Source: a virus. Taken from it: 29,921 nucleotides of DNA. Shown in pieces: positions 1-29,921 of this stretch. The DNA is taken from the IMG/VR virus record IMGVR_UViG_3300021961_000424, positions 1 through 29,921 of that record. The stretch is one strand, 5' to 3'. Every line of letters starts with the position of its first letter. Position 1 is the stretch's first letter. A model generated the notes under the pieces. That model was not told the origin of the DNA. It ran no database searches and saw nothing but the letters and a program-made list of their open reading frames with translations. The translations under genes were made by a program, and so were the position numbers.

Positions 1-1
1 T

Positions 2-379
2 CTGCGTCTTAAGTCATCTGCACTTCAGGCAGTTATGTTACTGAGATCTCTACAGGCAGTAACGAACGATAACACGAATGTATATTGGAGACTTTTTGAG
101 AATGCAACTTTGACTGGTGCGAGTTGGGCAGATCATCCAGACTCAAACTCCTTTATGCAATATGATACTACAGCAACTGCACTCACTGGAGGACAAGCAC
201 TTCTTTCAGGATTTACGATTTCTGGTGGTGCCTCTCTGGTTAATGTTGATGATAAAGCAGCACTTCAAATTGGTAGAAGTGGTATTGGTACAATTAGCGA
301 TACTTATACTCTTGCTTGTGCTGCTCCCAACACCAACAAAAAAGCACTCGCAGTACTTAACTGGATTGAACAAAGGTAA
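2..379 (+). CDS. 3' end of unidentified gene, probably structural
   Basis: The reading frame is open from the window edge to TAA at 377-379, so this is the C-terminal 125 residues of a longer protein whose start lies outside. An internal ATG at 35 is in frame but has no reason to be the start. The sequence is rich in Gly, Thr, Ala and Ser and has no catalytic motif that I recognise. It ends with an Asn/Lys-containing stretch and the tail NWIEQR. It sits immediately before the terminase large subunit. In T4 that position belongs to the small terminase gp16, but this C-terminus does not look like gp16. Cyanophages often carry extra structural genes here, so a virion protein is an inference from composition and place. 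No function is assigned. Confidence 0.6.
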   Translation: MRLKSSALQAVMLLRSLQAVTNDNTNVYWRLFENATLTGASWADHPDSNSFMQYDTTATALTGGQALLSGFTISGGASLVNVDDKAALQIGRSGIGTISDTYTLACAAPNTNKKALAVLNWIEQR

Positions 380-384
380 TTTTT

Positions 385-2037
385 ATGACTGATAATGTAT
401 ATCTTGGTAATCCAAATTTAAAAAAAGCAAATACCGCAATTGAGTTTACTCAAGAGCAAATTCTTGAGTTTATGAGATGTAAAGATGATCCTGTTTATTT
501 TGCCAACAATTATGTAAAGATTGTTTCTCTTGATGAAGGTCTTACTCAGTTTCATCCATATCACTTTCAAGAAAGGTTAATTAACAACTTCCATGAAAAC
601 AGATTTAATATCTGCAAGATGCCTCGTCAGACAGGCAAATCTACAACTGTCGTATCTTATCTGCTCCACTATGCAGTTTTTAACGATAGTGTTAATATTG
701 GCATCCTCGCTAACAAGGCAGCAACAGCAAGAGAACTTCTGAGTAGGTTACAAACTGCATACGAAAACCTGCCAAAGTGGATGCAACAAGGTATCATATC
801 ATGGAACAAAGGTAGTCTGGAGTTAGAAAATGGCAGTAAGATATTGGCAGCTTCTACGTCTGCAAGTGCTGTCAGAGGTATGTCATTTAACATCCTCTTT
901 CTCGACGAGTTCGCGTTCGTCCCGAATCACGTTGCTGACTCGTTCTTTGCCTCTGTGTATCCTACTATTACTTCTGGTAAAAACACAAAAGTAATTATTG
1001 TATCCACACCACACGGTATGAATCACTTCTACCGTATGTGGCATGATGCTGAGAAGAAAAAGAATGAATATGTGCCAACTGACGTTCACTGGTCGGAAGT
1101 TCCTGGTAGAGATGCTAAATGGAAAGAGACTACTATTGCCAACACTTCTGAGCAGCAGTTTAAGGTTGAGTTTGAGTGTGAGTTCTTAGGATCGGTTGAT
1201 ACTCTAATTGCACCAAGCAAACTTAGAACACTGATATATGATAATCCAATTCAAAGAAATGCTGGTTTGGATGTTTATGAACCGTCTAAAGATGATCATG
1301 ATTATGTAATGACAGTTGATGTGGCAAGAGGAGTTGGAGAAGACTACTCTGCGTTTGTTGTTGTTGATATCACTGAGTTTCCTCATAGAGTCGTTGCCAA
1401 ATATAGAAACAATGATATCAAACCGATGCTATTTCCAAACATCATATATGAAGTAGCAAAAAATTATAATAGTGCATACATTTTATGTGAAGTAAATGAT
1501 ATTGGAGATCAAGTAGCAAGCATCATTCAATATGATCTTGAATATCAAAATCTATTGATGTGTTCTATGCGTGGTAGAGCAGGGCAGATTGTTGGTCAAG
1601 GATTCTCTGGCAAGAAAACACAACTGGGTGTTAAGATGTCCAAGACCGTAAAGAAAGTTGGATCACTTAATCTTAAGACACTCATTGAAGAAGATAAGTT
1701 AATCTTCAATGATTATGAAATTATATCAGAATTAACTACCTTCATCTCAAAACACAATTCATTTGAGGCAGAAGAAGGATGTAACGATGACCTTGCAATG
1801 TGTCTTGTCATTTATGCATGGTTGGTCCAAATGGACTACTTCAAAGAGTTGACTGATCAAGATGTTAGGAAAAGATTATATGAAGAACAAAAAAACCAAA
1901 TTGAACAGGATATGGCACCATTTGGATTTATGGATGATGGTTTAGGTGCGGATAGTTTTACTGATAGTGATGGTGATAGATGGTTTAATGCAGATGAATA
2001 TGGTGATCGATCCTTTATGTGGGAGTACTTGTCATAA
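385..2037 (+). CDS. gp17: Terminase large subunit (DNA packaging ATPase/nuclease)
   Basis: This is the motor that pumps phage DNA into proheads through the portal and cuts the concatemer. The N-terminal ATPase has a Walker A at about residues 80-88 (PRQTGKST), a Walker B at 171-176 (LFLDEF) and the coupling motif STPHG at 207-211. The C-terminal RNase H-like nuclease shows the expected three acidic residues: D312 in TVDVARG, E369 in CEVND and D468/D469 in CNDDLA. The length of 550 residues compares with 610 in T4. The start ATG follows an AAAGG-type ribosome site at about 373-377. The stop codon shares its last A with the ATG of the next gene (TAATG), which suggests translational coupling. 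All motor and nuclease residues look intact. Confidence 0.97.
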   Translation: MTDNVYLGNPNLKKANTAIEFTQEQILEFMRCKDDPVYFANNYVKIVSLDEGLTQFHPYHFQERLINNFHENRFNICKMPRQTGKSTTVVSYLLHYAVFNDSVNIGILANKAATARELLSRLQTAYENLPKWMQQGIISWNKGSLELENGSKILAASTSASAVRGMSFNILFLDEFAFVPNHVADSFFASVYPTITSGKNTKVIIVSTPHGMNHFYRMWHDAEKKKNEYVPTDVHWSEVPGRDAKWKETTIANTSEQQFKVEFECEFLGSVDTLIAPSKLRTLIYDNPIQRNAGLDVYEPSKDDHDYVMTVDVARGVGEDYSAFVVVDITEFPHRVVAKYRNNDIKPMLFPNIIYEVAKNYNSAYILCEVNDIGDQVASIIQYDLEYQNLLMCSMRGRAGQIVGQGFSGKKTQLGVKMSKTVKKVGSLNLKTLIEEDKLIFNDYEIISELTTFISKHNSFEAEEGCNDDLAMCLVIYAWLVQMDYFKELTDQDVRKRLYEEQKNQIEQDMAPFGFMDDGLGADSFTDSDGDRWFNADEYGDRSFMWEYLS

Positions 2038-2240
2038 TGGATGAAGATCAACCAATCAAGTTGGATATTTCATTATGCTTTCAAATTGAGGACGTTAAAA
2101 TGCAATATGCTGCAATGGAAAAATATATGGAAGGAATGGATAAAGTAAGTTGGGAATATAGACATGCAGACAAAATTAAAACAGAGTTATATAGAGTAAT
2201 AGCACATCACAAATTTCATCACGAAAAAGAATCTGAATAG
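2037..2240 (+). CDS. Small conserved-type phage protein between gp17 and gp18
   Basis: The 67-residue product starts MDEDQPIKLD. An in-frame upstream ATG at 2019 lies inside gp17, and I chose 2037 because it overlaps the gp17 stop as TAATG, the junction style used throughout this window. The protein is charged, has several Met, Tyr and His residues, and is predicted mostly helical from its heptad-like spacing. It has no signal peptide or membrane segment. I do not recognise a family. Its place within the late packaging and tail block suggests it is expressed late. It could be an assembly factor, but that is inference only. Confidence 0.7.
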   Translation: MDEDQPIKLDISLCFQIEDVKMQYAAMEKYMEGMDKVSWEYRHADKIKTELYRVIAHHKFHHEKESE

Positions 2241-2241
2241 T

Positions 2242-2472
2242 ATGGACTTAGATGGTCAGATTAAACTTGGTCACCTTCTTCTACAAGATAGAAAATGCAG
2301 AACATGTGGAGAGATAAAAAACCTTGTAGAAAGTTTTTATAGAACTCGCAAAGATAGGGGTCCAGTTGCATCTTCGTATTCATATGAATGTAAGGAATGT
2401 ACTATACAAAGAGTTGTCTGTAGTAGAATAACAAGCACTATATTTGACAGGTGGGAATATCCAGACTGGTAG
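2242..2472 (+). CDS. Small zinc-ribbon protein
   Basis: The 76-residue protein has two CxxC pairs, C19-x2-C22 (CRTC) and C50-x2-C53 (CKEC), about 28 residues apart, a typical single zinc site. The pattern KCRTCGEIK ... FYRTRKD ... YECKECTIQR resembles the zinc ribbon found at the N-terminus of phage HNH/endonuclease VII-type proteins. No nuclease residues follow, because the protein ends soon after. It may therefore be a stand-alone DNA- or RNA-binding ribbon. The start ATG is 1 base after the previous stop. The last bases are followed by the short gap leading to the sheath gene. The zinc site is seen directly; nucleic-acid binding is inferred. Confidence 0.75.
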   Translation: MDLDGQIKLGHLLLQDRKCRTCGEIKNLVESFYRTRKDRGPVASSYSYECKECTIQRVVCSRITSTIFDRWEYPDW

Positions 2473-2507
2473 TTCACGTCACGTTTCCCCTGCGAAAAGT
2501 GTCCTTT

Positions 2508-2516
2508 TAATAAATA
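2508..2516 (+). promoter_or_regulatory. Possible T4-type late promoter before gp18
   Basis: The gap 2473-2551 contains TAATAAATA, one base away from the TATAAATA late box, 36 bases before the sheath ATG. A GGAG ribosome site lies at about 2539-2542. The box is less perfect than the others in the window. Confidence 0.5.
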
Positions 2517-2551
2517 TTTTCAGATAAACTGAGATCACGGAGAATCAAAAC

Positions 2552-4759
2552 ATGGCGACTCCTCAATTATCTCCAGGCATATTGGTCAGGGAGGTTGATT
2601 TAACTGTAGGGAGAGCTGATAATGTCTTAGATAATATCGGTGCGATTGCTGGACCCTTCAAAATCGGACCCGTTGATGACCCAATTGATATTACTACAGA
2701 GCAAGAACTTATCAATACTTTTGGTAAGCCTCTGTCAACCGATGCTCAGTATGAGTACTGGATGAGTGCTTCATCTTTCTTGTCTTATGGAGGAATCCTG
2801 AAGGTTGTAAGAACAGACGATGCCCAACTCAACAATGCAAATGCTGGTGTTGGAATCGGATCAACTACTTCTCTGAAGATCACCAATTATGATGATTACG
2901 TAGGTTTCCATACCTCTGATACTTCATTCACTTATGCTGCCAAGAACCCCGGAACTTGGGGAAATGGACTTAAGGTTTGCACCATCGACGACTTTGCTGA
3001 TCAAAGAGTTGGTGTTTCAACTACAAGTCTTTCTCAAGCAGGAGCAACCATTGGTTTTGGTGTTACTGCAGCACTCACTAATGCAGTTATTCCTGGTGCT
3101 GGATCTACTTCTGGATTCACTGGATACCTGAAGGGTATCATTGTTGGACTTAACACAGACTCAACAGGTGGAAACAGCACTGTAGACGTTAAGGTTGTAA
3201 GTCGTGTAGAAACAGTTGGTGGAGGATCCACAGAAACTGCTGTTACATACCAAGAAGGATCTACAACAAGAGCATTTGGTACTAGTGTTGCTTTACACTT
3301 TGTTAATAACTCTGGTGTTAATAGTGAAGGGATTTCTGGAACGGCATTCACTCCAGCAACATCAGTTGATTGGTATGATCAACAAACTCTTGGATTGTCC
3401 AACGCAACAACTTATTGGAAGTCTCTTGCCCCAAGACCTACCACTAACGTATATGTAAGTGATAGACAAGGTAAGAACGACGGTATCCACGTTGTAGTTG
3501 TTGATGATAACGGATCTATCACAGGAATCAAAGGAAATCTGATCGAGAAGCATACCAACCTGTCTAAGGCAGGAGATGCAATCTCTAATGTAAATGCTCC
3601 TCAGAGAATCTACTATAAAGATTACCTTGCAGATTTCTCAGATAATGTTTATACTGGATACAATCCATCTCAAGGTGCTGATACTCAGTGGAACACATCT
3701 CCAAGAGCAACTGGATTCTCTACTGACTTTACCGCAGTATCGACCGCAGATGGTCTGTGGGGACAAAATGCACAGGGCGTAACGTTCTCAGGACTTGGCA
3801 ACAACACATACACTCTTGGTGGTGGTGTTGATTATTCGGCAGCAGGTGGAATGAAGGCAGATCTTTCTAGCCTGATTACTTCATACGGACTCTTTGCCAA
3901 CAAAGATGAAATTGAAGTCGATTACTTGATCATGGGTCCTGGTTGCGACACAGAAGCAGAGTCGCAAGCAAAAGCAAACTATCTGATCTCCGTTGCTGAA
4001 GATAGAAAAGACTGTATGGCAGTCATTGGACCTCATAGAGCAAATCTGGTTAATATTACAAATACCACCACACAAACAGACAACCTGATTAACTACTTCA
4101 GTTCTCTGTCTTCTTCGTCTTATGCAACATTTGATAGTGGTTATAAGTACACTTATGACAGATTCAATAACGAGTTCCGTTACGTTCCAACGAATGCTGA
4201 CGTTGCTGGTCTTATGACTCGCACCTCGATTGTTTCTTATCCTTGGTTCTCACCTGCTGGTCAACAGAGAGGTGTTGTCAACAATGCAATTAAACTTGCA
4301 TATAATCCCAATAAGGCACAAAGAGATCGTCTCTATCCTGCAAGAGTCAATTCCTTCGTCACTACACCTGGCGTCGGAACTCTCCTCTTCGGTGATAAGA
4401 CTGCACTCGGATATGCATCAGCATTCGATAGAATTAACGTTCGTCGTTTGTTCCTCACTATTGAGCAAGCACTGGAAAGAGCAGCACAAGCTCAACTCTT
4501 CGAACTCAACGATGAGTTAACCAGAGCAAACTTCAGAAACATCGTTGAACCATACCTCCGTGACATTCAGGCAAAGAGAGGTCTCTATGGATTCATGGTT
4601 GTTTGTGACAGCACAAACAATACTCCAGATGTTATTGATAATAATGAGTTTAGAGCAGACATCTTCCTGAAGCCTGCTAAGTCGATTAACTATGTAACAC
4701 TTACCTTCGTTGCTACCCGCACTGGTGTTAGCTTTGAAGAGGTAGTTGGCAGAGTTTGA
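2552..4759 (+). CDS. gp18: Contractile tail sheath protein
   Basis: This protein forms the contractile sheath around the tail tube. The N-terminus (PQLSPGILVREVDLTVG) is the hallmark of myovirus sheath proteins, followed by the GAIAGPFKIGP strand and a TEQELINTFGKP segment. The C-terminal third (positions about 3880-4759) holds the conserved sheath core: the LIMGPG strand, an AVIGPHRANL strand, the SYPWFSPAGQQRG loop, the RLYPARVNSF and GDKTAL stretches, and an RRLFLTIEQALERAAQ helix. It has 735 residues against 659 in T4. The extra length is probably in the variable middle domain, which is rich in Gly, Ser and Thr. It is followed after 35 bases by its tail partner gp19. Confidence 0.96.
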   Translation: MATPQLSPGILVREVDLTVGRADNVLDNIGAIAGPFKIGPVDDPIDITTEQELINTFGKPLSTDAQYEYWMSASSFLSYGGILKVVRTDDAQLNNANAGVGIGSTTSLKITNYDDYVGFHTSDTSFTYAAKNPGTWGNGLKVCTIDDFADQRVGVSTTSLSQAGATIGFGVTAALTNAVIPGAGSTSGFTGYLKGIIVGLNTDSTGGNSTVDVKVVSRVETVGGGSTETAVTYQEGSTTRAFGTSVALHFVNNSGVNSEGISGTAFTPATSVDWYDQQTLGLSNATTYWKSLAPRPTTNVYVSDRQGKNDGIHVVVVDDNGSITGIKGNLIEKHTNLSKAGDAISNVNAPQRIYYKDYLADFSDNVYTGYNPSQGADTQWNTSPRATGFSTDFTAVSTADGLWGQNAQGVTFSGLGNNTYTLGGGVDYSAAGGMKADLSSLITSYGLFANKDEIEVDYLIMGPGCDTEAESQAKANYLISVAEDRKDCMAVIGPHRANLVNITNTTTQTDNLINYFSSLSSSSYATFDSGYKYTYDRFNNEFRYVPTNADVAGLMTRTSIVSYPWFSPAGQQRGVVNNAIKLAYNPNKAQRDRLYPARVNSFVTTPGVGTLLFGDKTALGYASAFDRINVRRLFLTIEQALERAAQAQLFELNDELTRANFRNIVEPYLRDIQAKRGLYGFMVVCDSTNNTPDVIDNNEFRADIFLKPAKSINYVTLTFVATRTGVSFEEVVGRV

Positions 4760-4766
4760 TAGCATA

Positions 4767-4776
4767 ATCTAAATAA
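4767..4776 (+). promoter_or_regulatory. Late promoter-like box before gp19
   Basis: ATCTAAATAA lies between gp18 and gp19. The identical 10-mer recurs at 10876-10885, right after the gp23 terminator, which supports a real element. An ideal AGGAGG ribosome site follows at 4781-4786, 8 bases before the gp19 ATG. Confidence 0.6.
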
Positions 4777-4794
4777 CAAAAGGAGGATTAAAAA

Positions 4795-5364
4795 ATGCCA
4801 CATTCCATCGAGAAAATCAAATCAACTCTGATTGGGGGCGGTGCCCGCCCCAATCTTTTCCAGGTAGACTTAACTTCTTTTCCTGGTTCTGGTGATGCAT
4901 CTTATAGTTCTGATAACTTCTCAATTCTGTGTAAGGCAGCACAGTTACCTGCATCAAACGTAGCATCTATCGATGTTCCTTTTAGAGGAAGAATCTTTAA
5001 GGTTGCTGGTGATCGCACATTTGATACCTGGACCGTTACAGTCATCAACGATAACGATTTCGTTATCCGTACTGCAATGGAAGGCTGGATGCAACAAATT
5101 GCACAGTATGCTGATGGATCTGGTCTGCTCAACCCAGCAGATTATCAAGTTGATGCTGTTGTCAAACAGTTCAAGAGAATGCCATCCAACACAGGTGATG
5201 TAAGAGGTGAAGGTCTTGATACTGCCAAGAAATATAAGTTTTACGGTATTTTCCCAACTAATATTTCTGCTATCGATCTTTCATATGACACTGCAGACAC
5301 CATTGAAGAATTCACAGTAGAATTCCAGGTTCAGTATTGGTCTCCAGATAGTTCAGCAGATTGA
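4795..5364 (+). CDS. gp19: Tail tube protein
   Basis: This is the inner tube subunit that stacks inside the sheath. The N-terminus has the family pattern: a basic helix, then ARPNLFQVDLTSFPG, followed by the SILCKAAQLPASNVASIDVPFRGR strand pair that forms the tube beta-barrel. The sequence TWTVTVINDNDFVIRTAMEGWM is also characteristic of gp19-like tube proteins. The length of 189 residues compares with 163 in T4. A perfect AGGAGG precedes the ATG at good spacing, fitting a very highly expressed virion protein. It sits between gp18 and gp20, as in T4. Confidence 0.95.
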   Translation: MPHSIEKIKSTLIGGGARPNLFQVDLTSFPGSGDASYSSDNFSILCKAAQLPASNVASIDVPFRGRIFKVAGDRTFDTWTVTVINDNDFVIRTAMEGWMQQIAQYADGSGLLNPADYQVDAVVKQFKRMPSNTGDVRGEGLDTAKKYKFYGIFPTNISAIDLSYDTADTIEEFTVEFQVQYWSPDSSAD

Positions 5365-5378
5365 TCTATAAATAGATC
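5363..5378 (+). promoter_or_regulatory. Late promoter CTATAAATA inside an inverted repeat, before gp20
   Basis: A perfect late box, CTATAAATA, occupies 5366-5374. It is embedded in the symmetrical sequence GATCTAT-AA-ATAGATC (5363-5378), so a GATC site flanks the box on each side. The repeat begins within the gp19 stop codon. The gp20 ATG at 5401 has no clear ribosome site. Confidence 0.75.
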
Positions 5379-5400
5379 AGACTAAAGTTAACTTGTAATA

Positions 5401-7068
5401 ATGTCAAAATTATTTGGGTTCTCAATAGAGGACACTGAACCACTCTCACCGACAGCGGTCTCCCCCGTTCCTCCTAACAATGAGGACGGGGCTGACCACT
5501 ACATGAGTAGTGGTTTTTTTGGTTCATATGTAGACATAGAAGGTGTATATCGTACTGAGTTTGATCTCATTAAAAGATATCGTGAAATGGCACTTCACCC
5601 CGAAGCGGATAGTGCCATTGAAGATATTGTAAATGAAGCAATCGTTTCAGATTCAAACGATAGTCCCGTAGAGATTGAACTTTCCAATCTTAATGCCAGT
5701 GATGGTATCAAAAATAAAATTCGCAAAGAGTTTAAATATATTCTTGATCTTTTAGATTTTGACAAAAAGGCACACGAAATCTATCGTAACTGGTACATTG
5801 ACGGACGTATCTATTACCATAAGATTATCGATTTGAAGAATCCTCAAGAGGGAATTCAAGAGTTGCGTTATATTGACGCAATGAAGATGCGTTATGTTAG
5901 ACAGCAAAAGAAGAAACCGGGTGATAAAGGGGCATCTGCAGTATATAAACTAAAGAGTGATAATCCTATGGATTATGACTTCCCAGAAATCGAAGAATAT
6001 TTCATTTATAATCCAAAGTCAGTTTATCCAACTGGCAACCCCATGCAAACTGGGGCATCACAAGGAATTAAAATTGCAAGAGATGCAATCACATATTGCA
6101 CTTCTGGTCTTGTAGATAGAAATAAGGGATCAACTCTTTCATATCTTCACAAAGCAATCAAATCACTCAATCAACTTAGAATGATTGAGGACTCTCTTGT
6201 TATCTACAGATTGTCAAGAGCACCAGAACGTAGAATTTTCTATATTGATGTTGGCAATCTTCCTAAGGTAAAGGCAGAACAATATCTGCGTGATGTTATG
6301 ATGCGTTATCGTAACAAACTTGTCTATGATGCAAACACTGGAGAGATCCGTGATGACAAAAAATACATGGCAATGCTTGAGGACTTCTGGCTCCCAAGAA
6401 GAGAAGGTGGAAGAGGAACAGAAATTACAACCCTTCCAGGTGGACAAAATCTTGGTGAAATCACTGATATTGAGTATTTTAAAAAGAAATTATACAGGTC
6501 CCTTAATGTTCCCCCATCAAGAATGGATGGAGAAGGTGGGTTTAACTTGGGGAGATCTTCTGAGATCCTGAGGGACGAACTTAAGTTCACCAAGTTTGTT
6601 GGTCGTTTGAGAAAGAGATTCTCCAACATGTTTAATGACATGCTGAAGACTCAACTTATTCTTAAAAATATCATTACTCCTGAAGATTGGGAAGTCATGA
6701 GTGAGCATATCCAATATGACTTCCTTTATGACAATCACTTCTCAGAACTCAAAGAAGCAGAACTTCTTAACGAAAGACTGACTCTTGCTCAAACTGCAGA
6801 ACCATATATTGGTAAGTATTATTCTCAGGATTATGTAAGACGTAAGATTCTTCGTCAGACTGATATTGAGATTCTGGAGCAAGATAAGTTGATTGAGGAT
6901 GAAATCAAAAAAGGTATTATTCCTGATCCAAATGCACCAGTTGATCCTGAAACTGGTATGCCTTTAGATGGTGCTTCAGGTATGGACTTGGGTGCTCCAA
7001 TCATGGAACCAGAAATCGATGGATCAGCAGCAGAATCTCCAGAACTTCCCAAAGGTGGGGAGATATAA
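5401..7068 (+). CDS. gp20: Portal vertex protein
   Basis: The dodecameric portal starts prohead assembly and is the channel for packaging by gp17. The 555-residue length (T4 524) and the order 19-20-21-22-23 support the call. Segments typical of T4-type portals include the N-terminal LIKRYREMALHPEADSAIED, which links to AIVSD; the wing and stem sequence YRLSRAPERRIFYIDVGNLP at about residues 271-290; TGEIRDDK; and NVPPSRMD followed by NLGRSSEI. The C-terminus is an acidic, Pro-rich tail (EPEIDGSAAESPELPKG), as often seen in cyanophage portals. The stop TAA is part of a late promoter box for the next gene. Confidence 0.96.
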   Translation: MSKLFGFSIEDTEPLSPTAVSPVPPNNEDGADHYMSSGFFGSYVDIEGVYRTEFDLIKRYREMALHPEADSAIEDIVNEAIVSDSNDSPVEIELSNLNASDGIKNKIRKEFKYILDLLDFDKKAHEIYRNWYIDGRIYYHKIIDLKNPQEGIQELRYIDAMKMRYVRQQKKKPGDKGASAVYKLKSDNPMDYDFPEIEEYFIYNPKSVYPTGNPMQTGASQGIKIARDAITYCTSGLVDRNKGSTLSYLHKAIKSLNQLRMIEDSLVIYRLSRAPERRIFYIDVGNLPKVKAEQYLRDVMMRYRNKLVYDANTGEIRDDKKYMAMLEDFWLPRREGGRGTEITTLPGGQNLGEITDIEYFKKKLYRSLNVPPSRMDGEGGFNLGRSSEILRDELKFTKFVGRLRKRFSNMFNDMLKTQLILKNIITPEDWEVMSEHIQYDFLYDNHFSELKEAELLNERLTLAQTAEPYIGKYYSQDYVRRKILRQTDIEILEQDKLIEDEIKKGIIPDPNAPVDPETGMPLDGASGMDLGAPIMEPEIDGSAAESPELPKGGEI

Positions 7069-7071
7069 ATA
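7063..7071 (+). promoter_or_regulatory. Late promoter ATATAAATA overlapping gp20 stop
   Basis: A full TATAAATA late box. Its central TAA (7066-7068) is the gp20 stop codon. It lies 26 bases before the ATG of the gp67-like gene. Confidence 0.7.
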
Positions 7072-7097
7072 CCTACAGTCGTATACTATACAATTAA

Positions 7098-7280
7098 ATG
7101 GATGACCTTTTAGATATGATCATCGCTGATGAGTCACCATCTCAAATCAGTGACGCAATTAAAGATATTCTCTATGCAAAATCTGCTGAGAGAGTTGATG
7201 CATTTCGTCCTTTAGTATCAAATTCAATTTTTACTGGTGAAGATCAAATTGAATTTGAAACTGAAGAGGAAATTGACTGA
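7098..7280 (+). CDS. Putative prohead core protein, gp67-like
   Basis: The 60-residue product begins MDDLLDMIIADESPSQISDA, a short amphipathic helical region, and ends in an acidic tail (FETEEEID). A small protein with a helical N-terminus and acidic C-terminus between portal gp20 and protease gp21 is where T4 encodes gp67, an internal core protein needed for the scaffold. T4 gp67 is of similar size and also very acidic. The call rests mainly on position, size and charge; sequence similarity cannot be judged by eye. It has its own late promoter box, and its stop overlaps the next ATG (TGATG). Confidence 0.5.
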   Translation: MDDLLDMIIADESPSQISDAIKDILYAKSAERVDAFRPLVSNSIFTGEDQIEFETEEEID

Positions 7281-7552
7281 TGGTTTACATTCGCCACGAT
7301 GTAAATAATAATCCAGTTTCACCACAGCCTGGATTTACAACGGTTACTGGTCTTGGCGGAACCACTGGTTGGTCTACTGTGACCTATGAAAATTTCAATA
7401 CTGATTACATTGCATACACTTATAGCAGTGCTGCTGGAATCGGAACCAGAACACCATCAACATATCAACGTCATGATATAAACAATAATCCAGTTGGAGT
7501 TGGTTCATATCAAAGACATGGTATTAACAATAATCCTATAACAAGTCCATAA
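7280..7552 (+). CDS. Small protein with three RHD-NNNP repeats, function unknown
   Basis: The 90-residue protein contains three copies of a 9-10 residue motif: IRHDVNNNPVS near the start, QRHDINNNPVG at about residues 63-73 and QRHGINNNPIT near the C-terminus. Between copies 1 and 2 is a Gly/Thr/Tyr-rich spacer of about 50 residues. I do not recognise a family. The His, Asp and Asn clusters could form turns or bind metal, or could be short capsid- or scaffold-binding linear motifs. Its place between the gp67-like gene and gp21 suggests a head or core role. The ATG overlaps the previous stop by one base, so it is probably translated by coupling. Confidence 0.75.
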   Translation: MVYIRHDVNNNPVSPQPGFTTVTGLGGTTGWSTVTYENFNTDYIAYTYSSAAGIGTRTPSTYQRHDINNNPVGVGSYQRHGINNNPITSP

Positions 7553-7561
7553 CTATAAATA
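7553..7561 (+). promoter_or_regulatory. Late promoter CTATAAATA before gp21
   Basis: A perfect CTATAAATA immediately follows the upstream stop (7550-7552), 23 bases before the gp21 ATG. A second AATAAATA overlaps its 3' end. Confidence 0.75.
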
Positions 7562-7584
7562 ATAAATAAAGACCTGTTTTCACG

Positions 7585-8235
7585 ATGAAACTAATCAGAG
7601 AAGAAATAGAATCAGTAGAGTTTCTTGTCGAACAAAAGAACGGCAAGAAATCAATGTATATTGAAGGAGTTTTCCTTCAAGGAAACATCAAAAACCGTAA
7701 TGGTCGTATGTATCCTATGGAGACTCTTCGTCGTGAGGTTTCTCGTTATAATGAGAACCATGTTCTTGCAGGTAGAGCACTTGGTGAACTTGGTCACCCC
7801 GATGGTCCTACCGTCAACCTCGATAGAGTGTCTCATAAAATTGTATCTCTGAAAGAGAGTGGTTCTAACTTCATTGGTAAGGCAAAAATCCTCAACACAC
7901 CAATGGGTAAGATTGCATCTTCTCTGATTGAAGAAGGTGTAAAACTCGGAGTTTCTTCTCGTGGTATTGGTTCATTAAAGATGACCCGTGAGGGTGTTAA
8001 CATTGTCGGTGACGATTTTATGTTAGCAACTGCTGCTGATATTGTTGCCGATCCTTCTGCTCCTGATGCTTTCGTTGAAGGTATCATGGAAGGAAAAGAG
8101 TGGGTATGGGATGGTGGTATTCTTCGTGAAAAATATGCTGCAAAAACATACAAGCAGATCAATACTTTAGTTACTCAAAAACAACTTGATGAGCATAAGT
8201 TGAACTTATTCAACGATTTCTTATCTAATCTTTAA
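7585..8235 (+). CDS. gp21: Prohead core scaffold protein and maturation protease
   Basis: This serine protease is activated inside the prohead and degrades the scaffold (gp22, gp67-like) and trims gp23 before DNA packaging. The 216-residue length matches T4 (212). The family's active-site regions are visible: His71 in GELGHPDGP and Ser124/Ser125 in LGVSSRGIGSL. N-terminal GVFLQGNIKNRNGRMYP and ALGELGHP are typical of T4-type prohead proteases. The C-terminus (QKQLDEHKLNLFNDFLSNL) is a charged helix. It lies directly before its substrate genes 22 and 23. Confidence 0.95.
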   Translation: MKLIREEIESVEFLVEQKNGKKSMYIEGVFLQGNIKNRNGRMYPMETLRREVSRYNENHVLAGRALGELGHPDGPTVNLDRVSHKIVSLKESGSNFIGKAKILNTPMGKIASSLIEEGVKLGVSSRGIGSLKMTREGVNIVGDDFMLATAADIVADPSAPDAFVEGIMEGKEWVWDGGILREKYAAKTYKQINTLVTQKQLDEHKLNLFNDFLSNL

Positions 8236-8237
8236 TT

Positions 8238-8246
8238 TTATAAATA
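8238..8246 (+). promoter_or_regulatory. Late promoter TTATAAATA before gp22
   Basis: A TATAAATA box starts 3 bases after the gp21 stop. A GGAG ribosome site at about 8274-8277 precedes the gp22 ATG at 8285. Confidence 0.7.
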
Positions 8247-8284
8247 AATATAGTTTTAAATAACGGAAAAAACGGAGAGTTCAA

Positions 8285-9376
8285 ATGTCTCGTGGAAAAA
8301 ATTTACAAGAAATGGAAGTAAAGACACCGCAATCCCGCACCGCTGTTAATGCTGGAGCAAAAGCTGGAGATTCTATGCCCAAAATGGCAGATCCTGGCAC
8401 TCAGTTAGCAGGTGTTGAGGATCTTGGCGGTCCTACTCCAGATAACTACAAGCCAGACGATGATTCAGCAAAGCTGAAGACACCTGGTGGAACTCTCAAG
8501 CAAGTTAGAGATGTTGTAAACAAAGGTGCTAAGGCAGCAGATCCAATGAAAGGCATGAAAGAGGAAGAAGAACTCTCCGTCGAAGAAACCATCGAAGAAG
8601 AAGAAGAAGTAGCTACTGATGAAGTAGTTGCAGAAACCGAAGAGTATGACATCGAAGAAGATGTCAATGCTCTTCTTGGTGGTGAAGAACTCTCTGAAGA
8701 ATTCAGAGAGAAGGCAAAAACCATCTTTGAAGCAGCAATCAATGCTAAGGTTGCTGAAATCAAAGAAAATCTGGAAGAGCAGTATGCTGCTACTCTTGCA
8801 GAAGAAATCGAAGCAGCAAAAGAGTCACTCGCAGAGCGTGTAGATTCTTATCTTGAGTATGTTGCTGACGAGTGGTTCGAAGAGAATGCACTCGCAGTTG
8901 AAGCTGGTCTTAAGACCGAAATGACCGAATCATTCCTCGAAGGAATGAGAGGTCTTTTTGAAGAACATTATGTAACTATCCCTGAAGAAAAATATGATGT
9001 GCTTGAAAGCATGGTAGAAAAACTTGATGATATGGAGACAAAACTCAACGAGCAAATTGAGAAGAACATCTCCCTTAACAAGCGTCTCGCAGAGTCGGTT
9101 GCTGATGGGGTATTAGATCAAGTCTCTGAAGGTCTTGCACAGACTCAGAAAGAGAAGCTCGCTTCACTTGCCGAAAGTGTTGAGTTTGAAAGTGAAGAGC
9201 AATATCGTGAAAAGCTGGAAACACTCAAGGAGTCATATTTTGCCTCCAAGAAAGAGTCTTCAGCAGCTAAAACTGAAACCCTCTCAGAAGGTGTAGACCA
9301 TTCGGGTTCTGAGTCTTACTCAGATTCGATGGCTGCATACATGAGAACTCTGGGTTCTTTTAGCAAGAACAACTGA
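8285..9376 (+). CDS. gp22: Prohead scaffold protein
   Basis: This is the main internal scaffold that shapes the prohead and is then cut to small peptides by gp21. The 363 residues are strongly acidic with long helical, coiled-coil-like stretches, for example the Glu-rich run near residues 96-112 (positions about 8570-8620), FREKAKTIFEAAINAKVAEI and LDDMETKLNEQIEKN. It is longer than T4 gp22 (269). The first 90 residues are less helical and contain two related AKAGD/AKAAD segments (GAKAGDSMPKM and GAKAADPMKGM). Several Leu-x-Glu tripeptides fit the cleavage preference of T4 gp21. The C-terminus ends in a Ser/Tyr-rich segment and MRTLGSFSKNN. It is placed between gp21 and gp23, as in T4. Confidence 0.93.
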   Translation: MSRGKNLQEMEVKTPQSRTAVNAGAKAGDSMPKMADPGTQLAGVEDLGGPTPDNYKPDDDSAKLKTPGGTLKQVRDVVNKGAKAADPMKGMKEEEELSVEETIEEEEEVATDEVVAETEEYDIEEDVNALLGGEELSEEFREKAKTIFEAAINAKVAEIKENLEEQYAATLAEEIEAAKESLAERVDSYLEYVADEWFEENALAVEAGLKTEMTESFLEGMRGLFEEHYVTIPEEKYDVLESMVEKLDDMETKLNEQIEKNISLNKRLAESVADGVLDQVSEGLAQTQKEKLASLAESVEFESEEQYREKLETLKESYFASKKESSAAKTETLSEGVDHSGSESYSDSMAAYMRTLGSFSKNN

Positions 9377-9421
9377 ATTTAACATTAAATCAAACGCAAA
9401 CTTTAAATTAGGTAAACGCAA

Positions 9422-10825
9422 ATGTTCCAATCAGAGCATCTGCAGGAAAAGTGGGCACCTCTCCTCAACCATGAGGGACTTGATTCAATCAAAGATCCCC
9501 ATAAGAGAGCAGTAACCGCTGTCCTGTTAGAAAACCAAGAAAGATTCCTCCGTGAGCAATCCTCCTTTGAAAATGGCGGAATGCTCTATGAGCAACCAAA
9601 CGTCAACACTCAGTCAGGTGCTAATGCAGGTTTCAGTGGTAGTGCTGCTGCAGCAGGTCCTGTTGCAGGTTTCGATCCCGTACTGATCTCACTGATCCGT
9701 CGTTCAATGCCTAACCTGGTCGCATATGACCTGGCAGGTGTTCAACCAATGAGTGGTCCTACTGGACTCATCTTCGCAATGCGTTCCCGCTACACCAACC
9801 AGAGCGGAACCGAAGCATTCTTCAACGAAGCAGACACCGCATTCTCCGGTCAACCTGCTGGTCTGGATGATGCAAACGGATTCTCCGATGCTGCTGCTGG
9901 TCTGGGTACTACTTCACAGTCTGGCACCAATCCTTCCGTTCTGAACCCAACTGGTTCTGCATCCTCTATTGGATACAACGTCGGTCAGGGTCTGCGTACC
10001 GACAGTGCTGAAGCACTGGACGGAACCAGCACCAATGCCTTCAACCAGATGGCATTCTCGATCGAGAAGGTCACCGTTACTGCTAAGAGCCGTGCTCTGA
10101 AAGCAGAATACTCACTGGAACTGGCTCAGGACCTTAAGGCAATTCATGGTCTGAATGCTGAGGCTGAACTCGCAAACATTCTCTCAACTGAGATTCTTGC
10201 TGAGATCAACCGTGAAGTCATCAGAACCATCTACAAGATTGCTGAGCAAGGTGCTGCAACCAACGTTGCTACCGCAGGTGAGTTCGACCTCGACATCGAC
10301 TCCAACGGTCGTTGGTCTGTTGAGAAGTTCAAGGGTCTCCTGTTCCAAATCGAGCGTGATGCTAACGCAATCGCACAAAGAACTCGTAGAGGAAAGGGCA
10401 ACATCATCATGTGCTCTGCAGACGTTGCTTCTGCACTGACCATGGCTGGTGTTCTCGACTACACCCCTGCACTCAACGCAAACCTGAACGTTGATGACAC
10501 TGGTAACACCTTCGCAGGTGTCCTGCAAGGTAAGTATCGTGTCTACATCGATCCTTATTCGGCAAACGTTGCTGCTAACCAGTACTACGTTGTTGGTTAT
10601 AAGGGTTCTTCACCTTATGACGCAGGTCTGTTCTATTGCCCATACGTTCCTCTCCAGATGGTTCGTGCCGTTGGTGAGAACAGCTTCCAGCCCAAGATTG
10701 GCTTTAAGACCCGTTACGGTATCACTGCTAACCCATTTGCAGAAGGCACCGATGCTGGTCTGGGTCGTCTCCGTGTTAACAGCAACCGCTACTACAGAAG
10801 AGTTACTGTTAAGAACCTCATGTGA
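9422..10825 (+). CDS. gp23: Major capsid protein
   Basis: This is the main shell protein. The 467-residue length compares with 521 in T4 before processing. The N-terminal segment ends in MLYE-QPN; the Leu-Tyr-Glu tripeptide at residues 55-57 is a good candidate for the gp21 cleavage site, giving a mature protein of about 410 residues. Typical gp23 segments follow: GFDPVLISLIRRSMPNLVAY, LAGVQPMSGPTGLIFAMRS, MAFSIEKVTVTAKSRALKA, YSLELAQDLKAIHGLNAE and the C-terminal RLRVNSNRYYRRVTVKNLM. Codon use is visibly enriched in C-ending codons (AAC, TTC, ATC, GAC) compared with its neighbours, as expected for the most highly translated gene. No TATAAATA box is obvious in the 45-base gap before it. A strong terminator follows. 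Confidence 0.97.
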   Translation: MFQSEHLQEKWAPLLNHEGLDSIKDPHKRAVTAVLLENQERFLREQSSFENGGMLYEQPNVNTQSGANAGFSGSAAAAGPVAGFDPVLISLIRRSMPNLVAYDLAGVQPMSGPTGLIFAMRSRYTNQSGTEAFFNEADTAFSGQPAGLDDANGFSDAAAGLGTTSQSGTNPSVLNPTGSASSIGYNVGQGLRTDSAEALDGTSTNAFNQMAFSIEKVTVTAKSRALKAEYSLELAQDLKAIHGLNAEAELANILSTEILAEINREVIRTIYKIAEQGAATNVATAGEFDLDIDSNGRWSVEKFKGLLFQIERDANAIAQRTRRGKGNIIMCSADVASALTMAGVLDYTPALNANLNVDDTGNTFAGVLQGKYRVYIDPYSANVAANQYYVVGYKGSSPYDAGLFYCPYVPLQMVRAVGENSFQPKIGFKTRYGITANPFAEGTDAGLGRLRVNSNRYYRRVTVKNLM

Positions 10826-10847
10826 TCTATACTCACACGAGTTAATC

Positions 10848-10875
10848 AGAGGGTCCTTCGGGACCCTCTTTTTTT
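10848..10875 (+). terminator. Strong intrinsic terminator after gp23
   Basis: The hairpin GAGGGTCC-TTCG-GGACCCTC (10849-10868) has a perfect 8-bp stem with a stable C(UUCG)G tetraloop, followed by seven T. It is the cleanest terminator in the window and ends the structural block. Confidence 0.93.
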
Positions 10876-10885
10876 ATCTAAATAA
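10876..10885 (+). promoter_or_regulatory. Late promoter-like box directly after gp23 terminator
   Basis: ATCTAAATAA, identical to the element before gp19, begins at the base following the terminator T-run and lies 21 bases before the next ATG. Confidence 0.55.
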
Positions 10886-10906
10886 GAAAGTAGAGATATA
10901 AGTAAA

Positions 10907-11119
10907 ATGCCTTTTCACATTAAGACAGCAAGTGTAATCAATCCAGGTGTTGGTGATATTTATTATCTGGGTGATAATAAGTGGACCGAGACTTATGATG
11001 ATAGAAAAGTATATGCAAATGAGTCTGATGCAAATGCAGATAAAAACACAACAGTAACTAAAAATGGAGTAACTTACACCCCTAAGCATTTTGCTAATGC
11101 AACTGTTATTAGTGAATAA
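10907..11119 (+). CDS. Small protein of unknown function after gp23
   Basis: This 70-residue protein (MPFHIKTASVINPGVGDIYY at the start) has the features of a small beta-rich domain: alternating hydrophobic residues, a GDNKW turn, Tyr-Asp-Asp-Arg and a final NATVISE. Short proteins of this general look occur near gp23 in cyanophages, but I cannot name a function. It is acidic to neutral with no Cys and no membrane segment. It is preceded by a promoter-like box and followed 2 bases later by the gp3-like gene, so the two are probably co-transcribed. A minor virion protein is possible. Confidence 0.7.
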   Translation: MPFHIKTASVINPGVGDIYYLGDNKWTETYDDRKVYANESDANADKNTTVTKNGVTYTPKHFANATVISE

Positions 11120-11121
11120 TC

Positions 11122-11697
11122 ATGGCAACAAGAAAAGCACCTGCTGATAGACCAGGAACACCTATTACCAATAGAAATTTTTTATCCCCAACGGGATTTA
11201 AGTTTGCTTTAAAAAGAAGTCCTGCAGCAGCTTTCTTTTGCAATCAAGCAAACATACCCTCATTGGATTTAGGTATTGCTCAGCAGACAAGTTATTTAAA
11301 GGATCTTGACATTCCTGGAGATAAAATTAGTTTTGGTGATTTAACATTAAGATTTTTAGTTGATGAAGATCTTTTTAACTATATGGAAATCCAAAACTGG
11401 ATAAGAGGTCTTGGATACCCTGAAAAGTTGGATCAATTAAAAGATCTTAATGATAAGGGGAAGATTCAAGGACAATTTGCCAGAACAGGTGAAAATATTT
11501 ACTCAGATGCAACGTTACAGATATTGAGTAACAATCTGGTTCCAAAGTTTCAGGTTATGTTCAAAGATGTATTTCCATATTCTTTGTCAACCATTACTTT
11601 CGATGCAACTGATACGGACATTGAATACTTTACAGCAGATGTAAGTTTCAAGTATACTATATACACGATAACTGATATGCAAAATAATCTTTTATGA
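11122..11697 (+). CDS. Tail-tube-fold protein, candidate gp3 tail completion factor
   Basis: The 191-residue protein has a tube-protein-like layout: a basic, Pro-rich N-terminus, then GFKFALKRSPAAAFFCNQAN with IPSLDLG, a pattern seen in gp19-type and tail-terminator barrels. The segment ISFGDLTLRFLVDEDLFNYM, continuing into EIQNWIRGLG, and a C-terminal beta segment (ATDTDIEYFTADVSFKYTIY) follow. In cyanophages the gene upstream of uvsY is commonly gp3, which in T4 caps the tube and stabilises the sheath. The size is close to T4 gp3 (176). The call of a tube-like structural protein is firm; gp3 specifically rests on context. Its stop overlaps the uvsY ATG (ATGA). Confidence 0.6.
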   Translation: MATRKAPADRPGTPITNRNFLSPTGFKFALKRSPAAAFFCNQANIPSLDLGIAQQTSYLKDLDIPGDKISFGDLTLRFLVDEDLFNYMEIQNWIRGLGYPEKLDQLKDLNDKGKIQGQFARTGENIYSDATLQILSNNLVPKFQVMFKDVFPYSLSTITFDATDTDIEYFTADVSFKYTIYTITDMQNNLL

Positions 11698-12128
11698 TTG
11701 ATCTTGACAAACTTCAAGAAATGTGGGAAAAAGATGCAAAGATTGATATGGATAACCTCCATACAGAATCAACAAACATTCCCACACTTCATGCAAAGTA
11801 TTTTGAAATGTACAACACAATCTTTCTTTTGAGAAAGAAAGCAGAGCAACAAAGAAAAAACATTAGACACGAACGTTATGAATACTTTAGTGGAAAAGCA
11901 GATCCTGATGTTTATGTAGAGAATCCATTTCCAAAAAAAATTCGTGACAAAGATACTATGCAAAAATATCTTGATGCCGATGAAAAACTTTCTACGGTCT
12001 GTTTGAAGATTGATTATTATGACACAATGCTTGTTTATATTGAAAGCATTCTTAAGCAGATAACAAATCGTACATATCAAATTAAGAATGCAATTGAGTT
12101 TATAAGATTTAATTCGGGGTTGGGATGA
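11694..12128 (+). CDS. uvsY: Recombination mediator UvsY
   Basis: UvsY loads the UvsX recombinase onto gp32-coated single-stranded DNA in T4 recombination. The 144-residue protein (T4 137) starts with the family signature LQEMWEKDAKID, then NLHTESTNIPTLHAKYFEMY, a region well conserved with T4. A helical C-terminal half (TMQKYLDADEKLS and YIESILKQITNRTYQIKNAI) matches the oligomerising part. The start overlaps the previous gene by 4 bases, and its own stop overlaps the next ATG the same way. The T4 partner uvsW lies one gene downstream. Confidence 0.93.
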   Translation: MIDLDKLQEMWEKDAKIDMDNLHTESTNIPTLHAKYFEMYNTIFLLRKKAEQQRKNIRHERYEYFSGKADPDVYVENPFPKKIRDKDTMQKYLDADEKLSTVCLKIDYYDTMLVYIESILKQITNRTYQIKNAIEFIRFNSGLG

Positions 12129-13231
12129 AAAAATTATCAATCATTGGTGCAGGTTCTGCAGGTCTTTTATCTGCGGTTCAGGCACATTATTATTTTGTAA
12201 ATAGATCAGATTGGGATATAGAACTAATTCATGATCCAAACCTTCCACCAGAGAAAGTAGGGCAAGGAACGGTTCCTGGAATTATGGATATCATGTCAAT
12301 TGTTTTTGACATTGACTGGACCAATAATCCTTTTGATGCCACGCAAAAACATGGCATTATGTATAAGAACTGGGGAAAAAAGAAAAATAAATTCTTTCAT
12401 CCCTTTGGCATGGGATATTCTGCAGCCCATTATGATGTCAATAAATTAAGAGAGTTTATTTTAAAGTCAAATAAGTTTAAAGTAGTAGAAAAAAATATAA
12501 AAAATTACGACGAAATAGATTCTGATTATATTATTGATTGCTCAGGAAAACCAAAAACTTTTGATAACTATAAAACTCTTTTAAATCCAGTAAATTCGGT
12601 TCTTCTTGGTAGGTCTGAAGAGAAAGAAGATTTTCAATGGACTGATTGTGTTGCAACTCCAGATGGATGGTGCTTTAGAATTCCAAATATAGATTCAGTT
12701 TCTTATGGATATCTTTTTAATAAGGAAATAACAACTGTTGATCAAGCAAAGATAAATTTCAAGGACATATTTGATATTGATTCAATAGATACTCTTTTCT
12801 TTTCAAATTACATATCCAAAGATTTTATGATCGATAATAGGATATTCTTGAACGGAAATAAATTAATGTTTCTTGAACCTTTGGAAGCAAATTCAAATCC
12901 AGCATATGTTTTCTCAACGGCAAGATACTTAAAATATATGACTGGAAAGATGTCAAAGAGACAAGTGTGTGAACAAATATCTGATTACATTTTAAAGATT
13001 CAAAACTACTTATTATGGTTATATCAATCAGGGTCTAAGTATGATACTCCTTTTTGGAATCATGCGAGTAGATTAAAGTTTGAAGATAATTTATTTGACA
13101 GTCTTGTAAGTTTATGTTCAACTAGATCAAGAGAAATGCTTTGGTCTATGATGGAGAGTGGTGATGTCCCACAACATTATGGGCAGTGGGATTTATCAAG
13201 TATTAGAAATTGGATAGAAAATACGAAATAA
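12125..13231 (+). CDS. Tryptophan-halogenase-like FAD protein
   Basis: Flavin-dependent halogenases use FADH2, O2 and halide to make hypohalous acid. The FAD-binding GAGSAG is at residues 8-13. The region EKVGQGTVPGI (43-53) matches the family's VGE-T-P stretch with Glu replaced by Gln. Lys75 in the TQKHGI segment aligns with the catalytic lysine of PrnA/RebH, followed by YKNWGKKK and FFHPFG. The halogenase WxWxIP motif appears as WCFRIP (182-187), with Phe for the second Trp. The usual EPLESTGI halide-site segment is EPLEANSN (251-258), so the Thr-Gly expected to contact chloride is changed. It is short (368 residues against about 500-540). Halogenase-like genes are known in cyanophages, but activity is uncertain. 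It sits inside the uvsY-uvsW operon. Confidence 0.85.
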   Translation: MKKLSIIGAGSAGLLSAVQAHYYFVNRSDWDIELIHDPNLPPEKVGQGTVPGIMDIMSIVFDIDWTNNPFDATQKHGIMYKNWGKKKNKFFHPFGMGYSAAHYDVNKLREFILKSNKFKVVEKNIKNYDEIDSDYIIDCSGKPKTFDNYKTLLNPVNSVLLGRSEEKEDFQWTDCVATPDGWCFRIPNIDSVSYGYLFNKEITTVDQAKINFKDIFDIDSIDTLFFSNYISKDFMIDNRIFLNGNKLMFLEPLEANSNPAYVFSTARYLKYMTGKMSKRQVCEQISDYILKIQNYLLWLYQSGSKYDTPFWNHASRLKFEDNLFDSLVSLCSTRSREMLWSMMESGDVPQHYGQWDLSSIRNWIENTK

Positions 13232-13234
13232 ATA
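13226..13234 (+). promoter_or_regulatory. Late-promoter-like AAATAAATA before uvsW
   Basis: AAATAAATA overlaps the TAA stop (13229-13231) of the halogenase-like gene, 22 bases before the uvsW TTG. It differs from TATAAATA at one position. Confidence 0.4.
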
Positions 13235-13255
13235 CCCGTAGATGAATGGATTGCA

Positions 13256-14725
13256 TTGAGAACAACAGATCTTGTTATTTCTAAATCCAACGAAGTATTT
13301 TTAAAAATTAATACTGAACCTCATATTGAATACGAACTTAGAGATCACTTTAAGTTTGAGGTTCCTAACGCCAAATTTATGCCCCAATATCGGGGCAGAA
13401 ATTGGAATGGAGAAATCCATTTATTTGATATGCGGTCTAAGCAGATCTATGTTGGTCTCTTAGACAAGATCGTAAATTTCTGCACACAATACGGATACAC
13501 ATATCAGTTTGAAAATAATAAGTTCTATGGAACTCCATATGAAGAGAACGATAACATCTCATATGAAGGTGTCAAGGATTATATGAATTCTATTTGTTCT
13601 CATTCTCCCAGAAAATACCAAGTTGAGGGAGTATACGGTGCTCTAAAACATAACAGAAAGTTACTGATAAGCCCCACTGCTTCAGGCAAATCTTTGATGA
13701 TTTATTCTCTTGTGAGATATTATGTAGACCGAGGAGAAAAAATCCTTCTAGTTGTTCCAACGACATCTCTTGTAGAGCAGATGTACAAGGATTTTCTTGA
13801 TTATGGTTGGGACGCTGAGTCATACTGTCACAAGATTTATTCTGGTAGGGAGAAGAGTAATGATGCTCCAGTAACTATCACTACTTGGCAATCTGTATAT
13901 AAACTTGAACGGTCTTTCTTTGAAGACTATGGTTGTATTATAGGTGATGAAGCACATTTGTTCAAGTCTAAGTCATTGATACAAATCATGACTAAACTTC
14001 ATCATGCCAAGTATAGATTTGGTTTCACCGGAACATTAGATGGAACACAGACTCATAAATGGGTCTTAGAAGGACTGTTTGGTCCATCATATAAGGTAAC
14101 AAGAACTGATGAATTGATGAGACAAGGACATCTTTCTCAACTTGGCATTCAGTGTCTTGTGCTTAAACACCCACCCCAGAAGTTTGAAACTTATGAAGAT
14201 GAGATACAGTATTTAATCAGTCACGAACAGAGAAATAAATTCATCCGTAATCTTACTTTAGATTTAAAAGGCAATACTCTTGTTCTGTTTGCAAGAGTTG
14301 AGGCTCATGGTGCAGTACTTTACGAACAAATAAATAGTAACACGGGTGATGATCGTAAAGTATTTTTTGTACATGGTGGAGTGGATGCTGAAGAAAGAGA
14401 ATTAGTCAGAGAGATTACAGAGAGAGAAAACAACGCAATTATTGTTGCCTCTTATGGAACTTTTTCTACAGGTATCAATATTAAAAATCTCCATAATGTC
14501 ATCTTTGCCTCTCCAAGTAAGTCCAGAATCCGCAATCTTCAAAGTATTGGACGAGTTCTTAGAAAAGGAAAGGACAAAGTAAAAGCAACCCTGTATGACA
14601 TATCAGATGATTGTTCAACCAAGTCCAGAAGAAATTACACACTTAATCATTTCATAGAAAGAATCAAAACATATAATGAGGAAAACTTTAACTATGAGAT
14701 AATCACTATTCAATTAAAGGTATGA
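13256..14725 (+). CDS. uvsW: UvsW recombination helicase, TTG start
   Basis: UvsW is a superfamily 2 helicase that remodels stalled forks, R-loops and branched DNA and moves T4 from origin- to recombination-dependent replication. The 489-residue protein matches T4 in length (about 500). The N-terminal domain contains FMPQYRGRNWNGEIHLFD, as in T4. Walker A is PTASGKS (140-146), motif II is DEAH (231-234), followed by RFGFTGTLD and the C-terminal helicase motif QSIGRVLRKGKDK. No in-frame ATG exists between the upstream stop and the conserved region, so the TTG at 13256 is the most likely start. There is no clear ribosome site, which suggests weak or coupled initiation. The stop overlaps the next ATG. 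Confidence 0.95.
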   Translation: MRTTDLVISKSNEVFLKINTEPHIEYELRDHFKFEVPNAKFMPQYRGRNWNGEIHLFDMRSKQIYVGLLDKIVNFCTQYGYTYQFENNKFYGTPYEENDNISYEGVKDYMNSICSHSPRKYQVEGVYGALKHNRKLLISPTASGKSLMIYSLVRYYVDRGEKILLVVPTTSLVEQMYKDFLDYGWDAESYCHKIYSGREKSNDAPVTITTWQSVYKLERSFFEDYGCIIGDEAHLFKSKSLIQIMTKLHHAKYRFGFTGTLDGTQTHKWVLEGLFGPSYKVTRTDELMRQGHLSQLGIQCLVLKHPPQKFETYEDEIQYLISHEQRNKFIRNLTLDLKGNTLVLFARVEAHGAVLYEQINSNTGDDRKVFFVHGGVDAEERELVREITERENNAIIVASYGTFSTGINIKNLHNVIFASPSKSRIRNLQSIGRVLRKGKDKVKATLYDISDDCSTKSRRNYTLNHFIERIKTYNEENFNYEIITIQLKV

Positions 14726-15114
14726 TAGAAGACGATTTTTACGCAACAGTTAAATTAAAATCAGGTGAAGAAATCTTTGCAAAGGTAGCAGCCTCTGAAG
14801 AAGATGATAGAACAATGTTGTTAGTATCTAATCCAATTGTTATCAATGAACTTAAAGGTAAAAATGGATTGGTTGGTTACAAAATAGAACCATGGCTAAA
14901 AACAACAACAGATGACATGTTCATTTTAAATATGAACGATGTGCTTACTTTATCCGAATCATCTGATGTAGAAATGATTATGATGTATCAAGACTATGTT
15001 AGATCTTCTAATAAAAATGCTACTAACCATTATAAACTCAATAGAAAGATGGGATATATTGCTAACATCAATGACGCAAAAGAGATCTTAGAGAAGATCT
15101 TTAAGAGTACCTAA
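14722..15114 (+). CDS. Putative Sm-like small protein, paralogue A
   Basis: The 130-residue protein begins with a strand-turn-strand LKSGEEIFAKV, followed by LLVSNPIVI, the core motif EPWL and DVLTLSES, then a C-terminal helix ending in MMYQDYVR. The same order of motifs recurs in three other small genes here (26014, 28871, 29190), so they form a family. The short five-strand pattern with a Gly-Glu turn after the first strand resembles an Sm/LSm fold; that is my inference, not a recognised match. This copy has a 40-residue C-terminal extension. It overlaps the uvsW stop by 4 bases (ATGA) and ends the operon before a new promoter. Confidence 0.75.
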   Translation: MIEDDFYATVKLKSGEEIFAKVAASEEDDRTMLLVSNPIVINELKGKNGLVGYKIEPWLKTTTDDMFILNMNDVLTLSESSDVEMIMMYQDYVRSSNKNATNHYKLNRKMGYIANINDAKEILEKIFKST

Positions 15115-15162
15115 AGCTTTCCTATCAACCCTGACAGAGTTATTCTACTTGATTTTTAGAAC

Positions 15163-15191
15163 TTGTCAACTGTTTCGTAAGATGATATAAT
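15163..15191 (+). promoter_or_regulatory. Near-consensus sigma-70 promoter for gp55
   Basis: TTGTCA (15163-15168), 17 bases, then a perfect TATAAT (15186-15191). It lies in the 101-base gap before the late sigma factor, giving a start near 15198. The rest of the gap (15115-15162) has no hairpin that I can see. Confidence 0.85.
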
Positions 15192-15215
15192 TCATACATA
15201 TTATGAGATAAACTA

Positions 15216-15707
15216 ATGATAAGACCCATGACAAAAAGAAAGAGGTCGGAACATTATGTAAACAATAAAGAGTTTCTGGCAGCCCTTATCAAATATCGTG
15301 AAGATAAAGAGATTGCAGCAGCAAAAGGACTTCCCAAACCTCCCATCCCTCGTTATATTGGGGAGTGTTTCTTGAAGATCGCAAATCATTTGTCCTTCAA
15401 GCCAAACTTTGTGAACTACATGTTCAAGGAGGACATGATCTCTGATGGAATCGAAAATTGCGTTCAGTACATTCATAATTTTAATCCTGAGAAATCCCAG
15501 AATCCTTTTGCTTACTTTACGCAGATCATTCATTATGCGTTTCTCCGCAGGATTCAAAGAGAGAAACGTCAACTAGAAATCAAGAACAAGATCATTGAAC
15601 GATCTGGTTACAGTGAGGTGTTTGACGACAACAACACCCTTGACGGATCGAACTACTCCGACTACAATAGTATTAAAGATGCCGTGCATTCCAAACTTCG
15701 TTATTGA
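15216..15707 (+). CDS. gp55: Late-transcription sigma factor
   Basis: gp55 directs host RNA polymerase to TATAAATA late promoters, working with the sliding clamp gp45 as activator. The 163-residue protein (T4 185) has the T4-type sigma-2-like core: GECFLKIANHLSFKPNF, DMISDGIENCVQYIHNFNPE, and PFAYFTQIIHYAFLRRIQRE, the region expected to read the -10 element. No region 4 is present, as expected for this family. In-frame ATGs lie at 15216 and 15231. The first is kept, although the basic stretch TKRKRSEHYVNN starts right after the second. The stop overlaps the gp47 ATG (TGATG). A host-type promoter in front fits an early or middle role before late genes are switched on. Confidence 0.95.
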   Translation: MIRPMTKRKRSEHYVNNKEFLAALIKYREDKEIAAAKGLPKPPIPRYIGECFLKIANHLSFKPNFVNYMFKEDMISDGIENCVQYIHNFNPEKSQNPFAYFTQIIHYAFLRRIQREKRQLEIKNKIIERSGYSEVFDDNNTLDGSNYSDYNSIKDAVHSKLRY

Positions 15708-16744
15708 TGAAAGTCGCAATCATTACCGACCAACACTTTGGTTGCCGTAAGAACTCTAAACTGTTCCATGACTATTTTCTAAAGTTTTATAATGATGTCT
15801 TTTTTCCTACCTTAGAAAAAGAAGGCATTTCGGTAGTGATTGATATGGGAGATACCTTTGATAGTCGAAAGGGTATTGACTTTTCTGCACTGGCATGGGC
15901 TAAGAACAACTATTATGATCGTTTAAAGGACATGGGTATCCGTGTTCACACGATTGTTGGTAACCATACTGCATATTATAAAAACACAAATGATGTTAAT
16001 GCAGTAGATCTTCTTCTTCGAGAATATGATAACGTAACTGTCTATTCTGAAGCAACAGAGGTTACTTTAGGTAGTCTTGGTGTATTGTTTATTCCTTGGA
16101 TCAATCAAGATAATGAAAAAGAAACTGTTAAACTTATTAAAAGTACAACTTGCAAGTGTGCGATGGGGCACCTTGAGCTCTCAGGATTTAGAGCTCATAG
16201 AGGAGTCGTCATGGAACATGGTATGGAAAGCAAACTATATCAGAAGTTTGGGAAAGTATTCTCAGGTCATTACCATACAAGATCAGATGATGGAACAGTC
16301 TTCTATCTAGGAAATCCTTATGAGATGTTCTGGAATGATGCGAATGATACTCGTGGGTTTCATATTTTCGATACAGAAACCTTAGAACATACTCCAGTCA
16401 ATAATCCTTATAGAATGTTCTATAACGTTTATTATGAGGACACATCGTACCAATTGTTCGATGCTACCGAATATAGCAACAAAATTGTTAAGGTTATTGT
16501 CCGCAAAAAATCTGACACAAAGAAGTTTGAGAAATTCATTGACAAAATTACAGATGTTGCTGCTGAATTAAAAGTTGTTGAAAACTTTGATCTTCAAGAC
16601 CCGGAAGAGTTTGAAGTATTTGAGTCAGAAGATACTCTTTCTATTTTAAATAGATACATTCAGGAGGCAGAAATCAAACTTGATAAGTCCAAAGTTCAGA
16701 ATATTATGAGACAAACTTATCAAGAGGCATGTGAATTAATTTAA
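15707..16744 (+). CDS. gp47: Recombination nuclease subunit (Mre11/SbcD-like)
   Basis: gp47 pairs with gp46 to resect DNA ends for recombination-dependent replication. The 345-residue protein (T4 339) has the calcineurin-type phosphoesterase motifs in order: TDQH (D8, H10), MGDTFD (D49), GNHT (N86-H87) and GHYH (H188, H190). The ATG at 15707 overlaps the gp55 stop as TGATG; an in-frame TTG one codon earlier is less likely. Its partner gp46 is one small gene downstream, whereas 46 and 47 are otherwise usually close neighbours. Confidence 0.96.
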   Translation: MKVAIITDQHFGCRKNSKLFHDYFLKFYNDVFFPTLEKEGISVVIDMGDTFDSRKGIDFSALAWAKNNYYDRLKDMGIRVHTIVGNHTAYYKNTNDVNAVDLLLREYDNVTVYSEATEVTLGSLGVLFIPWINQDNEKETVKLIKSTTCKCAMGHLELSGFRAHRGVVMEHGMESKLYQKFGKVFSGHYHTRSDDGTVFYLGNPYEMFWNDANDTRGFHIFDTETLEHTPVNNPYRMFYNVYYEDTSYQLFDATEYSNKIVKVIVRKKSDTKKFEKFIDKITDVAAELKVVENFDLQDPEEFEVFESEDTLSILNRYIQEAEIKLDKSKVQNIMRQTYQEACELI

Positions 16745-16745
16745 G

Positions 16746-17018
16746 ATGTATATTCTAACAATTTATGGTAAAGAAACCGAAGGTGCGTATTCTGTAACAG
16801 ATGATGATGGAGAACAGATTCTTTATCTCTTTGATGAAGAAGACGATGCCATGAGGTATGCTATGATGTTAGAGGACGAAGGAAGTCCAACAATGCACGT
16901 TATTGAAATAGATGATGAGATAATGATAAAGACATGTGAAATGCATGACTATAAGTATTCTATCATTACAAAAAACGATCTCGTAATTCCTCCTGAAACC
17001 GAACATGATTTTATTTGA
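16746..17018 (+). CDS. DUF3110 family protein
   Basis: The 90-residue protein matches the cyanobacterial DUF3110 pattern: an N-terminal strand (MYILTIYGKETEGAYSV), a Gly-Glu turn, the characteristic LYLFDEEDDAMRYAMMLEDE helix region and a Pro-x-x-x-V-I-E-I-D strand (MHVIEIDDE). DUF3110 is widespread in cyanobacteria and its function is not known to me. It lies 1 base after gp47, and its 3' end overlaps the gp46 start by 14 bases, so it is locked into the 47-46 operon. Host origin followed by retention is likely. It may regulate or accompany the nuclease, but only position supports that. Confidence 0.8.
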   Translation: MYILTIYGKETEGAYSVTDDDGEQILYLFDEEDDAMRYAMMLEDEGSPTMHVIEIDDEIMIKTCEMHDYKYSIITKNDLVIPPETEHDFI

Positions 17019-18714
17019 AAAGATTCGTTGGAAAAACTTTTTATCAACGGGTAATCAGTATACTGAGATTAATTTTACTAAACATCCAACTAATCTAATC
17101 ATTGGTACAAATGGTGCAGGCAAGAGTACTTTGCTTGATGCTCTTACTTTTGCTCTGTTTGGTAAACCTTTTCGTAAAATTAACAAACCTCAACTTCTAA
17201 ACTCTGTAAATGAAAAGGACTGTAGAGTTGAAGTGGAGTTTTCTATTGGGAACACTAACTGGAAAGTTATTAGGGGAATAAAACCAAATATCTTTGAGAT
17301 TCATCGTGATGACAATCCATTAGATCAATCTTCTGCCGCATTGGACCAACAAAAGTGGTTGGAGCAAAATGTGATCAAGATGAACTATAAGTCTTTTACT
17401 CAGATTGTGATTCTGGGTAGCAGCACTTTTGTACCATTTATGCAACTAACTGCTGCAAATCGTCGTGAAGTGATTGAAGATCTTCTTGATATTAGAATCT
17501 TTTCTTCTATGAACACTTTGATTAAAGAAAAGATTCGTGTTGTAAAGGAAAATATTAAGGTTTTAGAACTTAAGAAAGAGTCCTTGATCGATAAGGTTTC
17601 GATGCAAGAAAACTTTATTGAAGAATTGGAGCAACGTGGAAAAGATAATATTAAAGATAAAGAAGAGAAGATTGAAGATCTTCTTAATGAAGAAAATGAC
17701 TTGATGAATACTTGTCAAGATATGAATCAAGAACTTTCTGGGTTGCAAGAAACTCTTGAAAAGTATACTGGTGCCACAGAAAAACTTCGTAAACTTGGCA
17801 ACTTAAAAGGAAAGATTTCTAATAAAGTATCTACCATTACAAAAGAGCACAAGTTTTTCACAGAGAATACGGTCTGCCCTACCTGTGATCAGTCTATTGA
17901 GGAGTCCTTCAGAATAAATAGGATTAGTGACGCTCAAATTAAAGCAAAGGAGTTGCAATCTGGTTATAAAGAACTGGAGGAGGCAATTAAAGAGGAAGAG
18001 GAACGAGAGCGTCAATTTACAAATTTATCAAAGGAGATTACTTCTTTAACGCATGGCATTTCTAAAAATAATACTAAGATCTCTGGATGTCAAAGACAGG
18101 TCAGGGATTTGGAATCGGAAATTCAAAGAATTACCGAGCAACTTGCAAATAGAAATACTGAGCATGACAAGTTAGCAACTTTTAAAGAAAATTTAAAAAC
18201 TACATACGACGAACTCGCACAAAACAAGGACACCATCAACTACTACGATTTTTCGTATAGTTTGCTTAAAGACGGTGGAGTGAAAACTAAAATTATCAAG
18301 AAGTATCTTCCTCTGATCAATCAACAAGTCAATCGGTATTTACAACTGATGGACTTCTATATCAACTTTACTCTTGATGAAGAGTTTAACGAAACCGTCC
18401 AGTCCCCCATTCATGAAAACTTTTCTTATTCCTCTTTCAGTGAGGGAGAAAAGATGAGAATCGATCTGGCACTCCTCTTCACTTGGCGTGAAGTTGCCAG
18501 AATGAAGAATTCCGTCAATACTAATCTACTTATCATGGATGAGGTGTTTGATAGTTCTCTTGATGGTTTTGGAACAGAAGAGTTTCTAAAAATCATCCGA
18601 TATGTTGTCAAAGATGCAAATATCTTTGTTATCTCTCACAAAGAATCTCTGCATGATAGATTTGCAGATGTGATTCGATTTGAGAAAGTGAAAGGATTCA
18701 GTAGGATGGTTTGA
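17005..18714 (+). CDS. gp46: Recombination nuclease ATPase subunit (Rad50/SbcC-like)
   Basis: gp46 is the SMC-type ATPase of the gp46/gp47 end-resection complex. The 569-residue protein (T4 560) has Walker A GTNGAGKS at 34-41, a Q-loop region around QIVILGSSTFVPFMQL, two long coiled-coil arms (about 180-280 and 300-400), the zinc-hook CPTC at about 291-294, signature SEGEKMR from about 479, and Walker B LLIMDE with D512/E513 followed by the D-loop DSSLDG. All catalytic parts are present. It overlaps DUF3110 upstream, and its stop overlaps the next ATG (TGATG). Confidence 0.97.
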   Translation: MILFEKIRWKNFLSTGNQYTEINFTKHPTNLIIGTNGAGKSTLLDALTFALFGKPFRKINKPQLLNSVNEKDCRVEVEFSIGNTNWKVIRGIKPNIFEIHRDDNPLDQSSAALDQQKWLEQNVIKMNYKSFTQIVILGSSTFVPFMQLTAANRREVIEDLLDIRIFSSMNTLIKEKIRVVKENIKVLELKKESLIDKVSMQENFIEELEQRGKDNIKDKEEKIEDLLNEENDLMNTCQDMNQELSGLQETLEKYTGATEKLRKLGNLKGKISNKVSTITKEHKFFTENTVCPTCDQSIEESFRINRISDAQIKAKELQSGYKELEEAIKEEEERERQFTNLSKEITSLTHGISKNNTKISGCQRQVRDLESEIQRITEQLANRNTEHDKLATFKENLKTTYDELAQNKDTINYYDFSYSLLKDGGVKTKIIKKYLPLINQQVNRYLQLMDFYINFTLDEEFNETVQSPIHENFSYSSFSEGEKMRIDLALLFTWREVARMKNSVNTNLLIMDEVFDSSLDGFGTEEFLKIIRYVVKDANIFVISHKESLHDRFADVIRFEKVKGFSRMV

Positions 18715-19373
18715 TGCCAACTTTTGTTCATAGAGACAGTGGTAAAAGAGTTTTCTTTGCACATATTCCCAGAACGGCAGGAAGGTTTGTAGAAGCAAAT
18801 CTTTTGGAGAATGGTTTTGAGTGGGAAGAAAAGCATCTTGATACTGGTCTTGGTGTAATGTCTGTAGTAAATGGATTTGAGATAGCACACTATCATCGAG
18901 AACACTATCAAAAATATTTGAACGTCTCTGACATTCCTCACTTTTCTATTGTGAGAAATCCTATCAATCGATTTATTTCTGGATCGGTATATCTTAAGAG
19001 AGCATATGGAAATGATATACAATCTGTGATGGAGGATCCAATAATGTTTGCTTCCATGATTCGAAACCTTCCTTTTGATGAGGCATGGAATTGGTATAGA
19101 CCACAAGTTGATTTTCTTACAGATCAAACTAGTATATGGAAATTTGAGGATAAAATAAATCAATCTTTTGTTGAATGGTTAAGTGACGTTGTTGGAGTTA
19201 AGTTGAACTTTAATGATAATATTGAATATCCAAAATCTTCGGATGAGGGAAATAAACTTGACAAGACACCTGCTCTAATAGATAATATTAAGCAACTCTA
19301 TCGTCAGGACATTGGCAAACTCTACCCCGAACTGGCAGCACCACTCCAAGAAGGAGCAAAAACGAAAACTTAA
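18714..19373 (+). CDS. Sulfotransferase-like protein
   Basis: Sulfotransferases move sulfate from PAPS to sugars, lipids or proteins. The 219-residue protein has both cofactor signatures: the 5'-phosphosulfate loop HIPRTAGRF at about 17-25 and the 3'-phosphate motif SIVRNPINRFISG at about 78-90, with the right spacing. The rest of the family fold is shortened, and the acceptor substrate cannot be read from sequence. The ATG at 18714 overlaps the gp46 stop (TGATG); an in-frame TTG lies one codon upstream. It is the last gene of the gp55-47-46 run and unrelated in function to its neighbours, so it is probably an acquired auxiliary gene. Modification of virion or host surface glycans is a guess. 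Confidence 0.8.
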   Translation: MPTFVHRDSGKRVFFAHIPRTAGRFVEANLLENGFEWEEKHLDTGLGVMSVVNGFEIAHYHREHYQKYLNVSDIPHFSIVRNPINRFISGSVYLKRAYGNDIQSVMEDPIMFASMIRNLPFDEAWNWYRPQVDFLTDQTSIWKFEDKINQSFVEWLSDVVGVKLNFNDNIEYPKSSDEGNKLDKTPALIDNIKQLYRQDIGKLYPELAAPLQEGAKTKT

Positions 19374-19431
19374 ACCACAAGCAATGCGAGCAAGACGTGA
19401 AGCATTACGTCAGTTTAAGAAGCGGCACATG

Positions 19432-19454
19432 ACCTCCCAGAAACGGGAGGTTTT
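19432..19454 (+). terminator. Probable terminator hairpin before the VWA gene
   Basis: ACCTCCC-AGAAAC-GGGAGGT forms a perfect 7-bp stem (19432-19451) followed by a short T-run (TTTTG). The 112-base gap 19374-19485 also holds a weak TATTAT -10-like box at 19459-19464 and a 30-codon ATG frame (19384-19476) that I do not regard as a gene. Confidence 0.65.
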
Positions 19455-19462
19455 GTCGTATT

Positions 19463-19487
19463 ATAGGTTCATCTGAGACAAACCTAT
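19463..19487 (+). promoter_or_regulatory. Inverted repeat covering the start of the VWA gene
   Basis: ATAGGTT (19463-19469) and AACCTAT (19481-19487) are exact reverse complements, separated by 11 bases. The right arm includes the first two bases of the ATG at 19486. No ribosome site is visible, so a hairpin in the mRNA would hide the start codon. Confidence 0.5.
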
Positions 19488-21609
19488 GGCAGTCAAACAA
19501 GAAATCAAATCCCAACTCGCCAAACTGCTTGCCACTGAGGACTTGATCGTGGAGCACAAGCAGGTTCAAACTGCCTGCTTTAATGTTCACACCCGTGTTC
19601 TGACTCTTCCGATGTGGGAGAAGGCAAGTAATACTGTGTATGACCTCCTGGTGGGTCATGAAGTGGGACATGCTCTCTTCACCCCTGATGAGAACTGGTT
19701 GGAGAAGGTTGCTGTCCCTCCTCAATTCGTGAATGTTGTTGAAGATGCGCGGATTGAGAAACTGATGAAACGCAAGTACATGGGACTTGCTAAGACATTC
19801 TTTACTGGATACAAGGAGTTAAATGACGAAGACTTTTTCTCTATATCTGATGAGTCTGTTGCTAATTTTAATCTTGCTGATCGTGCAAATCTATACTTTA
19901 AGATCGGTAATTTTATAAACCTTGAGTTTACTGAAGATGAACAGGAGATCATTGATCTAATTCAATCTGCAGAAACTTTTGCTGATGTTCTTATTGCTGC
20001 TGAGGAACTGTATAAGTTCTGCAAGAAAAAGCAGGATGAGAAAGTGTCTGATATCACTCCTCCCCCTGAAATGGGTGGGGAATCTGATCAACCTGCCAAT
20101 GAACTGGTGGAAGAGCAGCAGGAGACCACTAGTGAAGGTTCTGGTGACTCTGATCAACAGGAATCTACTCCACAATCTTCTTCTGGTGTTCCTGAAGTTG
20201 CTGGCGAACCTGAGGTTCAAACTGCTGATGCCCTTGAAGATAATCTGCAAGATCTTGTAGATACTAATGGATATGAAAACGTATATGTGGAGATTCCTCA
20301 AGTTGATCTGAATCGTGTGATTGCGAACAATATTGATGTTCATAATGAAATTGATAAGTGGTTTAATCATCAACTTAAATCCACTGAGCATCCAATCTTC
20401 AAAGTTGCTGATGAAGAGTTTGTTAAGTTCAAACGTTCTGCACAGAAAGAAGTAAACTATCTGGTCAAAGAGTTTGAATGCCGCAAGGCAGCAGACTCCT
20501 ATGCCCGTGCCACTACTGCGCGCACTGGTGTTCTGGACTGTACCAAACTCCATACTTACAAGTACAATGAAGATCTATTCAAAAAAGTCTCTGTGATTCC
20601 TGATGGTAAGAATCATGGGTTGATCTTTATTCTTGACTGGAGTGGTTCTATGAGTCGGGTGATGCTTGATACAATCAAGCAACTCTACAATCTGGTTTGG
20701 TTCTGTAAGAAAGTTGCTATTCCCTTTGAGGTTTATGCGTTTACTAATGAATGGAAACGACCAGAGTTTAATCTTGAAACTGGTGACATTATCAAATCCG
20801 TTGATTTGACTCCTTGCTATGAGAAGAAAGAGAATGTTCTTGTCATTGATGAGCATTTTTCTCTGATGAATCTTTTCACCAGCAAAACAAATAATCTGCA
20901 ATTGGAGCATCAAATGATCAACATTTGGCGCATTGCAAAATCATTCGGTGATTATTATCATACTTCTTATTCTGTTCCGACTCGTCTTGGATTGTCTGGT
21001 ACTCCTCTAAACGAAGCACTGCTTTGTCTCCACCAGATTCTCCCTCAGTTCCAGAAACAGAATAAACTACAAAAAGTTCAGTGCATTGTCTTGACCGATG
21101 GTGAGGCAAATCATCTTGGTTATCACAAGGAAGTTAAACGTCATTGGGAAAGTGAACCATACATGGGGACTCGTCATTTGCCTGGTGGTGTTTCTTTTTT
21201 AAGGGATCGTAAACTTGGAACCACATATAAAGTTCCTTATGGTTGGCATGGTTTTACTGATCTGTTGCTTCGTAATTTGCAGGATAATTTCTGCTCTGTA
21301 AACTTTATCGGTATTCGTGTTCTTGAAGGACGTGGTGCAAGTGATTTTATGAAACTTTACTGCGATGATCATAGTAAAGAATTGCTTAAACTTCAAACTG
21401 ATTGGAAAAAGATGCGTAGTTTCACTATTAAAAACTCTGGATACCATGCATACTTTGGACTGTCTTCATCTGCACTCTCTCAAGATACTGAGTTTGATGT
21501 AAAGGGAGATGCAACTAAAGCACAAATTAAGTCTGCTTTTGTTAAGTCTCTCAAAACTAAAAAACTAAATAAGAAAGTTCTTGGTGAGTTCATTTCTTTA
21601 GTAGCATGA
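19486..21609 (+). CDS. HExxH plus VWA domain protein, CobT-like
   Basis: The 707-residue protein has three parts. Residues 1-180 contain HEVGH (58-62) in GHEVGHALFTP, followed about 25 residues later by VEDARIEKL, a layout like zinc metallopeptidases with a downstream Glu ligand. Residues about 190-265 are an acidic, Gln/Ser/Pro-rich linker. The C-terminal half is a VWA domain with a full MIDAS: DWSGS (D384, S386, S388), a Thr in SGTPLNEAL, and D538 in LTDGE. Such proteins partner with MoxR/CobS-type AAA+ ATPases, and one is encoded just downstream. CobT is the chelatase version, but no CobN is present here. Chelation, protein remodelling and proteolysis are all possible; I favour a MoxR/VWA-type chaperone role. 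Confidence 0.85.
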   Translation: MAVKQEIKSQLAKLLATEDLIVEHKQVQTACFNVHTRVLTLPMWEKASNTVYDLLVGHEVGHALFTPDENWLEKVAVPPQFVNVVEDARIEKLMKRKYMGLAKTFFTGYKELNDEDFFSISDESVANFNLADRANLYFKIGNFINLEFTEDEQEIIDLIQSAETFADVLIAAEELYKFCKKKQDEKVSDITPPPEMGGESDQPANELVEEQQETTSEGSGDSDQQESTPQSSSGVPEVAGEPEVQTADALEDNLQDLVDTNGYENVYVEIPQVDLNRVIANNIDVHNEIDKWFNHQLKSTEHPIFKVADEEFVKFKRSAQKEVNYLVKEFECRKAADSYARATTARTGVLDCTKLHTYKYNEDLFKKVSVIPDGKNHGLIFILDWSGSMSRVMLDTIKQLYNLVWFCKKVAIPFEVYAFTNEWKRPEFNLETGDIIKSVDLTPCYEKKENVLVIDEHFSLMNLFTSKTNNLQLEHQMINIWRIAKSFGDYYHTSYSVPTRLGLSGTPLNEALLCLHQILPQFQKQNKLQKVQCIVLTDGEANHLGYHKEVKRHWESEPYMGTRHLPGGVSFLRDRKLGTTYKVPYGWHGFTDLLLRNLQDNFCSVNFIGIRVLEGRGASDFMKLYCDDHSKELLKLQTDWKKMRSFTIKNSGYHAYFGLSSSALSQDTEFDVKGDATKAQIKSAFVKSLKTKKLNKKVLGEFISLVA

Positions 21610-21755
21610 CAATACCAGAATGGAAAAAGAGAGCACTTTCAGATCCCTCTCTTAAGGATAAGCAGGTCCAAGTTCTTCTTCATGGACCTAAGTCTCTAAC
21701 TGATGCCTGGTTTCTTCAGGCGATGAAATACAAGTACGGACGGTTTGGAGACTGA
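21606..21755 (+). CDS. Small 49-residue protein between VWA and AAA+ genes
   Basis: The ATG at 21606 overlaps the VWA gene stop (ATGA), and the frame runs to TGA at 21753-21755. The 49 residues begin MTIPEWKKRALSDPSLKDK and continue with VQVLLHGPKSLTDAWFLQA, then a basic end (MKYKYGRFGD). The ATGA junction and protein-like composition, and its end 5 bases before a terminator, support a real gene. No family is recognised. It could be a small partner of the AAA+/VWA pair. Confidence 0.65.
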   Translation: MTIPEWKKRALSDPSLKDKQVQVLLHGPKSLTDAWFLQAMKYKYGRFGD

Positions 21756-21760
21756 CCACT

Positions 21761-21784
21761 GGGGGCATTAACTGCCCCCTTTTT
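21761..21784 (+). terminator. Terminator between the VWA operon and the CobS-like gene
   Basis: GGGGGCA-TTAAC-TGCCCCC (21761-21779) is a perfect 7-bp GC-rich stem followed by five T. Confidence 0.9.
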
Positions 21785-21788
21785 GCTC

Positions 21789-21794
21789 TATAAT
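21789..21794 (+). promoter_or_regulatory. -10 box (TATAAT) just after terminator, before CobS-like gene
   Basis: A perfect TATAAT begins 5 bases after the terminator T-run. The only -35 candidate is TTAACT (21768-21773), in the terminator loop and first stem base, at a short 15-base spacing. The start would fall near 21801, about 18 bases before the ATG at 21819. Confidence 0.5.
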
Positions 21795-21818
21795 AACTTC
21801 AGTTCAAACAAACAACTA

Positions 21819-22961
21819 ATGCCTCTGTCTGCTGACTACATCCGCACTTCTCTCCAGAGTTTGTATGGAGAGTCTGTGACCTCTGCTGACATTCGTGCTT
21901 GGTGTGCCATGAATGGTGCAAATTACCAAACTGTTACTAACAAACTGACTAATTGTAAGGTTGGTCGCGGTAAGTGGAATTTGGAAGTAACGAAAGAGAC
22001 TGTGGAGGAACTGGAAGTGTCTTATGCTGCTCCTGCTGCCCTTCCAGCAACCGAACAAAACCTTATTCCTGCTAAAGATGATACCTTCGTCAAGTTTGGT
22101 AATTTCAACGATATTAAGAAAATTATTCAGTCCCGTCTATTTTATCCGACGTTCATTACGGGTCTTTCGGGTAATGGTAAAACGTTCTGTGTGGAGCAAG
22201 CATGTGCCCAACTTGAACGTGAACTCATCCGTGTAAACATTACTATTGAAACTGATGAAGATGATCTCATTGGCGGCTTCCGTCTTGTTGACGGTGCCAC
22301 AGTCTGGCATAATGGTCCCGTTGTGGAAGCCCTCCAACGAGGTGCCGTCTTGCTTCTTGACGAAATCGACCTCGCAAGCAACAAAATCCTTTGCCTCCAG
22401 TCAATCCTTGAAGGGAAGGGAGTTTTCCTCAAGAAGATTGGCAAGTTCGTTACGCCCGCCGATGGTTTCCAGATCTTCGCAACGGCAAACACAAAGGGCA
22501 AGGGGAGTGACGACGGTCGATTCATTGGGACTAACGTGCTCAATGAAGCTTTCTTAGAACGTTTTCCTGTAACCTTTGAGCAGGAATATCCTACTGTTAC
22601 TAACGAATATAAGATTCTCTACAAAGTTGCTGCTTCTATTGGAGCATTCAAAGAAACTTCTGATCTTGATTTTCTCAAGCGTCTCTGCGATTGGGCAGAC
22701 ATTATCCGCAAGACCTTTTATGATGGTGGTATTGAGGAAATCATCAGTACTCGTCGTCTAGTTCACATTGTTCGTGCTTATAGCATCTTCAACGATAAGG
22801 CAAAAGCAATCAGTGTTTGTGTCAATCGTTTTGATGATGAAACCAAGCAAGCATTCCTTGAACTTTATGATAAGGTTGATGCTGATTTCGATCTTTCTGC
22901 CACTGGTGAAAAATTCTATGTTGATCAGAAAGAATGTCTTGACTCTCACAACTTCTCTTGA
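21819..22961 (+). CDS. cobS: CobS-like / MoxR-type AAA+ ATPase
   Basis: In cyanophages this gene is usually annotated cobS, after the ATPase subunit of aerobic cobaltochelatase. The 380-residue protein has Walker A GLSGNGKT (115-122), Walker B LLLDEID (178-184), a sensor/arginine region with ATANTKGKGSDDG, and NEAFLERFPV typical of MoxR/CobS ATPases. Residues 1-65 form a separate small helical domain (SADYIRTSLQSLYGESVTSA), not part of the AAA+ core. The ATG at 21819 is chosen because the in-frame TTG at 21783 lies in the terminator T-run. A section at about 22265-22560 has more C-ending codons than the flanks. With the upstream VWA protein it forms an AAA+/VWA pair. Cobalamin synthesis is doubtful without CobN. 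Confidence 0.9.
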   Translation: MPLSADYIRTSLQSLYGESVTSADIRAWCAMNGANYQTVTNKLTNCKVGRGKWNLEVTKETVEELEVSYAAPAALPATEQNLIPAKDDTFVKFGNFNDIKKIIQSRLFYPTFITGLSGNGKTFCVEQACAQLERELIRVNITIETDEDDLIGGFRLVDGATVWHNGPVVEALQRGAVLLLDEIDLASNKILCLQSILEGKGVFLKKIGKFVTPADGFQIFATANTKGKGSDDGRFIGTNVLNEAFLERFPVTFEQEYPTVTNEYKILYKVAASIGAFKETSDLDFLKRLCDWADIIRKTFYDGGIEEIISTRRLVHIVRAYSIFNDKAKAISVCVNRFDDETKQAFLELYDKVDADFDLSATGEKFYVDQKECLDSHNFS

Positions 22962-22967
22962 TAGAAT
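22939..22967 (+). promoter_or_regulatory. Sigma-70 promoter for the replisome operon
   Basis: TTGACT (22939-22944), 17 bases, then TAGAAT (22962-22967). It lies across the 3' end of the CobS-like gene, with a start near 22974. A GAGGA ribosome site at about 22993-22997 precedes the ATG at 23005. Confidence 0.75.
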
Positions 22968-23004
22968 ACTGACAAACATTATTTTTACCTTATGAGGATT
23001 TGAA

Positions 23005-23559
23005 ATGTCCGAAAATTTTGAGAGCACCTATGAAAGTTCAATTCCAAAAACTTTTGGGGATACTGTAATTTGCGGTGGTGAGGGAACTGATACGATCAGT
23101 TTTGGTGCTGCTCGTCCTGCCCAAGATTTTTGGTATGAGGATGGTTTTAGTCTAACTGGCAATCCAAACTATTCTCCAGATACTATTAGCTTTGATTATA
23201 AAAATGATTTCCACATGAACTTGAATATTCCAGATCTTCCTTCAGCACCTACTAACGAAAATGGTTTTTGGAAGTACAATGAAGACGTAATCATCAAAGA
23301 AATTCGTGAATATCTTGGTGGAACTTATCGTTCTCACTATGCTTCTGAAGGATCTAAAACTCAAACCCTTGATTTGATTGAGGGTATTGGTGATGCAGAA
23401 CCTTTCTGTCGCAGTAATGCTATCAAATACCTTTCTCGTTTTGGTAAGAAGAACGGTAAGTCCAAACAAGACATTCTAAAAGCAATTCACTATTGCATTC
23501 TTCTCTATCACTTTGCTGGCCTTTGTAATGAAAATACGGAACCCTATGAAACTTTCTGA
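23005..23559 (+). CDS. DUF3310 family protein with N-terminal extension
   Basis: The C-terminal 75 residues match DUF3310, a phage family of unknown function: EIREYLGGTYRSHYASEG, then QTLDLIEGIGDAEPFCRSNA, YLSRFGKKNGKSK and a KAIHYCILLYHF helix. The N-terminal 95 residues are Gly, Asp, Tyr and Phe rich, look poorly ordered and contain a repeated TDTISF/PDTISF segment. DUF3310 alone is usually much shorter, so the extension is unusual. It is the first gene after a clear sigma-70 promoter and overlaps the clamp gene by 14 bases, so it probably belongs to early or middle replication expression. Nucleotide metabolism has been suggested for the family; nothing in the sequence settles it. Confidence 0.8.
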   Translation: MSENFESTYESSIPKTFGDTVICGGEGTDTISFGAARPAQDFWYEDGFSLTGNPNYSPDTISFDYKNDFHMNLNIPDLPSAPTNENGFWKYNEDVIIKEIREYLGGTYRSHYASEGSKTQTLDLIEGIGDAEPFCRSNAIKYLSRFGKKNGKSKQDILKAIHYCILLYHFAGLCNENTEPYETF

Positions 23560-24211
23560 TAAAACTATCTCTGTCCTGAAGAACTTTTCTTCTATCAATC
23601 AGTCCATCCTTTTTAAGGAAGGTAACAAACTTCGCACGATCAGTGTGATGAAGAACATTCTTGCAGAGGCAACTGTTACTGAAGAGTTCTCCAAAGACTT
23701 TGGCATCTATGATCTTAATCAGTTCCTTAACGGTCTGAGTTTGCACCAAAGTCCTGAACTTGATTTTGCTCAAGACGGATATGTTGTTATTCGTGAAGGC
23801 AAGTCTCGTTCTAAGTATTTCTTTGCTGATCCCAATGTCATTGTGACTCCACCAGACAAAGCTATTCAACTTCCAAGTGAGGATGTCTGCTTTGAACTGA
23901 GCACTGAACAACTGGAAAAACTGCTGAAAGCATCTGCTGTTTATCAATTGCCTGATCTCTCCGCTGTTGGTGAGAACGGTGTTGTGAAACTGGTTGTTCG
24001 GGATAAGAAGAATGATACCTCCAATGACTTCTCTGTCGTTGTTGGTGAAACTGACGCAGAATTTTCTTTCAATTTTAAAGTTGAAAACATCAAGATTCTT
24101 CCTGGAACTTATGAGGTTGTCGTTTCACAAAAACTTCTCTCCCGATTCACTTCTAAGAATCACGATCTCACTTACTACATTGCTCTGGAACCAGATTCCA
24201 GCTTTGGTTGA
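23546..24211 (+). CDS. gp45: Sliding clamp
   Basis: The trimeric clamp tethers DNA polymerase and also activates late transcription with gp55. The 221-residue protein (T4 228) starts MKLSDKTISVLKNFSSINQS, very close to T4, and continues with FGIYDLNQFLNGLSL, ELSTEQLEKLLKASAV and the C-terminal HDLTYYIALEPDSSFG. In-frame ATGs at 23513 and 23528 exist, but the T4 alignment places the start at 23546. That start overlaps the DUF3310 gene by 14 bases. Its stop overlaps the speD ATG (TGATG). Confidence 0.96.
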   Translation: MKLSDKTISVLKNFSSINQSILFKEGNKLRTISVMKNILAEATVTEEFSKDFGIYDLNQFLNGLSLHQSPELDFAQDGYVVIREGKSRSKYFFADPNVIVTPPDKAIQLPSEDVCFELSTEQLEKLLKASAVYQLPDLSAVGENGVVKLVVRDKKNDTSNDFSVVVGETDAEFSFNFKVENIKILPGTYEVVVSQKLLSRFTSKNHDLTYYIALEPDSSFG

Positions 24212-24546
24212 TGAGACATATCCTCTTTACATTAAAGGGTTGTAATGTTGAGTTGATGGAGGATATTGATTACATGCGTTTGATGCTTTACAACGCAGCA
24301 AAAGAGTGTAATTCAACCCTCCTTAACTTATCGGTCCATAAGTTTGAACCACAAGGTTTCACTGGTATTGCTATGCTTGCTGAATCACATATCAGCATTC
24401 ACACTTGGCCAGAAAAAAGTATGGCAGTTTGTGACGCATTTACCTGTGGAGATCACACCACACCAGAAAATGGTGTAGAATATATGAAAGAGATGCTTCA
24501 AGCATCCAACATTATTAGTCGTGAATTTGTACGTCCTTTGGAATGA
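24211..24546 (+). CDS. speD: S-adenosylmethionine decarboxylase
   Basis: SpeD makes decarboxylated AdoMet, the aminopropyl donor for spermidine. The 111-residue protein is of the small prokaryotic class. The self-cleavage site is E58-S59 in AESHISIHTW, where Ser59 would become the pyruvoyl group. His64 and Cys79 (FTCGDH) sit at the same offsets (+5, +20) as His68 and Cys83 from Ser63 in the Thermotoga enzyme. All catalytic residues are thus present. It is a known cyanophage auxiliary gene, possibly used to alter polyamine pools during DNA packaging or photosynthetic stress. Start ATG overlaps the gp45 stop, and its stop overlaps the next ATG (ATGA). Confidence 0.93.
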   Translation: MRHILFTLKGCNVELMEDIDYMRLMLYNAAKECNSTLLNLSVHKFEPQGFTGIAMLAESHISIHTWPEKSMAVCDAFTCGDHTTPENGVEYMKEMLQASNIISREFVRPLE

Positions 24547-25070
24547 ACATTTTTGTAACGTCCCCCAATCCTTGGAAATCCGCACAAGTGCTTCCTGACA
24601 AGCACATTGTTAAGATGCCTTTGGAATGTTGTCAGATGCTTGCTATCGTGGCATCAGATAAATGGGGACATGGATTCGGCACTCTTCCCAAAGCAGATGG
24701 TACACCCTATGCTACTGAGAAGGGTGCTTTTCGCAATCATCCTTGTACCAAATGGGCATCGGAGTTTGTTAACAACTGGCAATGGCTTATTCAGCACGGT
24801 ATTGCATTGTGTGATGAATATAAACTCCGATATGGTAAACATCACACTTGTTTCAAAACTTTGATTGCTGCAAGAGAAATCTTTCCATATGCTGATCCTC
24901 AAGGACGCAGTGGAAAGGAAACAACACCATTCGCACGGGCAATGCCTGACGAATACAAATATGATGACCGCATTGATACATTCACTGCTTATAAAATGTA
25001 CATTGCTTCTAAACCGTGGGTGTGCGATAATTATATTCGGTTGCCCCACCGTAAACCTGATTGGATTTGA
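24543..25070 (+). CDS. Conserved phage protein of unknown function
   Basis: The 175-residue protein has a recognisable phage-family pattern: VLPDKHIVKMPLECCQML at about 17-34, NHPCTKWASEFVNNWQWL at about 65-82, ALCDEYKLRYGKHHTC and then TPFARAMPDEYKYDD. Conserved Asp-Lys-His, His-Pro-Cys-Thr-Lys-Trp and Arg-Tyr-Gly-Lys-His clusters look like an active site. The helical layout is reminiscent of pyrimidine-dimer glycosylase/endonuclease V proteins, but no catalytic residue can be matched with confidence. Placed between speD and gp44 in the replisome operon, it could act in DNA repair or nucleotide metabolism. Confidence 0.75.
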   Translation: MNIFVTSPNPWKSAQVLPDKHIVKMPLECCQMLAIVASDKWGHGFGTLPKADGTPYATEKGAFRNHPCTKWASEFVNNWQWLIQHGIALCDEYKLRYGKHHTCFKTLIAAREIFPYADPQGRSGKETTPFARAMPDEYKYDDRIDTFTAYKMYIASKPWVCDNYIRLPHRKPDWI

Positions 25071-25072
25071 TT

Positions 25073-26017
25073 ATGCGTGATGAATTTTTGTGGGTGGAGA
25101 AATACCGTCCCAAAACTATTGAAGATTGTATTCTCCCAGAGAATATTAAAAAAACTTTTCAAGACTTCCTAGATAAGGGGGAAGTTCCAAATCTACTCCT
25201 TGCAGGACCTGCTGGGTGTGGTAAGACTACCGTAGCAAAAGCACTATGCAACGAATTAGGAGTAGATGTTTATGTCATCAATGGATCCGATGAAGGAAGA
25301 TTCCTTGATACCGTCCGAAATACTGCGAAAAACTTTGCTTCGACCGTCTCACTTGCTTCGACTGCAAAACACAAAGTCATCATCATTGATGAGGCAGATA
25401 ACACGACCAATGATGTACAACTCCTACTACGGGCGTTTACTGAGGAGTTTAGTGGTAATTGCAGGTTCATCTTCACCTGCAACTTCAAGAACAAGATCAT
25501 CGAACCCCTCCACTCTCGATGTGCCTGTATCGACTTTTCTACCAACTCCAAAAACAAACCTCAACTTGCAGCACAGTTCTTCAAACGTATCCAAGAAATC
25601 TTGGCTGCAGAAAGTGTTGAATATGATAACAAGGTCCTGGTAGAATTGATCAATAAACACTTCCCCGATTGGAGACGTGTTCTTAATGAGTGCCAACGTT
25701 ACTCTTCAAGTGGTAAGATTGACACTGGTATTCTTGCAACCTTCAGTGATGTAAAGGTAAATGATTTGGTTAAAAAACTTAAGGAAAAGGACTTTCCTGA
25801 AGTACGTAAGTGGGTCGTCAATAATCTGGACAATGATACTTCTGTACTTCTGCGTCGTATTTACGATGCTTGTTATGATTCCATGGTCCCTAATAGTATT
25901 CCTGCTGCTGTTCTTACTCTTGCTAAGTATCAGTATCAAATGGCATTCGTAGCCGACCAAGAGATAAATATGCTTGCTTGTCTAACCGAAATTATGGTGG
26001 AGTGTGAATTCAAATGA
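25073..26017 (+). CDS. gp44: Clamp loader large subunit
   Basis: gp44 is the AAA+ ATPase that, with gp62, opens gp45 and loads it on DNA. The 314-residue protein (T4 319) has the start FLWVEKYRPKTIEDCILPE, Walker A GPAGCGKT (45-52), Walker B IIIDEAD with DEAD at 106-109, sensor 1 FTCN and the arginine-finger SRC motif at 148-150. The ATG at 25073 is 2 bases after the preceding stop; an in-frame TTG at 25061 is less likely. The stop overlaps the next ATG (ATGA). Unlike T4, three genes separate it from gp62. Confidence 0.96.
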   Translation: MRDEFLWVEKYRPKTIEDCILPENIKKTFQDFLDKGEVPNLLLAGPAGCGKTTVAKALCNELGVDVYVINGSDEGRFLDTVRNTAKNFASTVSLASTAKHKVIIIDEADNTTNDVQLLLRAFTEEFSGNCRFIFTCNFKNKIIEPLHSRCACIDFSTNSKNKPQLAAQFFKRIQEILAAESVEYDNKVLVELINKHFPDWRRVLNECQRYSSSGKIDTGILATFSDVKVNDLVKKLKEKDFPEVRKWVVNNLDNDTSVLLRRIYDACYDSMVPNSIPAAVLTLAKYQYQMAFVADQEINMLACLTEIMVECEFK

Positions 26018-26307
26018 TTAATGTAAAACTGTTTCGTATCACTACTGGTGAGGAAGTCATTGCAGAACTTGTTTCTGAAACTGATGATACTGTGACTCTC
26101 AAGAATGGTCTGGTTGTTCTTCCCACAAATACTGGTGTAGGATTTGCTCCTTGGGCAACAGTGATTGACCAAGATAATCCAGAGATCACTGTTTCCAAAA
26201 CACATGTTATCTATATTGTTCCTGTTCAGGAAGACGTTTCTAAGAAATACAATGAGATGTTTGGCAGTAAACTGATTACTCCAGATAAGAAAAAACTGAT
26301 TGTATGA
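26014..26307 (+). CDS. Putative Sm-like small protein, paralogue B
   Basis: The 97-residue protein has the same motif order as its three relatives in this window: ITTGEEVIAELVSE, then LKNGLVVLP, APWA and HVIYIVPV, with a final helix ending KKYNEMFG. It is the shortest, cleanest version of the domain. The start overlaps the gp44 stop by 4 bases, and its stop overlaps the next ATG in the same way. A role with the replisome or in RNA binding is possible; neither is shown by the sequence. Confidence 0.75.
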   Translation: MINVKLFRITTGEEVIAELVSETDDTVTLKNGLVVLPTNTGVGFAPWATVIDQDNPEITVSKTHVIYIVPVQEDVSKKYNEMFGSKLITPDKKKLIV

Positions 26308-26507
26308 TCATGAAAAAAGAAAAACTGAAAGCACAAGTTAAGTCAAGGTTCTATTATTATTTCTGGGGAACTGCTACAATTGCTGTTGTTATGGGACAAC
26401 TGTATGTTGGAACTGGTTATCGAATCTATGCATCGTCTCTGAATAGAATTCTTGACACCGTTCAACTTGCTCTCCAATTTGATTCCAAATCAGTAGAATA
26501 TAAATGA
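26304..26507 (+). CDS. Small single-pass membrane protein
   Basis: The 67-residue protein has a basic N-terminus (KKEKLKAQVKSR) followed by one hydrophobic, aromatic segment, FYYYFWGTATIAVVMGQLYV, long enough to cross the membrane, and a polar C-terminus. By the positive-inside rule the N-terminus would be cytoplasmic. ATGs at 26304 and 26310 are both in frame. The first is chosen because it overlaps the upstream stop as ATGA. Function unknown; a membrane anchor for replication proteins is one speculative idea, given its place among them. Confidence 0.75.
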   Translation: MIMKKEKLKAQVKSRFYYYFWGTATIAVVMGQLYVGTGYRIYASSLNRILDTVQLALQFDSKSVEYK

Positions 26508-27382
26508 AAGCACTGAAAACCCCTCTTCGTTATCCTGGTGGAAAATCCAAAGCCATCAAAACTCTGTCAGCATGGTATCCCAAAGTTATTACAGAGTATC
26601 GTGAACCCTTTATTGGTGGGGGTTCAATTGCTATCGACGTAACAAAGTCCAATCCAGGCATCCCAGTGTGGATTAATGACTTGTACGTGCCTCTCTACAA
26701 CTTCTGGAGACAACTACGTGATAATGGTCAAGACCTCTCTGAGAGTGTCAGAGAGCAGAAAGAGAAGATGCTTGAGAGTGGCACTCAGGAAGAGAAGGAT
26801 AAGTTTGCTAAGGACTTATTCAATCAGTATGCTGCTGAGATTGATACTTATGATGACTTTCAGAAAGCAGTTGCTTTCTTCATCATGAATAAGTGTAGTT
26901 TCTCTGGTCTTACCGAAAATAGCACTTTTTCACAAACTGCTGCTAACTCTAACTTTTCTTTGGTCGGTGCTGACAAACTCAAGCAGTTCTCTGAACTCAT
27001 CAAGAACTGGAAGATCACTAACGTTGATTATTCTGAAGTGATGAATGCAGATGGTCCTGAGAATACGTTTGTATTTCTTGATCCTCCTTACGACATCAAA
27101 GACTTTCTTTATGGAAAGAATCGTGAGATGCATAAATCATTCGACCATGATGAGTTTGCAGAGAACGTCTACAAGTGTCCTCATAAGTTCATGATTACCT
27201 ACAACGTTAATGAACGTTTAGAAGAACTCTACAAGGACTATGAGTTGACTTATTGGAAGTTGCGTTATTCTATGGCACATCGCGGTGATAAAGGAACTGA
27301 TGATAATGTCAAGACGGAGTTGTTGGTAACTAACTACCCGATCGTTCCTATGAATCCTCTGGAGGCAGAACTGTGGAACTGA
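26504..27382 (+). CDS. dam: DNA adenine methyltransferase (D12/Dam class)
   Basis: The 292-residue enzyme transfers methyl from AdoMet to the N6 of adenine. Motifs: the N-terminal PLRYPGGKSKAIK, the AdoMet-binding EPFIGGGS at about 34-41, DPPYD at 193-197, and a FIMNKCSFSGLTENSTF loop typical of the D12 class. The length is close to E. coli Dam (278) and T4 Dam (259). The target is probably GATC by homology, but this is not proven by the sequence. It sits between the two clamp-loader genes. Start overlaps the upstream stop (ATGA), and the 3' end overlaps gp62 by 10 bases. Likely roles are protection from host restriction or marking of phage DNA. Confidence 0.94.
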   Translation: MKALKTPLRYPGGKSKAIKTLSAWYPKVITEYREPFIGGGSIAIDVTKSNPGIPVWINDLYVPLYNFWRQLRDNGQDLSESVREQKEKMLESGTQEEKDKFAKDLFNQYAAEIDTYDDFQKAVAFFIMNKCSFSGLTENSTFSQTAANSNFSLVGADKLKQFSELIKNWKITNVDYSEVMNADGPENTFVFLDPPYDIKDFLYGKNREMHKSFDHDEFAENVYKCPHKFMITYNVNERLEELYKDYELTYWKLRYSMAHRGDKGTDDNVKTELLVTNYPIVPMNPLEAELWN

Positions 27383-27741
27383 AAGATTGGTTAAACTCCA
27401 TTAACTTCAACAAAGAAGATCTAACTGAATACACAAAAGATTATCCCCCATACATTGTCAATCGTTGCTTGTCAGGGCATTTGGATTGTGTGATGTATGC
27501 TAATGAAATGAATAAGTATCATTACTTAGATAAAGATATGCAATATTCATTTTATCTAAATACTTTGAGGAAAAGAAAGAGATTCTCTCCTTGGCTCCGA
27601 AAGGATAAAATCCAGGATTTAGAATGTGTCAAACAATACTATGGTTATAGTAATGAGAAGGCATCACAGGCTCTGAAAATTCTTACACAAGAACAGATTA
27701 ACTTTATTAAACAACGACTTGACATTGGAGGAACAAAATGA
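27373..27741 (+). CDS. gp62: Clamp loader small subunit, GTG start
   Basis: gp62 completes the gp44/gp62 clamp loader. The 122-residue product is shorter than T4 gp62 (187). Recognisable stretches are LKDWLNSINFNKEDL, PPYIVNRCLSGHLDCVMYAN and MQYSFYLNTLRKRKRFSPW. It starts with GTG at 27373, supported by a GGAGG ribosome site at 27361-27365, 7 bases upstream and inside the dam gene. Its stop overlaps the regA ATG (ATGA). Confidence 0.93.
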   Translation: MELKDWLNSINFNKEDLTEYTKDYPPYIVNRCLSGHLDCVMYANEMNKYHYLDKDMQYSFYLNTLRKRKRFSPWLRKDKIQDLECVKQYYGYSNEKASQALKILTQEQINFIKQRLDIGGTK

Positions 27742-28175
27742 GTACTACGGTAGAACCCACAGTTCAGTGGTCTCAGGATCAAATGGTGGAGGTGCTCCTC
27801 AATGAACCTGATGATTTTCTCAAAGTTCGTGAGACACTGACCCGCATCGGAGTTGCGTCACGCAAGGAAAAGAAACTCTATCAATCTTGCCACATCCTGC
27901 ACAAACAGGGAAGATATTTTATCGTCCACTTTAAGGAATTGTTTGCCCTTGATGGCAAGCACGCTAACCTTACTGTGAATGATGTTCAGAGACGTAATCG
28001 TATCGCACGTCTTCTTGCTGACTGGGGACTGATCACCGTCGTTAAAGAAGATTCTGTGTTGGATATTGCTCCTCTGAATCAAATTAAGGTGCTTGCTTAC
28101 AAAGACAAGGGTGAATGGATCCTTGAGCAGAAGTATAACATTGGTAAGAAGGGAAAACCCCAAGAAGCAGAATAA
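27738..28175 (+). CDS. regA: RegA translational repressor
   Basis: RegA binds ribosome sites of phage early mRNAs and represses their translation, including those for the clamp and its loader in T4. Conserved segments are DDFLKVRETLTRIGVASRKE, KKLYQSCHILHKQGRYFIVH and LADWGLITVV, closely matching T4. The 145-residue length exceeds T4 (122) because of an N-terminal addition of about 15 residues and a C-terminal tail. The longer start at 27738 is favoured by GGAGG at 27727-27731 and by its ATGA overlap with gp62; an ATG at 27783 would match the T4 N-terminus. Confidence 0.95.
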   Translation: MSTTVEPTVQWSQDQMVEVLLNEPDDFLKVRETLTRIGVASRKEKKLYQSCHILHKQGRYFIVHFKELFALDGKHANLTVNDVQRRNRIARLLADWGLITVVKEDSVLDIAPLNQIKVLAYKDKGEWILEQKYNIGKKGKPQEAE

Positions 28176-28178
28176 ATA
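28171..28178 (+). promoter_or_regulatory. Possible late box AATAAATA at regA stop
   Basis: AATAAATA overlaps the regA TAA (28173-28175). One base differs from TATAAATA. Any transcript from it would soon meet the terminator at 28226. Confidence 0.3.
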
Positions 28179-28225
28179 GTAGTGTGCCATTCGTGCGGCA
28201 CTCTACAAGTCGGAACACCCTATAA

Positions 28226-28257
28226 AGAGGTTCGGTTTTACCGATACCTCTTTTTTT
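28226..28257 (+). terminator. Terminator after regA
   Basis: AGAGGTTCGGT (28226-28236) pairs with ACCGA and ACCTCT (28240-28251), with one bulged T at 28245, and is followed by a run of T. An 11-bp stem overall. It closes the replisome operon. Confidence 0.88.
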
Positions 28258-28266
28258 CGTTTCTTG

Positions 28267-28272
28267 TATAAT
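28267..28272 (+). promoter_or_regulatory. -10 box TATAAT before hsp20
   Basis: A perfect TATAAT lies 9 bases after the regA terminator. No good -35 box is visible at normal spacing. The leader to the hsp20 ATG is about 55 bases and carries AAGGAG at 28319-28324. A nearby hairpin, GTGCC/GGCAC (28184-28201), precedes the terminator. Confidence 0.45.
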
Positions 28273-28332
28273 TAGTAGTGGATGCCGAAAGGGTCCACAC
28301 AATCAAACCTCGCTTAAAAAGGAGTTACTAAA

Positions 28333-28767
28333 ATGACTAACCTCATGAAGTATAATGCTGCCAACATGAATCAACTGTTGGATCGGATAAATAGAAATAG
28401 TATTGGTATGGACGAATACTTTGATCGTTTGTTTAATCTCCACGAAACAACGACAAATTATCCCCCATACAATCTAGTTCAGGTCAGTAATGTAGAATCC
28501 CGACTTGAACTTGCATTAGCAGGATTTAAGAAGAAGGAGGTCTATGTCTACACCCAAGATGGCAAATTGTTTATTGAGGGTCAAAAAGAAGATAAAGAAA
28601 CGGAAACAGAATACTTGCACAAAGGTCTGGCTCAACGGTCATTTACACGAGCCTGGACTCTCAGTGACGACACGGAAGTTAGATCAGTTACTTTTGAGGA
28701 TGGGTTACTGAGTATTGTTCTTGGTAAGATTGTTCCTGAGCATCACCAACGTAAGGATTATCTATAA
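28333..28767 (+). CDS. hsp20: Small heat-shock protein Hsp20
   Basis: Hsp20/alpha-crystallin chaperones hold unfolding proteins. The 144-residue protein has an N-terminal arm (LLDRINRNSIGMDEYFDRLF) like IbpA, then the alpha-crystallin domain: YPPYNLVQVSNVESRLELAL, AGFKKKEVYVYTQDGKLFIE, the YLHKGLAQRSFTRAW loop typical of the IbpA group, and the G-x-L signature EDGLLSIVL. Hsp20 is a regular member of the T4-like cyanophage gene set. It has an AAGGAG ribosome site, its own -10 box and flanking terminators, so it is a single-gene unit. It may protect virion or photosynthetic proteins during infection. Confidence 0.94.
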   Translation: MTNLMKYNAANMNQLLDRINRNSIGMDEYFDRLFNLHETTTNYPPYNLVQVSNVESRLELALAGFKKKEVYVYTQDGKLFIEGQKEDKETETEYLHKGLAQRSFTRAWTLSDDTEVRSVTFEDGLLSIVLGKIVPEHHQRKDYL

Positions 28768-28770
28768 ATA
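28762..28770 (+). promoter_or_regulatory. Late promoter CTATAAATA at hsp20 stop
   Basis: A perfect CTATAAATA overlaps the hsp20 TAA (28765-28767). A start near 28776 would run into the terminator at 28799-28838, giving an RNA of about 60 bases. Confidence 0.6.
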
Positions 28771-28798
28771 TAACTGAATATCGTCGGTGCTATGCCAC

Positions 28799-28838
28799 GA
28801 GGGGAACTGGCAAAATCCAGTTGACTCCCCTCTTTTTT
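28799..28838 (+). terminator. Terminator after hsp20 with 4-base bulge
   Basis: GAGGGGAACTGG (28799-28810) pairs with CCAGTT and CCCCTC (28817-28832). Four extra bases (GACT, 28823-28826) bulge on the 3' side, and six T follow. These bulged bases are part of a -35 box for the next promoter. Confidence 0.85.
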
Positions 28839-28849
28839 ATTGCTAAAAT
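28821..28849 (+). promoter_or_regulatory. Sigma-70 promoter for the Sm-like/gp43 operon
   Basis: TTGACT (28821-28826) lies inside the 3' arm of the terminator, followed by exactly 17 bases and TAAAAT (28844-28849). Start near 28856. The -35 box is the same as that at 22939. This supports 28871 rather than 28850 as the next start codon. Confidence 0.7.
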
Positions 28850-28870
28850 ATGTGGAGGTTAGAATACACT

Positions 28871-29251
28871 ATGGCAATTAAACTTTTACTATTGAAGTCT
28901 GGTGAAGATATGATCGCAGACCTCAAGGAAATGACTTATGGGGAAGATGAAAATAGGAGAGTAGTTGGATACTATTTAAATCGTCCTTGTATTATTAAGA
29001 TGAGGGACCCCAATGTATTGCCAAATGATAGTGTTGGTAATACAAAGAAGGCAGGATATGAAGTATCCTTATTTCCTTGGATTCCTTTGTCTGCAGAAGA
29101 AACTATTCCGATTCCTGCTGACTGGGTGGTCACTATGGTTGAACCAACTGCTAAACTAAAAGAAATGTACATTGAGGACATTGTAAAGTATGGAAAAAAC
29201 AATCAAAGCAATTCTACTGACGAACAATCAGATTCTGATCAGTCAGATTGA
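28871..29251 (+). CDS. Putative Sm-like small protein, paralogue C
   Basis: The 126-residue protein shows LLLKSGEDMIADLKEM, a longer middle section, FPWI, WVVTMVEP and LKEMYIED, the motif order shared with the copies at 14722, 26014 and 29190. It ends in a Ser/Asp/Gln tail (DEQSDSDQSD), probably disordered, which is the part overlapped by the next gene for 62 bases in another frame. An ATG at 28850 is in frame, but the promoter -10 ends there and GGAGG (28854-28858) lies after it, so 28871 is the start. Function unknown. Confidence 0.75.
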   Translation: MAIKLLLLKSGEDMIADLKEMTYGEDENRRVVGYYLNRPCIIKMRDPNVLPNDSVGNTKKAGYEVSLFPWIPLSAEETIPIPADWVVTMVEPTAKLKEMYIEDIVKYGKNNQSNSTDEQSDSDQSD

Positions 29252-29447
29252 TGAGGTGGGTGCCGATATTGGTCAACCAGACTGTAAGTTGACCAATCCA
29301 TTTGTCTACAAAGAAGACGGAACTTTAGAACCCTGGTTAATAAATGTTTCCCGTCAAGACGTTTTTATGATTAGTTCTGATAAGATCCTTACGATCACAG
29401 AACCCATGCCCACTCTTGTTGAAAAATACGAAGATCTTACTAAGTAA
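29190..29447 (+). CDS. Putative Sm-like small protein, paralogue D
   Basis: The 85-residue protein has AILLTNNQILISQIDEV, LTNPFVY, EPWL and KILTITEP followed by LVEKYEDL, matching copy A most closely in EPWL and the final motifs. The Gly-Glu turn of the other copies is Asn-Gln here. It overlaps paralogue C by 62 bases, and its stop TAA shares an A with the gp43 ATG (TAATG). Placement right before the polymerase suggests coupled translation with gp43. Confidence 0.75.
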   Translation: MEKTIKAILLTNNQILISQIDEVGADIGQPDCKLTNPFVYKEDGTLEPWLINVSRQDVFMISSDKILTITEPMPTLVEKYEDLTK

Positions 29448-29921
29448 TGCGTTTCTACACTAATGTTCAGTTGATTGGAAATCAATTCCTCGTTCGGGGA
29501 GTTGAAAATGGAAGGAGGTATGAGCACAGGGATGAGTTTTTCCCTACTCTGTATGTGAAATCAAAGAAAGATTCAAAGTATCGAACATTAGGTGGAGAAC
29601 CTGTAGAAGAAGTACATCCTGGCACAGTTCGGGATTGTCGTGAGTTTTACAAAAAGTATGATGAGGTTGATGGATTTGAGATCTATGGAAATGATCGATA
29701 TATCTATCAATACATCTCAGAAAAGTATCCAGAGGATGAAATTAAGTTTGACATTAGTCAGATCAAACTTGTCACTCTGGATATTGAGGTTGCTTCTGAA
29801 CAAGGATTCCCTGATGTAGAATCTGCATCGGAAGAGATTCTTGCGATTACTATTCAGGACTACAACACTAAGAAGATTACCACTTGGGGGGTCAAACCTT
29901 TTGCCAACAAGCAAGAGAATG
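29447..29921 (+). CDS. gp43: DNA polymerase, N-terminal part, runs off the window
   Basis: The frame opens with ATG at 29447 (TAATG junction) and is still open at the window end, giving the first 158 residues of a family B polymerase of about 800-900. It begins MRFYTNVQLIGNQFLVRGVE and contains FFPTLYVKSKKDSKYRTLGG, matching the T4 N-terminal pattern. The segment VTLDIEVASEQGFPD contains the DIE of exonuclease motif I, so 3'-5' proofreading is present. Loop residues after it (EEILAITIQDY) also match. The polymerase domain lies outside. Confidence 0.94.
   Translation, partial: MRFYTNVQLIGNQFLVRGVENGRRYEHRDEFFPTLYVKSKKDSKYRTLGGEPVEEVHPGTVRDCREFYKKYDEVDGFEIYGNDRYIYQYISEKYPEDEIKFDISQIKLVTLDIEVASEQGFPDVESASEEILAITIQDYNTKKITTWGVKPFANKQEN

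Follow-up and report, generated by a model that had tools for sequence, protein, structure and literature searches.

The question raised by this locus is whether two adjoining phage genes, one encoding a VWA protein and the other a MoxR/CobS-type AAA+ ATPase, belong to cobalamin metabolism or to some other process. The pair has long been annotated either as an enzyme of vitamin B12 or, without explanation, as a “peptidase”. The cobS gene is a listed core gene of T4-like cyanophages, and virome counts treat it as an auxiliary gene of B12/nucleotide metabolism. The window analyzed here is the whole of one viral record from IMG/VR (IMGVR_UViG_3300021961_000424, 29,921 nucleotides). On balance we lean toward a two-component MoxR AAA+/VWA remodeling machine, the VWA subunit of which has a metal-competent HExxH domain. 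If this is correct, ecological interpretations of the pair that invoke B12 or nucleotide metabolism will have to be revised, and the enzymatic function of a system widespread in phages and plasmids is open to testing.

Gene organization and occurrence

The VWA gene (19486..21609, + strand) encodes 707 amino acids from an ATG start and the ATPase gene (21783..22961, +) 392 amino acids from a TTG start; the coordinates in the initial annotation were borne out by an ORF check, and the HEVGH, VEDARIE (residues 85–91) and complete MIDAS that it had read in the VWA protein were all verified in the sequence. That protein belongs to phrog_459, annotated “peptidase” (E 1.5e-271), and to cyanophage cluster T4-GC 146, and its full AF2 model (pLDDT 81, pTM 0.73) begins with a zincin-like N-terminal domain (residues 1–188; 19486..20049, +). 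A disordered linker (residues 189–239; 20050..20202, +; pLDDT <50) connects this domain to the remainder, which comprises a helical segment (245–360) and the VWA domain (377–707) (20218..21606, +). The VWA gene was found in 463 phage records and the ATPase gene in 466, with a nearly identical breakdown by host, and the two are strictly paired. Nearly all T4-like cyanophages have the adjoining genes, and Pelagibacter phages are also among the carriers. Published expression timing for the pair was not found in the literature.

A 49-amino-acid protein encoded between the two genes (21606-21755, +) had been grouped with them. The small protein does not belong to the unit formed by the VWA gene and the ATPase gene. 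Only 298 of the roughly 463 pair-carrying phages encode a homologue, often remote from the pair (96 kb away in S-SCSM2R, 8 kb in S-CAM22), and the small protein is incidental here.

The ATPase is an AAA_5 member (63.5 bits, Pfam cut-off 22) with a Walker A motif, GLSGNGKT, at residues 127–134, and falls in phrog_249 and T4-GC 150, labelled cobS. In its partner the MIDAS consists of DWSGS at 384–388 (D384, S386 and S388) with T506 and D538, and is complete in 100/100 T4-type sequences that contain the VWA part. Structural comparison by VIA-align matched the VWA domain best to the Rea1/Midasin MIDAS domain (Z 16.0) and the NorD VWA (Z 15.2), with generic VWA domains at about 12 or less. An AAA_5 ATPase adjoining a MIDAS-bearing protein with a NorD/Midasin-like VWA places the pair among MoxR AAA+/VWA systems.

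The HExxH domain

Within the N-terminal domain, HEVGH (residues 58–62; 19657..19671, +) is predicted to supply two zinc ligands, H58 and H62, and a general base, E59, while a second helix bearing N83..E86-D87-x-R89-I-E91 (19732..19758, +) supplies E86 as the probable third ligand. The initial annotation had made the conservation of these residues a check on its reading, and H58, E59, H62 and the downstream Glu show no variation: HExxH and E86-D87 are retained in 101/101 T4-type relatives, with identity falling to about 21–24%. Among 39 representatives less than 75% identical, invariance is limited to 16 of the first 170 columns, among which are H58, E59, H62, N83, E86, D87 and R89. Since the predicted residues sit among so few invariant columns (the naive chance that all four would fall within 16 of 170 is about 5e-5), the pattern is more than chance. 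When two bacterial relatives were added to the alignment 11 invariant columns were left, seven of them within the HExxH/Glu motif.

Structure prediction, also suggested earlier, gave a zincin-like model for the N-terminal domain alone (AF2 pLDDT 91.2, pTM 0.86), with strands at 21–25, 31–33 and 38–42, an active-site helix at 49–65 and a glutamate helix at 79–97. An unbiased fold search matched almost exclusively zincins, in agreement with Foldseek, among them jannalysin (Z 7.6 over 98 residues, 2.7 A), abylysin (7.3), ArdC (7.2), HtpX (7.1), selecase (7.0), BepA (6.4), SPRTN (5.9) and Wss1 (5.0), which are middling matches, all with Z <8 and with Foldseek E-values of at least 0.1. The gluzincin arrangement is present in the model, with HExxH inside helix 49–65 and E86 on the later helix, both invariant. 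The domain is most likely a minigluzincin-like HExxH domain able to take up a metal, which would be zinc. The HExxH fold can also serve a non-proteolytic role. Searching the PDB by sequence, with either the VWA protein or a profile built from it, returned nothing useful. DUF2201_N (PF13203, cut-off 23.2 bits) was considered as a parent family and set aside, as the window protein did not match it and the best of 20 relatives reached only E 0.023.

Relationship to CobS and CobT

It has been argued that the pair is a CobS-CobT that joins host CobN to insert cobalt, raising cobalamin for ribonucleotide reductase (Liu et al. 2021, PMC8651126). Two observations are consistent with this. First is the distant kinship of the ATPase with CobS, together with kinship of the VWA protein with CobT through intermediates on mobile elements. 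Secondly, the sampled Prochlorococcus hosts have a CobN/ChlH-family protein in 38/41 genomes and CobT in 0/41, and therefore a gap exists for a phage pair to fill.

The kinship with CobT is remote. The window protein had no match of E 1 or lower to the Pfam CobT models PF06213 (cut-off 26.1) and PF11775, and the best of 20 relatives gave E 0.072. Direct comparison of phage and CobT profiles by hhalign was not significant (6.5% and 1.1% in two comparisons), so that the relationship rests on intermediates, namely a mobile-element set from an IncC plasmid, the phage-plasmid SSU5, ICP2, Rhizobium, Bacteroides and Roseobacter phages and a halovirus. The phage N-domain profile matches this set with 99.8% probability (E 5e-29), HExxH aligned on HExxH; the set in turn matches CobT at 91.4% (E 9e-7), and 6/10 of its members match PF06213 and 9/10 PF11775. 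The phage VWA protein accordingly falls within a wide-sense CobT superfamily by transitive homology of the N-domain only. Solved CobT chains (9uka, 21vu) were not among the fold matches listed.

What separates the two groups is the putative zinc site. HExxH occurs in 0/31 chromosomal CobT, all 31 of which have the shared Glu motif, but is present in every mobile-element “CobT” examined, with H, E and H invariant in 10/10 divergent relatives. Across this set, at 21–29% identity, the only invariants are HE..H, N, D, E, the MIDAS/DG.P residues, G42 and a late Leu; in the second-helix motif the Glu is replaced in ICP2 only. Presence or absence of HExxH is thereby a simple rule separating mobile-element “CobT” from the biosynthetic subunit. 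The ATPase scored 76.2 bits against TIGR01650 (PD_CobS), missing the cut-off of 558.55, and in a FastTree analysis canonical CobS formed its own clade (0.998) separate from the T4-phage clade, in an unrooted tree in which deep branches uniting the mobile-element members are weak.

The initial annotation had seen no CobN subunit in the window and had named a phage cobN as evidence against its own reading. CobN (PF02514) was absent from all 28 carrier phage records searched, of which 20 are complete isolate genomes, with a profile search that was positive in five control genomes. Relatives with the same site are found on E. coli plasmids, and E. coli was without a CobN match among the control genomes. 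The occurrence of the pair in Pelagibacter phages also argues against recruitment of host CobN. SAR11 is not known to synthesize cobalamin; no direct statement on CobN absence was found in the SAR11 literature. With a site invariant in the phage protein yet missing from real CobT, recruitment into a cobaltochelatase appears very unlikely, and the best reading is that the phage pair is not one.

Gene context and possible targets

The pair recurs near replication, recombination or repair genes across unrelated mobile elements, most weakly for the halovirus, a pattern read by eye over about ten lineages without a background model. On the IncC plasmid it lies near ssb-bet-exo; in ICP2 it is within a primase-helicase-polymerase module, with the structural genes on the other strand; other neighbors in the mobile-element set are a YqaJ recombinase, primase, DNA polymerase III alpha and RecA. 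HCTV-16 and CRP-810 show weaker DNA-repair contexts. Scans of viral contigs seeded with ICP2 and L132 recovered no new relatives. In T4-type phages the gene order is gp47-gp46-[pair]-gp45-gp44, and this replication/recombination context is inherited synteny.

An alternative explanation could be a machine of virion assembly or maturation, in which a chaperone pair and a peptidase act on structural proteins, as proposed for an identical architecture in group 2.2 jumbo phages, with a MoxR-vWA pair reported for a two-tailed archaeal virus as a parallel (Iyer et al. 2021, PMC7824862). T4-like phages do need maturation proteolysis, but the HExxH-VWA/AAA+ set is also found on elements that make no virion (conjugative plasmids and chromosomal elements), the cyanophage pair sits between gp46 and gp45 outside the head and tail clusters, and the position and strand in ICP2 are likewise against it, making a virion role unlikely. 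Because of the recurrent neighbors and the virion-less conjugative plasmids, DNA-transaction proteins are favored over virion proteins and are probably the target.

The proposal in the initial annotation, that a MoxR/VWA machine remodels or cuts a host or virion protein, is supported by the invariant HExxH, the lack of CobN, the zincin N-domain, a VWA of the AAA+-partner type and the loss of the site in CobT. We infer that the ATPase would form a hexameric ring, by analogy with NorQD, and that the VWA domain may dock in its pore and use the MIDAS metal site to grip a target protein. ATP turnover would then twist or pull the gripped target, and the zincin domain, tethered by its flexible linker, could cut it. 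The likeliest target would be a phage- or host-encoded protein on replicating or recombining DNA.

Alternatively, the metal site may not cut at all. The unit would then act, as NorQD does, as a chaperone for metal insertion or conformational change, and the N-domain would provide an anchor and a metal site. This is consistent with NorQD and CobST, MoxR/VWA partners of known role whose work is metal insertion or remodeling and not proteolysis (PMC13036017, PMC9976466), and with the NorD N-domain, which docks on the ATPase and works as a lever (PMC13036017). However, plain metal binding does not require an invariant E59 beside both His, and true CobT, active in metal insertion, has lost HExxH; we consider a non-cutting site quite unlikely.

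Comparison with known systems

The HExxH-VWA/MoxR architecture was previously known: Iyer et al. 2021 (PMC7824862) described it for group 2.2 jumbo phages, as a MoxR partner and a VWA protein that begins with a metallopeptidase domain. New are the match to the zincin fold, the gene context common to the pairs and the HExxH pattern that tells them from CobT. By its published description the jumbo-phage pair (ASV44728/ASV44729, of Atu_ph07) has the same domain architecture (PMC7824862), although the two genes did not turn up in two stretches of that genome within 100-195 kb, but it was reported as a virion-assembly system, whereas the HExxH pair here occurs in non-jumbo phages, plasmids and chromosomal elements in a replication/recombination context. 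NorQ/NorD, which serves iron insertion into NO reductase, shares the MoxR AAA+/VWA logic, the VWA (Z 15.2) and the layout of N-domain, flexible linker and VWA (PMC13036017), but NorD is not described with a peptidase site and its target is a membrane enzyme. CobS/CobT (TIGR01650; PF06213, PF11775) is likewise an AAA+ and VWA pair, with an N-domain in CobT distantly homologous via the mobile-element intermediates; it differs in that HExxH is gone, the phages have no CobN and every family cut-off is widely missed by the phage pair.

The minigluzincins abylysin, jannalysin and selecase resemble the N-domain in their three strands, HExxH helix and glutamate helix (Z 7.0–7.6, up to 98 residues), but are small stand-alone peptidases, neither fused to a VWA nor paired with an AAA+ protein. 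SPRTN and Wss1, proteases of DNA-protein crosslinks, carry out DNA-associated proteolysis and work in cells with an AAA+ partner. Their likeness is in the fold of the HExxH domain only (Z 5.9 and 5.0); there is no detectable sequence kinship to the phage protein, in which no DNA-binding module was identified, and their AAA+ partner is unrelated to MoxR. It is tempting, although more doubtful than otherwise, to suggest that phages, conjugative plasmids and haloviruses share an ATP-driven metallopeptidase machine, coupled to replication and recombination, in which an AAA+ ring, a MIDAS grip and a zincin blade clear away or process DNA-bound proteins as a mobile-element counterpart of p97 with SPRTN/Wss1. 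CobT would then be a zinc-site-degenerate member of this superfamily, and the widespread labelling of viral cobS/cobT as auxiliary metabolic genes would be a misannotation.

Results

The present analysis locates the three genes claimed by the initial annotation, as ORF calling on this 29.9 kb viral contig from a T4-like cyanophage returned a VWA protein of 707 residues (19486-21609, plus strand), a 49-residue protein (21606-21755) and a MoxR/CobS-type ATPase (21783-22961, plus strand). The VWA protein has the N-terminal motifs that had been claimed for it, HEVGH (58-62) and VEDARIE (within N83-V-V-E86-D87-A-R89-I-E91), after which a low-complexity linker leads into a VWA domain whose MIDAS, also claimed, is complete (D384-S386-S388, T506, D538). 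Its nearest named relative is in Synechococcus phage S-SM2 (75.6% protein identity). Pfam returned no match to the VWA protein, which PHROGs places in phrog_459, "peptidase" (E 1.5e-271); for the ATPase the matches are phrog_249 and Pfam AAA_5. The 49-residue protein is phrog_869, small cyanophage proteins in 298 phage records and frequently distant from the pair. A sulfotransferase-like gene (18711-19373; phrog_3347, E 1e-23) lies between the gp46-like and VWA genes, a position at which S-SM2 has none.

Conservation was assessed in 39 representatives less than 75% identical, reaching down to about 21-24% identity, from cyanophages and from Pelagibacter, Ochrobactrum and Pseudoalteromonas phages; H58, E59, H62, N83, E86, D87 and R89 were invariant in the alignment. 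Free variation of HExxH among homologues, posed initially as the main refutation of the suggested remodeling or proteolytic system, was not seen, and that test fails, since all 101 T4-type sequences preserve HExxH and E86-D87. The MIDAS is intact in all 100 containing the VWA part. In Pseudoalteromonas phage XG4 (L090:3851-7403) two neighboring genes encode the zincin and VWA parts, in reversed order and each with its own motif preserved, and therefore the N-terminal domain is a separate module. The XG4 ATPase is split across two reading frames.

In the full-length model (pLDDT 81, pTM 0.73), residues 189-239 form a disordered linker between the N-terminal domain and a helical segment, which precedes the VWA domain. 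Foldseek ranked NorD VWA chains first, and VIA-align gave the highest scores of all VWA folds to two that partner AAA+ rings, the MIDAS domain of Midasin/Rea1 (Z 16.0) and NorD (Z 15.2). The N-terminal domain modeled alone, a check proposed at the outset, (pLDDT 91.2, pTM 0.86) had three strands, one helix bearing HExxH and a second bearing E86, and its matches were nearly all zincins, including jannalysin, abylysin, ArdC, HtpX, selecase, BepA, SPRTN, Wss1 and IrrE/PprI. Because Z values were middling (best 7.6), assignment of the fold depends on how uniform this list is, taken together with the motif; the domain probably is a zincin, with H58, H62 and E86 as putative zinc ligands.

Discussion

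By every membership test the phage pair is not a cobaltochelatase. The ATPase scored 76 bits against 558 required for CobS, and the initial remark that no CobN is visible now extends to carrier phages, with PF02514 found in none of 28 records, which include 20 complete isolate genomes, and control genomes positive. It has been argued that the cyanophage "peptidase" is CobT and that viral CobST hijacks host CobN (PMC8651126). PF02514 proteins occur in 38 of 41 Prochlorococcus host genomes, usually in two copies that presumably are CobN and ChlH, and CobT was found in 0 of the 41; the presence of these host PF02514 proteins is in itself compatible with such hijacking, which we consider improbable.

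Kinship with CobT is a separate matter. Both the phage N-domain profile (E 1.6e-13) and Pfam CobT (49.9 bits, above cut-off) recognize a chromosomal protein from a Methylobacter MAG (L132), whose sequence includes HEAAH...NILEDIRIEK. HExxH is present in "CobT" of an IncC plasmid (HEAAH), a Rhizobium phage (HEVGH), ICP2 (HECYH), SSU5 (HEVAH), a Bacteroides phage (HEGCH), the halovirus HCTV-16 of Haloarcula (HECGH) and a Roseobacter phage (HEAGH), and in 29 SSU5-type contigs and further proteobacterial loci. A ten-member alignment of this mobile-element set (21-29% identity) left invariant essentially HE..H, N, D, E and the MIDAS/DG.P residues. Among 31 true CobT from proteobacterial genomes, mostly with cobS seen adjacent, HExxH preceded the shared Glu motif in none, and the sequence there was GHADSV, GTADAL or GLGDSM. 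Profile comparison linked the phage N-domain to the mobile-element set (99.8%, E 5e-29, motifs in register) and that set to CobT (91.4%, E 9e-7); these two links make the phage protein a remote relative of CobT. As read from the alignments, mobile-element members have the complete putative zinc site and biosynthetic ones a degenerate version, a contrast that carries no direction.

Gene contexts, compared by eye, were recurrent. T4-type phages, including Ochrobactrum phage OC, have gp47-gp46-VWA-ATPase-gp45-gp44; the IncC plasmid has AAA, ssb, bet, exo, DUF3150, VWA and a Toprim protein; Methylobacter has a YqaJ recombinase, AAA, DUF3150 and VWA; and two other loci have DUF3150, VWA and a primase. 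SSU5-type elements and Rhizobium have DNA ligase, VWA, ATPase and DNA polymerase III alpha, ICP2 has VWA, ATPase, primase, helicase and polymerase on one strand with structural genes on the other, and the Bacteroides phage has DNA polymerase, RecA, AAA and VWA. In CRP-810 the pair adjoins endonuclease V, and in HCTV-16 (L199:1-5531) an ERCC4 nuclease lies a few genes from the CobS/CobT-like pair, as does a SprT-family metalloprotease, approximately 1.4 kb upstream. In Synechococcus phage S-CREM2 (L085) the pair has relocated from gp46/gp45 to near a primase and RecA-like recombinase. The Methylobacter protein is matched by 3138 plasmid records, 2720 conjugative and 800 over most of its length. 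Such recurrence speaks against an exclusively virion role, since plasmids lack virions, and suggests DNA-transaction proteins as targets. In proteobacterial mobile elements (loci L168, L169, L170 and L194) the VWA gene repeatedly has a DUF3150 gene as its neighbor, which may be a third component, absent from T4-like cyanophages. Contigs bearing the phage gene set (L105-L130), probably mis-binned phage DNA, also occur in several MAGs of bacteria and archaea within the species genome collection.

In NorQD, a VWA finger is inserted into the pore of the ATPase and turns relative to a ring-docked N-domain (PMC13036017). By analogy, the phage MIDAS would grip a target, ATP turnover would remodel it, and the tethered zincin domain would cut it; for the phage pair, ring assembly, zinc binding, cutting and the target itself are all inferred. 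The cobS gene has been listed as a cyanophage core gene (PMC3037559, PMC2984593), and cobS/cobT have been counted as auxiliary metabolic genes with phage function called uncertain (PMC11288001). The present evidence favors interpreting the cyanophage protein as a peptidase. For group 2.2 jumbo phages, the same architecture was proposed to be a peptidase-bearing chaperone of virion assembly (PMC7824862), to which we add the degenerate site in true CobT, the distribution over phages as well as plasmids, and the setting among DNA-replication genes.
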